A DNA stretch of 64,000 bases from Trichlorobacter thiogenes (GTDB lineage Bacteria; Desulfobacterota; Desulfuromonadia; Geobacterales; Pseudopelobacteraceae): the NCBI RefSeq assembly GCF_900167465.1, contig NZ_FUWR01000011.1:1-64000 (forward strand). Reading direction: 5' to 3'. Each line of letters begins with the position of its first letter. The first letter of the stretch is position 1. Both the position numbers and the translations under genes were made by a program. Positions 1 to 64,000 of this stretch are shown one piece after another. The notes under the pieces were generated by a model. That model saw only the letters and a program-made list of their open reading frames with translations, had not been told where the DNA came from and did no database searches.

Positions 1-106
1 AACCATCAGCATCATTGGTGAAACGTTTTACTTCTTCTGTTGGAATGACACCAACATCAAGAATAGCTTTAGAAACATCAATGCCGATAAACAGATTCTT
101 TCCCAT
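1..106 (-). CDS. IS110-family transposase, N-terminal fragment (runs off the window)
   Basis: The reverse strand encodes the first 35 residues of a protein beginning MGKNLFIGIDVSKAILDVG. The GIDVSK stretch near the N-terminus, holding the first acidic residue of the DEDD nuclease fold, is the standard opening of IS110-family transposases. An AGGAGA-type ribosome site lies just upstream of the ATG at 106. The rest of the gene lies before position 1, so it is not possible to say whether it is intact. The element sits directly in front of the polyene-like operon and is read away from it. Family assignment is firm; completeness is unknown. Confidence 0.85.
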   Translation of the reverse strand, partial: MGKNLFIGIDVSKAILDVGVIPTEEVKRFTNDADG

Positions 107-294
107 AGTCTTTCTCCTTTCCCGTTCTTGCAGAATGCGGGATCCAGATGGTCCCCAGTCAACTGTTCGGGCTATTGGGAGGAAGGGAATGACGCCTTAC
201 GCTCTGTGACGGGCTTGGTGTCCCAAAACACGATCAAGCTGTCATTCCCTGGCTACTTGAAAGAACATTAGATGCTACACGCTGAACATACAAG
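107..294 (-). mobile_element. Non-coding left end of the IS110-type element and flank
   Basis: No convincing gene is present between the transposase start and the repeat at 295. IS110 elements usually carry a non-coding stretch before the transposase, and the first part of this region probably belongs to it. IS110 elements lack clear terminal inverted repeats, so the exact end cannot be placed by eye; a boundary near 240 is a guess. The short forward reading frame here is not supported by anything else. Confidence 0.45.
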
Positions 295-413
295 TTCACA
301 GAGAACACAGAGAATTTCAAAAAAAAGTTTTTTGTGTGTCGCCCAAAGGGTAGCAGGTTGTTTGGTGTATCTGATTTTGTTTTTCTCTGAGAACTCTGTG
401 TCCTCTGTGGCAA
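295..413. repeat. Dispersed-type inverted repeat of CACAGAG units
   Basis: The left arm (295-314) and the right arm (383-413) carry inverted copies of the unit CACAGAG(A/G)ACACAGAG, separated by an A-run and about 70 bases of spacer. The sequence resembles intergenic repeats that I recall being scattered through Geobacter-type genomes, but copy number cannot be tested within one window. It lies directly before the fabG-like gene, whose ribosome site begins about 20 bases after it. Confidence 0.55.
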
Positions 414-450
414 CTGTTTTTCAGGTTTCTGATTGAGGTGTTTGTTCGCT

Positions 451-1197
451 ATGGAACTGGAATTTAAGGATAAAGTTGTGGTGGTTACCGGCGGTACCCG
501 TGGCATTGGCCGGGCAGTATCCCTGCGCTTTGCTGCTACAGGTGCCACGGTCTTTGCTGCCTACCTGAATAACGATGAAGCTGCAGATAAGCTGCGTCTG
601 GATGCTGTAGATTTACCGGGCAGCATCACTACGATCAAGGCCGATGTCAGTACCAGCGCCGGGGCAACCGCCTTGATTGATGCGGCCACTGTAGCAGGCG
701 GGTATCTGGATGTTCTGGTCAACAATGCCGGGATTATCCGCGATGGCTTTCTGGCCATGATGGCTGAGGATGACTGGGATGCGGTGCTGCGCACCAACCT
801 GTCCCCCCTGTTTCACTGCAGCAAGTGGGGTATCCGCAAGATGCTGGCCCGCCGCAGCGGAGCCATCATCACTGTCTCCTCAATCTCCGGCATAGCCGGC
901 GCTGCCGGGCAGACTAACTACGCCGCCTCTAAGGGTGCGGCCATCAGCTTTACCAAATCCCTTGCCCGTGAGCTGGGGCCGATGGGGATTCGGGTTAATG
1001 CCGTGGCAGCCGGGCTGATTGAGACCGATATGACCGCCGAGTTGAAGCAGGATCAGGTGGAGCGGATTGTGAAATCATCTGCACTGGGCCGGATCGGCCA
1101 ACCGGAAGAGGTTGCCGAGGCAATTGCGTTTCTGGCCTCATCCAAAGCTGTCTACATCACCGGGCAGTGCCTGGTGGTTGATGGAGGCATTCTGTGA
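451..1197 (+). CDS. 3-oxoacyl-ACP reductase, FabG/ApeQ-like (SDR family)
   Basis: This 248-residue short-chain dehydrogenase probably reduces a 3-ketoacyl group on an acyl carrier protein with NADPH. It has the GGTRGIG nucleotide-binding loop, NNAG, and the catalytic Ser and YAASK signature, so it should be active. The ATG at 451 is preferred over the upstream TTG at 433 because a GAGGTG ribosome site lies ten bases before it and the protein then starts at the beta strand. Its stop overlaps the GTG start of the ketosynthase that follows. The neighbours point to an aryl-polyene-type pathway rather than housekeeping fatty-acid synthesis. FabG of general lipid metabolism cannot be excluded from this gene alone. 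Confidence 0.85.
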   Translation: MELEFKDKVVVVTGGTRGIGRAVSLRFAATGATVFAAYLNNDEAADKLRLDAVDLPGSITTIKADVSTSAGATALIDAATVAGGYLDVLVNNAGIIRDGFLAMMAEDDWDAVLRTNLSPLFHCSKWGIRKMLARRSGAIITVSSISGIAGAAGQTNYAASKGAAISFTKSLARELGPMGIRVNAVAAGLIETDMTAELKQDQVERIVKSSALGRIGQPEEVAEAIAFLASSKAVYITGQCLVVDGGIL

Positions 1198-2423
1198 GCC
1201 CCAAGCGGATCGCCATCACCGGTCTGGGCACCATTAACGGTGCTGCCAAGACGATTCCTGCCTTTCAGGAGGCGATTCTGCAGGGCAAAAGCGGCATTGC
1301 ACCCCTTGATCTGTTTGATGTGTCGCAGTTTCCAGCTCAAATCGGTTGCCAGGTCAAAGGATATAACCCTGCAGAGTATTTTACCCAACGTCAGACAACC
1401 CACCTCTCCCGTACTGATCAACTTGCCCTGATTGCTGCCCGCGAAGCTGTCACCATGAGCGCAATCACCGGCTGCTATGATCCCTACCAGATCGGTGTCT
1501 GTATTGGTGGCGGGGTTGGCGGCATGCTGCATGCTGAAGAGTGGCTGCAGGGTGAGTTGTCCAAGAAACCTGCCCGGCCCGGTCTGCTGCGGACTCTGCT
1601 GCCTGATAGCAGTACCACAGCCCTGGCCCATGCCTTTGGTTTTGCCGGCTATCAGGGCAGTATTACCACGGCCTGTTCCTCCTCCGGTACTGCCATTGGC
1701 TGGGCAGCGGACCTGATCCGCAGCGGTCGCCAGCAGGCCATGCTGTGCGGCGGGGCCGATGCGCTGGCCATGTTGACCTTTGCCGGTTTCAATGCCCTTA
1801 AGGTGGTTGATCCCAACCCCTGCGCCCCGTTTAGTGCCGGTCGTCAGGGTCTGTCTCTGGGAGAGGGGGCTGCCTTTCTGGTGTTAGAGGATGAACAGGC
1901 TGCCCGTGGTCGTGGAGCGCAGATCCTGGGCTATCTGTTGGGCTATGCCCTGGTGGGTGAGGCCCACCATATGACTGCGCCGGAGCCAGGCGGTGAATCC
2001 GCTGCCAGGGTCATGAACGCTGCCTTGTCTGCTGCTGGCGTTGAGCATGGTCAGGTCGGCTGGATCAATGCCCATGGCACCGGTACGCCGCTGAATGATG
2101 TGGGTGAATCCAATGCAGTCAAACTGCTCTTTGGCGAACGTGCTGGCAAGGTACCGCTGATCTCCACCAAGGCCATAACCGGCCACTGTCTGGGGGCTGC
2201 CGGTGCCATTGAGGCGGTGGCAACCGTGCTGGTCCTGAATGCCGGTATCATTCCGCAGACCCTGCATTTTAGAGGTGTTGACCCTGAGTGTGATCTTGAT
2301 TACGGCCATGCTGGCAGCCGGGCCACTGATACCCGGATCGCCCTGTCCAACTCCTTTGCTTTTGGTGGCAATGTTACCTCAATTGTGCTGGGCTCTGCAG
2401 CTCTGCAGCAGGAGGTCTGCTGA
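1194..2423 (+). CDS. Beta-ketoacyl-ACP synthase, ApeO/FabF-like
   Basis: A 409-residue condensing enzyme that would elongate an acyl-ACP chain with malonyl-ACP. The active-site Cys lies in TTACSSS, the first catalytic His in HGTGTPLND and the second in ITGHCLGAAGAIEA, giving the complete Cys-His-His triad of a FabF-type elongating ketosynthase. Length is normal for the family. It starts on a GTG overlapping the reductase stop, and its own stop overlaps the ATG of the second ketosynthase (TGATG), which implies coupled translation. A full ketosynthase followed by a degenerate one fits the KS:chain-length-factor pairs of aryl polyene clusters. Confidence 0.85.
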   Translation: MSPKRIAITGLGTINGAAKTIPAFQEAILQGKSGIAPLDLFDVSQFPAQIGCQVKGYNPAEYFTQRQTTHLSRTDQLALIAAREAVTMSAITGCYDPYQIGVCIGGGVGGMLHAEEWLQGELSKKPARPGLLRTLLPDSSTTALAHAFGFAGYQGSITTACSSSGTAIGWAADLIRSGRQQAMLCGGADALAMLTFAGFNALKVVDPNPCAPFSAGRQGLSLGEGAAFLVLEDEQAARGRGAQILGYLLGYALVGEAHHMTAPEPGGESAARVMNAALSAAGVEHGQVGWINAHGTGTPLNDVGESNAVKLLFGERAGKVPLISTKAITGHCLGAAGAIEAVATVLVLNAGIIPQTLHFRGVDPECDLDYGHAGSRATDTRIALSNSFAFGGNVTSIVLGSAALQQEVC

Positions 2424-3469
2424 TGGATCGCTTTGAACCGGCCATTGCAATCACCGGCACTGCTGTCATATCTGCTGCAGGGATCGGTAGCAAACCTGCG
2501 CTTGAGGCGCTGAGCAGTGGCACCAGTTGTCTGAAGCCGATTCCTGATGATCTGGTTGCTGGTACAACCGGTCACTGCTGGGGCAGGGCTGATCAGTTCA
2601 AGGCAACCGACTTTATTCCGCCGCTCAAGGCTCGCAAGTTTGATCGTGCCAGTCAGTTTGCGGTTGCCGCTGTTGGTATGGCGTTGGCCGATGCCGGGAT
2701 TGTCAAGGGTTCTTTCCAATCAGACCGGATCGGGATTGCCCTGGGTTCCGGCTTTGGTGGCATTGCCAATGCCTCTGAGTTTTTAAGCGGCTATTATCAG
2801 GCTGGTGTGCCAGGCCTGTCGCCGGTACTGTTTCCCAATACCGTTGCCAATGCTGCTGCCAGCAACGCCTCTATTGAATACGGTCTGCAAGGCCCCAACA
2901 TCACCTTTATTCAACGTTTTTGCTCGGCAGAATCCGCCATCCTGGCAGCCTGCCGCTTTATAGAAGAAGGCCGGGCCGATATCATGCTGGCTGGCGGTGT
3001 GGATGAGCTGACCCCCCAGATGATTCGCGGCTTTGCTGTTACCGGGCAGTTGACCCGTTTTGCCTCTGGTTTTGGCGAGGGCTGCGGCATACTGGTGCTG
3101 GAACGGGCTGAACATGCCCGTGAACGCGGCGCTGCTATTGCTGCGCAGCTGACCGCAATCAGCACGGTTGGTTTTCTGCTGCCTGGTTCAGAACAACAGG
3201 GGATCAAGCACTTGCTGCAGGAACAAAAGCGTTGTGACCAACTGTTCTTCTCCGGTCCAGAACTAGCTGTTCAGCCATTGCTTGGCACGGTTGAGGCAAC
3301 ATCGATCCGCTATCCAAGCCGGATTATCGGTAGCTCTCTGGCCATGGGGGGTGCGGTGCTGGGGCTGTTGACCGCTTCATTGCAGCCTGGTGAGCAGGGG
3401 CTGCAGCTGGCTGCCTCGCCGGAAGGCCCCTACTATGCCATTTCAGTGATTGGTGGCGACCCTGCTTAA
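2423..3469 (+). CDS. Ketosynthase-like chain-length factor (ApeC-like)
   Basis: This 348-residue thiolase-fold protein is about 60 residues shorter than its upstream partner. The nucleophile region is still present as QRFCSAESA, but the C-terminal half has neither an HGTGT motif nor the GH of the second catalytic histidine. That pattern suggests a non-elongating partner subunit of the preceding ketosynthase, as in KS:CLF pairs of aryl polyene pathways. The frame is open throughout and the C-terminal GSSLAMGGAV stretch aligns with the normal end of the fold, so this looks like evolved degeneration and not a recent frameshift. The specific partner role is inferred from position. Confidence 0.75.
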   Translation: MDRFEPAIAITGTAVISAAGIGSKPALEALSSGTSCLKPIPDDLVAGTTGHCWGRADQFKATDFIPPLKARKFDRASQFAVAAVGMALADAGIVKGSFQSDRIGIALGSGFGGIANASEFLSGYYQAGVPGLSPVLFPNTVANAAASNASIEYGLQGPNITFIQRFCSAESAILAACRFIEEGRADIMLAGGVDELTPQMIRGFAVTGQLTRFASGFGEGCGILVLERAEHARERGAAIAAQLTAISTVGFLLPGSEQQGIKHLLQEQKRCDQLFFSGPELAVQPLLGTVEATSIRYPSRIIGSSLAMGGAVLGLLTASLQPGEQGLQLAASPEGPYYAISVIGGDPA

Positions 3470-3848
3470 TCCTGATCCCACCGCATATCTGCCCCACCGG
3501 TATCCCTTTATCATGCTGGATCGGGTGCTGGAACAACAACCGGGCAGCTTTGCCCGCGCCCGTTATCGGACAAGCGCCTCTCTGCAGGCCTATCCCCAGA
3601 CCCTGCTGGTTGAGGCGGTTGCACAGCTTTCCGGGATTGCGGCAGCAGGGCAGCAGGGGGAGGGTGGTTTTCTGGCTGCTGTTGATCAGGCCCGTTTTGG
3701 TCGCGCTCCGCAGCTTGGCGAGACCCTGGAGGTTACGGCCCGGATCATCAAATCCTTTGGTCGTCTGCACTTGATTGAAGGTCAGGTACGGGTGGAGGAT
3801 GAAGAACTGCTACATGTCACCCTGACGCTTGGGATTGGATCGTTATGA
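3453..3848 (+). CDS. 3-hydroxyacyl-ACP dehydratase, hot-dog fold (ApeP/FabZ-like)
   Basis: A protein of about 131 residues with LPHRYPFIMLDRV near the N-terminus, holding the catalytic His of FabZ/FabA-type dehydratases, and LLVEAVAQLSG, holding the catalytic Glu on the hot-dog helix. It would dehydrate 3-hydroxyacyl-ACP to the enoyl form, which builds conjugated double bonds when no enoyl reductase acts. The gene starts inside the previous one; GTG at 3453 or TTG at 3450 are the candidate starts and neither has a clear ribosome site, so translation is probably coupled. The PGHFP loop usual in FabZ is absent, which fits the shorter ApeP/ApeI-type enzymes. Confidence 0.75.
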   Translation: MATLLNPDPTAYLPHRYPFIMLDRVLEQQPGSFARARYRTSASLQAYPQTLLVEAVAQLSGIAAAGQQGEGGFLAAVDQARFGRAPQLGETLEVTARIIKSFGRLHLIEGQVRVEDEELLHVTLTLGIGSL

Positions 3849-4456
3849 AATCGTTGCTATCGTTTTTGTTTGTTCTTCTGATACTGACCGCAGCCCTGCC
3901 GGTACAGGCCCGCAGCCTGACGCCGGTGGAGGGGTTGGAGGCGCTGCGCCGCTCGTTTAGCGGGATGCAGGACTTTACCGCTGACCTGACCCAGGAAAAA
4001 CAGCTCTCAATCATGAAGAAGAAGCTGGTTATGCAGGGGCAGATCCGTTTCAAAAAGCCAGACCGTTTTTTTATGGAGCTGGTGCCACCCTACAGTAGCA
4101 AGGTGCTGCTGAAAGATACGGTGCTGCAACAGCGCCTGGGCACACAAGGTGAACTGCAGCGGATTGTGCTGCCGCCGGAGCAGGGGTTGTCCCGCTGGTT
4201 TGCCACATTGGCAAAGCCGGTTACTGCCGTGCCTGAGGGGATGGAGGTGCGGGCAGAGCAGAACAATAGCCAGACCAGCGTGACCATCAGACCGGCCAAA
4301 AATGGACAGCTGAAGGAGTTGACGGTTGTGCTGCATGATGATGGCACGGTGCGCAAGCTGGTGCTGGAGGAGCGGGGGGGGGATAAAACCACCATGACCT
4401 TTCGCAAGACCCGTAAAAATGTCGGCCTGACCGAGGCTGATTTCCGTCTGGAGTAG
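3845..4456 (+). CDS. LolA-like outer-membrane lipoprotein carrier
   Basis: A 203-residue protein with a clear signal peptide (hydrophobic core about residues 4-19, AxA-type cleavage after VQA). The mature part matches the LolA-like family: a FTADLTQEKQ strand near the N-terminus, then the KKPDRFFMEL strand typical of LolA's beta sheet. It would work in the periplasm shuttling a lipid-like product or lipoprotein. ATGA overlap with the dehydratase places it in the same operon. LolA-like, LolB-like and MMPL genes together are a regular part of aryl polyene clusters. The housekeeping LolA is normally encoded elsewhere, so this is probably a pathway-specific paralogue. Confidence 0.75.
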   Translation: MKSLLSFLFVLLILTAALPVQARSLTPVEGLEALRRSFSGMQDFTADLTQEKQLSIMKKKLVMQGQIRFKKPDRFFMELVPPYSSKVLLKDTVLQQRLGTQGELQRIVLPPEQGLSRWFATLAKPVTAVPEGMEVRAEQNNSQTSVTIRPAKNGQLKELTVVLHDDGTVRKLVLEERGGDKTTMTFRKTRKNVGLTEADFRLE

Positions 4457-4458
4457 TC

Positions 4459-5151
4459 ATGTTCCGTTTCTGCGTACTGATTATACTGTCTGCCCTGCTT
4501 TCGGCCTGTGCCACAAAACCTCTTTTTACCGACAATTCCCAGGTTGTACCGGGCAGGGTGGTTGAGACCCTGAGTTCCAGCGTGACCCTTTCCCTGCGTA
4601 CCGGTGAAAAAAATATCTCCGGTCGTGGTTTCATGGTCTATCGTCGTCCGGATCAGATGCGTCTGATCCTGCTCTCTCCCTTTGGCACCACCGTCATGGA
4701 GGCGCAGTTAGCAGGTGAGCGTCTGACCCTGACCTATCCGGCTGATGGGGTTGCCTATCAGGGCCAGATCAAGGATCTTCCCCCTGCAACCGGTCAACGC
4801 GGTTTTGCCATGTTGCGCTGGGTGTTGGATTCTGAGCCGCCCATTGGTGCCCCTGCTTCCGGCGTGGTTGAGCAGCAGGCCAGCCAGGGAGGTCAGGAGC
4901 AGATCACCATCAAGAATGGTCTGGTGCTTGAAAAAAGCCTGAAATCCGGTGAGCAGGTCCGCTACCGCAACCATACCGTGCTGGCCGGTGTGCGGCTACC
5001 CCTTGAGCTGCAGATGGAGAGCGCCGAAGGTGACCGGATTCGCCTTGTACTGGAAGAGCCAGAGGTGAATACAGAACTTGAAGAACCGATGTTTAACGTA
5101 CCGTTACAAGGTCTGCGGCTGTTTCCCCTGTCCCAGCTGAAGGCCCGCTGA
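4459..5151 (+). CDS. LolB-like / DUF3261-like outer-membrane lipoprotein
   Basis: A 230-residue lipoprotein: the signal sequence ends in the lipobox LSAC, so Cys16 is the predicted lipid anchor. The rest is beta-rich, with GRGFMVYRRPDQMRLILLSP and a following strand that resemble the LolB fold. Three bases separate it from the LolA-like gene and four from the MMPL transporter. By analogy with LolA/LolB it could receive the cargo at the outer membrane. Sequence similarity by eye to LolB is only moderate, so the family name is provisional; lipoprotein status is firm. Confidence 0.65.
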   Translation: MFRFCVLIILSALLSACATKPLFTDNSQVVPGRVVETLSSSVTLSLRTGEKNISGRGFMVYRRPDQMRLILLSPFGTTVMEAQLAGERLTLTYPADGVAYQGQIKDLPPATGQRGFAMLRWVLDSEPPIGAPASGVVEQQASQGGQEQITIKNGLVLEKSLKSGEQVRYRNHTVLAGVRLPLELQMESAEGDRIRLVLEEPEVNTELEEPMFNVPLQGLRLFPLSQLKAR

Positions 5152-5154
5152 TCC

Positions 5155-7674
5155 ATGAACCTGCCGGGTTTCAACGGCCTGCTTGATCAGGCCAACCGTC
5201 TGACTGTCCGTCACCTTGGCTGGATCGATCAGGTGACCTGCAGATCACCCCGTCTGGTTATCGCCTCATTGCTGCTGTTGGTGCTGGTATCCCTTGCCTC
5301 ACTGTTTACGATCCATTTTGAGACTGATATCTTCCGTCTGTTTCCTGCAGATCGTCCTGCAATGCGTCTACTGCTTGATTCGCTGGAATGGTCCGGTGGT
5401 GCAAACGAGGCTTACTTTCTGCTGGAGGGAGAGCCTGCAGCCCTGCCTGCTGAGGCATCCCGCTTGGCAGAACGGTTGCGTAGCCTGCAGGTGGATGGTG
5501 CGCCAGCCTTCAAGCGGGTGGTCTACCGGATCTATGAAGAATCGGAAGCCCAGCGTTTTGCTGATCTGGTGGCGTTCAGCGCGGCCCATCCAGCAGCCTT
5601 TGTACCGCTTAAAGACAGCCCGGCTCTGCTGGAACGCTTCACCCCTCAGGCTGTTAATCAGGCGCTGGATCAACTGACCGCAGAACTGGCCGGTTCCATC
5701 GGCGCCAGTGGTGTAGGGTTCTCCCTTGCTGATCCATTGGGGCTGCGTACCTTGATCCTGCCCCGCCTCAAGGCAGGCAGCCAGGCCCTGGATATGGATC
5801 CGGCATCCCCCTATTTTCTGTCACGGGATGGCCGGGTGCTGATCATGATCGCCGAGCCGGTCAAGCCGGTGCAGGAAATGGCCTTTGCCCGCAAGCTGGT
5901 GGCAGGCATTAATCAGGCCCGCAGCAGGTCACAGGTCAAGATCTCCTGCGCCGGTGCCCATATCAGCGCCGTGATTGACGAAGCAGCCATGAAGTCCAAT
6001 ATCCTCTCCTGTATCCTTTCTTCGCTGGTGGTGGTGCTGGGGATCTTTTACGCGGTCTATCGCCGGATCTGGCCAACCTTGATGATCCCGGTTATCTTGG
6101 CCGTAGGGGTGCTGCTGGCACTGGGCACAGCAGGACTGTTTCTCAACAGCATTCATATTATCTCCTTCGCCTTCATGGCCTTGATCATCGGCCTGGGCAC
6201 TGACTATTCAATCCATCTCTATGATCGTTTTCACACTGAACGGGTTGCCGGTGCCACAACTGATCAGGCCATCAGCCTGGCTGTGGTTGATACTGGTCAG
6301 GGGCTGTTTACCGCCACTATGACCACGGCACTGCCGTTTCTGGCCCTTGGCTGGGCAGAGGTGCGGGCCTTGTCAGAACTGGGGATTCTGGTGGGGCTAG
6401 GAGTGATCTTTTCCTTGTATGCCACCCTGTTTCTGATGCCGATTCTGTTGCGGAAAATCGATTCGCCTGATCGTCAGTACCGGCCCCTGCCTGGCCTGGG
6501 TTTAGGCAGGCTCTGGCGCGTGGCCGGTCAATGGCCACGGCCGTTGCTGTGGGGCTCTGGTCTGTTGGTACTGCTCTTCCTGCTGCTTAGTCTGCAGACC
6601 TCGTTTGATGGTGAGCTGAAGAACCTGCAGCCCCAGCATTCCGAGGCTTTTCATGCCCAGGAACTGGTGGAGCAGCACCTGAATCTGGCCCCTAAAAGTC
6701 TACTGGTGGCTTTGGATGGAGCAACCCAGGCTGCTGTGATGCAGCAGAATCTGGCTGTGGAGGCATTGGCAGCGCGCCTTGCAACAGAGGGCAGGTTGCA
6801 GGCCTGGTCCAGCCTGGGCCAGATCATGAACCGTCGGGAAGATCAACAGCAGCTTGTTACCCAATTGCAGGGTGCTCATGTGCAAGCTGATCAGATTGAG
6901 AAAAGTTTGAAAAACAAAGGGTTTAGTACGGCATCATTTGAGTTGTACCTGAATAAACTCAGGGCTGGTAGCCTGACCTCTGTACTGGATGAATCAGTGA
7001 TTATTGCACAGCTGACAGCATCGCCCTTGCGGGGGGTAGTGGATCGCCACCTGGTGCATGACCGTACCGGCTGGCATGCCTTGACCTATCTCTATTTCAA
7101 AGCTGGCCAGCTTGATCAGGCCGGTTTTGTGCAGGAATTGCAAAAGGCTGTGCCCACCGCACGGGTCACCGGTACTGATCTGGTCAGTCAGGAACTGCTG
7201 GCAGCGGTACGCAGGAGCGCCGTTAATGGGATTGCTTTTGGAGGGATTCTGACGTTGCTGTTGCTGTTGTCGCACTTTAAGAGCGCTAGCGGGATTATCT
7301 CATCTCTGGGGCCGGTGCTGTTCGGTGCTGTGGCCATGCTGGGCACCATGGCGCTGGTGGGGATGAAGCTGAACTTCATGAACATCATGGTGCTGGTAAC
7401 CATTATCGGCATGGGTAGTGACTATGGCCTGCATCTGCAGCACCGCTGCGCTGAAGGTTCACCGGATCAGCAGGAACAGAATTTTATCCAGGCAGCCCGT
7501 TCGGTGCTACTGTCTGCCCTGACCACGGTTGCCGGTTTTGGTTCTTTGGCCTTTACTGATTACGGTGCTATGTCATCCATCGGCTGGGCCACCAACTTCG
7601 GGATCGGTTTCACCGCTCTAGCAGCCCTGCTGCTGGTACCGGCAACAGTACGATTGGCTTGTTTAAGGAGGTAG
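5155..7674 (+). CDS. MMPL/RND-family exporter of the polyene-like cluster
   Basis: An 839-residue membrane transporter with two repeated halves, each a transmembrane helix, a large periplasmic loop and a block of helices. Each half carries the family's GxGxDY signature: GLGTDYSIHLYDR near residue 346 and GMGSDYGLHLQHR near residue 752, where the Asp is part of the proton relay. It probably moves the lipidic product of the upstream genes across the inner membrane towards the LolA/LolB-like proteins. It is the largest gene of the coupled run that starts at 451. Substrate is inferred from context only. Confidence 0.8.
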   Translation: MNLPGFNGLLDQANRLTVRHLGWIDQVTCRSPRLVIASLLLLVLVSLASLFTIHFETDIFRLFPADRPAMRLLLDSLEWSGGANEAYFLLEGEPAALPAEASRLAERLRSLQVDGAPAFKRVVYRIYEESEAQRFADLVAFSAAHPAAFVPLKDSPALLERFTPQAVNQALDQLTAELAGSIGASGVGFSLADPLGLRTLILPRLKAGSQALDMDPASPYFLSRDGRVLIMIAEPVKPVQEMAFARKLVAGINQARSRSQVKISCAGAHISAVIDEAAMKSNILSCILSSLVVVLGIFYAVYRRIWPTLMIPVILAVGVLLALGTAGLFLNSIHIISFAFMALIIGLGTDYSIHLYDRFHTERVAGATTDQAISLAVVDTGQGLFTATMTTALPFLALGWAEVRALSELGILVGLGVIFSLYATLFLMPILLRKIDSPDRQYRPLPGLGLGRLWRVAGQWPRPLLWGSGLLVLLFLLLSLQTSFDGELKNLQPQHSEAFHAQELVEQHLNLAPKSLLVALDGATQAAVMQQNLAVEALAARLATEGRLQAWSSLGQIMNRREDQQQLVTQLQGAHVQADQIEKSLKNKGFSTASFELYLNKLRAGSLTSVLDESVIIAQLTASPLRGVVDRHLVHDRTGWHALTYLYFKAGQLDQAGFVQELQKAVPTARVTGTDLVSQELLAAVRRSAVNGIAFGGILTLLLLLSHFKSASGIISSLGPVLFGAVAMLGTMALVGMKLNFMNIMVLVTIIGMGSDYGLHLQHRCAEGSPDQQEQNFIQAARSVLLSALTTVAGFGSLAFTDYGAMSSIGWATNFGIGFTALAALLLVPATVRLACLRR

Positions 7675-7677
7675 ATC

Positions 7678-7944
7678 ATGTTACGTTTTTCAATGCTTTG
7701 TCATGTTGTGCTGCTTGTCTGTCTGGTGGTTCCGGTCCGGGCCAACCAGGTTGTTGAAGAGGTAAAACAATCCGGCCGTGAGACTAAGGAAGCATTCAAA
7801 CAGGCAGGCAAGACCATCAAGCAGGACTCGAAAAAAGCTGGTAAGGAAACCAAAGAAGCCTTTAAAAAGGCTGGTAAAGATACCAAGGCAGGGTTTAAAC
7901 AGGCCGGTACAGAGATTAAACAAGGGGCAAAAAAGGCAGGGTAA
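7678..7944 (+). CDS. Small exported protein of 11-residue Lys/Ala/Gly repeats (LEA-like)
   Basis: An 88-residue protein with a signal peptide cleaved around VRA-N (residue 22). From residue 24 to the end it is six consecutive 11-residue units such as ETKEAFKQAGK, TIKQDSKKAGK, ETKEAFKKAGK and DTKAGFKQAGT. Eleven-residue periodicity with alternating Lys/Glu and Ala faces predicts a long right-handed amphipathic helix, as in group 3 LEA proteins and some lipid-binding proteins. A strong AAGGAGG ribosome site overlaps the end of the MMPL gene, so it belongs to the operon. Function is unknown; lipid surface binding or stress protection are possible. Confidence 0.7.
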   Translation: MLRFSMLCHVVLLVCLVVPVRANQVVEEVKQSGRETKEAFKQAGKTIKQDSKKAGKETKEAFKKAGKDTKAGFKQAGTEIKQGAKKAG

Positions 7945-7989
7945 GAGATCCGCGACGCTGTTAAAAGATAGATCCTGATTAACACCAAT

Positions 7990-8035
7990 CTCCAGAAAAT
8001 CCCCCTCGCCCTTGAGGAAGAGGGTAGGGTGTGTG
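7990..8035. repeat. Degenerate C-rich hairpin repeat in the gap before the sensor kinase
   Basis: The gap of about 160 bases after the small repeat protein contains CCCTCGCCCTT followed by AAGAGGGTAGGG, an imperfect hairpin. It resembles a very common dispersed intergenic repeat type (compare the element at 19988-20081). It may weaken readthrough from the operon into the kinase gene. No T-run follows, so it is not called a terminator. Confidence 0.35.
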
Positions 8036-8105
8036 CGCTTTACCTTGTATTTGAGAAGAGAAAATTGCTCTGTCTGGTATAGGGCATACGATGATGGAGT
8101 TACTG

Positions 8106-10742
8106 ATGAAGCAGTTTTTTGCATTGTCAATTCGTACACAACTGGTTTTGATCACACTGATCATTTCTCTGCCTGCCATTGTGGTTATCGTGCACTCAGG
8201 TGTGCATCAGCGTAATAATGTTGTTGATGATGCTTATCAGCTTACGCAGTTGGTTGCTGAACGGATCTCTTCTGAACAGAAAAACACGGCTGCAGCTGCC
8301 GAGCAATTGCTGGTGACTCTTGCTCAGATGCCGGAGGTGCAGCAGCAGAATAAGGCTAAAGTCCAACCCCTTTTGCATACGTTGAATGAACTTAATCCCC
8401 AGTACGCCAATATTTTGGTGACTGACCTGAGCGGTAAGACCTGGGCCGCTGTTTTTATGCCTCCTCCGCCTGCCATGCTTAATGACCGGCGCTACTTCAA
8501 GAATGCCATCTCCACCGGGCGTCTTTCGTCCGGCGAATATGTGGTTAGTAAAAGCATGGCCAACAAGCCGGTCTTTCATTTTGCCTATCCGTACCGTGAT
8601 ACAGCAGGCAAGCTCGCTGGCGTTATTGTGGTTGCTTTCAGGCTGGATAGCTATTCTTCGGTTCTTAAAAATAGCCCCTTGCCAGAAGGGACAAACTTTT
8701 TGCTGCTTGATCATGCCGGTGTGATTATGCATCGTGCCCTGCAACCGGAAAAAATCATAGGCAAAAAATACCCTGAAGACGCATTTAACAAGATGCTGGC
8801 AGGGCCGGATGAACACTCTTACAGGGGCGGATCCTCATTCGGTGATGACCGTTTTATCAGCTATCGTAAGCTTCGTCTCCAGGGTGAAGTTGATCCGTAT
8901 ATGTATGTGCGGGTTGGTGTGCCGGTGCAATCCACCCTAGCTGCAGCTGATCAGGCCATGCTAAAAAGCATTGCTCTTTTTGCCTCATTTCTATTTGGAG
9001 CATTTTTTCTTGCCTATCTGGTTGGTAAGCGGTCCATTGTTGATCGTATTATGTTGTTGCAAAATGCCTCACAACGTCTTGCAAAAGGCGATATGCAGGT
9101 TTCAATAGCCAGTGCTGTTTCCGGAGGAGAGTTGGGGGGACTGGCCCAAAGTTTTGATGTCATGGCCCGGCAGCTTATGGAGCGTGAACAGGTTATCCGA
9201 GAGAGTGAGGTCCGTTTACGGAGTATCACTGATTCTGCCCAGGATGCCATTATTATGATGAACTCCTGCGGGGCGATCTCTTTCTGGAATCCTGCAGCTG
9301 AGACGATCCTTGGTTATCAGGCAGAGGAAGCATTAGGAAAAGACCTGCACCAGCTGTTGGTCCCCTTGCGCTTTCATCAGGCGTTCCAAGTGGCTTTTTC
9401 GGTTTTTGCGCAGACCGGTCGCGGGCATGCTGTTGGTAAAACCCTTGAGCTGTCTGCGATCCATAAGGATGGTCATGAACTGTCTGTTTCGCTTTCGTTG
9501 TCTGCCGTTTTTCTGGATGGGGCCTGGCATGCTGTCGGTATTCTTAGGGATATTACAACGCTTAAACAGTATCAGGATGAGCTGTTGGAAGCGCGTCATT
9601 CTGCTGAAGCAGCCAGCCGGGCTAAAAGTGAATTTCTGGCCAATATGAGCCATGAAATCCGTACGCCGATGAACGGTGTGATCGGTATGGCACAGTTGCT
9701 TCGTTATACACAGCCTACCCAGGAGCAGGAAGAGTATCTGGATAACCTGGAGCTTTCCTGCAAAAACCTGCTTGAACTGATTAACGATATTCTTGATCTC
9801 TCAAAGATTGAGTCAGGCAGGCTGGAGCTGGAATCTGCTGCCTTTTCCCTGCAACGCTGTATCCATGAGGTGTTGGCCAATCAGGCTGCCCGAATTGAGC
9901 AGAAAGGCCTGCAGCTTGTTGCTGATCTTGATGAGCAGCTGCCGGAGCTTGTACTGGGTGACTCTCTGCGGTTTAAGCAGATCCTGCTTAATCTGTTGGG
10001 GAATGCCATCAAATTTACGGAAGCAGGCAGTATAACCGTTACAGGGATGGTTGTTTCAAAAACAGAGCCTAGCTGCGTCTTTAGGCTTATGGTGCGTGAT
10101 ACTGGCATCGGTATGACTGCTGAAGCCCTGGAAAGAATATTCAACTCCTTTGAGCAGGCTGACAGCTCAACCACCCGCATCTACGGCGGTAGTGGTCTTG
10201 GGCTTTCCATCTGTAGACGTCTTACCGATTTAATGGGAGGACGTATCTGGGCTGAGTCAATTTACGGCAAGGGGTCAACTTTTTTTGTGGAGTTGCCTTT
10301 TGTTATTCAGCCCTATACTGGCGAAGAGAGTCTGACGCCTGCTTGTCAGGTTTTACCGGGTGCCATGCGATCGTTAAAGGTTCTGCTTGCTGAAGATAAC
10401 AAGATGAATGCCGATACCATCATCGCCATGCTCAGGCGGATGGGCCATGACGTTAATGTCGCATCCAATGGACGTGAAGCCCTGGAAAAATGGCATGCTT
10501 CTGCTGTTCACTGTGTGTTGATGGATATTCAGATGCCGGTTATGGATGGGCATCTGGCGGCAGCAACCATGCGGGAGCAGGAACAAAAAATGGGGGGGCA
10601 TACACCGATTATTGCCATGACTGCCCATGCGATACATGGTGATCGCGAGCGGTTTTTGGCTGAAGGGTTTGATGGCTATGTCTCAAAACCGGTGGATATG
10701 CAGGTTTTAGCTGAAGAACTGCAGAGAGTGACTTCGATCTGA
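8106..10742 (+). CDS. Hybrid sensor histidine kinase: dCache-HAMP-PAS-HisKA-HATPase-REC
   Basis: An 878-residue membrane kinase. Order: TM1 (about 9-30), a large periplasmic dCache-type sensor (about 31-285), TM2 (about 290-308), HAMP, PAS (about 370-490), HisKA with the phospho-acceptor His in SHEIRTPMN near 516, HATPase with DTGIGM and GGSGLGLSI, and a C-terminal receiver with its Asp in LMDIQMPVMDG near 804. The ATG at 8106 is chosen over 8091 because GGAG lies six bases before it. No partner regulator gene is adjacent, so output must pass through the attached receiver or a distant histidine phosphotransfer protein. Ligand is unknown. Confidence 0.85.
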   Translation: MKQFFALSIRTQLVLITLIISLPAIVVIVHSGVHQRNNVVDDAYQLTQLVAERISSEQKNTAAAAEQLLVTLAQMPEVQQQNKAKVQPLLHTLNELNPQYANILVTDLSGKTWAAVFMPPPPAMLNDRRYFKNAISTGRLSSGEYVVSKSMANKPVFHFAYPYRDTAGKLAGVIVVAFRLDSYSSVLKNSPLPEGTNFLLLDHAGVIMHRALQPEKIIGKKYPEDAFNKMLAGPDEHSYRGGSSFGDDRFISYRKLRLQGEVDPYMYVRVGVPVQSTLAAADQAMLKSIALFASFLFGAFFLAYLVGKRSIVDRIMLLQNASQRLAKGDMQVSIASAVSGGELGGLAQSFDVMARQLMEREQVIRESEVRLRSITDSAQDAIIMMNSCGAISFWNPAAETILGYQAEEALGKDLHQLLVPLRFHQAFQVAFSVFAQTGRGHAVGKTLELSAIHKDGHELSVSLSLSAVFLDGAWHAVGILRDITTLKQYQDELLEARHSAEAASRAKSEFLANMSHEIRTPMNGVIGMAQLLRYTQPTQEQEEYLDNLELSCKNLLELINDILDLSKIESGRLELESAAFSLQRCIHEVLANQAARIEQKGLQLVADLDEQLPELVLGDSLRFKQILLNLLGNAIKFTEAGSITVTGMVVSKTEPSCVFRLMVRDTGIGMTAEALERIFNSFEQADSSTTRIYGGSGLGLSICRRLTDLMGGRIWAESIYGKGSTFFVELPFVIQPYTGEESLTPACQVLPGAMRSLKVLLAEDNKMNADTIIAMLRRMGHDVNVASNGREALEKWHASAVHCVLMDIQMPVMDGHLAAATMREQEQKMGGHTPIIAMTAHAIHGDRERFLAEGFDGYVSKPVDMQVLAEELQRVTSI

Positions 10743-10768
10743 TCAGTTGATGGGATAGGAATAGAAAG

Positions 10769-10805
10769 AAAAGGACAGGCCGTATGAGCCTGTCCTTTTC
10801 TTTTT
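10769..10805. terminator. Bidirectional terminator between the hybrid kinase and pyrG
   Basis: A 12-bp perfect stem (10769-10780 with 10788-10799, sequence AAAAGGACAGGC) and a 7-base loop, with T-rich sequence following on both strands. It lies between convergent gene ends and should serve both. Confidence 0.9.
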
Positions 10806-10816
10806 GAGGGGTGTTT

Positions 10817-12424
10817 CTAGCGCTTGTTACGATGCACCAGTGAGGCGCCGATAAACGCCCTGAAAAGCGGATGGGGTACCAGCGGTTTTGATTTGAATTC
10901 CGGGTGGAACTGACAGGCCAGGAACCAGGGATGATCCGGCAGTTCAATGATCTCAACCAGGTCTTTCTGCTGGTTGATGCCTGAAAGCACCAGCCCTTTA
11001 GTGGTCATCATCTCGCGGAAACTGTTGTTAAATTCATAGCGGTGGCGGTGCCGTTCAGATATGTCGGTTTCATTGTAGGCATCAAAGGCCTTGGTCCCTT
11101 TGGTGACCGTACAAGGGCAAGCCCCTAAGCGCATGGTGCCACCCTTTTTGTTGACGGTCTTTTGTTCTTCCATCAGGTGGATAACCGGCTCTTTGCAGTC
11201 ATTCTTAAATTCTGTGGAGTTCGCCTTTTTCAGACCACAGACATTACGGGCAAATTCAATTGCCGCCATCTGCATCCCCAGACAGATGCCAAAGAACGGG
11301 ATCTGTTTGCTGCGGGCATATTCAATGGCCAGAACCTTGCCTTCTGTGCCACGCTCACCAAAGCCACCAGGCACCAGCACGCCATCCACATCATCCAGCC
11401 AGCCTTCTACACCGCTTTCTTCAATTTTCTCTGCATCCACATACTTGAGGTAGACACGACAGTCATTGGCAATGCCGCCGTGGGTCAGCGCCTCTGCCAG
11501 GGATTTATAGGATTCGGTCAGGTTGACATACTTACCCACAATGGCAATCCGTACTTCGCCATGGCTTGGGTGGCGCAGGGTTTCAACCACATCCTGCCAG
11601 GGGGTCAGATCAGGCTGTTTGGTCCAGATATTCAGCTTTTCAACCACCTGCTCATCCAGCCGCTCTTTGTTCAGCGCCAGGGGTACGGCATAGATATGTT
11701 CAGAGTCTACAGACGGAATCACGCAACTTTCTTCAACGTTACAGAACAGGGAGATCTTCTTCTTCATATCCTGGGGCAGTTCACGATCACAGCGGCAGAG
11801 CAGGATATCCGGCTGGATACCGATCTTGCGCAGCTCCATGACCGAGTGTTGGGTCGGTTTCGTCTTCATCTCACCGGCAGTGCGGATGTACGGCACCAGG
11901 GTCACATGCACATACAGGGTGTTACCTGCTCCACGATCAAAACGGAACTGACGGATCGCTTCAAGGAACGGCAGCGATTCAATATCGCCCACGGTGCCGC
12001 CCACTTCAACAATGGCCACATCAGCACCTTTGGCGTTTTCAACTATCTTGCTCTTGATCTCGTCGGTGATATGGGGGATGACCTGCACGGTGCCACCCAG
12101 GTAGTCACCACGGCGTTCCTTTTCGATAACAGAAAAATAAACCTGACCGGTGGTGAAGTTACTTTTCTTGGAAAGCCGGGCAGAGGTGTAGCGTTCGTAG
12201 TGTCCCAGGTCAAGGTCGGTCTCTGCGCCGTCATCGGTCACAAACACCTCGCCATGCTGGAAGGGAGACATGGTGCCGGGGTCAACGTTGATGTAAGGGT
12301 CCAGCTTCTGCATGGTAACCCGCAGGCCCCGTGATTCAAGCAACGCCCCGAGGGATGCAGCTGCCAGACCTTTACCGATGGATGATACAACGCCACCGGT
12401 GATAAAGATAAACTTGGTTTTCAT
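10817..12424 (-). CDS. pyrG: CTP synthase
   Basis: A 535-residue enzyme making CTP from UTP, ATP and glutamine. The N-terminal synthase half opens with [14 protein letters not shown]; the C-terminal class I amidotransferase half has the nucleophile Cys in GICLGMQMA and the His-Glu pair in CQFHPEF. The start at 12424 is chosen over the upstream codon at 12460 because AGGAG lies nine bases before it and the protein then begins at the conserved [11 protein letters not shown]. It follows kdsB closely in the same direction. CTP is the co-substrate of KdsB, so pairing the two genes makes biochemical sense. Confidence 0.97.
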
Positions 12425-12462
12425 GGAAAGAGACTCCTGATCTTTTGCTCGTGCAGTCATGG

Positions 12463-13221
12463 TTATCCTTGTTTTATCCGTTCTTTAGCCTTGTTCAGGT
12501 CTTCAGGGGTATCAACTCCCAGTGATTCAAATTCAGTTTCCACAACTTTGATCCTGACACCGTTTTCCAAGGCCCGTAGCTGCTCCAGTTTTTCTGAAAG
12601 TTCAAGAAAGGTCTGGGGCATGGCAGCATATTCAAGCAGAAAATCACGTTGAAAAACGTACAGTCCTACATGCTTGAAGCAGAGCAGGCGGCCTGATGCA
12701 AAGGCTTCGTCCTTCAGATCCTGCCATTTATCCCGGAAAAAGGGGAGGGGAGAGCGGGAGAAGTAGAGTGCATAGCCATTGTTGTCAGTTACCACCTTGA
12801 CGACGTTGGGAGAGAGAAAGTCATGCAGACACTTAACGCGACTTTTGAGTGTGCCCATCTTCAAGTCTGGGTTGTTCAAAAACGGTTCTATGGCCTGATC
12901 GATCATGGCAGGCTCGATCAAAGGTTCATCGCCCTGCACGTTGACAATGATATCAGCCTCAAGCCCGTGGGCCACCTCTGCCAGACGATCGGTACCGGTT
13001 TCGTGGGCTGTGGAGGTCATAATCGCCTCGCCACCGATCTGGTTGATGACGTCGGCAATCCTGCGGTCATCGGTGGCAACAATTGCCCGCGAGACCAGTG
13101 AGGATTTTAATGTCTGCTCGTAGACATGCTGGATCATCGGCTTTCCGGCCAGGTCGGCCAGGGCCTTGCCGGGGAAACGGGTTGATCCGTAACGGGCGGG
13201 AATGATGGCAACAATATGCAT
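12463..13221 (-). CDS. kdsB: 3-deoxy-manno-octulosonate cytidylyltransferase
   Basis: This 252-residue enzyme couples CTP to Kdo to give CMP-Kdo for lipopolysaccharide inner core synthesis. It begins [19 protein letters not shown], the nucleotide-binding loop of the family, and has NVQGDEPLI with the metal-binding Asp. The second of two nearby ATGs (13221) is chosen because GGAAG is seven bases before it and only one base before the ATG at 13227. It is the first gene of a kdsB-pyrG operon driven by the promoter at 13306-13334. Confidence 0.96.
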
Positions 13222-13305
13222 GGTCATACTTCCAGGGGAAAAGGGTTAAGGGGCAGCGGCAAAAAACAGAAAATGTATGCTGTAGCTCCTAAAAAGCAAA
13301 GATGG

Positions 13306-13334
13306 AAAATACTCTCAAGCAGCAGGACTGTCAA
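13306..13334 (-). promoter_or_regulatory. Sigma-70 promoter for kdsB-pyrG
   Basis: On the reverse strand TTGACA (13329-13334) is followed after 17 bases by TATTTT (13306-13311). This sits about 85 bases upstream of kdsB and immediately after the stop codon of the EAL-HDOD gene, giving kdsB-pyrG its own start independent of the chemosensory operon. Confidence 0.7.
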
Positions 13335-13338
13335 GATC

Positions 13339-14592
13339 TCAGGAGGAGCGGCGTTGTCCCTGTACAATACTGTTACGCCAGTTAAAGGCATCCAGTTGGG
13401 CTGCAAGCAGTTGATCAAGACTGATGGATAAGGAGTCAAGCAGCTTCTGTACGGTTACAAAGTCAGTTTTTTCAAGTTTTTCAGCCAATTCCAGTAATTG
13501 TCCCAGCTGACCTTCCCGTCGTAACAAGGCATCTGCCATATCTTCTGACAGGTTCAGGCTCTCCACAACATGTTCCATGGGGGTTTCGTAGAGGGCATCC
13601 AGCAGGGAGAGGATGCCGGTCAGGAAGGCGGTTTCAACCAGGTCGCTGGTACGGCTCTGGCCGGTGCGCTGCATCATCAGCAGTTCCATCAACCGCCCCC
13701 GCACGGCAGCCATTTCAAGCAAAGGGGAGTTCAGGCCGCGATCATCTTTACCGGCAAACAGGGCCAGTTGTACCCAGCGTCGCAGGTGGTTGATCCCCAG
13801 AATCATGATGGCGTGGCGGATGTTTTTGATCTTTTCCCGCAGGCCGATCATAACGGAATTAACCAGCTTCAACAGGTTAAAGGTCAGGCTGGGATTTTCC
13901 CGAAAGGTGTCCTCAACCTCATCAATATCCCAGTCCTCATTTAACTGCTGCAGCAGCTTCATCATGGCGATACCGGAAGGGTCAATCCGTTTTTGGCCGA
14001 TAATGACCGGGCGTTCAAAGAAGTAGCCCTGAAACAGCTCAAAGCCGTATTCCAGGCACTGATTAAATACCTCTACGGTTTCGACCCGTTCTGCCAGCAA
14101 TTGTACCGGGTATTTACGCAGATTTGCCGCAATGGCAGGCAGTTCAAGCGGATTGGTGGCCATGATATCCACCTTGATAATATCCACCATTTTGTAAAAG
14201 GCAGAATGTTCAGGCGCATAAACGTGGTCATCCAAGGCAATCTTGAAGCCCATTGACTTTAATTCACTGCAGCGAAGACGGACGTTGTCATCAAGATCAA
14301 TATTTTCAAGTATTTCAAGGACAGATTGCTCGATTGGCAGTAGCTCAAGCATTTCTGAATGCAGCACACCGGCGGTAATGTTCAGAAATCCAAACTTGTC
14401 CCCCAATACATCCTGCAGACCAAAGTCTGACAGGGCACTGGAGATGACTGATGCCGATGCTTGGGCCTGACTTTCAAACTGGGCAGTTGTATGGTGGCTG
14501 GCTGCCCGAAACAGTAGTTCATAGCCAAAGATCTGCTGTTTCACATCCAGGATCGGTTGGCGGCCGATAAAAAATTTGAGTTCAGGTTCCAT
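13339..14592 (-). CDS. EAL-HDOD signalling protein (YuxH/CdgJ type)
   Basis: About 417 residues. The N-terminal EAL-like domain opens with FIGRQPILDVKQQIFGYELL and keeps NITAG, ALDDH, IKVDI, ERVET and FQGYFFERP, but EAL reads ELL and the DDFG loop is altered, so phosphodiesterase activity is doubtful. The C-terminal half is an HDOD domain (REKIKNIRHAIMILG region). Family members regulate motility, often through c-di-GMP-independent interactions. It is the last gene of the chemosensory run, 30 bases after cheB. The start is uncertain: ATG codons at 14592, 14598 and 14610 are possible and none has a good ribosome site. Confidence 0.8.
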   Translation of the reverse strand: MEPELKFFIGRQPILDVKQQIFGYELLFRAASHHTTAQFESQAQASASVISSALSDFGLQDVLGDKFGFLNITAGVLHSEMLELLPIEQSVLEILENIDLDDNVRLRCSELKSMGFKIALDDHVYAPEHSAFYKMVDIIKVDIMATNPLELPAIAANLRKYPVQLLAERVETVEVFNQCLEYGFELFQGYFFERPVIIGQKRIDPSGIAMMKLLQQLNEDWDIDEVEDTFRENPSLTFNLLKLVNSVMIGLREKIKNIRHAIMILGINHLRRWVQLALFAGKDDRGLNSPLLEMAAVRGRLMELLMMQRTGQSRTSDLVETAFLTGILSLLDALYETPMEHVVESLNLSEDMADALLRREGQLGQLLELAEKLEKTDFVTVQKLLDSLSISLDQLLAAQLDAFNWRNSIVQGQRRSS

Positions 14593-14622
14593 GGCCATAC
14601 CGTATACCATAAAAACAGGTGA

Positions 14623-15687
14623 TTACAGACACAATTTCAGGGTTTCAGCTGCAATTTTTTCAAGCGGCATTATTTTATCAACACCGCCTTTTTTGATGGC
14701 TTCATTGGGCATGCCAAAGACTACGCAGGTGGCCTCGTCCTGGGCAATGGTCTTCGCACCGGCATCGTGCATCTCCTTCATGCCGTGGGCACCGTCGTCT
14801 CCCATCCCGGTCAGGATCACCCCCACCGCATTCTTTCCTGCATAACGGGCAGCTGAACGGAACAGTACATCCACGGAAGGGCGGTGGCGGGAAACCAGCG
14901 GGCCGTCTTTGACCTCAACATAGTAACGGGCTCCGCTTCGCTTGAGCAGGGTATGTTTGTTGCCCGGTGCTATCAGCACATGGCCGCGCACCACCGAATC
15001 ATTGTTTTCCGCCTCTTTTACCGTCACCTTGCAGATGCTGTTCAGGCGCTTGGCAAAGGCTGCGGTAAAGTTTTCCGGCATATGCTGGACAATCACGATA
15101 CCGGGGGTGTCTTCCGGCAGCATCTGCAGGAAGACGGAAAGCGCCTCGGTCCCCCCGGTGGAAGCGCCAACCGCTACGATCTTTTCTGTGGTCATAATCA
15201 TGGCATTGGCATTTGGTGCCTCCATGATGACGTCGGCGGTGTATTTGGGGCTTACCTCGCGGATGGCTCGCTGTGGCTTGATCCGGGCTGCTGCTGCCGC
15301 CTTGATGCTGTCACAGATACGGATGCGGGATTCTTCAATAAATTGTTTGGTACCCATTTTGGGCTTGGTGATGATATCCACAGCCCCGTATTCCAGGGCC
15401 TTCAGAGCGGTTTCACTGCCACTTTCTGCCAGGCTGGAACACATCACCACCGGAATCGGGTGCTGGGACATTAGTTTCTGCAGAAAGGTGATGCCATCCA
15501 TGCGTGGCATCTCCACATCAAGGGTAATCACATCCGGTACCTGTTCTGAAATCTTCTGGACCGCCACAATCGGGTCCTGGGCCATGCCAATCACTTCTAT
15601 CCCAGGATCACTGGACAGGATTTCTGACAAGGCCTGGCGCACCAGTGCAGAGTCGTCAACAATCAGAACTTTTATCTTGTTAGACAT
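14623..15687 (-). CDS. cheB: Chemotaxis protein-glutamate methylesterase CheB
   Basis: A 354-residue enzyme that demethylates and deamidates chemoreceptors. The receiver domain (residues 1-120) has its Asp in [12 protein letters not shown]; the esterase domain has the nucleophile Ser in [12 protein letters not shown], His in VQHMPENFT and Asp in MGDDGAHGM. The start at 15687 is preferred because AAGGA precedes it by eight bases and the protein opens [13 protein letters not shown]. It follows cheR with almost no gap. Two CheR-like proteins and this one CheB are present in the run. Confidence 0.95.
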
Positions 15688-15691
15688 GGTT

Positions 15692-16564
15692 TTAGTCCTT
15701 GCGGTAGACGGTATTGGCAACCTGGGTAAAAGGTACGTCCAGGCCGTTCAGGGTTTCTGAGTGGCCGATAAACAGATAGCCTCCAGTTACCAGCTGACGG
15801 TGGAATTTTTTCATCAGTGCCGCCTGGGTTGGTTTGTCAAAATAGATCACCACATTCCGGCAGAAAATTGCATCCTGGTGTTCCTGAATGCCGAACTTCT
15901 CATCCATGAAGTTTACCCGCTTAAAGCTGACGTTGCTGCGTAGTTCCGGTGCAATCCTGACCAGTCCTTTGCTGCGGTCTTTACTACGCAACAGGTATTT
16001 CTTTTTCATGGAGAGCGGAATGGTATCGGTTCTGTCTTCACCATAGATCGCTGAAGAGGCCTTCTGAATCACCTGGGTACAGATATCCGAGGCCAAAATT
16101 GAGAACTTGAAGCCCTGGTTGGCAGCGGCATAATCGCTTAATACCATTGCCATGGTGTAGGGCTCTTCACCGGTTGAGCAACCGGCAGACCAGATGCGAA
16201 AGGGGTTCAAGGGGCTGTCGCCAGCTCCCCTGATCTGCCGCATGGTGGGGATCGTCTCCCGCACCAGAAAATCAAAATGCTGCGGTTCACGGAAAAAATC
16301 GGTCTTGTTAGTGGTGACCACATCAATCAGGTGGATGATTTCCTGATCACGGCCTGCTGGAGAAAAAATAAAGTCAGAATATTCCTGAAAACTGTGCATA
16401 CCCAGCGCTTTCAGGCGTTTTTGCAGCCGGGCCTCCAGCATGGTCTTCTTGGCAGGGGGCATCTTGATCCCCACCTCGTCGTAGATCAAGGCGCTGAACT
16501 GCTCAAACTCCTTGTTCCGCATGCTGCAGAGTTGTGATGTTGCAGGACCGCTGTCGTTGTTCAT
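15692..16564 (-). CDS. cheR: Chemotaxis protein methyltransferase CheR (full length)
   Basis: A 290-residue SAM-dependent methyltransferase that methylates receptor glutamates. It has the complete architecture: N-terminal helical domain (about residues 15-80), [11 protein letters not shown], the SAM loop [13 protein letters not shown], and [14 protein letters not shown] lies eight bases before the ATG. Five bases separate it from the receiver gene upstream. This is the canonical CheR of the block, in contrast to the shortened version at 23455-24063. Confidence 0.95.
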
Positions 16565-16569
16565 CAGGT

Positions 16570-16938
16570 TTACTCCAGGGACAGCAGTTTTTTTACCGTT
16601 GCAAGCAGATCTTCCTGCTTGACCGGTTTCAAGAGCCAGCCACTGGCACCGGCAGTCCGGGCCTGTTCCAGCAGATGTTTCTGTGAATCAGTACTCATTA
16701 CCAACAGCGGCGTGGTGGAAAACGGTGCTAATTGACGCACTTCCCGGACAATGGTAATGCCATCCTTGCCCGGCATGTTGACATCGGTAATGATCAGGTC
16801 CGGCTGCAGCTCTTTGATTCGATCAAGGGCGGTCATCGGGTCTGAAACCGTTTCAACCCGGTAGCCACCATGCTGCAGCGTGAACTTTGCGCTGAGCAGC
16901 TGGGGCTTTGAATCATCTATCAGCAGGATCGTTTTCAC
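16570..16938 (-). CDS. Single-domain response regulator (CheY-like)
   Basis: A 122-residue stand-alone receiver domain: acidic pair in LIDDSKPQ, phospho-acceptor Asp in IITDVNMPGKDG, Thr/Ser in LLVMSTDS and Lys in LLKPVKQ. There is no output domain. It lies between an MCP and cheR, so CheA of the same block is its likely phosphodonor. It is one of three free receivers in the run (with 26304-26669 and 28880-29278); which one contacts the output machinery cannot be told from sequence alone. Confidence 0.9.
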   Translation of the reverse strand: MKTILLIDDSKPQLLSAKFTLQHGGYRVETVSDPMTALDRIKELQPDLIITDVNMPGKDGITIVREVRQLAPFSTTPLLVMSTDSQKHLLEQARTAGASGWLLKPVKQEDLLATVKKLLSLE

Positions 16939-16969
16939 GCTGTCTGTCTCCTGTGAGTAGCGCAGTTCA

Positions 16970-19441
16970 TCATGCTGGATGGTAGGCTAAGGCCCGTTGC
17001 CGCGTGCTGTTCAGGCTGAAGAATGCGATGGTGCTCTTCAGCTGCTCTGCCTGTCCAGCCAGCTCTTCGGTGGTGGAGGCCATCTCTTCAGCTGCCGAGG
17101 CGTTCTGCTGGATAACCTGATCAAGCTGCTGAATGGCGCGGTTGATCTGATCTGCTCCGGCATCCTGCTCTTTACTGGAAGCTGATATCTCCTGCACCAG
17201 CTCGGCCGTACGCTGGATATCCGGCAGAATGGCGGTCAGCATCTGGCCGGCAGCTTCGGCCACCTGGACACTGCGACCTGACAGTTCGCTGATCTCACCG
17301 GCTGCGGTCTGGCTACGCTCAGCCAGTTTACGGACTTCAGAGGCAACCACGGCAAAGCCTTTGCCATGCTCACCGGCCCGGGCTGCCTCAATGGCGGCGT
17401 TCAGGGCCAGCAGGTTGGTCTGCCGTGCGATCTCTTCAATAATGCTGATCTTGGTGGCGATCTCTTTCATGGCTGCCACGGTTTCGTTAACCGCCTTGCC
17501 GCCTTCACGGGCATCGGTGGCTGATTTGTTGGAGATCTTCTCGGTCTGGGATGCGTTGTCGGCATTCTGCTTGATGCTGGAGGACATCTCCTCCATGGAT
17601 GAGGAGATCTCTTCTGCGCTGGCTGCCTGTTTAGTTGCCCCTTGTGACAGGGTCTGAGCCGTAGCGGAAAGCTGCTGACCACCGGTGGCAACACCATCGG
17701 CTGCTGCCTGCACTTCCCGTACAATCTCCTTCAACTTGTCCACCATATTAGCTAGAGATTCCATCAGCTCATCTTTGTCGCTACGCTTTCGTAGCTCTAC
17801 CATCAGGTTTCCCTGGGCTACCTGTTTGGCATTGGCAGTGATGGAGTGAAGCGCCTCAATCAGGACATTCAGATTGGTTTTGATGTCATTAAAATCACCA
17901 TTGTAGTTGTCGGTGATGAGTTTGGGCATATCACCCTTGGAGATGCGGTCAACATATTCGGCAGCTACATTCAGGGGGCCGATAACGGCGTCAAGGGTTT
18001 CATTCACTCCAGCTACAATCTTTTGAAAATCACCGTGATGTTTGGATACATCAGCGCGGGTGGCCAGCTTGCCGGCAATGGCAGCGTCGGAAAGTCGATT
18101 GGCATCCGCCACCAGGGCATTAACAGCACCAATACAGAGGTTCAGATTGTTTTTTATCTCATTGAAATCGCCGTTGTAGTTGTCGGTGATGCGGGGTGGA
18201 ATATCTCCTTTGGCGATGCGGTTGAGATGATCTGCAGCAACTTGTAACGGACCGATCACCGCATCCAGGGTCGTATTTACTCCGGCAACAATGGTGTGGA
18301 AATCGCCTTGATGTTTAGAGGCATCGGCCCGAGTTGATAGTTTACCCTCTACAGCTGCCTTGGCAAGCATATTGGCATCGGCTACCAGATGGGTGATTGC
18401 GTCGATGCAACCGTTCAGGTTGTTCTTAATGTCGTTAAAGTCACCATTATAGCTGTCTGTAATATGGGGTGGGATGTCTCCTTTAGAGATTCGGTCTACA
18501 TAGTTGGCGGCTACATTCAACGGACCTATTACGGCGTCCAGAGTGCCGTTAACACCGGCGACAATGGCATGGAAGTCCCCCTTATGTCTGGTGGCATCAG
18601 CGCGGGTGGCTAGTTTACCGGCAATGGCAGCTTCAGACAATAGGTTGGCATCGGTCACCAGTGCCTTGATTGCTGTTACCATACCTGCCATGGAGGCGAT
18701 GATGCTACCGTCAGGTGCCTTTTGTGTATCCAGGGCAGCCGAGAGGTTTCCCTGCGAGATCTGATTGGCGATTTCACTGATTCTAACCGGATCATCCCCA
18801 AGATAACGCCCAAAAAAACGGCGTAGACTAAGTGACATCAGGATGGCACAGATAATGATTAGGGCCAGGGCCGCAACTCCCAGTTTGATGGTGAGGCCGA
18901 TGAAAGGGGCAAAAAACTCGCTCTGTTTGATACCAACGTACAGCACGCCAATGGTTTTTCCCGCGTTATCCCTAATCGGTTCATAAGCAGTGTAATAGGT
19001 GGTGTCAAGAATCTTGGTTTTACCGTGAAACGCTTTGTTGTCTTTGAAAATAGCATCACGTGCCTTGCCCTGAAGGGTGGTGCCGATGGCCCGTTTGCCC
19101 TCTTTGGTCAGTACATTAGTGGAGACTCGGGTGTCTCCCATAAAAATGGTGGCAGTACCGCCGGTCAGTTGTTTGACCTTATCAGGAATTTCAAAATTGT
19201 TATTGATCTGATAGGAACCGATCAGCAGCTTGTTATCTACAACAGAAAACGTGGTCCCTTTTTGCCCTAACAGCTCCTGCAGGGTCGCCATCCTGCTTTC
19301 CTGGTTGGCAATAGCCAGTTTCTCAATCTGTACAAAGACAGAGTACATAGTCAGGGTTGTCAATGCACCGATAATACAGATAACAACCAGATTATTGATG
19401 ATCAGAAGCCTGGTATTGGTTTTCAGTGACCGCCAGAACAT
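16970..19441 (-). CDS. Methyl-accepting chemotaxis protein with single-Cache sensor and tandem HAMP-like repeats
   Basis: An 823-residue chemoreceptor. TM1 (about 13-33), a periplasmic single-Cache sensor (about 35-190, ending GVLYVGI), TM2 (about 195-214), a HAMP, then three tandem cytoplasmic repeats of 91 residues (each with GKLxTRAD, GDFxxIVAGVN, LDAVIGPL, RIxKGD and YNGDFN), and an MA signalling domain with [20 protein letters not shown] at its tip. The repeats are periodic at 273 bases in the DNA, roughly 17836-18655. Its last 270 residues are almost identical to the MCP at 20086. It ends without a CheR-binding pentapeptide. GGAGG precedes the ATG by five bases. Confidence 0.9.
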
Positions 19442-19462
19442 GCCGCCTCCATCCTTGCGTAG

Positions 19463-19954
19463 TTACTCCGTTGTTCCGCTGGTTTGCAGGGCAGCCATTT
19501 CCTGCTCTGAAAAGACCTTGTCAATATCCAGAATCATCACAAAATGTTCTTCATGCTTGCCCATCCCCTTGATGAACTCGGTATTCAGGCGGGTGCCGAT
19601 ATGGGGGGCCGGTTCAATCTGTTCCGGCTCCATCTCAACCACCTCCTGCACTGAATCAGCCAGGGCGCCCAGGATGGTGGTGTCACCCTCCAGAGTCACT
19701 TCAACCACAATAATACAGGTGTTGATGGTTTGATCCGTGGCAGACATGCCAAATTTAAGCCGCATGTCAATCACCGGTACTACACTGCCCCGCAGATTGA
19801 TTACCCCCCGCATGAATTCCGGGGTCTGGGGTACCTTGGTGATGGTGGTGTATTCAAGTATCTCTCTGACCTTGGCCACATCAAGGGCAAAGATCTCATC
19901 TGCCAGCTTGAAGGTCAGGTACTGGACCGTTTCAGTTATGGTTGAAACAGACAT
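19463..19954 (-). CDS. cheW: Chemotaxis coupling protein CheW
   Basis: A 163-residue SH3-like adaptor that links receptors to CheA. It shows the usual CheW landmarks: QYLTFKLADEIFALDV, VREILEY, FMRGVINLRGSVVPVIDMR. A GGAGG ribosome site precedes the ATG at 19954. It lies between the two large MCPs, both of which it probably serves. No second cheW is present in the window. Confidence 0.95.
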   Translation of the reverse strand: MSVSTITETVQYLTFKLADEIFALDVAKVREILEYTTITKVPQTPEFMRGVINLRGSVVPVIDMRLKFGMSATDQTINTCIIVVEVTLEGDTTILGALADSVQEVVEMEPEQIEPAPHIGTRLNTEFIKGMGKHEEHFVMILDIDKVFSEQEMAALQTSGTTE

Positions 19955-19987
19955 ATGTTTCCTCCGTCTCTCTATAGAGTCAAAACC

Positions 19988-20081
19988 TTACCACCCCTAA
20001 CCCCTCCTGAAACAGGAGGGGAACTTAAACAAAGGGAAGAAAGCCCCCTCCTTATTTTCAAGGAGGGGGGTGGGGGTGGTT
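19988..20081. repeat. Composite C/G-rich double-hairpin repeat element
   Basis: The gap between cheW and the upstream MCP holds two hairpins: 20001-20008 with 20014-20021 (CCCCTCCT stem, 5-base loop) and 20044-20053 with 20060-20069 (CCCCCTCCTT stem, 6-base loop). The outer edges, ACCACCCCTA and GGGTGGGGGTGGT, also pair, so the whole element can fold as a cruciform. It is typical of mobile or dispersed intergenic repeats. It may cause partial termination or change mRNA stability within the chemosensory run. Confidence 0.65.
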
Positions 20082-20085
20082 GCCG

Positions 20086-22821
20086 TTAGAATTTCTCAAA
20101 CTCGTCATCTAAGTGGTCTTTACCCTTGCCGCCCAGATCAATATGCACGCCACCGCTCTTGGCTTGTCTTGGTGGTGCGGCATGGGCTACCTGGGGACGG
20201 CTTGGTGGAGCCGCATGGTGTGCTGCCGGGCGGTGGGGCAGGGCACGCTGGGTGCCATGGCTATCAATACTGAAGAAGGCGATGGTGCTCTTCAGCTGTT
20301 CTGCCTGCCCAGCCAGCTCTTCGGTCGTTGATGCCATCTCTTCAGCTGCAGAGGCGTTCTGCTGAATAACCTGATCAAGCTGTTGGATGGCGCGGTTGAT
20401 CTGATCGGCTCCGGCATCCTGCTCTTTACTTGATGCAGAGATCTCCTGCACCAGTTCGGCCGTGCGCTGGATATCCGGCAGAATGGCGGTCAGCATCTGG
20501 CCGGCAGCCTCGGCTACCTGAACGCTGCGGCCGGACAGTTCGCTGATCTCGCCAGCTGCGGTCTGGCTACGCTCAGCCAGCTTACGGACTTCAGAGGCAA
20601 CCACGGCAAAGCCTTTGCCATGCTCACCGGCTCTGGCTGCTTCAATAGCGGCATTCAGAGCCAGAAGGTTGGTCTGGCGGGCAATCTCTTCAATGATGCT
20701 GATCTTGGTGGCGATCTCTTTCATGGCAGCCACGGTTTCGTTAACCGCTTTGCCTCCTTCACGGGCATCGGTGGCTGATTTGTTGGAGATCTTCTCGGTC
20801 TGGCTGGCGTTGTCGGCGTTCTGCTTGATGCTGGAGGACATCTCTTCCATGGATGAGGAGATCTCTTCTGCGCTGGCAGCCTGTTCGGTTGCGCCTTGAG
20901 ACAGGGTCTGGGCAGTGGCAGAAAGCTGCTGACCACCAGTGGCAACGCCATCGGCTGCTGCCTGCACTTCCCGTACAATCTCCTTCAGTTTGTCCACCAT
21001 GTTAGCCAGGGAGTCCATCAGGTCGTCCTGATCAGAACGTTTCTTCAGTTCAACCATCAGGTTACCCTGACCAACCTGCTTGGCATTGGCGGTGATGGAG
21101 TTAAGTGCCTCAATGTTCTGCTTAATGGCAGCGTTGATCTGTTCAAAGTTCTGGGCAATGGTCTGGGTGTCTTCATCACTTGAACCGACAACCGTATTGA
21201 CACTCAGGTCGCCGATAGCCATTTTTTCCAGGTTTTTAAGCAGCTTGCCAACTTCTGTATCCTGGAATTTGGCCTGCTTGTCAGCCACACGGGCAGCTTT
21301 TTTAACGGCGGTCTGGTCGGTAACCACCTCAAAGGCGGCAATGATGTTACCGTTATCATCCTTGATCGGTACGCCGGTGTAGTCGATATCCAGATTAAGT
21401 GAACCAGGATGGGCATCGGTGGCGCTGTTAGCAGTCTGACCAGCGGTCATGGCACGCTGGCAGGCGCACTTGTCGGTCTTACAATCTGAGGTGCGGAAGT
21501 GGTCGTAACACTTGGTGCCAGCAACCTGTTGTTGGGTTCTGCCACCAACCTCAGCCCCCAGCTTGTTCATGTAGAGTACGTTAAAGTCACGGTCGATCAG
21601 CATGGCCGGTGCTGGCATAACATCCAGCAAGGCAACCAGACGGGCAATGGTGTTGTTCACGCCATCCACAATCTTGCGGAAGTCGCCCATATGTTTAGAT
21701 GCATCAGCACGGGTGTTGACGCGGCCTTCCATGGCAGCCTTGGCCAGCAGGTTGGCATCAGCCACCAGAGCATCAACGGCATCAATACAGCCGTTCAGGT
21801 TGTTTTTGATCTCGTTGAAGTCGCCGTTGTAGTTGTCGGTAATCTTGGGCGGGATATCACCTTTGGAGATCCGGTCAACGTACTCGGCCGCCACGTTCAG
21901 GGGGCCGATTACGGCATCCAGGGTTTCGTTCACCCCAACCACGATCTTCTGGAAGTCACCCTGGTGCTTGGAGGCATCAGCGCGGGTGGCCAGCTTGCCG
22001 GCTATGGCTGCGTCAGAAAGCATGTTGGCGTCTTTAATCAGTGCCTGAATCGCTTCTGCCATCTTGTTCATGGATGTCTGCAGGACACCGGTTTCATCTT
22101 TAGAGGTCGTATCAAGGTGGACATCGGTGTTACCGGCCGCAATCTTGTTGGCTGCATCAACGCAGGCGTTGACCGGTGCAGTAATTGAGCGGGTAATTAA
22201 GAGGCCCAGGGCAATGCCTAGAAGTAGAGCGCCAACCCCTACAGAAAGTAAAGTTATGTCGGCTTTGTGAGCAAGTTTGTCAGCATCATCAGAGGCTTTT
22301 TCTGCTGATTTTTCCTGATGCTTGATCATGTTGTCAACTGCAGCAAAATAGGCGTTCTGGGACTTGCGGAAGTCATTTAACAGATAATTAGCTGCCTCAT
22401 CCCATTTGCCTTTGTCATACATACTAAAGAGAGGTTTTCTGGCCTCAATGTAGTGGTTGCGCGCTGCCTTCAGTTCCCCAAATAGTTTTTTACCCTGTTC
22501 ACTCTTTACTGTCTTTTCAAGTTCTTCAAAACTCTTGAGGACCGCATCAGCAGCAACTTTCATACGATCTTCTTCCTGCTTGCGAATGGCGCTGTCCTTA
22601 GCAAGAGCAATATTTCGGAGCGCCCGAGCAGCAACGTTAATCTGCTCTTTTACGTTAAAGAGGAGTTGTACCTTTGGAAACTTGTCCTGGGCTAAGTCGG
22701 TGACGGCATGGTCAATCTTTCCAATAGCAAAGTAGCCGACGGCAACATTGATAACCAGTAGCAGTAGCACTACACCGAATCCGAATGCCAGACGTGGTCC
22801 AATCTTCATGTTCTTCAGCAT
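20086..22821 (-). CDS. Methyl-accepting chemotaxis protein with four-helix-bundle sensor, HAMP-like repeats, Cys-rich PAS and C-terminal pentapeptide
   Basis: A 911-residue receptor. TM1 (about 12-32), a periplasmic four-helix-bundle sensor (about 33-190), TM2 (about 192-212), HAMP, two 91-residue cytoplasmic repeats like those of the neighbouring MCP, then a PAS domain (about 400-500) with the cysteine cluster CYDHF...CKTDKCAC near residues 434-455, and an MA domain with the [20 protein letters not shown] tip. A Pro/Ala/His-rich linker of about 40 residues ends in EFEKF, matching the aromatic-x-x-aromatic C-terminal tether used to recruit CheR or CheB. A strong AAGGAGG site precedes the ATG. 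Ligand unknown. Confidence 0.9.
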
Positions 22822-22850
22822 AACCTGTACCTCCTTCTTGTGTGTGCAAC

Positions 22851-23447
22851 TTAAATAACTTCGCTTTGTCTCACGTTCTGTAGGGTGGTCAAAATTGTTG
22901 AGCGTACATCGCTTTCAAATGGTTCATCATGTCCTGGGTAGATCAGTTCAATCTCCCGTTGGGCCAGTTTTAGCAGGGTCTGGACATAGTCCTTGGTGTA
23001 CTTGCCGCCAGTGGTACGGATTCGTAGCTGGGTATCACCTGAAAAGAGCAACCTCTGAGACTGGCAGTAAAACGCCACTGAATCGGATGAGTGCCCAGGT
23101 GTGTGGATCACCTCCAGGTAATCATCACCTGCCTTAAAGAGCTGCCCTTCCTTGAGCAGGCTGTCAACGCCGGGGCCATCCACCCAGCCGTAGACCTTGG
23201 CTCCATATTTCTGTTTGAAAAGATCGGCAGATGCTGCGTGATCAAAGTGGTTATGGGTCAGCAAAACCTGTTCAACCGGTACCTTGCCGCAGCCGGTGTA
23301 AATCCTGTCGATCTCTGCCAGGATATATTCGTCAGTCCCCGGATCGATCAGGGTGTTGACATCGGTAAGCTGGTTCCACTCGCCCAGGATCAGGTATGAT
23401 CGGCAGGTATAGTTTTTCGGGTTTCTGGCCAGCTGGATTACCCGCAT
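22851..23447 (-). CDS. Metallo-beta-lactamase-fold hydrolase
   Basis: A 198-residue MBL-fold protein. It has the metal-binding HNHFDH motif, [18 protein letters not shown] and YPGHDEPF, a complete dinuclear metal site as in glyoxalase II-type hydrolases. The start at 23447 (MRVIQLA) is preferred; an upstream codon at 23501 would overlap the CheR-like gene with an unrelated sequence. It sits between the CheR-like gene and an MCP, same strand, with a gap of seven bases to the former. A role in chemosensing is not known; it could be a hydrolase or an oxygen/NO-linked enzyme that was drawn into the operon. Confidence 0.8.
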
Positions 23448-23454
23448 GGTGCTG

Positions 23455-24063
23455 CTACCCCACCTTCCTGAACAGTTGCGCATCAGGGGCCACCTGCTCA
23501 AACAGATGGCTTATCTCACCTGGTATCTTCTGGGTGTTTTCAGTGGCAAAATACCCGCCGGGTGCCAAAGAACGGTGGTACATCTTTAAAACTTCAATCC
23601 GTTGCTCATAGGAAAAATGCAGCAGCACATTTTTGCAGACGATTAAGGAGTAGTCTGATCCGACCGGTTGTAGTTTCAGCAGGTCATTGTATTTAAAGAA
23701 GACCCGGTTGCGGATCCGGTCAATGACCTTGTGATAGCCCGGTTTAGCTGCAACTTTTTCAAAGTACTTGTCAAAGATCTCAGGCGGAATCCGTTGTAAC
23801 TCTTCTGATTTGTATTCTGCTGCCGTAACAATATCGCCAAAATTATTTTCACTGTCGTAGTCGGTGGCATCCAGGTAGAGGGTATTAAATCCCATCTCTC
23901 CCATCCGTTCTGCAAACAGGATTGCCAGGGTGTATGGCTCCTGTCCCAGGGCACAACCGGCATCCCAAACCTTGATTCGTAATCTGCCCAAGGCCAGTTT
24001 CAGGGTGTGTTCAACCGCATATTCAAGGACCGGTAAATCTCGGAAAAAGAAGGTAAAGGCCAT
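23455..24063 (-). CDS. CheR-like methyltransferase lacking the N-terminal domain
   Basis: A 202-residue SAM methyltransferase of the CheR family. It begins MAFTFFFRDLPVLEYA, which aligns with the FFR segment that lies about 80 residues into normal CheR, so the N-terminal helical domain is missing. The SAM loop is present as DAGCALGQEPYTLA and the later CKNVLLHFSYEQ motif too, so catalysis may be retained. The ATG overlaps the cheA stop (TAATG), which makes the short start convincing: no room exists for a longer N-terminus. Since that domain helps receptor recognition, this protein may methylate something else or have a regulatory role. Confidence 0.8.
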   Translation of the reverse strand: MAFTFFFRDLPVLEYAVEHTLKLALGRLRIKVWDAGCALGQEPYTLAILFAERMGEMGFNTLYLDATDYDSENNFGDIVTAAEYKSEELQRIPPEIFDKYFEKVAAKPGYHKVIDRIRNRVFFKYNDLLKLQPVGSDYSLIVCKNVLLHFSYEQRIEVLKMYHRSLAPGGYFATENTQKIPGEISHLFEQVAPDAQLFRKVG

Positions 24064-26198
24064 TAGCCAAACTGTTCCTGTTCTATCAAAGCAACTGACT
24101 GTACCAGCAAGGCGGGATCAAGAATCAGAGCCACCGTGCCGTCTCCCAGGATGGTGGCACCGGAGATGCCCCGTACATCGCGGTAGAGCTTGCCCAGGGT
24201 CTTGATCACGGTCTGGTGTTCACCCACCACATCATCCACCACAAAACCGATCCGCTTGCCATTAACCGAAAGTATGACGATCTGTTCGATATCCGGCTGA
24301 TTGGTGGTGATCTCAAATTCATCCCGCAGGTTGATGTAGGGGGTCAGTTCGCCCCGCACATGGGCCAGGTGGCGGCCATGGGCGGCCTGTACATCGGTGC
24401 GGGTCAGTTCGATACATTCTTCCACCATGGTCAGCGGCAGTACAAAGTAGCTCTGGTCGATCCTGACCAGCAGTGTTTCAATAATGGCCAAGGTCAGGGG
24501 AATCCGCAGGGTGATCAGGGAGCCTTTGCCGGGGGTGCTGTTAATGTCTATGGTGCCCCGTAGTGCTTCGATAGCTTTTTTTACGACATCCATGCCAACA
24601 CCGCGTCCAGAGACGCTGGTTACCTTTTTGGCCGTGGAAAAGCCGGGTGCAAAGATCAGGTTGTAGATCTCTTTATCGGTCATTTCGGTTGTGGTGGTTA
24701 TCAAGCCCCGTTCAACCGCTTTGGCCCGGATCGCTTCCTTGTCAAGTCCGGCGCCGTCATCACGGATGGTTACCAGTACGCTGTCCCCGGAGTGTTCTGC
24801 AGCCAGATGCACAATCCCTTTGGTGGGTTTGCCGGCTGCCTTGCGGATCTCGGGCATTTCAACACCATGATCAATGCTGTTGCGGATCAGGTGGACCAGC
24901 GGATCGTTCAGCTTTTCAATGACGGTCTTGTCCAGCTCGGTCTCTGCGCCGGTTGTCTCCAGATCAATCTCTTTACCCAGCTCTGCTGAAAGATCTCTGA
25001 CCAGTCGTTTAAATTTGCTGAAGGTGGAGCCGATCGGCAGCATCCGCATGTTAAGGGTGGTGTCCCGCAGTTCAGAGATCAGCCGTTCCACTTCTTCTGC
25101 CACGGCACTGATTTCGTTGTCGTGACGGTTACCGGCAATCTGGGTCAGGTGGGCCTGTACCGTAACCAGTTCTCCCACCAGATTCACCAGATGATCCAGC
25201 CGTTCTGCTGGAACCCGGATTGAAAGGGCGGCTTCGGCAGCAGCCGGTGCAGCGGTGGTCCGTTCCTGGCGGGCCTGTTTGACCTGTTGCTGTTCAATCA
25301 GGGCGGATTGAACCTTGGAGGCAGGCACCAGACCCTGTTCCACCAGAATTTCGCCAAACCGCTTCTGCATGGAGAGGATTTTCTGCATCTCAACCGGAGA
25401 AAGGTCACCCCGTTCAACCAGAATATCCCCCAGTTTTTTGTAGCCAGAGTCCGCGTCCGGGGCATTAGCATCATCAATCAGGTCAATCTTCAGGTCGCAG
25501 TCATCTTCCACAAAGATAAAGACATCCTTGATCGCTTCTATGCCACGGGTTGTGGTGAGAATGATATCCCAGTAAAAATAGCAGTGTTCAGGGATCATCT
25601 GCTCAAGTGAGGGGATGGCATCCAGGTGGGCCATCACTTCACAGGAGCCAAGGTCACGCAGTTCGTTCAGCAGGCTGATCGGGTTGGTGCCGCTTAGCAT
25701 GATTTCCGGCTGCGGTTTGAAACGGATGCGGTAGGTGCGGCTGGTGTCAGCTTCAGCTGACGGGGCAGGTGCAGGGGCAGCTGCAACAGGTTCCACCTTC
25801 AGTTTGGTTGCCTGGGGTAGTAGCTGTTGCAGGCCGTCAATAATCCGCTGGCCATTGGCCTCATCTGCCGGAGGACCACCTGCCGAGGCCTCCAGCATGG
25901 TGGTGATCTGATCCCGGGCCTGCAGGGTAAGGTCCAGCAGGCAACGGGTGACCTGCATTTTACCGTTTCTAACCTGATCAAAGACCGTTTCAACCTCATG
26001 GGTAAAACGGGCAATGTCATCAAAGCCGAACATGGCGCCAGAGCCTTTAATGGTGTGCATGGCGCGGAAGACCCGGTTGATCAGGTCATTGTCCTGGGGA
26101 TTGTCCTCCAGTTCAAGCAGGGAGGTTTCCAGTTCGGCCAGCAGCTCTGAGGCTTCTTCGCGGTAGGTGGCTATATGTTGTTCTTGTGGACTGGACAT
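24063..26198 (-). CDS. cheA: Chemotaxis histidine kinase CheA
   Basis: A 711-residue kinase. P1 phosphotransfer domain (about 1-110) with the acceptor His in RAMHTIKGSGAMFG; a long middle region (about 160-310); the dimerisation domain opening LSIRVPAERLDHLVNLVGEL; the ATPase with HLIRNSIDHG, RDDGAGL and GRGVGMDV; and a C-terminal CheW-like domain. The middle region includes LGDILVERGDLS and FGEILVEQGLV, two copies of a motif reminiscent of MshEN/type II secretion ATPase N-domains. GGAGG lies just before the ATG at 26198, favoured over the codon at 26249. It would phosphorylate the free receivers and CheB of this block. Confidence 0.95.
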   Translation of the reverse strand: MSSPQEQHIATYREEASELLAELETSLLELEDNPQDNDLINRVFRAMHTIKGSGAMFGFDDIARFTHEVETVFDQVRNGKMQVTRCLLDLTLQARDQITTMLEASAGGPPADEANGQRIIDGLQQLLPQATKLKVEPVAAAPAPAPSAEADTSRTYRIRFKPQPEIMLSGTNPISLLNELRDLGSCEVMAHLDAIPSLEQMIPEHCYFYWDIILTTTRGIEAIKDVFIFVEDDCDLKIDLIDDANAPDADSGYKKLGDILVERGDLSPVEMQKILSMQKRFGEILVEQGLVPASKVQSALIEQQQVKQARQERTTAAPAAAEAALSIRVPAERLDHLVNLVGELVTVQAHLTQIAGNRHDNEISAVAEEVERLISELRDTTLNMRMLPIGSTFSKFKRLVRDLSAELGKEIDLETTGAETELDKTVIEKLNDPLVHLIRNSIDHGVEMPEIRKAAGKPTKGIVHLAAEHSGDSVLVTIRDDGAGLDKEAIRAKAVERGLITTTTEMTDKEIYNLIFAPGFSTAKKVTSVSGRGVGMDVVKKAIEALRGTIDINSTPGKGSLITLRIPLTLAIIETLLVRIDQSYFVLPLTMVEECIELTRTDVQAAHGRHLAHVRGELTPYINLRDEFEITTNQPDIEQIVILSVNGKRIGFVVDDVVGEHQTVIKTLGKLYRDVRGISGATILGDGTVALILDPALLVQSVALIEQEQFG

Positions 26199-26303
26199 GA
26201 ACCCTCCGAAACGGTCTTTTTCAACCCTGGCTTCATCAGGCTTCGTCATGCCTTGCCTGTTAAACCCAGAGCTGAAAAATCCTCGTTTCCAGATCTTTAA
26301 TGG

Positions 26304-26669
26304 TTAACCCAATACCTTTTTCACAACCGCAATTAACTGCTCCGGCTTGAACGGTTTGACAATCCAGCCGGTGGCACCGGCTGCCTTACCTTCTGCCTTA
26401 CGGGATTCCTGAGATTCAGTGGTCAACATGACGATCGGGATGAATTTGTTAAGGGCGCCGCCACGAACCCCTTTGATCAAACCGATACCATCCAGGTTAG
26501 GCATGTTCAGGTCAGTGATCAGCATATCCACTTTTTGGGTGCCCAGCTTGGTTAAGGCATCCTTGCCATCCACCGCCTCAACCACGTCATAGCCGGCCTG
26601 CTTGAGGGTGAAACTTACCATTTGTCGTACACTTGCCGAATCGTCGGCGGTCATAATCAGTTTTGCCAT
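26304..26669 (-). CDS. cheY: Chemotaxis response regulator CheY
   Basis: A 121-residue free receiver: TADDSASVRQM at the N-terminus, phospho-acceptor Asp in LITDLNMPNLDG, Thr in MLTTESQ and Lys in IVKPFKPEQL. It lies directly upstream of cheA and one base after the STAS gene stop, so it is the best candidate for the main CheY of this system. No FliM-type or pilus motor target gene is nearby. Confidence 0.93.
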   Translation of the reverse strand: MAKLIMTADDSASVRQMVSFTLKQAGYDVVEAVDGKDALTKLGTQKVDMLITDLNMPNLDGIGLIKGVRGGALNKFIPIVMLTTESQESRKAEGKAAGATGWIVKPFKPEQLIAVVKKVLG

Positions 26670-26670
26670 G

Positions 26671-27030
26671 TCAGTTTATTCCTCCACACCAGATACAGGG
26701 TAAATCGGCGTTGTGCTTGCAGGTGCTTTGCCGCTGCAGCCCAACGGTGTCGATAGCTTTTTTAACCTCAGGGGCCATACAGCCCGAAAAATTGAAATGT
26801 TTTTGTGCGTCAAGCGCTGTGCGGCAGGCTGAGCAGATCAGCTGCATGCCGACGAGATCGATTTCGTCAACGGCAGAGAGATCAAGCTGGATGTTGGCAG
26901 CCTGACTGCTCTGCTCAAGCAACAGACTGTGCAGTGCAGGAGCGGTGTCAATGGCCAGTCTGCCTGCAGCGCTGATCTTCAGGGTGCTGCCGTCGCTACT
27001 GGTACTGTGGGTTAGGGTCAGATCAGACAT
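26671..27030 (-). CDS. STAS-domain protein without the phosphorylatable serine
   Basis: A 119-residue STAS protein (anti-sigma factor antagonist fold), with the helix-strand pattern IQLDLSAVDEIDLVGMQLI. In SpoIIAA-like proteins the corresponding turn is D-S-S-G with a regulatory Ser; here it reads D-L-V-G, so classical phospho-switching is not possible. The C-terminus has extra cysteines (CKHNADLPCIWC), a possible metal site. It lies between the MCP/CheZ-like gene and cheY. Such STAS proteins are seen in chemosensory operons that control functions other than swimming. Role unknown. Confidence 0.75.
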   Translation of the reverse strand: MSDLTLTHSTSSDGSTLKISAAGRLAIDTAPALHSLLLEQSSQAANIQLDLSAVDEIDLVGMQLICSACRTALDAQKHFNFSGCMAPEVKKAIDTVGLQRQSTCKHNADLPCIWCGGIN

Positions 27031-27045
27031 GTCGTCTCTCCGGTC

Positions 27046-28839
27046 TTAAAATAAGTCAACATTATCACCGTATTCCGACTCGCTGCCGGCGCTGGTCTGC
27101 TGCTTCTGTAATGAGAGTTGAACCCCATGCCGTGCTGCCAGCATTTCATGGATCATCCGTTCACTTTCCATGGTGTAGCGCTGCTCCATATGCCGCAGGT
27201 TGTCTCTAAACTCGCTTGAGGCCGGCACCAGAGATCGAGCTTCGGCGTAGACCTGTTCAAGGGCCTGTATCACCTGCTCGGTCTGTTGTTGTATCTCTTC
27301 ATGGACATGGATGCTTGAGGTGGTCTGGTTTATTTCATCAGAGAGTGACTCAGCCGTACGTGCCAGTGTTGAAAGTTGTTGCTGCAGGGAGTGGTTGATG
27401 CCGGAAAGTGATGTGATGATCTGACGGGCTTCCTGCTCCATTTCGCTGACTGGTTGTGAACCATCCTCAACTTCAAGAAAGCTCTGGTCGGCAATACTGG
27501 CGGTAATTGCATTGATGGCCTGCAGGGTGTTGGAGACCGCTTCAGTCTGAATAACCGCGTCAAGGGAGAGACGTTTGATCGCTTCAGCCAGTACCCCCAG
27601 CGCTGCTCCTTGAGGGCCGGTGTGGGCAGCCTTGATCTGGGCATTCAGGGCGATCAGGTCTATTTCTGAGCCAACTGCTTCAATGTCGCTCACAAACCCG
27701 CCTATTTCAGCCATGGTGCTGGTCACCTTATGCATGGCTGCAGCCAGCTCCTGATCAGCCCGATCACAGTTTTGCAGAATCAGTGTGACCCGGTGCATCT
27801 CTTTTTCCATGGTGTCCAGCAACGATGTCTCGGTTGAGTCAGAACTGCCCATCAGTGCCTGTTGTAGTTCCTGGCTGATCTGGGTCTGTTTGGCGCCAAT
27901 GTCACGCAGGCTGTCCAGAATAGTGTTGGTGGCCTTTGTCAGTTGGTCTGTCGCATGTCTGGTCTGAGCGGTCTGAAGTTCGCAGATATCACCAATTTCA
28001 GCCACCAGTGCAGGGCAGGTATCTTCGTTCGGGGTGGCTTTGTCACAGGTGTGTTGCTGCAGTTTTTCAAGCGCTTCAATCACATGTTCAATCTGCTGAC
28101 GGGTGATGTCGTGGAACTGCATGGAGGCAACCACGGCACCGATATCCGATGAAATCTGTTCGGAGATAACAGCAACCTGATTACCGGTGGCAGAGCAGGT
28201 GGCATTCAGATTAGCCAGGGTTTCAAGGTTGTTGCCAACCGCAGCAAGGATCTTTTGTGCATCAGCATACTGGTGCTCTTCAGTGCTGCGTACCATCTGG
28301 AGATTACCGTTGATCAGCTGGGCAAGAGACTGACGTTGGGCCATGATGCCGGCTGATTTTTCGCTGACGGTCTGGGACAGTTTTTCAACATCCATGGCCA
28401 GGGTGGTAAAGCCAGCGCCCAGTTCGCCCAGCCTGGCGGATTCAATTTTGGTGGAGATGGAGAGCATCCGCAGCGCCTTGTCCATCTTCTGAAATCCTTC
28501 CAGGGGGCGCACAACGTTTTCAAGCTGAACCATGATCTGTTCCAGGGTGCTGCAGCTTTGGTTGCCCTGGGTGTTGACCTGATCCAGGTAGCTGTTCATC
28601 TGGGCAAACAGGTTGCGTAGCCGCTCTGTCAGTTGGTTGCTTTCGGCACCTGCAACCAGTTCTACCAGGTTGTTGGAAACAGAGGATATTCCTGATGATC
28701 TGAAGGCAAAGTCCTGCAGTTTTCCACCAAGCTCCAGAAACTGATCTTCCGTGCAGCCTGAAAGTTGTCGCAAAACCTCCATGGTGGGGGTCAGGCAGCT
28801 GTTCCATTGTGCAACCTGGTTACAGAGATGGGGAGTCAT
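27046..28839 (-). CDS. Soluble MCP-like protein with two pseudo-tips and CheZ-like motifs
   Basis: A 597-residue protein, nearly all coiled coil and without membrane segments. Two regions resemble the MCP signalling tip: STKIESARLGELGAGFTTLA (about residue 131) and ALNAQIKAAHTGPQGAALG (about 398). Each is followed by a helix like the CheZ phosphatase helix: FHDITRQQIEHVIEAL (about 244) with D-x-x-x-Q, and VHEEIQQQTEQVIQAL (about 514) with E-x-x-x-Q. This gives a duplicated tip-plus-helix plan. AAGGA lies ten bases before the ATG at 28839; the codon at 28998 would add an unrelated extension. It could be an adaptor or a phosphatase for the nearby receivers; both are inference. Confidence 0.7.
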   Translation of the reverse strand: MTPHLCNQVAQWNSCLTPTMEVLRQLSGCTEDQFLELGGKLQDFAFRSSGISSVSNNLVELVAGAESNQLTERLRNLFAQMNSYLDQVNTQGNQSCSTLEQIMVQLENVVRPLEGFQKMDKALRMLSISTKIESARLGELGAGFTTLAMDVEKLSQTVSEKSAGIMAQRQSLAQLINGNLQMVRSTEEHQYADAQKILAAVGNNLETLANLNATCSATGNQVAVISEQISSDIGAVVASMQFHDITRQQIEHVIEALEKLQQHTCDKATPNEDTCPALVAEIGDICELQTAQTRHATDQLTKATNTILDSLRDIGAKQTQISQELQQALMGSSDSTETSLLDTMEKEMHRVTLILQNCDRADQELAAAMHKVTSTMAEIGGFVSDIEAVGSEIDLIALNAQIKAAHTGPQGAALGVLAEAIKRLSLDAVIQTEAVSNTLQAINAITASIADQSFLEVEDGSQPVSEMEQEARQIITSLSGINHSLQQQLSTLARTAESLSDEINQTTSSIHVHEEIQQQTEQVIQALEQVYAEARSLVPASSEFRDNLRHMEQRYTMESERMIHEMLAARHGVQLSLQKQQTSAGSESEYGDNVDLF

Positions 28840-28879
28840 GGGTTGGATTCCTTTCAAAGCCCTGCTCAAAACTTGCGTG

Positions 28880-29278
28880 CTACTGGAGTAGCCCCAGGGC
28901 GCGAAGCTCCCTGAGCAGTTTCTGTTTGCTGATCGGCTTGACCAGGTAGGCGGTGGCGCCGTCCTGATAAAACGAGTCAAAGACCGTCTTTGGGTCATCC
29001 AGGGCAGTGGTCATAACAACTTTGACCTCCAGGTTTGGCGGCACTTCCAGCTCTTTTTCAAGTTGCCGGATCAGTCGCAGCGCCTCTCGCCCGTCCATTT
29101 TGGGCATCATGATATCCATGCAGATCAGGTCATAGGGTGACTTGGCATCATGGGCCAATCTGAAGGCGGTTACCGCTTCTTCACCATCAACGGCGATCTC
29201 ACAATCAAAGTAAGCACCCAGCAGTTCCCTGAGAATCCGGCGGGAGATGAAGTCATCTTCAACAATCAGACATTTCAC
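28880..29278 (-). CDS. Single-domain response regulator
   Basis: A 132-residue free receiver starting on GTG with GGAGT upstream. IVEDDFISRR gives the acidic pocket, CMDIMMPKMDG the phospho-acceptor Asp, TALDDP the Thr and LVKPISKQ the Lys. It is separated by 13 bases from the cytochrome P460 gene upstream and 40 bases from the MCP/CheZ-like gene downstream. A partner of that neighbour or of CheA seems likely. Confidence 0.88.
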   Translation of the reverse strand: MKCLIVEDDFISRRILRELLGAYFDCEIAVDGEEAVTAFRLAHDAKSPYDLICMDIMMPKMDGREALRLIRQLEKELEVPPNLEVKVVMTTALDDPKTVFDSFYQDGATAYLVKPISKQKLLRELRALGLLQ

Positions 29279-29290
29279 GGTGGGACTCCT

Positions 29291-29761
29291 TTACTTGAAG
29301 TCTGCAATACCAGAGAAGACGTAATCCCTTCCGGCAACTTCCTTCTGGTGGCATTCAAAACAGTTTTTAACCGGATCAAGGCGACTGGGTTTGCCATCTG
29401 CCGTATAACCGGCATACAGCCAGCCCCCTGTGTTCTTCTGGGACTTGTCCTTTTTCATCAGCACCACCATGTTTTTGGGGCCGTCAACGGCGCTGTTGTC
29501 CCCTTTGATGTTGAAATGCTCAACCACAATCCGGCTGCCTTCAGGGAACTTGTTGCCTGCCTGGTAGCCCTTGATCGCCTTGGGGTCGGCATAGATGTAG
29601 TGGATGCCGTAAAAAAGTGATTTTTTGTCTGCCACTACTTTGCGGGCACTTTTCTTCCAGCTCTGATATTTGGGTAGTGGTGGTGTGCTGATTGCTGCAG
29701 CAGCACAGCAGACAAAAAACAGCACAAACAGCCCGGTATTGATCAGTGTGAGACGCTTCAT
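29291..29761 (-). CDS. Cytochrome P460 family haem protein, periplasmic
   Basis: A 156-residue protein with a signal peptide (hydrophobic about 7-23) and one c-type haem site CFECH near residue 132, placed near the C-terminus as in cytochrome P460 and the related c'-beta proteins. The middle part (YGIHYIYADPKAI, GSRIVVEHFNIKGD, KNMVVLMKKDK) fits the P460 beta-sheet fold. Known members act on hydroxylamine or bind NO. It is the first gene of the chemosensory run, behind the promoter at 29816-29843, suggesting a redox or nitrogen-oxide sensing link. Whether the special Lys-haem crosslink forms cannot be read here. Confidence 0.8.
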   Translation of the reverse strand: MKRLTLINTGLFVLFFVCCAAAAISTPPLPKYQSWKKSARKVVADKKSLFYGIHYIYADPKAIKGYQAGNKFPEGSRIVVEHFNIKGDNSAVDGPKNMVVLMKKDKSQKNTGGWLYAGYTADGKPSRLDPVKNCFECHQKEVAGRDYVFSGIADFK

Positions 29762-29815
29762 TTGATTCTGTTCTCCTTTGTAACGGTTAATGAAATAGCC
29801 TTTGTGGCTGAATGA

Positions 29816-29843
29816 AGTATACCACCTGTCTTTTGAATGTCAC
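29816..29843 (-). promoter_or_regulatory. Sigma-70-type promoter of the P460/chemosensory run
   Basis: On the reverse strand GTGACA (29838-29843) and TATACT (29816-29821) are separated by 16 bases. The predicted start is about 48 bases before the cytochrome P460 ATG. It is the only clear promoter seen ahead of the long minus-strand gene run down to 13339. Confidence 0.55.
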
Positions 29844-29885
29844 GTCAGGCAGCATATTTTTTATACTCTGTTCCAGGACCCTGAT

Positions 29886-31016
29886 TTACTGGTTTTCCTG
29901 CGGGATTACCGGTGTGTCATTGGCCGGCAGATAGATGGAAAAAGTGGTGCCGTTTCCAGGTAGGCTGTCAACACTAATGGTGCCGCAGTGCTGTTTGACA
30001 ATGCCATACACCATGGAAAGGCCCAGTCCGCTTCCCTTGCCGATCTCTTTCGTGGTGAAAAACGGATCAAAGATTTTAGGAATAAGCTCTTTAGGGATAC
30101 CACACCCGGTGTCTGATACGGTCAGATGAATGTAGATGCCTGGCGATAGTTCAAGTGCTGATGCTGCTTTGCTGTCGAGTACGACATGTGCCGTGGCAAT
30201 GGTCAGCTGGCCGCCGTCGGGCATGGCATCACGGGCATTGATGGCCAGATTCATCAGCATCTGTTCAATCATGCTACGGTCAACGCTGGCATGGACGGTG
30301 TGCTGATCGCAGATGAAATTGAGTGTGATGTTATCGCCGATTATCCGTCTGAGGAACTTTTCAAAACTGGAAACCAGGGTACAGAGTTCTGCTTTTGAAG
30401 GGGTTGACTCCTGTTTGCGGCTGAAGGTGAGCAGGCTCTGGGTCAGGCTGGTGGCCCTTTTGGCTGCATCAACAATCATCTGCAGACTTTCATGGTTGGG
30501 GTCTTCCGGTGCCGACTGCATCAGCAGCATAGTGCTGTAGCCCCTGATGACGGTCAGGATATTGTTAAAATCATGGGCCACCCCTCCAGCCAGTATGCCG
30601 ATCGCCTCCAGCTTCTGTGAATGTCGTAAGCGCTCCTCAGCCTTTTTAATCCGCAACATGACTTTGATATGGGCCACCAGCTCATGGCTGGAAATAGGTT
30701 TTTGCAGAAAGGCATCTGCCCCCAGATCAAGGGCCCTGACCCGGTCTTTTGATTCTACATCTGCGGCAGTGATAACAATAACCGGGATATAGGCGGTAGC
30801 CGGGTTTTGTTTCAGGTGCCGGATGGTTTCGTAACCATCCATGTCAGGCATCTGCAGGTCAAGCAGGATGGTATCCGGGAACCAGGTGCGTGCCAGATCA
30901 AGTCCTTCTTTACCTGAACTGGCCGTTTCCAGCCGGGCATCCGGCAGATGTTTTTCAAGAGTGCCTTTCATAACCAGCAGATTGACGTTTGAGTCATCAA
31001 TAGCGAGAATTTTCAT
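29886..31016 (-). CDS. Response regulator-histidine kinase (REC-HisKA-HATPase)
   Basis: A 376-residue cytoplasmic protein. The N-terminal receiver has IDDSNVN and its Asp in LLDLQMPDMDG; a short coiled coil follows; the kinase part has the acceptor His in GGVAHDFNNILTVI and an ATPase with AINARDAM, DTGCGIP and GSGLGLSMV. The HDFNN form places it with NtrB-like kinases, which commonly act on sigma-54 activators. Its ATG overlaps the end of the preceding kinase gene, so the two are co-expressed. The NtrC-type gene at 32468 is the obvious candidate target. Confidence 0.88.
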   Translation of the reverse strand: MKILAIDDSNVNLLVMKGTLEKHLPDARLETASSGKEGLDLARTWFPDTILLDLQMPDMDGYETIRHLKQNPATAYIPVIVITAADVESKDRVRALDLGADAFLQKPISSHELVAHIKVMLRIKKAEERLRHSQKLEAIGILAGGVAHDFNNILTVIRGYSTMLLMQSAPEDPNHESLQMIVDAAKRATSLTQSLLTFSRKQESTPSKAELCTLVSSFEKFLRRIIGDNITLNFICDQHTVHASVDRSMIEQMLMNLAINARDAMPDGGQLTIATAHVVLDSKAASALELSPGIYIHLTVSDTGCGIPKELIPKIFDPFFTTKEIGKGSGLGLSMVYGIVKQHCGTISVDSLPGNGTTFSIYLPANDTPVIPQENQ

Positions 31017-32266
31017 GGCGCAGGTACCGTTGCATGCTTAAAGGGCAGGCTGCAGGTGAAGCTGCTGCCCTGTTCCGGGCTGCTTTCCAATGTTAAGCTG
31101 CCCCCGAGTTTGTCACAGATAGTACGGACTATGGCCAGACCAATGCCGCTGCCCTCACTGCGACGGGTCAGGTAATGTTCAAGCTGGGTGAACGGTTGAA
31201 AGATGACTTCCTGGCAGGCAATTGGAATGCCTTTGCCGTTGTCGCTTACCTGTACAAAGACCGGTGTTTTCTGCTGCCCGGTCCCGTCCGGTTCAGCCCA
31301 GAGGCGGCAGCTGACCGTGCCACCTCTGTTGGTGAATTTAAAAGCATTGTCCAGCAGGCATCCGGCAATGATATGCAGTGCATCCCACGGGCCTTGCAGG
31401 GGTAGTGAGGCATGCTGGTTGCTACTGGTTTTAAACTGAATGCCTGCGTTATTGGCCATGGTCTGATAGCGGCTTTCAAGTGATTCCAATGCCATGCAGG
31501 GGGTGTTAATGACGTTTCCTGTAGAATGTTTTGCAGAGCGAGCCTCTGCAAGGGTCAGAAGATTGTTGACCAGGGTTGCCATCCGTTGAGCCGACGTTTT
31601 AAGCAGTGTCAGGTACTCTGATTGATTGACCGGTGTTTTCTGGTCCTCCATCAGTTGAATGACACCCATGATGCCATTTAAGGGGGTACGGAATTCATGG
31701 CTGATCAGGCTTAAAAATTCACGTTTTAATTCGGCAACTTCACTGGCTTTATGTTGGGCTTCCTGCAGTGCTTCCAGCTGTTCGCAGAGTTGTTTGGTCT
31801 GTTTTGCCACCTGTTCTTCAAGGCGAGTACGGTATTGCTGTTCCAGGCGCTGAGTCATCAGGAAGGCCAGTGCCTTGGAGATGCACCAGTTGAGCTGGTC
31901 AAAATCTATCGGTTTAAAGAGCAGGTCAAAGGCGTGCTGTTTCAATCCTTCAACCACCAGATCAAAATCAGTGTAGCCGGTCATGAGGAGCGCTGGCAGT
32001 GCAGGCAGGAGCTGGTGAACCGCTTCCAGCAGGCGGATACCGTTCATATCCGGCATACGGATGTCGGTAAACAGCAGATCAATTCCAAGGCCTTGTTGTT
32101 CGACGATTGCCAGGGCTTCATGGCCACCAGGGGCGCAGATCACCTGATACCCCTGTGCCTCCAGAAACGTTTGCAGCATCTTCAGCACCATCGGCTCGTC
32201 ATCAACCAACAAAATGTTGGCTTTTATGGATGGTGGGAGGTTGTCAGTGGTGGTTGATGCTTCCAT
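31013..32266 (-). CDS. Response regulator-histidine kinase (REC-coiled coil-HisKA-HATPase)
   Basis: A 417-residue cytoplasmic protein. Receiver: LVDDEPMVL, Asp in LFTDIRMPDMNG, Lys in LFKPIDFDQ. A coiled coil (about 150-190) leads to HisKA with SHEFRTPLNGIM and an ATPase with DNAFKFTN, DNGKGIP and GSGIGLAIV. ATG at 32266 is preferred; a GTG at 32320 falls inside the sigma-54 promoter element and so cannot be in the mRNA. The gene is the first of a two-gene unit under that promoter. Confidence 0.87.
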   Translation of the reverse strand: MEASTTTDNLPPSIKANILLVDDEPMVLKMLQTFLEAQGYQVICAPGGHEALAIVEQQGLGIDLLFTDIRMPDMNGIRLLEAVHQLLPALPALLMTGYTDFDLVVEGLKQHAFDLLFKPIDFDQLNWCISKALAFLMTQRLEQQYRTRLEEQVAKQTKQLCEQLEALQEAQHKASEVAELKREFLSLISHEFRTPLNGIMGVIQLMEDQKTPVNQSEYLTLLKTSAQRMATLVNNLLTLAEARSAKHSTGNVINTPCMALESLESRYQTMANNAGIQFKTSSNQHASLPLQGPWDALHIIAGCLLDNAFKFTNRGGTVSCRLWAEPDGTGQQKTPVFVQVSDNGKGIPIACQEVIFQPFTQLEHYLTRRSEGSGIGLAIVRTICDKLGGSLTLESSPEQGSSFTCSLPFKHATVPAP

Positions 32267-32315
32267 GGGTGTCTTTCTGGCACAACCGGGAGTCTGTTGC
32301 CTATTGTTTTGTAAA

Positions 32316-32331
32316 TGCACTATATGTGCCA
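32316..32331 (-). promoter_or_regulatory. Sigma-54 (-24/-12) promoter
   Basis: The reverse strand reads TGGCACATATAGTGCA. The invariant GG and GC doublets are exactly ten bases apart, and TGGCAC at -24 is a perfect match; only the first T of TTGC is replaced. Transcription would begin near 32305, about 40 bases before the start of the REC-kinase gene. Confidence 0.8.
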
Positions 32332-32413
32332 GCGGTAGGGGTCTTTTTTGTAGGTGTATAACTGGCTGTAAATATACGATTGCTTGTTTTTTGAAGGTGG
32401 CCTTTAGTTTTTA

Positions 32414-32467
32414 AACTGTGTCATTTGATGTGTCATGACACAGTTGTGACACGTCGGTTGTGTGTCA
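32414..32467. promoter_or_regulatory. Upstream activator site cluster (TGTGTCA/TGACACA)
   Basis: AACTGTGTCA (32414-32423) and TGACACAGTT (32436-32445) form a perfect 10-bp inverted repeat. Inside it TGTGTCATGACACA (32429-32442) is a perfect 14-bp palindrome. Further TGTGACAC and TGTGTCAC copies follow up to 32467. The cluster lies 110-160 bases upstream of the predicted sigma-54 start, the usual place for enhancer-binding protein sites, and directly after the end of a sigma-54 activator gene. Confidence 0.7.
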
Positions 32468-34156
32468 CTAATCTGCTTGCTGTTCAAGCCAGCGGTAGAA
32501 GGTACGTCGGCTGACTCCCAGCAATTTTGCCGCTTCAGTGCGGTTACCTCCAGTACGATGCAGTGCTTCCTTAATGGTCAGATCTGGGTGAGGATGGGGT
32601 AAGGTGCCGGTTTCCGGGGTTGACCTGGCGATGCTGAAAAACTCAGCTGGCAGGTCATCAGAGGTGATGATTGAGCTTTGGCTGAGGATACAGGCGTGTT
32701 CAATCAGGTGCTCCAGTTCACGTACATTGCCTGGCCAGGAGTGGCTGCGGAAGGCAGACAGCACATCTTCGGAAAGGCTGCTGCAGGTGCGGTTGAACTT
32801 GTGCGAAAATTTGTGTAGGAAATGCTCCACCAGCAGGGGAAGGTCTTCCAACCGGTTTCGCAGGGGAGGTACATCAAGGCGCACCACATTCAGGCGATAG
32901 TAGAGGTCCTGCCGAAATTCACCCCGTCGTACCTTTTCCTGCAGGTTGCGGTGGGTGGCGGCAATAACCCGTACATCGATCTTGATCGGTGTTGTGTCAC
33001 CGACCCGTTCAATCTCCCGCTCCTGCAGTACCCGCAGTAGCCGGATCTGCAGGGCAGGGGAGATGTCTCCGATTTCATCCAGAAAGATGGTGCCGCCATG
33101 GGCCTTTTGAAAACGGCCCATCTTGTCTTTAATGGCGCCGGTAAAGGCGCCACGGACATGGCCGAACAGCTCGCTTTCCAGCAGTCCTTCCGGTAGCGCC
33201 GAGCAGTTGAGCTTGATAAACGGCTTCTGTTTTCTGGCACCGCATTCATGGAGCGCCTGGGCCACCAATTCTTTGCCGGTACCGCTTTCGCCACAGATCA
33301 GGACGGTGCTGGTGACATCTGCCAACGCCTCGATTCTGGTGAAAAGTTGCTGCATAACCGGTGCGCGACCGATAATGGTATGAAAGTGACTGCGCTGCTG
33401 AAGCTGGCGCTCCAGGGCATCCAGTTCGGTTTCATCACGTATAACCGCTACGGCGCCGGTGCGGTGTCCGTCTTCGCTGGTGGTTGGGGTGGCGATAACA
33501 CTGACGATCCGGGTACGACTGCCATTGCCACGGCATTCGATCCGTTTCAGTTCCTGGCGCTGTCCGGTGCGGACGGTTTCGGCCAGGGCCATGCGGCAGC
33601 TTCCGTTGCAGCCCGTACTTAGCTGATCAATGGCTTGACCAAGCTGATCAGCGCTGTAGCCGCACTGCAGGGCTGCATCGTTCAGGTGCTGGAGCTGAAG
33701 GTGTTGATCCACCATGATGATGGCGTCACTGATGCTGCGGTTGATCGCCTCCAGATTGGCGCGGAACTGCTCCCGTTCAAGCTGCAGCCTGCGGTTTTCA
33801 ATGGCGTGGCGGGTAATACTGCTGATCTGCAGGCTGTCAAACGGTTTGCAGAGATAATCAAAGGCGCCGTAACGGATCGATTCAGTTGCGGTGGCGACAT
33901 CCGGGTAGCCGGTCATCATGATCACGCGACTGGTGGGGGAGAGCGTTGTGGCTGTCTTGAGTAGTGCCAGACCACCTTGATTTTTATCCAGCATGATATC
34001 GATGAAGATGACATCGTAGGACTGTTGCCCGATCAAGGTAAGTGCGTCATGGCAGCTGTGGGCTACGTCTGTCTGGTGTCCATCACTGCCAAGGACCATG
34101 CTGATCAGGCGGGTGATCTGAATTTCGTCATCTACAATCAGTATCCTGGCCTGCAT
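32468..34156 (-). CDS. Sigma-54-dependent response regulator (REC-PAS-AAA-Fis), NtrC family
   Basis: A 562-residue activator. Receiver (1-120) with Asp in IFIDIMLDKNQGG; a PAS-like domain (about 150-270) with a CNGSC pair; AAA+ ATPase with GESGTGKE (Walker A), the sigma-54-contacting ESELFGHVRGAFTGA loop, and GGTIFLDEIGD (Walker B); and a C-terminal Fis helix-turn-helix (NRTEAAKLLGVSRRTFYRW). All elements for activating sigma-54 polymerase are present. The start at 34156 (MQARILIVDDE) fits the receiver boundary. The palindrome cluster just downstream of its stop is probably its own binding site, controlling the two kinase genes that follow. Confidence 0.92.
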   Translation of the reverse strand: MQARILIVDDEIQITRLISMVLGSDGHQTDVAHSCHDALTLIGQQSYDVIFIDIMLDKNQGGLALLKTATTLSPTSRVIMMTGYPDVATATESIRYGAFDYLCKPFDSLQISSITRHAIENRRLQLEREQFRANLEAINRSISDAIIMVDQHLQLQHLNDAALQCGYSADQLGQAIDQLSTGCNGSCRMALAETVRTGQRQELKRIECRGNGSRTRIVSVIATPTTSEDGHRTGAVAVIRDETELDALERQLQQRSHFHTIIGRAPVMQQLFTRIEALADVTSTVLICGESGTGKELVAQALHECGARKQKPFIKLNCSALPEGLLESELFGHVRGAFTGAIKDKMGRFQKAHGGTIFLDEIGDISPALQIRLLRVLQEREIERVGDTTPIKIDVRVIAATHRNLQEKVRRGEFRQDLYYRLNVVRLDVPPLRNRLEDLPLLVEHFLHKFSHKFNRTCSSLSEDVLSAFRSHSWPGNVRELEHLIEHACILSQSSIITSDDLPAEFFSIARSTPETGTLPHPHPDLTIKEALHRTGGNRTEAAKLLGVSRRTFYRWLEQQAD

Positions 34157-34169
34157 GGTTCCCCCGTTA

Positions 34170-34198
34170 TTGACCTGCATACAAGTATGGTTTATAGG
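34170..34198 (+). promoter_or_regulatory. Sigma-70 promoter for the dCMP deaminase-nrdR-rib run
   Basis: TTGACC (34170-34175) and TATAGG (34193-34198) are spaced by 17 bases. The predicted start lies about 30 bases ahead of the deaminase ATG. The 80-base gap it occupies separates divergent genes. Confidence 0.55.
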
Positions 34199-34235
34199 AT
34201 AACGTGGTAAAAAGATTTTGCAAGCAGGAGCTGCT

Positions 34236-34706
34236 ATGGCCCGTCCTACCTGGGACCAATATTTTATTGATATCACCCTTTTGGTGGCAACCCGCTCAAC
34301 CTGTCTGCGGCGTCAGGTGGGGGCCTTACTGGTTAAGGATCGTAATATCCTGGCCACCGGTTATAACGGAACACCGTCCGGTATCCGCCACTGTGAGGAG
34401 ACCGGCTGTCTGCGGGAACGGCTGAAGGTGCCCTCTGGTGAACGCCATGAGCTGTGCCGTGGGTTACATGCCGAGCAGAACGCCATTATTCAGGCCGCCC
34501 GGCATGGGGTGAATATTGATGGTTCCACCCTGTACTGCACCACCATGCCCTGTATTATCTGTACCAAGATGCTGATTAATGCCGGTATCAAGCGGATAGT
34601 CTATGCAGAAGGGTATGCTGACGAGCTTGCCCGTGAAATGGTGGAAGAAAGCGGGATTGAGGTGGTTCATTTTGAACGTGGCACAACCGGAGGAGGAACC
34701 CCATGA
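34236..34706 (+). CDS. Deoxycytidylate (dCMP) deaminase
   Basis: A 156-residue zinc deaminase converting dCMP to dUMP for dTTP synthesis. The zinc site is visible as HAEQNAI (His and catalytic Glu) and TMPCIIC (two Cys), and [10 protein letters not shown] is the substrate-binding loop of the ComE/dCMP-deaminase family. ATG at 34236 has GCAGGAG seven bases upstream; the codon at 34218 does not. The gene overlaps nrdR by four bases, which links two deoxynucleotide-pool functions. Confidence 0.93.
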
Positions 34707-35155
34707 AGTGTCCGTTCTGCGGCCATCCTGACAGTAAAGTCGTTGATTCCCGGCCTGACAAAGGTGGGGCGGTTATCCGTCGCCGTAGAGAGTGCGAAGA
34801 GTGCGCCAAGCGGTTTACCACCTATGAACGGGTGGAGGAGATGCTGCCGCTGGTTTGCAAGAAGGATGGGCGGCGGGAACATTTTGATCGGATGAAGGTG
34901 ATCTCCGGTATCAAGAAGGCCTGTGAAAAACGTCCGGTTTCTGTTGAGGATATCGAGCGGATGACGGACCGGCTGGAAACCCGGTTACAGGAGTGCGGTG
35001 AGCGTGAAGTGCCAGCATCGCGGATCGGCGAGTGGATCATGAATGAACTGCATGCCGTTGATCAGGTGGCCTATGTCCGGTTTGCCTCAGTCTATCGCTC
35101 CTTTAAAGATATCAACGAATTTATGGTTGAGCTGCAGGACCTGCTGAAGAAGTAG
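34703..35155 (+). CDS. nrdR: Ribonucleotide reductase repressor NrdR
   Basis: A 150-residue ATP/dATP-sensing repressor of ribonucleotide reductase genes. It starts [18 protein letters not shown], the zinc ribbon, completed by [12 protein letters not shown], followed by an ATP-cone domain ([13 protein letters not shown] onwards). Length is exactly that of the family. It lies between the dCMP deaminase and ribD, a common arrangement. Confidence 0.97.
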
Positions 35156-35163
35156 GGGGCGTG

Positions 35164-36267
35164 ATGTCAAAAACAGACCTTGCATACATGAAGCGGGCAC
35201 TCTCCCTTGCCCGTAAAGGGTTGGGCAGGACTGCCCCTAATCCCGCAGTAGGCTGCGTGATTGTGCGTGATGGCATTATAGTGGGGGAGGGATGGCATAA
35301 AAAGGCCGGTACCCCCCATGCCGAGGTGCATGCTCTGGCCATGGCCGGTACAGCAGCCAAAGGGGCTGATGTCTATGTGACCCTGGAACCCTGTTGTCAT
35401 CACGGTAAGACCCCGCCCTGTTGTGACGCACTGATTGCGGCTGGCGTACGGCGGGTGGTGGCTGGCATGGTCGATCCTTTTCTGCAGGTGGCTGGCAAGG
35501 GGTTGCAGAAGCTCCGCCAGGCTGGTATCCGGGTTGAGGTTGGGCTGTTGGAAGAACAGTGTCAGGCCTTGAATAAAGGCTTTATCAAGGCAGTTACCAC
35601 CGGGATGCCGTACCTGATGTACAAGTCAGCCATGACGCTGGATGGCAATATCGCCACCGTAACCGGGCATTCCCGCTGGGTTACCGGTGAAGAGTCCCGC
35701 CGTTTTGTGCATCGTCTGCGGTCCCACTGTGATGCGGTTATGGTGGGGGTAGATACGGTGATTGTCGATAATCCGCAACTGACAGTCCGCCATGTCAAGG
35801 GCCGTGATCCGTTGCGGGTGATTGTGGATACCCGTCTGCGTACCCCTGAAAGTGTGCATGTGTTGAATGGCCCCGATGCCAGCAAAACCATTATAGCCAC
35901 CTGTGAGACTAATCCTGAATTCCATCAGCGGTACCTGCTGCAGGGGGCTGACATACTGGTCTGTCGTGAATATGATGGCAGGGTTGAAATGACAGACCTG
36001 CTGCACAAGCTGGCTGTCAGGGGGGTGCAGAGCATCCTGGTGGAGGGTGGCAGCCGCCTGGCTGGTGATCTGCTGCAACATAAGTTGATTGATGAATGTA
36101 TCTTTTTCTATGCACCAAAGGTGGTGGGGAACGGTTTTGCCCCTTTTGCCATACAAGGGATCAGTACCATGGATCAGGCTATTCAGCTGGAAGTACAACG
36201 GGTTGGCATGTCCGGCCCTGATGTGGTGGTATATGCCAGACCGGTGGGTGTATGTTTACCGGCCTGA
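35164..36267 (+). CDS. ribD: Bifunctional riboflavin biosynthesis deaminase/reductase RibD
   Basis: A 367-residue bifunctional enzyme for steps two and three of riboflavin synthesis. The N-terminal deaminase has the zinc site in HAEVHAL and EPCCHHGKTPPC; the C-terminal reductase (from about residue 145) starts PYLMYKSAMTLDGNIAT and includes SILVEGGSRLAG. ATG at 35164 or GTG at 35161 may both be used. It overlaps the riboflavin synthase gene by 16 bases. Confidence 0.96.
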   Translation: MSKTDLAYMKRALSLARKGLGRTAPNPAVGCVIVRDGIIVGEGWHKKAGTPHAEVHALAMAGTAAKGADVYVTLEPCCHHGKTPPCCDALIAAGVRRVVAGMVDPFLQVAGKGLQKLRQAGIRVEVGLLEEQCQALNKGFIKAVTTGMPYLMYKSAMTLDGNIATVTGHSRWVTGEESRRFVHRLRSHCDAVMVGVDTVIVDNPQLTVRHVKGRDPLRVIVDTRLRTPESVHVLNGPDASKTIIATCETNPEFHQRYLLQGADILVCREYDGRVEMTDLLHKLAVRGVQSILVEGGSRLAGDLLQHKLIDECIFFYAPKVVGNGFAPFAIQGISTMDQAIQLEVQRVGMSGPDVVVYARPVGVCLPA

Positions 36268-36893
36268 TCGAGTGTACCGGGCGTGTGGTCGCCTTGCGCC
36301 GTGGAGCTGAGCGTGCCGTGCTTGAGGTTGCAGCTCCGTTGCCAGCAGATGAGATCCGTATCGGTGATTCAATTGCCGTGAATGGAGCCTGTCTGACGGT
36401 GATTGCCACGCAGGGTGATCGCTTCAGTTTTGATGTCTCACCTGAAACCGTAACGCGGACCACCTTTGCGGCCTCTCAAACAGGGAGTCCGGTTAACCTT
36501 GAACGGGCATTGCGGCTTGGTGGGCGTCTGGATGGACATCTGGTTACCGGGCATATTGATTGCGTCGGGCGGCTGGAAACTCGTGTTAGTCAGGGCAATG
36601 CGGTTGTTTTGGGATTCAGTCTGCCCCAAGAACAGGCCCGGATGCTGGTGGAAAAAGGATCAGTGGCTATTGATGGTATCAGTCTGACGGTGAATAGCGT
36701 TACTGACAGCGGTTTTACAGTCTCAATTATTCCTCATACCCTTGAAAAGACCACCCTGGCAGGTGTAGGGCCTGGCAAAGAGGTGAATATTGAGACAGAT
36801 GTTATTGGCAAATATGTGGCGCGTCTGGTTGGTCCCCACGCAGGCAGTGGTGGCCTGACTATGGAAAAATTACTGCAGAACGGTTTTATCTGA
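36252..36893 (+). CDS. ribE: Riboflavin synthase, alpha subunit
   Basis: A 213-residue enzyme that dismutates two 6,7-dimethyl-8-ribityllumazine molecules to riboflavin. It begins MFTGLIECTGRV and contains two lumazine-binding repeats, the first with SIAVNGACLTV and the second with SVAIDGISLTVN. Its start lies inside ribD and ribBA follows after 17 bases. Confidence 0.96.
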   Translation: MFTGLIECTGRVVALRRGAERAVLEVAAPLPADEIRIGDSIAVNGACLTVIATQGDRFSFDVSPETVTRTTFAASQTGSPVNLERALRLGGRLDGHLVTGHIDCVGRLETRVSQGNAVVLGFSLPQEQARMLVEKGSVAIDGISLTVNSVTDSGFTVSIIPHTLEKTTLAGVGPGKEVNIETDVIGKYVARLVGPHAGSGGLTMEKLLQNGFI

Positions 36894-36910
36894 GAGAGGA
36901 AGACGTAGCA

Positions 36911-38116
36911 ATGGGTGTATGTACAATTGAAGAGGCGATAGAGGATATCCGTCAGGGCAAGATGGTGATTCTGGTGGATGATGAGGACAGGGAAAACGAA
37001 GGTGATTTGACCATGGCAGCTGAAATGGCAACCCCTGAGGCGATTAACTTCATGGCCAAGTATGGTCGTGGTTTGATCTGCCTGACCTTGACCCCTGAAA
37101 AATGTGATGCCCTTGGATTAAAGCCGATGGTGCGGGATAATACCTCACCCTTTGAGACCGCTTTTACGGTTTCAATCGAGGCCAAGCGTGGCGTGACCAC
37201 CGGTATTTCTGCTGCTGATCGCTCCCATACGGTTTTAACCGCAGTGGCCCCCAATGCGTCGGCAGCTGATCTGGTTAGCCCTGGTCATATCTTTCCGCTG
37301 CGGGCCAAGCCGGGTGGGGTGCTGGTGCGTACCGGGCAGACCGAAGGATCGGTTGATCTTGCCCGTCTTGCCGGTCTGACTCCTGCAGGGGTGATTTGTG
37401 AGATCATGAATGATGATGGCAGCATGTCACGCATGCCGGAACTGCGGACCTTTGCCAAGGAACATAATCTGAAAATCTGTACCGTTGCTGATCTGGTTGC
37501 CTACCGCCTGAAACATGAGCAGCTGGTACGTCCCGTTGCCGATGCCAAGCTGCCATCCCGTTATGGTGGTGACTGGCGGGTGGTGGCCTTTGAAAACGAC
37601 GTGGACAAGCTGGACCATATCGCGTTGGTTAAAGGCGATCTCTCAGGCGACGAGTCGGTGCTGGTGCGGGTACATTCGGAATGCCTGACCGGCGATGTGA
37701 TGGGCTCCCAGCGTTGTGATTGTGGCGATCAACTGCACAAGGCGATGGAGGCGATTGATAAGGAAGGCCGTGGTGTGATTCTGTACATGCGCCAGGAAGG
37801 GCGGGGGATCGGTCTGATCAACAAGCTGAAGGCCTACGAGCTGCAGGATCAAGGGATGGATACCGTTGAAGCCAATCAGCAGCTTGGTTTTAAGGCTGAT
37901 ATGCGTGATTACGGGGTTGGCGCCCAGATTCTGTTGGCCTTGGGACTTCGTAAAATTCGCCTTTTGACCAACAATCCTCGTAAGTTGGTTGGTCTGCAGG
38001 GGTATGGTCTTGAAATTGTGGACCGGGTGCAGATAGAGGCCAGTCCCACCTGTTCAAACAAAGGCTACCTGAGAACCAAGCGGGATAAACTGGGCCACCT
38101 GTTGGAAAAGGTCTGA
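36911..38116 (+). CDS. ribBA: Bifunctional DHBP synthase / GTP cyclohydrolase II
   Basis: A 401-residue fusion catalysing both entry reactions of riboflavin synthesis. The N-terminal DHBP synthase part has [16 protein letters not shown] and the acidic metal ligands; the C-terminal cyclohydrolase II part (from about residue 208) has [18 protein letters not shown], which supplies the three zinc Cys, and [10 protein letters not shown]. Both halves look complete. It is followed with a one-base overlap by queH; ribH does not follow as it often does. Confidence 0.97.
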
Positions 38117-38643
38117 TGCGTGTCCTGTTGCATACCTGTTGTGGTCCCTGTGCCCTCTACCCCCTTATGACACTGCGTAGCGAGGGGATAGAGGTGACTG
38201 GTTTTTTTTATAATCACAATATCCATCCCTATCAGGAGTTTGCCAAGCGACGTGATGCAGCACAACAGATGGCTGATCAAGAGAATATGCCTCTGATTAT
38301 ACGGGATGAGTACCGCTTGGAGGAGTTTCTCGCCAATGTGGCTGCAGAGCCGGATACACGCTGCGGCTACTGTTATGCCTCACGTCTGGATGCTGTCGCA
38401 GCAGCTGCAAAGGAAGACGGTTTTGACGCCTTTACCTCATCGCTTTTTTACAGCCGCTATCAGAACCATGAGTTGATGCGAAAGAAGGCGGAAGAGGCAG
38501 CAGAAAAGCAGGGCATACTGTTTTTGTATCGGGATTTCAGGCCAGGCTGGCAGGAAGGTATTCGGCGATCAAAAGAGTCAGGGCTGTATCGTCAGCAGTA
38601 TTGTGGCTGTATTTACAGTGAAAAGGAACGCTACTGTCGCTAA
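38116..38643 (+). CDS. queH: Epoxyqueuosine reductase QueH
   Basis: A 175-residue member of the QueH (DUF208) family, which makes queuosine from epoxyqueuosine in tRNA. The N-terminal HTCCGPC pair, the central CGYCYASR pair and the C-terminal QYCGCIYSEKERYC give the cysteines for the iron-sulfur cluster and its adjacent metal. TGATG overlap joins it to the riboflavin operon. GTP is the precursor of both riboflavin and queuosine, which may explain the pairing. Confidence 0.9.
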   Translation: MRVLLHTCCGPCALYPLMTLRSEGIEVTGFFYNHNIHPYQEFAKRRDAAQQMADQENMPLIIRDEYRLEEFLANVAAEPDTRCGYCYASRLDAVAAAAKEDGFDAFTSSLFYSRYQNHELMRKKAEEAAEKQGILFLYRDFRPGWQEGIRRSKESGLYRQQYCGCIYSEKERYCR

Positions 38644-38671
38644 AGTAAGTCGAGATAGAGTATCGAAATAG

Positions 38672-38704
38672 AAAAGGCCCGGATTGCTCCGGGCCTTTTC
38701 TATT
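38672..38704. terminator. Bidirectional terminator between queH and the ferredoxin gene
   Basis: An 11-bp perfect stem (AAAAGGCCCGG at 38672-38682 with 38689-38699) and a 6-base loop, T-rich on both exits. It lies between convergent genes. Confidence 0.9.
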
Positions 38705-38725
38705 TCATCTGGTGCCTCAGGGCAA

Positions 38726-38893
38726 TTAGGCGTGAATTGCGCTGACAGGGCAGGTGTCTACGCAGGCGCCGCAGTCGATGCAGGTGTCAGCATCGATAAC
38801 GCGCTTGCCGCTCTGCTCGCTAATTGCGTTTACAGGACAGGAATCTTCACATGCTGCGCAGTTGGTGCAATCATCAGTAATAGTGTGTGCCAC
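38726..38893 (-). CDS. 2[4Fe-4S] ferredoxin, 55 residues, GTG start
   Basis: The reverse strand encodes a 55-residue ferredoxin with two complete cluster motifs: CTNCAACEDSCPVNAI (Cys 9, 12, 15, 19) and CIDCGACVDTCPVSAI (Cys 38, 41, 44, 48). The start is GTG at 38893 with GGAGG seven bases upstream, and the stop at 38726 lies just before the terminator. Small clostridial-type ferredoxins of this size carry electrons between cytoplasmic oxidoreductases. It stands alone between convergent queH and divergent ackA. The 256 bases to ackA are AT-rich and probably hold both promoters, but I could not fix either with confidence. Confidence 0.95.
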   Translation of the reverse strand: MAHTITDDCTNCAACEDSCPVNAISEQSGKRVIDADTCIDCGACVDTCPVSAIHA

Positions 38894-39149
38894 GGTACCA
38901 CCTCCAGAAATTTGTTGTAAATTGGTTGGCCTTTCTACAAAGGCGTGAACGTGTTACCACAGCACCGCTAAAATGTCCAGAAAAACTGTATACGTGATTT
39001 CGTGGAACCGTTTCATAAATTGGTTGAATTTTTATGGGGCAGCATGATATATCAAATGCAGTTTTATTATTGTGTAAATGGTTTAATCTGACTAATGATT
39101 TTTTATTTAAAATAATGTCTTGATCTCTGTTTGTTTGGGAGGAAATTGT

Positions 39150-40415
39150 ATGATTATTATGGCGTTAAACTGCGGTAGTTCATCAGTCAAATACCAGTTG
39201 TTTGACTGGGAAAAAAAGGTGGTTGTTGCCAAGGGAATGGTTGAGCGGGTCATTATTGGTGATTCGTATATCGTGCATGAAGTCCCTGGAAGGGAGAACT
39301 TCAAGCTTGAGCAGGATTGCCCTGATCACAAGGCCGCCATTGATCTGGTGATCAGAGTGGTGACTGATCGTGAACATGGCGTATTGCAGAGCGTAGCCGA
39401 GATCTCTGCTGTTGGTCACCGGGTCGTGCATGGTGGAGAAAAATTTACCTGCTCGGTACGAATTGATGATGATGTACTGAACGCGGTGAAGGATGTACAA
39501 CATCTGGCACCGCTCCACAATCCGCCCAACATTGAGGGTATTGAGGCAGCCCGTTTGCTGATGCCAACTATTCCCCATGTGGCGATTTTTGATACCGCTT
39601 TCCATCAGACCATGCCGGAGCAGGCTTTCCTGTATCCGGTACCCTATGACTGGTATGAAAACCACGGTGTTCGCCGCTACGGTTTCCACGGCACTTCACA
39701 CCTGTATGTCTCAAAGCGTGCCGCTGTGCTGCTTGGCAAGCCTGCTGATCAATGCAATATCATTACCATGCATATTGGTAATGGTGTTTCCCACTGCGCT
39801 ATAAAAAATGGTATTTCGGTTGATACCAGCATGGGGCTTACTCCACTTGAGGGAGCAGTGATGGGCACCCGTAGTGGTGACATCGATCCAGCCATTCCGG
39901 CCTTTATGATGCAGAAGGAGAACCTTTCTGCGAAGGAAATTGACAGCGTTCTGAACAAGAAGAGTGGCATTCTTGGTATTACCGGCCGCTATACTGACCG
40001 CCGTGATGTGATTGAGCATGCTGCCAAGGGAGATCATCGCTGTCAACTGGCCCTGGATATTGAGGCGTATCGCCTGAAGAAATATATCGGTGGCTATATG
40101 GCTGCCATCGGCAAGCTGGATGCCGTGATCTTTACCGCAGGCGTGGGGGAGATGGGGGCAGCGATCCGTGAAAAGGCGATTGAAGGGCTTGAGCATATCG
40201 GCATCTGTCTTGATCGTGAGCGTAATGCCGGCGCCATGACCCGTAAACGTGAGACCCTGATTACAACTGATGATTCTCCGGTTAAGGTCTATGTTATTCC
40301 CACTGATGAAGAGCTGGTCTTTACTGAGGATGTGGTGGCAATTCTGGATGGTACCTACACCGACCATATGCAGTTTGAGTATTCCTTTGCAAAGTCAGAC
40401 TTTGTAAGGAAATAA
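39150..40415 (+). CDS. ackA: Acetate kinase
   Basis: A 421-residue enzyme interconverting acetate + ATP and acetyl phosphate + ADP. It opens IIMALNCGSSSVKYQLFD (phosphate-binding strand) and has GHRVVHGG, FDTAFHQTMP, RRYGFHGTSH and the GGAGxG-like EMGAAIREK region. ATG at 39150 is supported by GGAGG seven bases upstream. The usual partner pta is not adjacent here. In acetate-oxidising Geobacter relatives it feeds acetate into metabolism. Confidence 0.96.
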   Translation: MIIMALNCGSSSVKYQLFDWEKKVVVAKGMVERVIIGDSYIVHEVPGRENFKLEQDCPDHKAAIDLVIRVVTDREHGVLQSVAEISAVGHRVVHGGEKFTCSVRIDDDVLNAVKDVQHLAPLHNPPNIEGIEAARLLMPTIPHVAIFDTAFHQTMPEQAFLYPVPYDWYENHGVRRYGFHGTSHLYVSKRAAVLLGKPADQCNIITMHIGNGVSHCAIKNGISVDTSMGLTPLEGAVMGTRSGDIDPAIPAFMMQKENLSAKEIDSVLNKKSGILGITGRYTDRRDVIEHAAKGDHRCQLALDIEAYRLKKYIGGYMAAIGKLDAVIFTAGVGEMGAAIREKAIEGLEHIGICLDRERNAGAMTRKRETLITTDDSPVKVYVIPTDEELVFTEDVVAILDGTYTDHMQFEYSFAKSDFVRK

Positions 40416-40427
40416 CCTGAAGCAATT

Positions 40428-40456
40428 GAAGGGTGAGAAATTTTTTCTCACCCTTC
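40428..40456. terminator. Bidirectional terminator between ackA and the TPR gene
   Basis: A 13-bp perfect stem (GAAGGGTGAGAAA at 40428-40440 with 40444-40456) closing a 3-base T loop. It lies between convergent gene ends. Confidence 0.85.
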
Positions 40457-40468
40457 ACTCGTTGCCAT

Positions 40469-41266
40469 CTACTCTTTCAATTCTTCCTGTAACCCTTCCA
40501 CCACCGCTTTTACTTCAGCCAGCATATCTGCTGCCTGGGGAGATGTCTCATATTTCAGGTAGAGCCGGTAATACTTGAGGGCATCGGTCATGCGCTCCTG
40601 ATCCATGCAGATACCGCCCAGGGTCAGGTAGGCCATACTGAAATCCGGTGCCAGTTTAACTGCCGTTTTACAGTTTTGCTCTGCAAGCTCGTACTCTTCA
40701 AGGTCGTAGTAGAGTTCTCCAAGGTTATGGTAGGCAGCCGGATCCATCGGATCAAGCTCAATCCCTTTTTGATAGGCGTCGATGGCAGCAGCATGATCAC
40801 CGCTACCGTAGTACAGGTCCCCCAGCGCATTCCAGGCAAAGATATTTTCAGGCTCTTTTTCAATAGCTGACTTAAAGGCAGACATGGCTTCGTCGGTCTG
40901 ATCAAGGGCATTATGGACAAGGCCAATGCTGACCAGGGCATCAGCATCATCAGGGTCTGCAAGGAGGACTGCCCGGTACTGGCCAAGTGCCTCCTGATGT
41001 TGGCCTGCCTCAAACAACAGGTCTCCCAGAGTTGTCAGGGCATCAGGATTGGCCGGTGTGTAATCGAGACCGGTGCGGTAGGCGCTGATAGCTCCATCAA
41101 GCTGTCCCAGTTCAGCCAGCGCGTCTCCTCGATAAAAGTAGGCATCTGCATCATCCTTTGTATGCTTGATGTAGCTATCCAAAAGCAGAAGCGCCGTGTC
41201 AGCATCACCAGCATCCAAAAAGTCAATTGCCTTGGTCAGTTCTTCATGCAGCTTCTCTGTGGCCAT
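40469..41266 (-). CDS. Tetratricopeptide repeat protein
   Basis: A 265-residue acidic protein made of about six TPR units (for example DAYFYRGDALAELGQLDGAI, PDALTTLGDLLFEAGQHQEA, IFAWNALGDLYYGSGDHAAA, AAYHNLGELYYDLEEYELAE), with no signal peptide or enzyme domain. TPR arrays form protein-binding superhelices, so it is probably a cytoplasmic scaffold. The start at 41266 has AGGAGG upstream. It stands alone between ackA (convergent) and ptsP (divergent). Partner unknown. Confidence 0.85.
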   Translation of the reverse strand: MATEKLHEELTKAIDFLDAGDADTALLLLDSYIKHTKDDADAYFYRGDALAELGQLDGAISAYRTGLDYTPANPDALTTLGDLLFEAGQHQEALGQYRAVLLADPDDADALVSIGLVHNALDQTDEAMSAFKSAIEKEPENIFAWNALGDLYYGSGDHAAAIDAYQKGIELDPMDPAAYHNLGELYYDLEEYELAEQNCKTAVKLAPDFSMAYLTLGGICMDQERMTDALKYYRLYLKYETSPQAADMLAEVKAVVEGLQEELKE

Positions 41267-41339
41267 GTTTCCTCCTAGCTGGGGCTGATTCTTCATATAC
41301 TACATAAAACCTGATTTCAGTAAAATTTAAGCAGGGCTC

Positions 41340-41367
41340 TTGCAAAGAGACAACTTTGCCTTATACT
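41340..41367 (+). promoter_or_regulatory. Sigma-70 promoter for ptsP
   Basis: TTGCAA (41340-41345) and TATACT (41362-41367) are 16 bases apart; the predicted start is about 24 bases before the ptsP ATG. Confidence 0.6.
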
Positions 41368-41397
41368 GTAAACGATATTTTATCTGAAGGATAGTGC

Positions 41398-43743
41398 ATG
41401 CAGCGTGAACAGGGACAACAATCACTTGGACTCCGTACACTGGAGGACATCAGCAGCATCATTCTGCATTCACATGATTTGCAGGAGACGCTTGATAATA
41501 TTGTGACTATTGTAGCCAAACGGATGGCGAGCGAGGTCTGCTCAATCTATCTGCTTGAAGATGATGGTGAAACATTGGTGCTGAAGGCCACTAAGGGGCT
41601 CTCAAAAAGTGCAGTCGGCACCGTTTCAATGAAGACATCGGAAGGTCTTTCCGGTCTAGTGGTGCAGACCAGAGACATGGTTACCACTGATAACGCCCCG
41701 GCCCATCCCCGCTACAAATATTTTAAACATTCAAAAGAAGAACGCTATCTGTCGTTTCTTGGTCTACCGCTTTTTGAACGCAAGACCCCGATTGGGGTGA
41801 TTGTCGTACAGACCGTTGCGGCCCGCAGTTTTACCCTGGATGAGATCAGCATCCTCAGAACCATTACCTTTCAGATTAGCAGCATTGTCCTTAATGCCAA
41901 GCTGCTTGATTCCATCCAGACCAAGGAGCAGGAACGAGCCTATTACGAACAGGAACTGGCTCGTCTTAAAACCCATCGTCCCGGTGATGGAAGCCGTGAT
42001 CAACTGGAGACAAAGGCTAAGTCATGTTCACTGGGAGGCACTGCGGTTTCTCCTGGCTTCAGTCATGGCAAGGTCTATATTCTTGATCGTTTCAGCGACA
42101 AGGTGATCAAGGTTGCCAAGGTCGGATCTGTTGCGGACGAACTGCATAAGTTCAGGATAGCCCTGGAAAAAGTCACGATCCAGACCATCTATATGGAAAA
42201 GCGGGTCAGTGAACTGTTGTCAGAAGATGATGCCTCCATCTTTCATACCCACCTGATGATACTTGAAGATCGTGGTTTCCTTAACAAAGTTAATGATCTG
42301 ATTGAGCAGGGGAGTGGTGCCACACGGGCGGTACATGAGGTGGTGCAGGGCTATATCGAAGTATTTTCGGCAATGGAAGACCCCTATCTTCGGGAACGTT
42401 CCGCAGATATGGAGGATATTGGTCGTCGGATTATAGATGTGTTGGAAGGGAATGAGCATAACGGCGTAAAGCTGAAGGAAAAGCGGGTGATCGTGGCGGA
42501 GGATATCTTCCCCTCTGATATGGCCATGCTTGATCATGACAAAATTCTGGGTATTGCAACAGAAAAGGGGAATATCTACTCACATGCCGCCATTATGGCT
42601 AAATCCCTGGGCATACCTGCAGTGGTTGGCGTAAAGGGGCTTTTGCACGCAGCCAATGTTAAAGATCAGGTGATTGTGGATGGCACTTCCGGGCATATCT
42701 ACCTGAACCCGGAGAAGCAGGTCCGGGATGAGTATCTGAGGCTTGAAAAAGAGTATACCACTCGTTTAAAAGAGTTGGAGCCGCTGCGTGACCTGCCTGC
42801 AGTAACCAGTGATGGCACACGAATCCAGTTGCGGGCCAATATCGGTCTTTTATCGGATGTCAGAACTGCAACGGCTAATGGCGCTGAAGGAGTTGGTCTC
42901 TATCGGACAGAATTCCCTTATATGGCCCGCACCTCCTTTCCTAACCGTCAGGAACAGGCGCTGCTATATCGCAAGATACTGGAAGGGTTTCCGGGGCAAC
43001 CGGTTAATATCCGTACCCTGGATATCGGTGGTGATAAAGGACTGCCTTATTTTAGCTATCCCCATGAGGATAACCCGTTTCTTGGTTGGCGATCGATCCG
43101 GGTTTCTCTGGATGAAGAGGCTATTTTTCGTGAGCAGCTGGCAGGCATCCTTTTGGCGGCTCCGGCTGGTCAGGCCACCATTATGTTTCCGTTGATCAGT
43201 TGCCTTGATGAGGTGCGCAGGATCAGGGCTATTCTTGATTCAGTGGTTGAGGAGTTATGCCAGCAGGGACACGACGTCTGTGGCGGATTGCCGTTGGGAA
43301 TTATGGTAGAGGTGCCGGCAGCGGTGCAGATTATCGATCGCCTGGCTGCAGAGGTGGACTACTTAAGTATCGGTACCAACGACCTGATCCAGTACATGCT
43401 TGCAGCAGACCGTAATAATATTAAAGTGAAGCAGTACTATGAACCGTACCATCCGGCAGTACTGCACGCCATCAAACGGGTAGCTGATGTTGGGCACAAA
43501 ATGGGCAAAAAAGTTTCTGTATGTGGAGAAATGGCTGCTGATCCACTGAATGCCCTGTTGTTGGTGGGTATGGGAGTACGTGAGTTCAGTCTGTCAGCTC
43601 CCAGTATACCGTTGGTTAAGCAGGCGATCCGTACACATTCATTGCGGTTATGTCAGGCCATGGCCCGCAAGGTACTGTCCTTTGGTACTGCCTGCGATAT
43701 TAAGCGGTATCTTTCAAAACGGCGTAAGGAGCTGTTTGAATAG
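41398..43743 (+). CDS. ptsP: PEP-protein phosphotransferase PtsP (enzyme I-Ntr)
   Basis: A 781-residue protein that phosphorylates NPr with phosphoenolpyruvate. It has an N-terminal GAF domain (about 10-165), a linker, then enzyme I: the HPr-binding region, the phospho-His in GNIYSHAAIMAKSLGIPAVVG (about 395), and the PEP-binding barrel with RTEFPYM, RTLDIGGDKGLPY, GTNDLIQYMLAADR and VCGEMAAD. GAF in front of enzyme I marks the nitrogen-related PTS and not a sugar PTS. No HPr or EIIA gene lies next to it. Confidence 0.94.
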   Translation: MQREQGQQSLGLRTLEDISSIILHSHDLQETLDNIVTIVAKRMASEVCSIYLLEDDGETLVLKATKGLSKSAVGTVSMKTSEGLSGLVVQTRDMVTTDNAPAHPRYKYFKHSKEERYLSFLGLPLFERKTPIGVIVVQTVAARSFTLDEISILRTITFQISSIVLNAKLLDSIQTKEQERAYYEQELARLKTHRPGDGSRDQLETKAKSCSLGGTAVSPGFSHGKVYILDRFSDKVIKVAKVGSVADELHKFRIALEKVTIQTIYMEKRVSELLSEDDASIFHTHLMILEDRGFLNKVNDLIEQGSGATRAVHEVVQGYIEVFSAMEDPYLRERSADMEDIGRRIIDVLEGNEHNGVKLKEKRVIVAEDIFPSDMAMLDHDKILGIATEKGNIYSHAAIMAKSLGIPAVVGVKGLLHAANVKDQVIVDGTSGHIYLNPEKQVRDEYLRLEKEYTTRLKELEPLRDLPAVTSDGTRIQLRANIGLLSDVRTATANGAEGVGLYRTEFPYMARTSFPNRQEQALLYRKILEGFPGQPVNIRTLDIGGDKGLPYFSYPHEDNPFLGWRSIRVSLDEEAIFREQLAGILLAAPAGQATIMFPLISCLDEVRRIRAILDSVVEELCQQGHDVCGGLPLGIMVEVPAAVQIIDRLAAEVDYLSIGTNDLIQYMLAADRNNIKVKQYYEPYHPAVLHAIKRVADVGHKMGKKVSVCGEMAADPLNALLLVGMGVREFSLSAPSIPLVKQAIRTHSLRLCQAMARKVLSFGTACDIKRYLSKRRKELFE

Positions 43744-43778
43744 TTGTTTTTGAGAAAGAGGTTTGTTGAGAGAAACCA

Positions 43779-43819
43779 AACAAAAGAGGGGAGACCAGAC
43801 CGGTCTCCCCTCTTTTGTT
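43779..43819. terminator. Long-stem bidirectional terminator between ptsP and the membrane-protein gene
   Basis: An 18-bp stem (43779-43796 with 43802-43819; AACAAAAGAGGGGAGACC) with a 5-base loop, lying between convergent genes. Confidence 0.88.
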
Positions 43820-43844
43820 GATATACTCTACTGTTTTCTACCGC

Positions 43845-44639
43845 TTATCTCAAGAGCTTGAACAGGTAGGCAAAGGTGCCAGCAACAGAGAAGCTTGTCA
43901 GGAAGTTGAAGGTTTTAAAGAGTGACTTGGCAATATCCACCTTGCCCTGGTGCAGGGCTATGTCGGTGGAAATGCCATCAAACTCAATGATATCAAGCCA
44001 AGGTTTGTCCCATTGATACATCATCAAGTAAAGACCAGCACCTTTCCAGATCAGGGCAAAGATAAAAACAACACCAAAAGAGAGGATGCCGTTGGCTATT
44101 GGTGAGTCTTTCATCTCTTTGTAAATCTTGAAGATGGTGTAAATATTGATGATGCAGAGATAGAACCAGACCGTGTTGTTCATCATCCGGTAGTTACGCA
44201 GCACATACAGAGATGGTTTCGGGTTCAGACTGACCACCAGAATGGTGAATGCCAGGATTGCCGCAGTGCCAATATAAATGGTCTTTTTTGACCCTGTGAT
44301 CTCGAGCGTTCTGGTAAACACGAAATATTCCTGGATACCGTGGCTGATAACCAGAATGGCAACCGTACCGATCATGTAGTGCACCGCAATCATGACCGTA
44401 AAGGTTTCATGCCAGGGGTTCAGTTGGTAGGACTGACTCCAGAAAAGTAGGAAGAAACCGATTGAGATACTGGTCCAGATCCGGGAGTTGTTAAGGCTGA
44501 AATAGAAGCTGAATGCCGCAGCCACAAACCAGAAGAAAACCAACAACAGGCTGGTGTAGTCAATTACTACAGCATTGTAGACCTTTGGTAAAAAGGGGAA
44601 TATTGATGTTAAAGCCTGAAAAAAACCTGTCAAATCCAT
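43845..44639 (-). CDS. Uncharacterised polytopic membrane protein (about 7 TM)
   Basis: A 264-residue protein that I do not recognise. It has about seven hydrophobic spans, at roughly residues 25-47, 53-70, 80-102, 118-138, 155-172, 186-212 and 245-262. Histidines lie in or next to membrane spans (NPWHETFTV, VHYMIG, ISHGIQEYF), which could bind a metal or haem, but this is speculation. It follows the PATAN-like gene at 36 bases on the same strand and ends at the terminator shared with ptsP, so the two form a two-gene operon. The neighbour's signalling fold suggests that this is a sensory or regulatory membrane partner. Confidence 0.6.
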   Translation of the reverse strand: MDLTGFFQALTSIFPFLPKVYNAVVIDYTSLLLVFFWFVAAAFSFYFSLNNSRIWTSISIGFFLLFWSQSYQLNPWHETFTVMIAVHYMIGTVAILVISHGIQEYFVFTRTLEITGSKKTIYIGTAAILAFTILVVSLNPKPSLYVLRNYRMMNNTVWFYLCIINIYTIFKIYKEMKDSPIANGILSFGVVFIFALIWKGAGLYLMMYQWDKPWLDIIEFDGISTDIALHQGKVDIAKSLFKTFNFLTSFSVAGTFAYLFKLLR

Positions 44640-44675
44640 AACGCCTCCTCTAAATCTGCGCTGGGCGGAATTAAG

Positions 44676-45641
44676 TTAAAGTTGTGCAGCCTGGGCAGAG
44701 ATAGCTTCTTTCATCTCTTTGATTTTGTTGGAACTTGCCAACAATTTTGATCCTTTTTCTATGGCAGCAAGGAATTCCTGGAGTTTGTCAGGGTCCTTCA
44801 GTGATGCTACGCTGCCGATATTCATCAGCTCCTTTTCAGCCAGGGTACGACCTAGCTTGCCAACAAACCGGTTTGCAAGATCAAAAATTGCAGCTTCAAT
44901 TTCATCAGCAGAAAGTGTGGAGGCTGCCGCAGCAGGTGCTGGGGCAGTGGGCTCTGAAGGTGCTGCAACTGCCGTTGGGGCAGGAGTCGCAAAGGGGTTG
45001 CCGGATGATGCCTCCCAGAGTGCGCGGATATCTATCAGACCTGCTAGATCAAGTACAAAGCCATCTGTATCAGCCAGTACACGCAGATCAACACGGGCGC
45101 CGGGCAGGCCGGCTATCTGCTGCACTTCTCCTGCAGAGGTTTCTATGCCGGTTGAGGCATCGTGGAAGAATCCCACCGTTGCGCCGTTACGATAAAAAAT
45201 TAGCCCGGCTCTTTCCGGGGTGTAAATTTTAAGCGTAGCGGTCATTTGTTCGGTTTTGATCCGATCAAGCAGGGCCTTGAAATCAATCAGCTTGATTTCC
45301 TGACTGTCAATGGTTGCCGGTCCACCAACAAGCGCCATCACCGCCAGGGTAATGTCTTTAGATAGTGCATACACGCTGAAGGTGCCGCTTGAGGCAAGCA
45401 ACATTAATTCAACCAGCGACTGCAGAGCTGCCTGATCTTTGATCTCATTGCCATCACGATGCACAATGGCGGTTACCAACTTTCCCTCATCATACACCAG
45501 GGCGCAGTCAGCCGCAGGAAAGTCAAAAATCGCGCAACCGGTCAGTTTGCCATTTTTAAGTTTTTCCAGTGCGTCAGGTAGTTGTAACTTTGAGATAGGG
45601 ACATTCTCGGCCAGGGGGTTTCCTTTTGGCAGCAGAAACAT
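44676..45641 (-). CDS. PATAN/DUF4388-like protein with two repeats and a helical C-terminus
   Basis: A 321-residue cytoplasmic protein. Residues 1-115 and about 120-215 look like two copies of the PATAN/DUF4388 fold (GKLTGCAIFDFPAADCALVY... and EQMTATLKIYTPERAGLIFY...), in which a strand pair with 'G' turns precedes an 'ALxxL' helix. An Ala/Pro-rich linker (about 226-245) leads to an 80-residue helical domain. PATAN domains occur in proteins that mediate interactions in two-component and Mgl-type signalling. It is the first gene of an operon with the 7-TM protein, expressed from the promoter at 45740-45767. Specific function unknown. Confidence 0.6.
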   Translation of the reverse strand: MFLLPKGNPLAENVPISKLQLPDALEKLKNGKLTGCAIFDFPAADCALVYDEGKLVTAIVHRDGNEIKDQAALQSLVELMLLASSGTFSVYALSKDITLAVMALVGGPATIDSQEIKLIDFKALLDRIKTEQMTATLKIYTPERAGLIFYRNGATVGFFHDASTGIETSAGEVQQIAGLPGARVDLRVLADTDGFVLDLAGLIDIRALWEASSGNPFATPAPTAVAAPSEPTAPAPAAAASTLSADEIEAAIFDLANRFVGKLGRTLAEKELMNIGSVASLKDPDKLQEFLAAIEKGSKLLASSNKIKEMKEAISAQAAQL

Positions 45642-45739
45642 AATGGAGATCCCTCAAAAGTGGAGTGGCAGAGATGAAATCCCTGCGGTAAGCCTTAGGT
45701 GCCTTGTTTACTGTGTTGTATGAGTAAACAATGTTTCGT

Positions 45740-45767
45740 ATTGTAGCTAATGAAACACGTCTGTCAA
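45740..45767 (-). promoter_or_regulatory. Sigma-70 promoter for the PATAN/7-TM gene pair
   Basis: On the reverse strand TTGACA (45762-45767) and TACAAT (45740-45745) are 16 bases apart. It is among the closest matches to consensus in the window. The leader would be about 90 bases. A forward TTGACA around 45797 may serve comEC but no well-spaced -10 was found for it. Confidence 0.7.
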
Positions 45768-45833
45768 GCTCTGTACCACAAAAATATTTGTTTTTCTTGA
45801 CAAGATACCGCTTCCGTATTTTTGTGACTCGCT

Positions 45834-48269
45834 ATGTGCGCAAAACGACTGCTTCTCATATCGCTGGTTTTTCTGGTTTTGGGGTGCCTGTCAGAGTATC
45901 TGCTTGGGGTTCCGTTTTCCTATATTATTCCATTGATTTTAGTTGGTTGTCTTGTTTGCTCGGTGCCTTTTAAAAGCCAGGTCCTGTTCGGTTGGCTACT
46001 GGCATTATTCTGGATGAGTTGGGGAATGGCAGCTCTGGCACCACACCTGGATAAAAATTTGGCTGGTCAAGGTATTGCTGCATTTGATGGCAAACAGGTT
46101 GTTGTTGAGGGAATCCTGCAGGGCCGTCCCCTTATGAAGGCTGAAGGACAGCGGTTTGAACTGCAGGTTGAGCAGGTATATTCCAATGGTACTACGTTTG
46201 CTGTTGATGGTGTTCTGCTCGTAACTATTGCCAAAGGACAGGGCCCCTGGCTGAGTGGTGATAGAATCCGCTGTCCGGCTAAAGTGCATCTGCCTCGCCT
46301 GCTTGGACTGCCGGGGGAGTTTGATTATCGCCGCTATCTTGCACTGCGCGGAGTCCAGGCAACGGCTTGGGTGCATGAAGCTGATAGCATTGTGCTGATG
46401 CGTGGTGCTGCTGTGACGTCGTGGCATCGCTGGATTGACGCACTTGCGCTGCGCAGTCAGGAATTTATCAGAAAAAATGTTCCTGACCCTGATCAGCGCG
46501 GAATTGTGTTGGCTTTGGCAACCGGTGGTCAACAAGAGGTCTCTCCTGCCATAACTACCGCCTATAGCCGGGCTGGTGTGTCCCATATTCTTTCTGTCTC
46601 AGGATTCCATGTTGGTGTTGTAGTTGCGGTGTGGGTCCTCTGTTTGCGATGGCTGATGCTGCGTTGGGAGTGGCTGGCATTGCGCATTGATGTCCGGCGT
46701 ACGGCGTTGCTCTCAGCACTGCCGCTTATGCTGCTGTACCTTGTCTTTACCGGTGGCGCACCTGCCACAGCCCGTTCTGTGCTGATGTTGTCAGCTGTGG
46801 TGCTGGCCATTTGGAGTGAGCGGGAGATTGACAGTCTGGATGCGCTGCAACTAGCAGCTTTTTGCTTGCTGGTGGCAGATCCGGGTGTCCTGTTTGATCT
46901 CTCGTTTCAGCTTTCATTCCTGGCGCTTTGGGGGCTGCTGGTGCTGACTCCGTTACTTGTTGCACCGTTTGATCGCTTTATAGTACGGGGCTGGCAGCGG
47001 ACACTGCTGCTACTCTGTGCTGCCTCGATAGCCACCGTACTTTCCACCATGGCACCGGTGCTGGACTCATTCCATCAGGTCTCGTTCAGTGGAATTCTGG
47101 CGAATCTGGTGATCGTGCCACTTTTAGGGTATGGCGCTACGGTTTTGGCTACTGCAGCTCTTCCGCTGCAGTTCTGGCTACCGTCTGTTGCGGCGTTTTT
47201 ACTGAAGGTGTCTGGCTGGCTGGTACTGGTCAGTAATGGCTTTATTTTCTGGATATCCCGCTTGCCTGTACTGCACAGCTTCAATGTCGGCCCTGTTGAT
47301 CTGTTGGCTACTGTTGTCCTGCTTGGCCTGCTCAGCTTTATCCGGTCTGGTCGCAGCAAAGCTGTTGCCGTAAGCCTGTTGGTAATCGGGCTGATGCTGG
47401 TACATCTATGGCCCGATGCAGCACCGGATGGGAACATGAGGATTGCCTTCCTGGGCGTGGGGCAGGGGGATGCGACCTTGATCAAGCTTGCAGACGGTCG
47501 CACTCTGCTGGTGGATGGTGGCGGCTATCTGCTGGATTCCAATAAGGATTTTGGTGAACGGTATCTGGTGCCGGCGTTACATCGTCTTAAGGTTAAGCAG
47601 ATTGATCTGATGGTCTTGACCCATCCCCATCCTGATCACCTTGGAGGACTACCTGCGGTTGCCGAGCAGTTTCGGGTGAGGGAGTTCTGGCAGGGGGAGT
47701 CGGTTGGCTCAAACGACAACTATCAGCGCCTTATCGGGGCGCTTAATAATCAGCATACAACCCTGCGGATAGTGAAAAAAGGAGATCGTGTCCAATTTGG
47801 GAAGGAGCTGGTGCTGTCAGTTGTTGCCCCACAGGCAGTGGCAGGGGGTGAGGGGGGGGACAATGATGATTCTTTGGTGCTACACCTTCAACAATCCTCT
47901 TTCAGTACGCTTTTGATGGGCGACGCCGGTTTTCCTGTGGAAGATATGCTGCTCCGTGATGGTGTTGGTGAGATTACTCTGCTTAAGGTAGGGCACCATG
48001 GCAGCCGATACGCAAGTAGTGAACAATTTCTTGCCAGGGTCAAGCCACGGGTTGCGGTGATATCAGTCGGGGCAGGCAATACGTTTGGTCTGCCAACAGA
48101 AGAAACCATCAATCGGATCAAACAGCAGGGGACAGAGTTGTATCGAACTGATCAGCAGGGGACCATCCAGGTTGAAACCAATGGCATTGGATTTACCGTA
48201 GCGCCGCTTAAGACCGAACCTGCTCTGCTTGCTACAGTGCGACATTTTGTTTGTAACATTTTGTTTTGA
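45834..48269 (+). CDS. comEC: ComEC/Rec2-type DNA internalisation protein
   Basis: An 811-residue membrane protein forming the inner-membrane channel for DNA uptake. The N-terminal part has a DUF4131 region, then the competence domain with several membrane spans (VSHILSVSGFHVGVVVAV and FTGGAPATARSVLML are typical), and a C-terminal metallo-beta-lactamase domain (about 535-800) with FLGVGQGDATLI, the metal motif THPHPDHLGGL and KVGHHGSRYAS. Length and domain order are normal. It suggests natural competence potential, though many bacteria carry comEC without known transformation. Confidence 0.93.
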   Translation: MCAKRLLLISLVFLVLGCLSEYLLGVPFSYIIPLILVGCLVCSVPFKSQVLFGWLLALFWMSWGMAALAPHLDKNLAGQGIAAFDGKQVVVEGILQGRPLMKAEGQRFELQVEQVYSNGTTFAVDGVLLVTIAKGQGPWLSGDRIRCPAKVHLPRLLGLPGEFDYRRYLALRGVQATAWVHEADSIVLMRGAAVTSWHRWIDALALRSQEFIRKNVPDPDQRGIVLALATGGQQEVSPAITTAYSRAGVSHILSVSGFHVGVVVAVWVLCLRWLMLRWEWLALRIDVRRTALLSALPLMLLYLVFTGGAPATARSVLMLSAVVLAIWSEREIDSLDALQLAAFCLLVADPGVLFDLSFQLSFLALWGLLVLTPLLVAPFDRFIVRGWQRTLLLLCAASIATVLSTMAPVLDSFHQVSFSGILANLVIVPLLGYGATVLATAALPLQFWLPSVAAFLLKVSGWLVLVSNGFIFWISRLPVLHSFNVGPVDLLATVVLLGLLSFIRSGRSKAVAVSLLVIGLMLVHLWPDAAPDGNMRIAFLGVGQGDATLIKLADGRTLLVDGGGYLLDSNKDFGERYLVPALHRLKVKQIDLMVLTHPHPDHLGGLPAVAEQFRVREFWQGESVGSNDNYQRLIGALNNQHTTLRIVKKGDRVQFGKELVLSVVAPQAVAGGEGGDNDDSLVLHLQQSSFSTLLMGDAGFPVEDMLLRDGVGEITLLKVGHHGSRYASSEQFLARVKPRVAVISVGAGNTFGLPTEETINRIKQQGTELYRTDQQGTIQVETNGIGFTVAPLKTEPALLATVRHFVCNILF

Positions 48270-48293
48270 CAGCCAGCAATTTGCTGTGATAAT
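48266..48293 (+). promoter_or_regulatory. Sigma-70 promoter of the GGDEF gene
   Basis: TTGACA (48266-48271) and GATAAT (48288-48293) are 16 bases apart and sit at the end of comEC. The predicted start is near 48300, about 30 bases ahead of the GGDEF gene. Confidence 0.65.
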
Positions 48294-48310
48294 ACCAGTA
48301 TCATTATCAC
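48286..48310. promoter_or_regulatory. Operator-like inverted repeat over the -10 box and start site
   Basis: GTGATAAT (48286-48293) and ATTATCAC (48303-48310) form a perfect 8-bp inverted repeat with a 9-base spacer. The left arm contains the -10 box and the right arm lies just after the predicted start, an arrangement typical of repressor binding. The regulator is unknown. Confidence 0.55.
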
Positions 48311-48332
48311 TCTAGGCAAGGTTCAACTCCTG

Positions 48333-49742
48333 ATGACTGAAACCAGACAGATGAATGAAATACTGATCGTTGAAGACGATCGCTTTTTCCGCGAGTTGTA
48401 TGCCGACCTGCTGCGCCAGGCTGGATACGGCGTGGAAACAGCCTGTTCTGGTGAGGAGGCGCTGGATCTGTTGCTGGATGCCCGCTTCGGTCTGGTGGTG
48501 ACAGACCTTGCCATGCCTGGAATTTCCGGGCTGGAACTGTTGGTAAAGATCAAGTCACAAGACCCTTCCATTGACGTTATTCTGGTGACCGCCAACGCAA
48601 ACCTTGAATCAGCCCTCTTCTCCCTTAAACATGGTGCCCGTGATTTTCTGCTGAAACCGATCAGTTCAGATGAACTGTTGCATACCGTGCGACTCTGTAT
48701 GGAACAACGTCGCCTGCTGGATGAAAATGTTGAGCTACGTAACACGTTGGGGCTTTTGCAGACAAGTCAGGCACTTTCAAGTTGCCTGGATCTTGAAGGG
48801 GTCTGTCATCTTGCTGTGGATGCCCTTGCCCGTGAGGTCGGGGTGGGGCGTGGTGTTGGCCTGGTACAGCTGAATGGAGAGTTTATTGTCAATGAACTGA
48901 AAGGGGTTGATGCAGCCACAGGCGCACTGGTGCATAAGCTGCTGGCCTCTTCCTTTCGCAAACGTTCATCCCGCAAGGGGCAGCCGGTGCGGTTGCTCCT
49001 GCCAACGGGATATGATGAGCTTGAGCAGGCTGATTTAAGGGAAGCGGTCCTCTTTCCCCTTATTATTAGAAACAGCTGCCATGGTATGGTGATTTTGCTG
49101 AATGACCCAGGGCAGATTATCCCTTCGCTCAAGAGCGAGCGTAACATCAATTTTCTTGAAGAGCACGGCGCCCGAGCGCTTGATAATGCCCTGCGTTTCA
49201 CCTCCACCAGAGATATGCTCTACATTGATGAGCTGTCTGGTCTGTTTAATTATCGCTACCTGAAGGTTGCGTTGGAGCGTGAAATTAAACGGGCTGATCG
49301 CTACTCTACCCAACTGTCGGTGGTGTTTCTTGATCTGGATAATTTCAAAGGGGTCAATGACACCTATGGTCATCTGGTGGGCAGTAATCTGCTTAAAGAA
49401 CTGGGAGCCTTACTGAAAAAATCGGTTCGTGAAGTCGATGTCCTGATCCGTTATGGTGGTGACGAGTACACCATTATTCTGGTGGAAACCGGCCCTGATG
49501 CTGCACGACAGGTGGGTGAACGTATCAGGAAGATGATTGAAAAACATTGCTTCCTTGCCAGAGAAGGCTACCAGATTCATGTGACTGCCAGCCTGGGATT
49601 TGCCTGTTATCCTGAAGATACCACTGGGATTGGAGAACTGCTGGCCATGGCAGACAAGGCCATGTATGCCGGTAAGGCTGCCGGTAAAAACTGTATTTAT
49701 CGTGTTGTCAGCCCTCTTGCTGGCGGCACGTTACAACAATAA
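48333..49742 (+). CDS. REC-GAF-GGDEF cyclase, Hypr type (predicted cAMP-GMP synthase, GacA-like)
   Basis: A 469-residue response regulator. REC (1-120): IVEDDRFF, Asp in VVTDLAMPGISG, Lys in LLKPISSDEL. A GAF-like domain (about 150-290) follows, then GGDEF (about 300-465). The active-site motif is YGGDEY and an RxxD inhibitory site (REVD) lies five residues before it. In canonical diguanylate cyclases the helix after GH reads GD; here it reads GHLVGSNLL, so the guanine-contacting Asp is Ser. That change is the hallmark of Hypr GGDEF enzymes such as Geobacter GacA, which make 3',3'-cGAMP. A hisS neighbour also fits what I recall for GacA. Product specificity is inferred. Confidence 0.85.
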   Translation: MTETRQMNEILIVEDDRFFRELYADLLRQAGYGVETACSGEEALDLLLDARFGLVVTDLAMPGISGLELLVKIKSQDPSIDVILVTANANLESALFSLKHGARDFLLKPISSDELLHTVRLCMEQRRLLDENVELRNTLGLLQTSQALSSCLDLEGVCHLAVDALAREVGVGRGVGLVQLNGEFIVNELKGVDAATGALVHKLLASSFRKRSSRKGQPVRLLLPTGYDELEQADLREAVLFPLIIRNSCHGMVILLNDPGQIIPSLKSERNINFLEEHGARALDNALRFTSTRDMLYIDELSGLFNYRYLKVALEREIKRADRYSTQLSVVFLDLDNFKGVNDTYGHLVGSNLLKELGALLKKSVREVDVLIRYGGDEYTIILVETGPDAARQVGERIRKMIEKHCFLAREGYQIHVTASLGFACYPEDTTGIGELLAMADKAMYAGKAAGKNCIYRVVSPLAGGTLQQ

Positions 49743-49752
49743 GGGAGTACTA

Positions 49753-51003
49753 ATGAGCATTACCGCTATCAAGGGATTTAACGATCTTCTGCCTTCGGAA
49801 TCCGAGCTTTGGCAATTTATTGAACAGACCGCCCGGCAAGTCTTTGCACGCTATGGTTTTAATGAAATACGGGTGCCGATAGTTGAGAAAACAGAACTGT
49901 TCTGTCGTTCTATTGGTGATACCACCGATATCGTTGAAAAAGAGATGTACACCTTTACCGATAAAGGGGGCAGCAGCCTGACCCTGCGTCCTGAAGGGAC
50001 CGCCAGTGTGATGCGGGCCTTGATAGAAAATAAACTGTACGCGCTGGACAGCATCAACAAGCTTTATTACATGGGGCCTATGTTTCGCCATGAACGCCCC
50101 CAGAAAGGGCGTTATCGTCAATTCCATCAGATTGGTGCCGAGGTCACCGGCGCTGCAGATCCGCTGATTGATGCCCAGGTGCTGTTAATGGTCAGTCGCC
50201 TGTTCAAAGAACTCGGGCTGACAGAACCCAGTCTGCAAATTAACTCGCTTGGTTGTCCGGTCTGTCGCCCTGCCTATCGTGAGGCATTGGTGGCTTTTCT
50301 GGAAGAACGTCAGGACGCACTCTGTGAGGATTGTCGCCGTCGTCAGACCACCAATCCCCTGCGGGCGCTGGACTGCAAGGTGCCGGGCTGTGTTGAGGCA
50401 ACCCAGGGGGCTCCCGCCATGGTGGAGCATCTTTGTGCTGAGTGTGATCAACATTTCAGTGCAGTGCAAAACTATCTGACTGCTGCTGAGGTCCCTTTCA
50501 GCCTGAACCCCCGTATGGTCAGAGGTCTGGATTACTATACCCGTACCACCTTTGAATTGGTGACCGGCCTGCTGGGTTCCCAATCTGCTGTGGCTGCTGG
50601 TGGTCGTTATGATGGCCTGGTGGAGCAACTAGGTGGCCCGGCTGTGCCTGGTATCGGTTTTGCCCTTGGCGTAGAGCGGGTTGCTTTGCTTCTGGGGGAC
50701 CGTAATTTTGACCGAATGCCGGATCTGTTCATTGCTGTGATGGGGGATGCTGCGCGGACCGCTGGCTTCCGTCTGATGGCTGCCTTGCAGGATCAGGGTT
50801 TCTGGGTGGAAACAGATTGTGAAGGCAAAAGCCTGAAGAGCCAGATGCGTCGGGCAGACAAACTTAAGGCCCGTTACAGCATTGTGCTTGGTGATACGGA
50901 ACTGGCAGCAGGCAGCGGGGCATTAAAGCGGATGGCGGATGGTAGTCAACAGACGGTTGCGCTGATTGCCGAAGGTATAGCAGGAGCTATTACAGGAGGT
51001 TAG
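49753..51003 (+). CDS. hisS: Histidyl-tRNA synthetase
   Basis: A 416-residue class II aminoacyl-tRNA synthetase. It begins MSITAIKGFNDLLPSE; motif 2 reads GPMFRHERPQKGRYRQFHQ, the histidine-binding stretch is RGLDYYTRTTFE, and motif 3 is GIGFALGVERV. A cysteine-rich patch (CPVCRP...CEDCRRR...CAECDQH) in the insertion may bind zinc. ATG at 49753 is supported by GGGAG. The following gene starts five bases after the stop, so the respiratory module downstream may be co-transcribed with it. Confidence 0.97.
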   Translation: MSITAIKGFNDLLPSESELWQFIEQTARQVFARYGFNEIRVPIVEKTELFCRSIGDTTDIVEKEMYTFTDKGGSSLTLRPEGTASVMRALIENKLYALDSINKLYYMGPMFRHERPQKGRYRQFHQIGAEVTGAADPLIDAQVLLMVSRLFKELGLTEPSLQINSLGCPVCRPAYREALVAFLEERQDALCEDCRRRQTTNPLRALDCKVPGCVEATQGAPAMVEHLCAECDQHFSAVQNYLTAAEVPFSLNPRMVRGLDYYTRTTFELVTGLLGSQSAVAAGGRYDGLVEQLGGPAVPGIGFALGVERVALLLGDRNFDRMPDLFIAVMGDAARTAGFRLMAALQDQGFWVETDCEGKSLKSQMRRADKLKARYSIVLGDTELAAGSGALKRMADGSQQTVALIAEGIAGAITGG

Positions 51004-51008
51004 CTGCG

Positions 51009-52766
51009 ATGAACTACCCGGTCTGGTTTGTTCCGACGTTTGGTGGTGGCCTGCTGATCGCCCTGGTGGCGATCATTCACGTTTTTGTTTCCCACTTTGC
51101 CGTGGGTGGCGGACTCTATCTGGTTATGGCCGAGCGCAAGGCCATCAAAGAACAGAGTCAGGCAATCATGGCGTTTGTCAAAAAGCATACGAAGTTTTTT
51201 ATGCTTTTAACCATGGTCTTTGGGGGCCTGACCGGTGTTGCCATCTGGTTTGTCATCTCCCTGATTCATCCGGCTGCCACCTCGCTCCTGATCCATACCT
51301 TTGTATTCGGCTGGGCAGCGGAATGGGTCTTCTTTCTGGTGGAGATCGTTGCGCTGTTTGTCTACTTCTACACCTTTGGCAAAATGGATGACCGCACCCA
51401 TCAGACGGTTGGCTGGATCTATTTCGGTGCGGCCTGGATGAGTCTGTTCCTGATTAACGGCATCATTGACTTCATGCTTACCCCTGGCAGCTGGATCAGC
51501 AACAGTGATTTCTGGTCCGGTTTTTTTAATCCTACCTTTTGGCCATCCCTGTTTTTCCGCAGTTTCATGAGCTTTATGCTGGCAGGTTGCTACGGTTTTC
51601 TGACAGCGACTTTTCTGGAGGATGAGGCCACCCGGCACCGAATGATCCGTTATTCCGGCACCTGGGCGCTGGTGTCGTTGATTCTCTCCCTTCCGGCAGG
51701 CTGGTGGTATCTGTCGGTACTGCCGTCACCTGCTGCCAAACTGGTATCCGGGGCTTCTCCCACCATTAAGCGGGCTGTTATGACCGGTGGCTTTTCCCTG
51801 GCAGTTCTGGCAGGTGTGTTGATTGCGTTAATCCTGCTCAATCCCAAGGCTCGTGTTCGCTGTCTGATTGTGGCGGTGATGCTGTCAGCCATGGGCTATA
51901 TGGGGGCCTTTGAGTGGACCCGTGAGGCTGCGCGGCGCCCTTATGTCATCAACCAGGTGATGTACTCCAACGGTATCCTGAAGAAGGATCTGGAACGGAT
52001 CAATCAGGAAGGGTTCCTGAAGAACGCCAAGTGGGTGCAGAATAAAGAGGTGACCGAGACCAACCAGCTTGAGGCGGGACGAGAGCTGTTCCTACATCAA
52101 TGTTTTGCCTGTCATAGCCTGAGTGGATTTAATAACGATATTGTCAGTCGCACCAAAAATATGAGCTTTGGGGCCATGCGCAAGTATCTGACTACCATCC
52201 ACGAAAAACGCTACTTCATGCCACCCTTTGTGGGGACAGATAGTGAGTTGAAGGCACTGGCAGCCTACCTGACTGGCGGTCTGCACAAGAAACCGCTGAC
52301 CGATGATGCCGGTGCAACAGGTGATCGCGGCAAGGTATTGTATGAAGAGAACTGTGCAGCCTGCCATAGCTCCGACAGTATCAAGCCAAAGCTGAAAGGC
52401 TGGGATCTGGCCAAAGTACGCGCTTCGCTGGACAAACTACCGGCCTTGAATCCGGCTATGCCTGATTATACGGCTCCGGCGGCAGTCAAGGATGCTATGG
52501 CCGGCTACCTGTTCGGGCTGAACAATCCCGTTGCTGCTGCACCGGCAAAGGCTAAGGGAGCAACCCTGTTTGATGACAACTGCGCTGCCTGCCACAGTAT
52601 GGATCAGATCAAGCCCAAGATGAACGGCTGGTCTCGGGACAAGATCAGGGCTGCGCTTGATAAACTTTCAGCCCTGAACCCGGCCATGCCGGATTATACC
52701 GGTACAGCGGCAGAGAAGGATGCAATGGCTGACTATATGGCTGATCAGGTAGGAGGTGCCAAATGA
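51009..52766 (+). CDS. Membrane quinol-oxidising type cytochrome: multi-TM domain fused to three c-type haem sites
   Basis: A 585-residue fusion. Residues 1-320 hold about eight membrane spans with histidines in the first spans (IIHVFVSHFAVGGGL, LIHTFVFGWAAEW), resembling subunit I of bd-type quinol oxidases (CydA-like). The periplasmic C-terminus has three CxxCH sites: CFACH, then CAACH twice, the last two in a tandem duplication of 76 residues (each with IKPK, GW, LNPAMPDYT). It probably takes electrons from menaquinol and passes them through its haems to the octahaem protein encoded downstream. No oxygen-reducing partner is present. Exact family name is uncertain. Confidence 0.7.
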   Translation: MNYPVWFVPTFGGGLLIALVAIIHVFVSHFAVGGGLYLVMAERKAIKEQSQAIMAFVKKHTKFFMLLTMVFGGLTGVAIWFVISLIHPAATSLLIHTFVFGWAAEWVFFLVEIVALFVYFYTFGKMDDRTHQTVGWIYFGAAWMSLFLINGIIDFMLTPGSWISNSDFWSGFFNPTFWPSLFFRSFMSFMLAGCYGFLTATFLEDEATRHRMIRYSGTWALVSLILSLPAGWWYLSVLPSPAAKLVSGASPTIKRAVMTGGFSLAVLAGVLIALILLNPKARVRCLIVAVMLSAMGYMGAFEWTREAARRPYVINQVMYSNGILKKDLERINQEGFLKNAKWVQNKEVTETNQLEAGRELFLHQCFACHSLSGFNNDIVSRTKNMSFGAMRKYLTTIHEKRYFMPPFVGTDSELKALAAYLTGGLHKKPLTDDAGATGDRGKVLYEENCAACHSSDSIKPKLKGWDLAKVRASLDKLPALNPAMPDYTAPAAVKDAMAGYLFGLNNPVAAAPAKAKGATLFDDNCAACHSMDQIKPKMNGWSRDKIRAALDKLSALNPAMPDYTGTAAEKDAMADYMADQVGGAK

Positions 52767-53830
52767 ATCCAGCTACCCTGATTCCGATTGCTGACACCTT
52801 GACCGCGCCCAACGGTTGGTTCCAGTTTTTTCTGATGTTGACCTTTCCCCTGCATCTGTTTGCCATGAATGCCATGCTGGGGGCCGGGCTGGTGGCCTTC
52901 ATCAGCCACCTCTATCCGGGACGGGCATATCGTGAGCTTTCCCATGAATTGGCCAAGGCGTTGCCGTTTCTGGTGGCCTTTACTGTCAACCTGGGGGTGG
53001 CGCCACTTCTGTTCGTCAATGTGATCTACGGCCATCTGCTGTACTCAAGTACGGTACTGATGGGTCTCTACTGGCTGGCGGTCATCCCGTTGCTGATCAT
53101 CGCTTACTACCTGGCGTATATCTATGATTTCAGTTTCAAGCAGCTGGGTAATCTGGCCATGTTTGTGCTGCTGGCAGTGCTGGTTCTGCTACTGACAGTC
53201 GGCTTTATTTTCTCAAACAATATGAGCATGATGATCTCTCCGGTAAGTTGGAGCCGTTGGTTTACCACTCCTGGAGGTACCCTGCTTAATTTGGCTGACC
53301 CAACCCTGCTACCTCGCTACCTACACATCATCACCGGGTCGCTTGCTGTGGGGGGGCTGTTCAGTGCACTGTATGCATCAACGCTGCTCAAATCTGATCC
53401 AGAAGTATCAGAAGCAGGCAAAAAACTGGGTATGCAGCTCTTCTCATGGTTGACCCTGCTGCAATTTGGTGTAGGAACCTGGTTTCTGCTGACACTGCCA
53501 CAAAAGACTATGAGCCGTTTTATGGGTGGTAGTCCCGTTGCCACGCTCTTGCTGGTAGTCGGTGTATTGCTAGCTGTGGCAACCCTGATAACCGGTTTTA
53601 AACGGCTGGTTCTGCCTACTGTCTGTCTGACCTTACCGTTGGTCTATGTCATGTCATTTATGCGCGATGTTGTTCGCGGCAATTTTTTGGCCCCTTATTT
53701 CAACCCGTCCACCGTCCCGGTACAGGTACAATGGTCGCCTTTAATCTTTTTTCTGGTGACCTTGATGCTGGGTCTGGTGTTGGTTGTCTGGATGCTTTCC
53801 AAATTACAAATTTTTAAAAAAGTCAGTTAA
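52763..53830 (+). CDS. Membrane subunit related to the N-terminal domain of the preceding gene
   Basis: A 355-residue protein with about nine membrane spans and no haem c motif. Its first span (LHLFAMNAMLGAGL) aligns with the first span of the preceding protein (IHVFVSHFAVGGGL), so the two are probably ancient duplicates forming a heterodimeric membrane complex, comparable to CydA/CydB-type pairs. The start overlaps the previous stop by four bases. Function is inferred from its place between a haem-bearing partner and an octahaem cytochrome. Confidence 0.6.
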   Translation: MNPATLIPIADTLTAPNGWFQFFLMLTFPLHLFAMNAMLGAGLVAFISHLYPGRAYRELSHELAKALPFLVAFTVNLGVAPLLFVNVIYGHLLYSSTVLMGLYWLAVIPLLIIAYYLAYIYDFSFKQLGNLAMFVLLAVLVLLLTVGFIFSNNMSMMISPVSWSRWFTTPGGTLLNLADPTLLPRYLHIITGSLAVGGLFSALYASTLLKSDPEVSEAGKKLGMQLFSWLTLLQFGVGTWFLLTLPQKTMSRFMGGSPVATLLLVVGVLLAVATLITGFKRLVLPTVCLTLPLVYVMSFMRDVVRGNFLAPYFNPSTVPVQVQWSPLIFFLVTLMLGLVLVVWMLSKLQIFKKVS

Positions 53831-53869
53831 AACGGACTTTAATGGTCTTTTGTGACTGTATACAGGTTG

Positions 53870-53898
53870 TTGACATCAAGATATGAATATGTTCTTAT
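53870..53898 (+). promoter_or_regulatory. Possible sigma-70 promoter for the octahaem cytochrome gene
   Basis: TTGACA (53870-53875) is followed after 17 bases by TCTTAT (53893-53898). The leader would be about 70 bases. It gives the cytochrome gene a possible separate start within the hisS run. The leader was examined for a GEMM-type riboswitch and none was seen. Confidence 0.45.
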
Positions 53899-53973
53899 AC
53901 AGCGTTTTTAATATGCCATGCTCGGCAACAGGTGCTGGGCTCACTATACGCAGGACAACGAAAGGGGAAGGGT

Positions 53974-55437
53974 ATGAAGGGTTTTAAAGGAATGGTGGCT
54001 CTGTTGACCGCCGCTCTGGTTCTGGTTTCTTTCCAGGCCTTTGCCGGTCCAGATCACACCGAGTTTGTCAAAGGGCCATTTAAAAAGGGTCAGGACGTAA
54101 CCAAGGTATGTCTGGAGTGTCACGAGAAGCAGGCTGCAGACGTGATGAAGACCGCTCACTGGAAGTGGGAAGGCACACCAAACCATGTCAAAGGTATGGA
54201 GAAGAGTGGTAAAACTTTTGGCAAAAAGAACATGATCAATAACTTCTGTACTACCGTATTCCCTGGTCCTGATGGTATTGCCCATGAATCCTGCAGCAAG
54301 TGCCACGCCGGTTACGGCTGGACCCGCAGCAAGTTTGATTTTAATGACAAGACCCGTGTAGACTGTCTGGTCTGTCATGCCCAGAAGGGTAACTATGCCC
54401 GTGGTGCTGTTGGTGCGGATGTAGATACCAAGGCCATGGAAAAAGGTTCCATGAACCTTGAACTGGCAGCCCAAAGCGTTGCCAAGCCTAGCCTGAAAAA
54501 CTGCGGTGTTTGTCACTTCTACGGCGGCGGCGGCGATGCGGTTAAGGTGCCTGGTCTGGATTCAACCCTTGAAGGCGCTTCTAAAGAGCAGGATGTCCAT
54601 ATGGCAACCAAGGCAAAAGGCGGCGCTGGCCTGATGTGTCAGGATTGCCACAAAACCAAGGATCACGCCATTGCCGGTCGTTCCAGCCAGATGGCTCACT
54701 ATGAAGCCAAGGTTGAGTGTACTGACTGCCATACCGGTGCCAAGGCACCTCACCAGAAGTCAAAGAACAAGGCTATCCTGGACAAGCATACCGCTTCTGT
54801 TGCTTGCCAGACCTGCCATATTCCTACCATCTCTCGTGGCCAAGCAACCAAGACCATGTGGAACTGGTCTGATGTAGGCAAGAACATCAAGGCTGAAGAA
54901 GAGTTTGATAAAGAAACCTTTGCCAAGCACAAAGGTACCTTCAAGTGGAACATGAATTATGTTCCGACCTATGCCTGGTACAACGGTCAGATTGAGCGTT
55001 ACATGCTGGGTGACAAGATCAAGGATGCTTCCAAACCGGTTAACATCACCAAGCCTGCTGGTGATATCAATGACAAGAAAGCCAAGATCTATCCTTACAA
55101 GTTCTATACCGGTACCCAGCCGATGGATAGCAAGTTCAAGTACCTGAACACCTTCCAGCAGTACAAGGAACTGTGGGTGAACTTTGACTGGGAAAAGGCT
55201 CTGGTAAACGGTGCAAAGAGTCCTGAAGGCCTGCCTTACAGCGGCAAGTACCAATTTGTTAAAACCCAGTCCTGGCTGAGTGCAGGCCACGAAGTTGCTC
55301 CTAAAGAGCAGGCTCTGCAGTGTGGCGAGTGCCACATGGGCGCAAAGCGGATGGATTGGGCTGCTCTGGGTTACAAAGGCGACCCGATGCAGGTTGGTGG
55401 CCGTACAGCTGAAAAGGCTGGTAAAAAGAAGAAGTAA
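53974..55437 (+). CDS. Octahaem c-type cytochrome, tetrathionate reductase (OTR) family
   Basis: A 487-residue exported protein with signal peptide (cleavage after QAFA) and eight CxxCH motifs: CLECH, CSKCH, CLVCH, CGVCH, CQDCH, CTDCH, CQTCH and CGECH. The segment ESCSKCHAGYGWTRSKFDF followed by VDCLVCH is characteristic of the octahaem tetrathionate reductase family from Shewanella, whose members can also reduce hydroxylamine and nitrite in vitro. It is periplasmic and would receive electrons from the membrane subunits encoded just upstream. The true substrate in this organism is unknown. Confidence 0.87.
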   Translation: MKGFKGMVALLTAALVLVSFQAFAGPDHTEFVKGPFKKGQDVTKVCLECHEKQAADVMKTAHWKWEGTPNHVKGMEKSGKTFGKKNMINNFCTTVFPGPDGIAHESCSKCHAGYGWTRSKFDFNDKTRVDCLVCHAQKGNYARGAVGADVDTKAMEKGSMNLELAAQSVAKPSLKNCGVCHFYGGGGDAVKVPGLDSTLEGASKEQDVHMATKAKGGAGLMCQDCHKTKDHAIAGRSSQMAHYEAKVECTDCHTGAKAPHQKSKNKAILDKHTASVACQTCHIPTISRGQATKTMWNWSDVGKNIKAEEEFDKETFAKHKGTFKWNMNYVPTYAWYNGQIERYMLGDKIKDASKPVNITKPAGDINDKKAKIYPYKFYTGTQPMDSKFKYLNTFQQYKELWVNFDWEKALVNGAKSPEGLPYSGKYQFVKTQSWLSAGHEVAPKEQALQCGECHMGAKRMDWAALGYKGDPMQVGGRTAEKAGKKKK

Positions 55438-55461
55438 TTGCTTTTTACTGAGTTGAAAGAG

Positions 55462-55494
55462 AGGCCGTCCGATATTGTCGGGCGGCCTTTTTTT
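55462..55494 (+). terminator. Rho-independent terminator after the octahaem cytochrome
   Basis: An 11-bp stem with one G-U pair (55462-55472 with 55478-55488), a 5-base loop and a run of T. It lies 25 bases after the stop codon. Confidence 0.92.
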
Positions 55495-55539
55495 ATGGTA
55501 AAATCACTCCACCAAGCGATAGCTGTACGGGAGGGAATA

Positions 55540-55953
55540 ATGGGTATTAGACTGTTTTTCGTTATGGTTATACTGATGCTAAGCACCGGCTGTGCTGCAA
55601 AAAGACCGGTACTCTATCCTAATGAATTCCACCGCTCAACAGGTTCAGAAAAAGCACAACAGGAGATTGATGACTGTTTAAAACGTGCTGAAGAGGCCAA
55701 CGCTCAAGGTCGGCTTGCAGACGAGGTTGCACTTAAGACCGGAAAATCTGCCTTGGTTGGTGGTGCAACCGGAGCGGTTATTGGTGCCATTAGTGGTTCT
55801 GCCCTGCGGGGGGGGGTAATCGGTGCAGCAGCTGGGGGAACGGTGGCTTTGGTGAGCAGTGCCATGAAAGGACCAGAGGATTCACCGGTGTATCGAAGAT
55901 TTGTTGAAATATGTCTGCATGAAAAGGGGTATCAGGTGCTTGGATGGCAATAA
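55540..55953 (+). CDS. Glycine-zipper lipoprotein
   Basis: A 137-residue lipoprotein. The signal ends in the lipobox LSTGC (Cys17). After a short helical part (EKAQQEIDDCLKRAEE) comes a glycine-zipper stretch (GATGAVIGAISGSALRGG... about 75-105), which can insert in or associate with the outer membrane, and a C-terminal VEICLHEKGYQVLGW motif shared by many small proteins of this type. The start at 55540 has GGGAGGG just upstream; the long upstream frame runs across the terminator and is not real. Function unknown. Confidence 0.8.
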   Translation: MGIRLFFVMVILMLSTGCAAKRPVLYPNEFHRSTGSEKAQQEIDDCLKRAEEANAQGRLADEVALKTGKSALVGGATGAVIGAISGSALRGGVIGAAAGGTVALVSSAMKGPEDSPVYRRFVEICLHEKGYQVLGWQ

Positions 55954-55967
55954 ATGGTCGAAATTAG

Positions 55968-57113
55968 TTACTGGCCTTGTGATGGATTTCTGCCAATTTT
56001 TTTAAGATAATCGCTGTATCCTTTGTCAAAAATAAGCTCTATCTCGTTTTTTGGGCGATTTTCATCATAGTTTTTGAAGTAAATAGTCAAGCTTATCAGA
56101 GCAAAGATAACAATGGTAATGACAAGGCCCGTTTTTAATATCTGCTTTAGTCGTTGTTCGGGAGTCGCTTCTGTTTTCTCCGAGTTTGGACCGCTACGAA
56201 AGAGGTACTGCTCACGCATCAGCCTGATCCGCTTCAGTTGAACGTTTGAGATGTAGCTGACAATGGCATCACGGTCCCGTTCTTCAACAAACTTGAACTT
56301 AAGGCCGGTATTGTAGCTGGTACGGCTAAACTGTTTGCTGGCAGCATAGTTTTCATTGGCGAAAGCCACCACACAAACGGCATCGATCACCTGTGGTTCT
56401 GGTTCACAGGGAAGGTAAATTTCAATCGGTACCAGCGTGTCGTTTTCAAATTTGTGGTGCAGGAGCATCCGTATGCCGCCGCCACTAATGTTTGCTGCCA
56501 GCGGGATAACATCATCCCAGGAATGGTCGCTGGTGTCATTAATGGCCTGATCTGGCTGATCCAGCCCCTCGCCCGTGTCATCCCATAATCCTTCTTCACC
56601 AAATTCTTCAGAGGGTAGTTCTTCTGTGTCAGGGGCCTGGCGTAGACGCTCCCATGGTTTTTTCTCCTGCTGTTTCCTTTCTTTTTCTGCTGTTATCCGT
56701 GCCTCCCGTTTTTCTTTCCAGGCCACCTTAAGCCTGACTTCGCTCTGCTCTGTGCTGATAAAGTATTTAATCGGTAGGAAGGCATCAATCCGGTAAAACT
56801 CACGCAGCTCAGATGAAACGATCTCACCGATCAGGCGCAGCAACACTTCGCGGTGATATCCTTCAGTAACAATGATGGCACGGCAGGAATATCCTTCGAT
56901 TTCATTGCCGGCACGGATATCCAGAATAGTTCCAACTTTAAGTTTAACGCCTGCCGGGAGTGTGTCGCGGGAAAGCTGCAGTGAAATCAGATCTTCATCA
57001 ATAGTGTGGATGATGGCCCAGTCGTGAAACGTGTCGCCACCAGGTACCGGAATGCCAACATTGACCTTCAACCCGACAGGAAAATGCTCAAGGTATTGAT
57101 CAAAATCACTCAT
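55968..57113 (-). CDS. PilZ-domain protein with acidic insertion and C-terminal membrane anchor
   Basis: A 381-residue protein. An N-terminal YcgR-N-like beta domain (about 8-105) precedes a PilZ domain whose cyclic-dinucleotide motifs are visible: REFYRID (R-x3-R) near 117 and ANISGGGIRML (N-x-S-x-x-G) near 211. Between them lies an unusual 75-residue charged insertion rich in Lys/Arg then Glu/Asp. One membrane helix near 333-352 (GLVITIVIFALISLTIYF) anchors it with the body in the cytoplasm. It is a likely effector for c-di-GMP or possibly cGAMP. It is followed on the same strand by no close gene. Confidence 0.8.
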   Translation of the reverse strand: MSDFDQYLEHFPVGLKVNVGIPVPGGDTFHDWAIIHTIDEDLISLQLSRDTLPAGVKLKVGTILDIRAGNEIEGYSCRAIIVTEGYHREVLLRLIGEIVSSELREFYRIDAFLPIKYFISTEQSEVRLKVAWKEKREARITAEKERKQQEKKPWERLRQAPDTEELPSEEFGEEGLWDDTGEGLDQPDQAINDTSDHSWDDVIPLAANISGGGIRMLLHHKFENDTLVPIEIYLPCEPEPQVIDAVCVVAFANENYAASKQFSRTSYNTGLKFKFVEERDRDAIVSYISNVQLKRIRLMREQYLFRSGPNSEKTEATPEQRLKQILKTGLVITIVIFALISLTIYFKNYDENRPKNEIELIFDKGYSDYLKKIGRNPSQGQ

Positions 57114-57129
57114 GGGGGCTCCGGCTGTG

Positions 57130-57330
57130 TCAGGTAGGGGAGGTCAGGCTGCTGTTCAGTTCGTTCAGGAGCATCTCGATGTCGAGCTTGTGGTGTCCGG
57201 CCCCATGTTCAAGGGTTTCCAGATCAGCTATCTGACATTCGTAACACTCAAGTCCATGACGGGCAAAGACCTGCACGGTTACGGGATGCTGTCTGATGAT
57301 ATCGCCGATAATCATATCTTTGGTGATCAT
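57130..57330 (-). CDS. DUF1858-domain protein
   Basis: A 66-residue protein matching the DUF1858 family: ITKDMIIGDIIRQHPVTVQVFARHGLECYEC, where the Cys pair follows a conserved 'GL' turn. Family members are common in anaerobes and are often found with hybrid-cluster or ScdA-like proteins. ATG at 57330 is preferred to the codon at 57342 because GAGGT lies just before it. It lies 16 bases before the PilZ gene on the same strand, so the two may be co-transcribed. Function unknown. Confidence 0.8.
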   Translation of the reverse strand: MITKDMIIGDIIRQHPVTVQVFARHGLECYECQIADLETLEHGAGHHKLDIEMLLNELNSSLTSPT

Positions 57331-57350
57331 AGCCGACCTCATGTCTTGGA

Positions 57351-57377
57351 TAAAAAAGGGGACGCCGAAGCGTCCCC
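57351..57377 (-). terminator. Terminator with TTCG tetraloop after the aminotransferase gene
   Basis: On the reverse strand GGGGACGC, TTCG and GCGTCCCC are followed by six T. It lies nine bases after the aminotransferase stop codon. Confidence 0.95.
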
Positions 57378-57385
57378 AGGAAGGA

Positions 57386-58585
57386 CTATTTCAGATTCTT
57401 GATCGCTTCTTCGATTCGATCCATGCCTTTTTTAATGTTCTCCATACTGATGGCATAGGAGAGACGGGCATAGCGATCATCACCAAAGGCAATACCAGGA
57501 ACCAACGCTACCTTTGCGTCTTCCAACAGGTAGGCTGCAAAATCTGAAGAGGTTTCGATCTTTTTGCCTGCCGGAGTTGACTTGCCATAGACCCCTGAGA
57601 AGTTAGGGAAGACATAGAAGGCGCCGTTGGACTTGAAGCAGGAAACACCTGGCATGGCATTCAAACGCTCAACAATGTAGGTGCGGCGTTTTTCAAACTC
57701 TACACACATAGCCGCTACCGGCTCCTGAGGGCCGTTCAGTGCTTCAACCGATGCTTTCTGGGCAATGGAGGTGGCGTTACTGGTGGACTGGGACTGCATC
57801 TTGGTCATGGCCCCCATCAGCTCTTTAGGGCCGCAGGCATAGCCGATCCGCCAACCGGTCATGGCATAGGTCTTGGACACACCGTTAACGACGATAGTAC
57901 GGGATTTAAGTGCCGGTACCACTTGGGCAATATTGTAGAAGCTCAGGCCATCATAGATCAGGCGCTCATAGATATCATCTGCAACAACCAGCACATGGTC
58001 ATGCTTCAGCAGTACCTCACCCAGCGCAGCCAATTCCTCTTTGCTGTAGGTGGAGCCAGTGGGGTTACAGGGTGAGTTCAGGATCAGGTAACGGGTCTTG
58101 GGGGTGATCGTTTTGTCAAGTTGTTCCGGGGTAATCTTGAAGCCGGTGGACTCATCAGTCATGATGAACACCGGGGTACCGCCAGCCAGTACGATCTGGT
58201 CAGGGTAGGATACCCAGTAGGGGCCGGGGATGATGACTTCATCACCTTCCTGAATCAGTGCCTGGGAGATGTTGTAGAGGGTGTGTTTGGCGCCGCAGGC
58301 TACGGAAATCTCATCACGGGTGTATTCCAGGTTATGGTCACGCTTCATCTTGGCAATGATGGCATCCTTCAGATCATCAGCGCCACCAACCGGCATGTAA
58401 CGGGTAAAACCGGCATCAATCGCCTTTTTGCCAGCTTCACGAATATGTGCCGGGGTATCGAAGTCAGGCTCGCCGGCACCGAAGCCGACTACATCAACAC
58501 CTTGGGCTTTTAGTGCCTTTGCCTTGGCATCGATGGCAAGGGTAGGGGATGGTTGAATTTTGTTGACGCGATCTGCGAGTTTCAT
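57386..58585 (-). CDS. aspC: Class I aminotransferase, aspartate/prephenate type
   Basis: A 399-residue PLP enzyme of the aspartate aminotransferase Ib subgroup. It shows FGAGEPDFDTPAHI, NSPCNPTGSTY, ADDIYE and the PLP lysine in VVNGVSKTYAMTGWRIGY. Reaction: amino transfer between aspartate and 2-oxoglutarate; some Ib enzymes also act on prephenate, which would suit the pheA/tyrA genes a few kilobases away. ATG at 58585 has AAGGAGG upstream. The gene has its own strong terminator. Substrate range cannot be settled from sequence. Confidence 0.93.
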   Translation of the reverse strand: MKLADRVNKIQPSPTLAIDAKAKALKAQGVDVVGFGAGEPDFDTPAHIREAGKKAIDAGFTRYMPVGGADDLKDAIIAKMKRDHNLEYTRDEISVACGAKHTLYNISQALIQEGDEVIIPGPYWVSYPDQIVLAGGTPVFIMTDESTGFKITPEQLDKTITPKTRYLILNSPCNPTGSTYSKEELAALGEVLLKHDHVLVVADDIYERLIYDGLSFYNIAQVVPALKSRTIVVNGVSKTYAMTGWRIGYACGPKELMGAMTKMQSQSTSNATSIAQKASVEALNGPQEPVAAMCVEFEKRRTYIVERLNAMPGVSCFKSNGAFYVFPNFSGVYGKSTPAGKKIETSSDFAAYLLEDAKVALVPGIAFGDDRYARLSYAISMENIKKGMDRIEEAIKNLK

Positions 58586-58627
58586 GCTGCCTCCTTGGTT
58601 GTATGTAACTGATGTGTGAAGCACAAG

Positions 58628-59122
58628 CTATCGTTTTAATCCATATTTTTGTTGCATTGCGATTTTAACTTCAGGTGGTACAAAGCTGTCAACAGGTCCT
58701 CCCAAAGAACAGACCTCTCTGACAATTGAGGAGGAAAGGTAGCCATACTGAACCGAGGTCATCATAAACAGGGTTTCAACGTCGTGACCGATGGTGCTGT
58801 TCATCTGGGCTATCTGGAATTCATACTCAAAATCAGAAATGGCCCGCAGTCCACGGATGACCACATGGGCTTCTTTTGAAGCTACATAATCTATCAGAAG
58901 GCCAGTGAAGGTGTCAACGGAGACCCGAGGTTCATCCTTTAAGACGGTCTTAATTAGTTCAACCCGCTCATCTATGTTGAATAGGGCATTTTTTTGAGAG
59001 TTGCGGGCAACCGCCACAATCACATGTTTGAAGATTTTGAGGCCACGCTGGATAATGTCAAGATGTCCATAGGTAATCGGATCAAATGAACCGGGGTAGA
59101 TGGCTATGCGGCTATGGGGCAT
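58628..59122 (-). CDS. coaD: Phosphopantetheine adenylyltransferase
   Basis: A 164-residue enzyme for the fourth step of coenzyme A synthesis. It begins RIAIYPGSFDPITYGHLDII, with the TxGH nucleotide motif, and has RGLRAISDFEYEFQIA and SSSIVREV near the C-terminus. The start at 59122 lies within the end of rsmD (11-base overlap), a very common gene pair. Confidence 0.97.
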   Translation of the reverse strand: MPHSRIAIYPGSFDPITYGHLDIIQRGLKIFKHVIVAVARNSQKNALFNIDERVELIKTVLKDEPRVSVDTFTGLLIDYVASKEAHVVIRGLRAISDFEYEFQIAQMNSTIGHDVETLFMMTSVQYGYLSSSIVREVCSLGGPVDSFVPPEVKIAMQQKYGLKR

Positions 59123-59681
59123 GGTTTTGCTCCATGGTGTAGAGTTCAAGGGCGGTATCGCCGTAGATTCGTCGGTCAGTTTGGATACAGGGGCCGATCC
59201 GTTCAGGTAACGGCATGCGAGCCGCAGTTTCGGCAACCAGCAGGCCGTCTGCAGCAAGCAGTGTTGCTCCTACCAATTCAATTACTTTTTGATGTAAGCC
59301 CGCCTGATAAGGAGGGTCCAGTAACACCAGATCAAATTGTGTCTTATGTCGAGCAAGACGTTCAAGGGCCTGCAGGCAGTCAAAAGGGTGTACCTCAGCG
59401 CGATTGTTAAATCGGGTATGCAGCAGATTCTGTTGTAGCGATACAAGGGCATGTCGGTTCTTTTCTATAAAAACAACATGTTCTGCACCCCTGGAAAGTG
59501 CTTCAATACCCAAGGCGCCGCTACCGGCAAATAGATCAAGCACACGAGCTCCATCCAGCCAGTGGGCACTATCCAGCAGGCTGAAAAGAGCCTCCTTGAC
59601 ACGGTCAGTGGTGGGGCGTGTTGTTGTCCCGCGAGGCGCTGATAGTCGCATCCCCCTAGCTTCTCCGGCAATAACCCGCAC
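59112..59681 (-). CDS. rsmD: 16S rRNA (guanine966-N2)-methyltransferase
   Basis: A 189-residue SAM methyltransferase acting on the small ribosomal subunit. Motifs: RVIAGEARGMRLSAP at the N-terminus, RPTTDRVKEALF, VLDLFAGSGALGIEALSRGA (SAM loop) and the catalytic VLLDPPYQ. The start is GTG at 59681, six bases after an AGGAAAGG ribosome site; a TTG at 59687 is less likely. It is transcribed with coaD from the promoter at 59757-59785. Confidence 0.95.
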   Translation of the reverse strand: MRVIAGEARGMRLSAPRGTTTRPTTDRVKEALFSLLDSAHWLDGARVLDLFAGSGALGIEALSRGAEHVVFIEKNRHALVSLQQNLLHTRFNNRAEVHPFDCLQALERLARHKTQFDLVLLDPPYQAGLHQKVIELVGATLLAADGLLVAETAARMPLPERIGPCIQTDRRIYGDTALELYTMEQNHAP

Positions 59682-59756
59682 ATGCAACCTTTCCTGAATA
59701 GTCGTGCCTGTTTATGCAGCAAAAACAGGTTAAATTCCACTTTTTTAATCAATGGC

Positions 59757-59785
59757 ACCCTACGCGACGGAGTAGTGGCTGTCAA
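59757..59785 (-). promoter_or_regulatory. Sigma-70 promoter for rsmD-coaD
   Basis: On the reverse strand TTGACA (59780-59785) and TAGGGT (59757-59762) are 17 bases apart. The leader is about 70 bases. The rest of the divergent gap, up to 59875, is AT-rich and holds a weaker forward -10 candidate (TATAGT) for the HDOD gene. Confidence 0.55.
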
Positions 59786-59875
59786 GGAGCGAAACTAACC
59801 TTTTCAATACCTGTATCAGTCTGCTATAGTACATCAATTAAATAAAATTTACTCGGTTTCAGGAGTTATAAAAAT

Positions 59876-60763
59876 ATGTCCGTATCCCCGCTTGCTACTG
59901 CACAAACTATCATGAAGACCTTTAAGGTCCTTCCTACTGTTCCGGCCGCAGCCTCACGCGCTATACAGCTCCTGAATGAGTCAGATGTTGATATGGGAGA
60001 GGTGGCGGATATCCTCTTGTCTGATCAGGTAATGGCTGCGCGTGTCATCCGAATTGTTAATTCACCCCTCTATAAGTTGTTGCAGGAGATTGATTCAGTG
60101 CGTCAGGCCCTTATTTACCTGGGGCCGCAACGGGTGTTTGAGATTATTCTGACTTCCTGCTTTCTCGAGCTTACTGACTCTCAAAGTCGCAGCCCGCTTA
60201 ACATGCAGCACTGTTGGGAACATGCCTTTGGCGTTGGTCTGGTCGCAAAAAAACTGGCGTCTTTCAGTGATACTATTCCCCTGGATCAGGCCTATATTGC
60301 CGGTATTCTACATGATATTGGTGAGGTGATACTCAGTCAACAGCGCAGGGATGAGTTTACCCGTGTACTAGTTCTGGCGCGTGAGCGGGAGCTTGATCTT
60401 CATCAGGCTGAAATGGAGGTGTTTGGCACCAGCCATGCCGAGGTAGGTGGGTTACTGGCAGAGCAATGGCGCTTTCCTGAGGTATATATTGATGTAATTA
60501 AGCATCATCACGGGCATCAGCCTGAAACCATGTCCCCCTTGACTCACCTGATTCATATTTCTGACCAAATATGTCTAAATGTTGGTTTTTGTTGTAAATA
60601 TGAGAGTGCAGAACAGCGTGAAGGCGAGGTGTATGGTGTGGACATGCTTGAACTAGAACGGCAACTAGCCGGGCTAGGCGTAAAACGTCTATCAGATTTC
60701 CGTTCTTCACTGGCAGAACTGGTTCAGCAGGTGAAGCAGACGGTTGATTCAATTTATGGCTAA
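59876..60763 (+). CDS. HDOD-domain protein
   Basis: A 295-residue protein that is almost entirely one HDOD domain (about 10-230): PTVPAAASRAIQLLNE, ILLSDQVMAARVIRIVNS, IAGILHDIGEVIL and KHHHGHQPE. It lacks a complete set of HD-type metal ligands for phosphodiesterase activity as is usual for HDOD. No other domain is attached. Such proteins are common in Geobacter and are thought to work in signalling scaffolds. It converges with a second HDOD gene, leaving 27 bases between the stops. Confidence 0.85.
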   Translation: MSVSPLATAQTIMKTFKVLPTVPAAASRAIQLLNESDVDMGEVADILLSDQVMAARVIRIVNSPLYKLLQEIDSVRQALIYLGPQRVFEIILTSCFLELTDSQSRSPLNMQHCWEHAFGVGLVAKKLASFSDTIPLDQAYIAGILHDIGEVILSQQRRDEFTRVLVLARERELDLHQAEMEVFGTSHAEVGGLLAEQWRFPEVYIDVIKHHHGHQPETMSPLTHLIHISDQICLNVGFCCKYESAEQREGEVYGVDMLELERQLAGLGVKRLSDFRSSLAELVQQVKQTVDSIYG

Positions 60764-60790
60764 CTCTCGCGTGAGAGGCTAGAGTCAGGT

Positions 60791-62110
60791 CTATTGGGGG
60801 GACAGGATGCTGTTAATTTCTTGATCCAACTCATCAAGGTGATCAACAAACGGAGTCGTCCAGTCTTCACTATGTAATGAAAGTGCGGAAACAACATCAT
60901 CTGAAAGTGGTTGCTCATTTTTTGCAAGTTGGTCTGACAGGTAGATTATTTGTACCAGATTTTTGTAGCTTTGCGCTCTGTCTGGGCGGTGGTGGCACTT
61001 TATAACTTCTTGAATTTCTTCTGTGAAATTCCATTTTTTAGCAACTAGCGCCCCCAGGGTTTCATGATGCTCATGCATGAGCAGGTCTCGTTTCTCCCTA
61101 TCAAGATCATATTTGGAAAGCATTTCCAGCATAACAATCCAGCCAATATCATGCAAGAGTCCGCAAACAAATGCTTGATCGTGGTTTCCTCCCATATCCC
61201 GTGTAAGCTGTTTTGCAATCATCCCCACCATCATGGAGTGGTGTAGAATCTGTTCAATCTGCTCGGCATGGCGGGGTGCAAAACCGCTGAGCGCATTGAC
61301 CGTAACAATACTCATCAATGACTTGAGCCCCATATACACCACAGCATCCCGCAGGGTATCAACTTTACCTCGTCTGCCATAAAAAGAAGAGTTACAGACT
61401 CTTAGGATTTTTGAAACCAGCAATGGGTCTGTCAGGCATTCAATAATCTGGTCAATCGTCAGACCCGGGTTATTGATCTTGTCCATGAGTAACTGCATTT
61501 CGGTCGGTAAGGGTGGGATATCAATAGCTCCTTTACGGATCAACTCGTAGACTTCATTCAGGACCGGGTCAAGGTTGGACTGCTCGGTAAGGCGGGCTTC
61601 ATCAATCTGGACGGTAGAATCCAGCAGGACCTGCGTTGGTTTTATATTTACCGGGCCACAGAGGACTGCTGCTGGAAGAAAATCATTGAAACGGAAGTGT
61701 CCTGCTCGCCAGGCCAGTGAGGTAGTTAACGATTTTTCTGCCAAGGTGGTGATAAGTCCCCCCAGGCGTTCAAGTGGAATACCTTCTTCACTTGATAAAA
61801 GACCTACAAATGATATTCCAAGCTGTTCTGCCTGTTTAAGGGCATCTAATATCCGCTCCATTGGAAGTCCGAACTGGTCACGGATCGCTTCATAGAGACG
61901 TTCTCCCTCTCGATCACACCAGACAAAGATCAGTCGTCCATTTTGAAAGAAAAAGCGACGTATGCAATCTTCGTGTGATGCTATTAAGGTACCTGATTTT
62001 TTAGAAGTTTCAATCCATTGAATAAGATCGGCAAGCGGCATCAGGCTTAAAGACCCCTCAATTGAGCGGGTAAGTCTTTCGTCATTCTGATCGCTAAAGA
62101 TTGTTTGCAT
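60791..62110 (-). CDS. PATAN/DUF4388-HDOD protein
   Basis: A 439-residue protein. The N-terminal part (about 15-180) is a PATAN/DUF4388 domain: EGSLSLMPLADLIQWIETSK, SGTLIASH, FFQNGRLIFVW and FRFNDFLPAAV. The C-terminal part (about 195-410) is HDOD: IDIPPLPTEMQLLMDKINN, DPLLVSKILRVCNSSFYG and FVCGLLHDIGWIVML. This pairing is frequent in delta-proteobacterial signalling. It is convergent with the other HDOD gene; its upstream gap is shared with pheA. Output unknown. Confidence 0.85.
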   Translation of the reverse strand: MQTIFSDQNDERLTRSIEGSLSLMPLADLIQWIETSKKSGTLIASHEDCIRRFFFQNGRLIFVWCDREGERLYEAIRDQFGLPMERILDALKQAEQLGISFVGLLSSEEGIPLERLGGLITTLAEKSLTTSLAWRAGHFRFNDFLPAAVLCGPVNIKPTQVLLDSTVQIDEARLTEQSNLDPVLNEVYELIRKGAIDIPPLPTEMQLLMDKINNPGLTIDQIIECLTDPLLVSKILRVCNSSFYGRRGKVDTLRDAVVYMGLKSLMSIVTVNALSGFAPRHAEQIEQILHHSMMVGMIAKQLTRDMGGNHDQAFVCGLLHDIGWIVMLEMLSKYDLDREKRDLLMHEHHETLGALVAKKWNFTEEIQEVIKCHHRPDRAQSYKNLVQIIYLSDQLAKNEQPLSDDVVSALSLHSEDWTTPFVDHLDELDQEINSILSPQ

Positions 62111-62268
62111 TCAATGGCCTCGTTTGTTGTGTAGAGATATGAGGTCTGCATAAAAAGTATAGCTGGCCTCTAAACTTATGCAAGGAGCTAAATGACTTTT
62201 GCAGATATTCAGCTTCGGCATTAAACACACCGTTTGGGGATTCACTTGCGGGCAAAAAAAGTTGCCTT

Positions 62269-62296
62269 TTGACAACCTATCCACTATGTTGACAAT
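62269..62296 (+). promoter_or_regulatory. Possible sigma-70 promoter for pheA-tyrA
   Basis: TTGACA (62269-62274) and GACAAT (62291-62296) are 16 bases apart; the predicted start is about 30 bases ahead of pheA. The remaining part of the 224-base divergent gap (62111-62268) has nothing recognisable. Confidence 0.45.
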
Positions 62297-62334
62297 CCCA
62301 AATTCTACATACTGCCGGTTTCGGAAGAGTTCCC

Positions 62335-63411
62335 ATGTCAAAGACCCAGAGCCTTGAACAGTTACGTGGCGAAATAGATCAGATTGATAGTAATCTGGTT
62401 AAGCTATTGAATCAGCGTGCCAAAGTGGCTTCAGATGTAGGTAGGCTGAAAGCAGGCCAGGATCGTGATTTTCATGTGCCCAGCCGTGAACGGGAGGTTC
62501 ATGAGCGGGTTGCCCGTTTGAATCAGGGGCCCTTGCCTGAGGAAGCCTTTCGCAGCATCTTTCGTGAGATCATGTCTGCCTGTCTGGCACTGGAATCTCC
62601 AGTCAAGGTGGCTTTTCTTGGGCCGATGGCAACCTTTACCCATATGGCGGCCATGCAGCAGTTCGGTTTATCAGCCCAGTTGGTTCCTCAGAAATCAATT
62701 CCGACGGTTTTTGAAGAGGTTGAAAAGGGCAGGGCGCTGTATGGCGTGGTGCCGGTTGAAAATTCCACCGAGGGGATGGTATCCCATACCCTTGATATGT
62801 TTGTTGAAAGTGACCTCAAGATCACCGCTGAAGTTCTGCTTGAGGTCTCCCATGATCTGCTCTCCCGCACCGGCCGTATGGAGGATGTCCGTAAGGTCTA
62901 TTCCCACCCGCAGGCATTGGCACAGTGCCGCCACTGGCTTGAGGAGAACCTTCCAAACGTGCCACTGGTGGACGTAGCCTCAACTGCCCTTGCAGCCCAG
63001 ATTGTGTCTGAAGATTTAAGCGCTGCCGCCATTGCTGGTTGTTCCGCTGCTGAACATTACGGCCTGAAGGTGGTTCGTTCCCGCATAGAAGATCAGGTTA
63101 ACAACTTTACCCGTTTTATTGTGGTATCGCGCAAGCTGGCAGAGCCTTCCGGTAATGACAAGACCTCAATCTTATTTTCGGTCAAGGATGAACCGGGTAT
63201 CCTCTACCGGATGCTTGAACCGTTTGCTCGGCGCGGGGTCAACCTTTCCAAGATTGAGTCCCGTCCGGTCAAGACCAAGGCCTGGGAATATATCTTCTTT
63301 CTGGATATGTCGGGCCATGTATCGGAGGCACCGGTTGGTGAGGCCATTGAAGAGTTACGGAGTTTCTGTCAGTTTTTAAAGATTCTCGGCTCCTATCCAA
63401 AGGCACGTTGA
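62335..63411 (+). CDS. pheA: Chorismate mutase / prephenate dehydratase (P-protein)
   Basis: A 358-residue bifunctional enzyme converting chorismate to phenylpyruvate. The AroQ-type mutase covers about 1-85 (LRGEIDQIDSNLVKLLNQRA), the dehydratase about 95-270 (VAFLGPMATFTHMAA, VVPVENSTEGMV, and the TRF motif in NNFTRFIVVS), and an ACT domain from about 278 (TSILFSVKDEPGILYRML, then NLSKIESRPVK), which binds phenylalanine for feedback control. TGATG overlap couples it to tyrA. Confidence 0.96.
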   Translation: MSKTQSLEQLRGEIDQIDSNLVKLLNQRAKVASDVGRLKAGQDRDFHVPSREREVHERVARLNQGPLPEEAFRSIFREIMSACLALESPVKVAFLGPMATFTHMAAMQQFGLSAQLVPQKSIPTVFEEVEKGRALYGVVPVENSTEGMVSHTLDMFVESDLKITAEVLLEVSHDLLSRTGRMEDVRKVYSHPQALAQCRHWLEENLPNVPLVDVASTALAAQIVSEDLSAAAIAGCSAAEHYGLKVVRSRIEDQVNNFTRFIVVSRKLAEPSGNDKTSILFSVKDEPGILYRMLEPFARRGVNLSKIESRPVKTKAWEYIFFLDMSGHVSEAPVGEAIEELRSFCQFLKILGSYPKAR

Positions 63412-64000
63412 TGATCAAGACGCTTGCTGTCATTGGAGTAGGGCTGATCGGTGGTTCCTTTAGCAGGGCTTTGAAGGCTGCAGGGGCTGTACAGCGGGTG
63501 ATCGGTTTCGATCTTGATTCTGAAAACCTGACTGAAGCGCTGCAACTGGGGGTTGTTGACGAGATTGCAGCTGATTATGCTTCGGCTGTCAGTTCTGCTG
63601 ATTTGGTGTTTCTGGCGGTACCGGTCCGGGCAATGACTGCAGCTGTAGCCGCCTGTGCCCCGTATCTGCCTGCTGGTTGTGTGGTAACTGATGGTGGCAG
63701 TGTTAAGGAAGAGCTGGTAGCAGCCTGCGAACCGTTGATGCCTGAAGGTTGTCACTTTGTTGGTGGACATCCGATTGCCGGTACAGAGCATTCCGGTGCA
63801 AAGGCCTCCTTCGCCACCCTGTTTCAGGGACGGCGCTGTATTTTGACCCCTACCAGTCGTACCGATCAACAGGCCCTTGAACTGGTGCAACGTCTTTGGG
63901 AAGCAGCAGGCAGTCGGGTAGAGTGCATGGAACCGTTGACCCATGATCGGGTCTTTGCTGCGGTGTCCCATCTGCCCCACATGGTTGCCTATGCGCTGGT
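63411..64000 (+). CDS. tyrA: Prephenate dehydrogenase, N-terminal part (runs off the window)
   Basis: The first 196 residues are present and the frame is open to the window end. It begins MIKTLAVIGVGLIGGSFSRA, the Rossmann GxGxxG loop for NAD, and has TDGGSVKEEL, GGHPIAGTEHSGA (the catalytic/substrate His region) and AAVSHLPHMVAYAL. It oxidatively decarboxylates prephenate to 4-hydroxyphenylpyruvate for tyrosine. The ATG overlaps the pheA stop by one base. Confidence 0.95.
   Translation, partial: MIKTLAVIGVGLIGGSFSRALKAAGAVQRVIGFDLDSENLTEALQLGVVDEIAADYASAVSSADLVFLAVPVRAMTAAVAACAPYLPAGCVVTDGGSVKEELVAACEPLMPEGCHFVGGHPIAGTEHSGAKASFATLFQGRRCILTPTSRTDQQALELVQRLWEAAGSRVECMEPLTHDRVFAAVSHLPHMVAYAL

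Follow-up and report, generated by a model that had tools for sequence, protein, structure and literature searches.

Does Trichlorobacter thiogenes make the messenger 3',3'-cGAMP, and which genes would respond to it? The question is raised by one gene in the window (the whole stretch of 64,000 nucleotides that was analysed), for which a Hypr-type GGDEF enzyme with a REC-GAF-GGDEF layout had been predicted. The GacA of Geobacter sulfurreducens, with which the enzyme had been compared, is locus GSU1658.

Domains and specificity residues of the window protein

The following features were located in the window.

45834..48269 (+): comEC/rec2 competence gene, upstream neighbour of gacA
48333..49742 (+): gacA orthologue, ATG to TAA, 469 aa, with REC, a middle domain and a Hypr GGDEF domain
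48360..48689 (+): receiver domain, residues 10-119, Asp58 kept (Pfam Response_reg PF00072, E 2.4e-29)
48729..49220 (+): middle domain, residues 133-296, called GAF-like solely from its position (predicted model; no Pfam match)
49221..49691 (+): GGDEF domain, residues 297-453 (Pfam E 1.8e-42; structure overlay on 6d9m)
49251..49253 (+): Tyr307, the cross-dimer residue, for which most diguanylate cyclases have Arg; equivalent to Tyr304 of GmGacA (alignment; role per PMC6456294)
49383..49385 (+): Ser351 in GHLVGSNLL, Hypr specificity residue, equivalent to Ser348 of GmGacA and Asp in PleD (role per PMC6456294)
49428..49439 (+): REVD, residues 366-369, allosteric inhibitory RxxD site
49455..49469 (+): GGDEY catalytic motif, residues 375-379
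49753..51003 (+): hisS, downstream neighbour of gacA (named by eye from the translation)

The best sequence match of the protein in the PDB was 6d9m (E 5.6e-70; the next match had E 1.8e-38), and 108 of 165 aligned residues of the two GGDEF domains were identical. The model of the GGDEF domain overlaid on 6d9m with a VIA-align Z of 29.0 and an rmsd of 1.2 A over 169 residues, the best among the 50 matches listed. In the alignments, GHLVGS of the window protein lay against GHLVGS of 6d9m (Gmet_1914) and against GHDIGD of PleD (2wb4); thus, Ser351 occupies the specificity position, where 6d9m has Ser and PleD has Asp. The original prediction that Ser replaces the conserved Asp was borne out by both alignments, with no Asp at this position, and the GGDEY motif and intact RxxD site that it named were both present. 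The protein resembled GacA (Gmet_1914, 6d9m) in its specificity Ser, cross-dimer Tyr, GGDE[FY] motif, RxxD site and N-terminal receiver, whereas its motif is GGDEY and that of Gmet_1914 is GGDEF. With PleD and canonical diguanylate cyclases it shares the REC and GGDEF domains and the fold, but it carries Ser at the specificity position where PleD carries Asp.

Of the predicted domain layout, Pfam recognized REC and GGDEF, and the GAF domain is putative. The molecule name of 6d9m places a GAF domain between REC and GGDEF, whereas no Pfam GAF match was found in the middle region of the window protein, even at E values up to 5. An AlphaFold2 model of the whole protein (24-row alignment; mean pLDDT 86.5, pTM 0.46) places an alpha/beta domain in this region.

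The roles of these residues are described for GmGacA in PMC6456294. Ser348 takes guanine or adenine and requires GGDE[F/Y] to work, replacement of the Arg by Tyr304 makes c-di-GMP less favoured, and inhibition of the enzyme is chiefly through the I-site. GacA is described there as promiscuous in vitro, yielding product mixtures, and as making mainly cGAMP only in the cell. Because of this promiscuity in vitro, the original statement that the Ser replacement switches the product from c-di-GMP to cyclic AMP-GMP was too strong.

A census of the organism's own genome gave 38 GGDEF loci from 39 Pfam matches, two of which are pieces of one gene. Ser stood at the specificity position in just three of the 38: the window gene, a 361-aa protein (C34) and a HAMP-GGDDF protein (C39). 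NCBIfam assigned the general GGDEF model to each of the three, and other names fell below their cut-offs among the 25 matches listed for each.

GacA orthologues and a second Hypr family

We compared 33 GacA rows, namely the window's own and 32 others, made up of the best 30 of 102 matches in the order and three more from the genus search. All 33 rows have the specificity Ser, the conserved Asn that corresponds to N339 of GmGacA, and RxxD. The catalytic motif was GGDEY in 26 rows and GGDEF in seven, and the receiver Asp was kept in 32/33, with Glu in L063. At the cross-dimer position we found Tyr in 22 rows, His in nine, Gln in two and Arg in none; His is absent from the cross-dimer residues named in section 13 of PMC6456294. 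A chance substitution or misalignment of Ser351 was ruled out by the alignments together with the conservation of Ser in all 33 rows.

A gacA match was detected in 102/117 genomes of the order (cut 1e-70), including two partial, weaker matches (G045, G015) that may not be GacA. Within the genus, strong orthologues (E 2.7e-131 or better) occurred in 8/15 genomes, own included; the seven genomes without one include G120, which is 53% complete. The gene order comEC-gacA-hisS was found in 32 of the 33 GacA loci, and at the exception, L042, hisS was present and comEC absent within 1500 bases upstream of gacA. In four congeners that lack gacA (G063, G018, G084, G116), comEC adjoins hisS, the matched parts being some 120-215 bases apart, so that gacA is truly missing there and was not lost in an assembly gap. 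A different gene precedes hisS in G008 and G117, and hisS was not found in G120. A further scan of contigs with poorly conserved stretches kept 80 loci; L140, L141 and L142 were clear orthologues and the rest were at most 45% identical.

The window gene is one of three candidates for the synthase in this genome, the others being another full Hypr protein and one whose motif is degenerate:

G000:C34:57761-58843 (-), L105:1462-2547: Hypr-type protein of 361 aa, GAF-GGDEF, unlinked to gacA (GAF E 3.9e-21)
G000:C39, L138:3098-4426 (-): 442-aa HAMP protein; its motif is degenerate (GGDDF), and Ser aligns with the specificity position

The 361-aa protein contains GHLVGS, GGDEY and RxxD, with Ala at the cross-dimer position. 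Its best PDB match was also 6d9m (E 1.4e-39), and its GAF part matched 5w10, deposited as a cGMP-specific phosphodiesterase (E 1.8e-31). The gene lies between pterin/queuosine-type and YrdC-like genes, both named by eye. Members of this family were found in 38/117 genomes of the order (cut 1e-70), including 10/10 of the genus genomes in the order sample, own included; five of these ten lack gacA. Among the best 30 of the 38 members, Ser was present in 30/30, and the cross-dimer residue was Ser in 15 and Ala in 14, with L241 only partly read. In G008, which lacks gacA, just one of 22 GGDEF matches has Ser, namely the member of the 361-aa family. Our literature search found no paper linking Trichlorobacter with GGDEF, and for lovleyi with cGAMP it returned a single paper, whose abstract opens on glycoside hydrolases. 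We present the 361-aa family as a fresh point, which may already figure in published Hypr screens.

According to PMC8835794, G. sulfurreducens has a second synthase, GSU1937, with a GGDDF motif, and this protein is the sole bearer of Ser there besides GacA; the 361-aa family would thus be absent from that organism. The 442-aa protein of our genome resembles GSU1937 in having Ser, GGDDF and HAMP.

The relationship of the two families was addressed with a tree of 73 GGDEF domains: 10 of the 33 GacA rows, 6d9m, 10 of the 30 rows of the 361-aa family, PleD, and 51 others from our own genome and G008. Six rows without a recognized start motif were excluded, as were two of every three remaining rows from both Hypr sets and six domains shorter than 140 residues, the C39 protein among them. 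The tree was rooted at the midpoint and the specificity column was kept in. The GacA rows and 6d9m formed one clade (support 100/99), the second Hypr family formed another (98/94), and the two together were separated from the rest (98/94). PleD and the 51 canonical or degenerate domains of our own genome and G008 fell outside the Hypr clade. The simplest reading of this tree is that the Hypr type here had one origin, followed by duplication.

We concluded that the window gene is a GacA orthologue, of a known kind and an ordinary member of its family. The predicted assignment to GacA-type Hypr GGDEF proteins agrees with the specificity residue, the alignment to 6d9m, the tree clade and the conserved neighbourhood.

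GEMM-I riboswitches and the genes that follow them

We then considered what could read such a messenger. The search for GEMM-Ib riboswitches proposed with the original prediction yielded one predicted A-type GEMM-I site in our own genome:

G000:C26:108741-108817 (-): GEMM-I riboswitch (RF01051, 41 bits; gathering score 35)

This was the only site over the RF01051 threshold, and 14 control genomes gave zero. Two more RF01051 sites in the genome (E 3 and E 7) were rejected as chance level, because 8/14 controls match at the same cut. A search of our genome with the related Rfam model RF03167 added nothing better than E 0.3, and the window compared with all Rfam families gave nothing above threshold. 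With RF03167 the C26 aptamer scored 40 bits against a cut-off of 59, and UACUAAAC replaces the common GCAAAC stretch in it. The specificity column of the C26 aptamer, which we take to be nucleotide 20 in the Vc2 numbering, is A. In this respect the aptamer is like the GEMM-Ib riboswitches of pgcA in G. sulfurreducens and pilM in G. metallireducens. Changing nucleotide 20 from A to G converts a cGAMP riboswitch into a c-di-GMP riboswitch (PMC6456294, Figure 2 legend).

A predicted terminator, with a 12-pair stem and a U run, captures the 3' strand of the aptamer in our own genome, G094 and G032. None of 200 shuffles folded as well as these leaders (z −5.3, −5.1 and −4.3, respectively), and the terminator stem of our own genome alone had a z of −7.5 in the shuffle control. 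This arrangement is like that of the pilM cGAMP ON switch described in PMC9262584, where the terminator uses the aptamer's 3' strand and the two folds are mutually exclusive.

About 220 bases 3' of the riboswitch is the start of a gene whose 795-aa product joins two chitobiase-type domains to a multihaem cytochrome part (PF11783); it contains nine CxxCH motifs, and 1sp3 is its best match in the PDB (E 6.4e-53). The gene is followed on the same strand by PilM-, PilN- and PilO-like genes, PilN scoring above its cut-off and PilM and PilO below theirs, and then by genes for a 186-aa protein that matched nothing credibly, a secretin, and two proteins whose N-termini look pilin-like by eye. Gene order and strand suggest that the cytochrome and the pilus/secretion-like genes share an operon.

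Genes of related character occur in the window itself. After hisS, the stretch 51009-55437 (+) encodes a protein that combines a cytochrome bd subunit I part with three cbb3-type haem domains, a membrane-type protein that Pfam did not match, and a cytochrome (PF11783; eight CxxCH motifs) that shares 33% identity with its paralogue behind the riboswitch. At 55968-57113 (-) there is a PilZN1-PilZ protein whose C-terminal part carries a hydrophobic segment (by eye); it may be a receptor for cyclic dinucleotides.

For G. sulfurreducens, PMC6456294 reports 17 GEMM-I riboswitches, with targets that include outer cytochromes and pilMNOP genes; 13 of the 17 are GEMM-Ib. Our genome yielded one GEMM-I riboswitch versus these 17 and, unlike the GEMM-Ib riboswitches of Geobacter, it was found in a single copy. 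Because one GEMM-I leader was found here against 17 (13 GEMM-Ib) there, control of attachment to solid electron acceptors, as originally proposed, does not follow. The cGAMP pathway that had been ascribed to the strain is probably present, given two predicted enzymes and a predicted riboswitch, but small. The original call was correct for the enzyme and sensible as regards the pathway, whereas its claim at the level of the organism was too strong.

Across the genus, 22 GEMM-I sites were found in 11/15 genomes. A model (R1) built from 21 of them recovered the same 22 sites, 21 by construction, and none new; in most genomes each riboswitch search scored no more than the 150 best first-look candidates, so riboswitches could have been missed. 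The specificity column of the 21 aligned sites was A in 13, G in seven and C in one; the 22nd, L086, lies at a contig end outside the alignment and has G by eye. The site with C is L083:1501-1576 (G119). Tandem aptamers, A-type then G-type, stand before the same kind of gene at L089:1501-1775 (G008) and at L087/L072 (G063). In these leaders a stem and U run follow the A-type aptamers, and a hairpin without a long U run follows the G-type. The tandem A/G arrangement in these two congeners, both without gacA, is possibly a two-messenger leader.

Of the 13 A-type sites, five belong to genomes that lack gacA (G008, G018, G063), and gacA is therefore not required for A-type riboswitches. Conversely, no GEMM-I match was found in G041 and G059, which carry gacA; thus, the coupling of synthase and riboswitch is not tight. 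The two kinds of mismatch together show that A-type riboswitches and gacA are not strictly coupled in the genus. A-type sites that occur without gacA could be explained by the second Hypr enzyme. For G041 and G059, the sole explanation at hand is that sites were missed or have diverged.

Proposed pathway and alternatives

Our preferred explanation, which we hold with considerable confidence, is that the window gene is a GacA orthologue whose product makes mostly cGAMP, read by an A20-type GEMM-I riboswitch. Sequence, homology, conservation and tree are observed, as is a predicted riboswitch that a predicted terminator overlaps; the product, the ligand, the switching direction, the shared operon and the physiology are what we infer. 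The window protein would act as a homodimer with one purine nucleotide bound per GGDEF domain. The replacement of Asp by Ser351 would let each site accept ATP or GTP, and the central Asp of GGDEY would hold the metal at the right distance. With Tyr307 in place of Arg across the dimer, guanine would no longer be favoured, and mostly 3',3'-cGAMP would be made in the cell. Binding of c-di-GMP at the REVD site would throttle the enzyme, and the receiver domain would be a further input. The cGAMP would be sensed by the A20-type riboswitch elsewhere in the genome: the ligand would keep the aptamer folded, which would block the overlapping terminator and turn the multihaem cytochrome and pilus/secretion-like genes ON. 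The second Hypr enzyme (GAF-GGDEF) probably feeds the same cGAMP pool.

The product could be less uniform than this. GacA gives mixtures in vitro (PMC6456294) and a dual Hypr enzyme has been reported in Bdellovibrio (PMC9302825, PMC9140294), so the window enzyme might be promiscuous in the cell also, making c-di-GMP and cGAMP like Bd0367 of Bdellovibrio and having its role via either product. We consider this unlikely: Tyr stands at the cross-dimer position, where an Arg would accompany more c-di-GMP. A reading of the Ser variant as a GGDEF receptor, either inactive or binding c-di-GMP, is most improbable. The retained RxxD site would suit such a protein, but GGDE[FY], the conserved Asn and Ser occur together in 33/33 rows, and their pairing is described as active (PMC6456294).

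A further alternative concerns which of the enzymes matters more. The 361-aa GAF-GGDEF protein could be the main cGAMP synthase of the genus, with gacA an accessory that several congeners lost or never had. In favour of this are its presence in all ten genomes that represent the genus in the order sample, of which five have no gacA, the invariant Ser of the best 30 of 38 members, the persistence of A-type riboswitches in three gacA-minus congeners, and the adjacency of comEC and hisS in four. Against it, deletion of gacA in G. sulfurreducens cuts the reporter signal by more than 80% under acceptor limitation (PMC6456294), and gacA is wider in the order, in 102/117 genomes versus 38/117 at the same cut. 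On Fe(III) citrate, however, the deletion lowers the cGAMP reporter by just 10% and GSU1937 matters more (PMC8835794), so GacA need not be the chief source of cGAMP. We judge this alternative conceivable but rather doubtful; it is compatible with our preferred explanation and not opposed to it. A related proposal is that the 361-aa family, soluble proteins sister to GacA, is a second cGAMP synthase that has spread in part of the order and is the core enzyme of Trichlorobacter instead of GacA, with a GAF input unlike the receiver of GacA, and that the tandem A-/G-type leader hears both messengers. With the 361-aa family as core enzyme, cGAMP signalling would outlast the clean absence of gacA. 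We offer this proposal tentatively, as a nearly balanced case that we lean slightly against.

With the window gene as a GacA orthologue, these results add to GacA-type cGAMP signalling an organism whose genome yielded a single GEMM-I leader. What is fresh is that GacA has a conserved sister family, that one riboswitch was found and that close relatives cleanly lack gacA. With two full synthase candidates, a third that is degenerate, and one riboswitch, the pathway would be unusually simple to test. The natural absence of gacA in relatives that keep the sister enzyme makes it possible to ask which enzyme feeds cGAMP.
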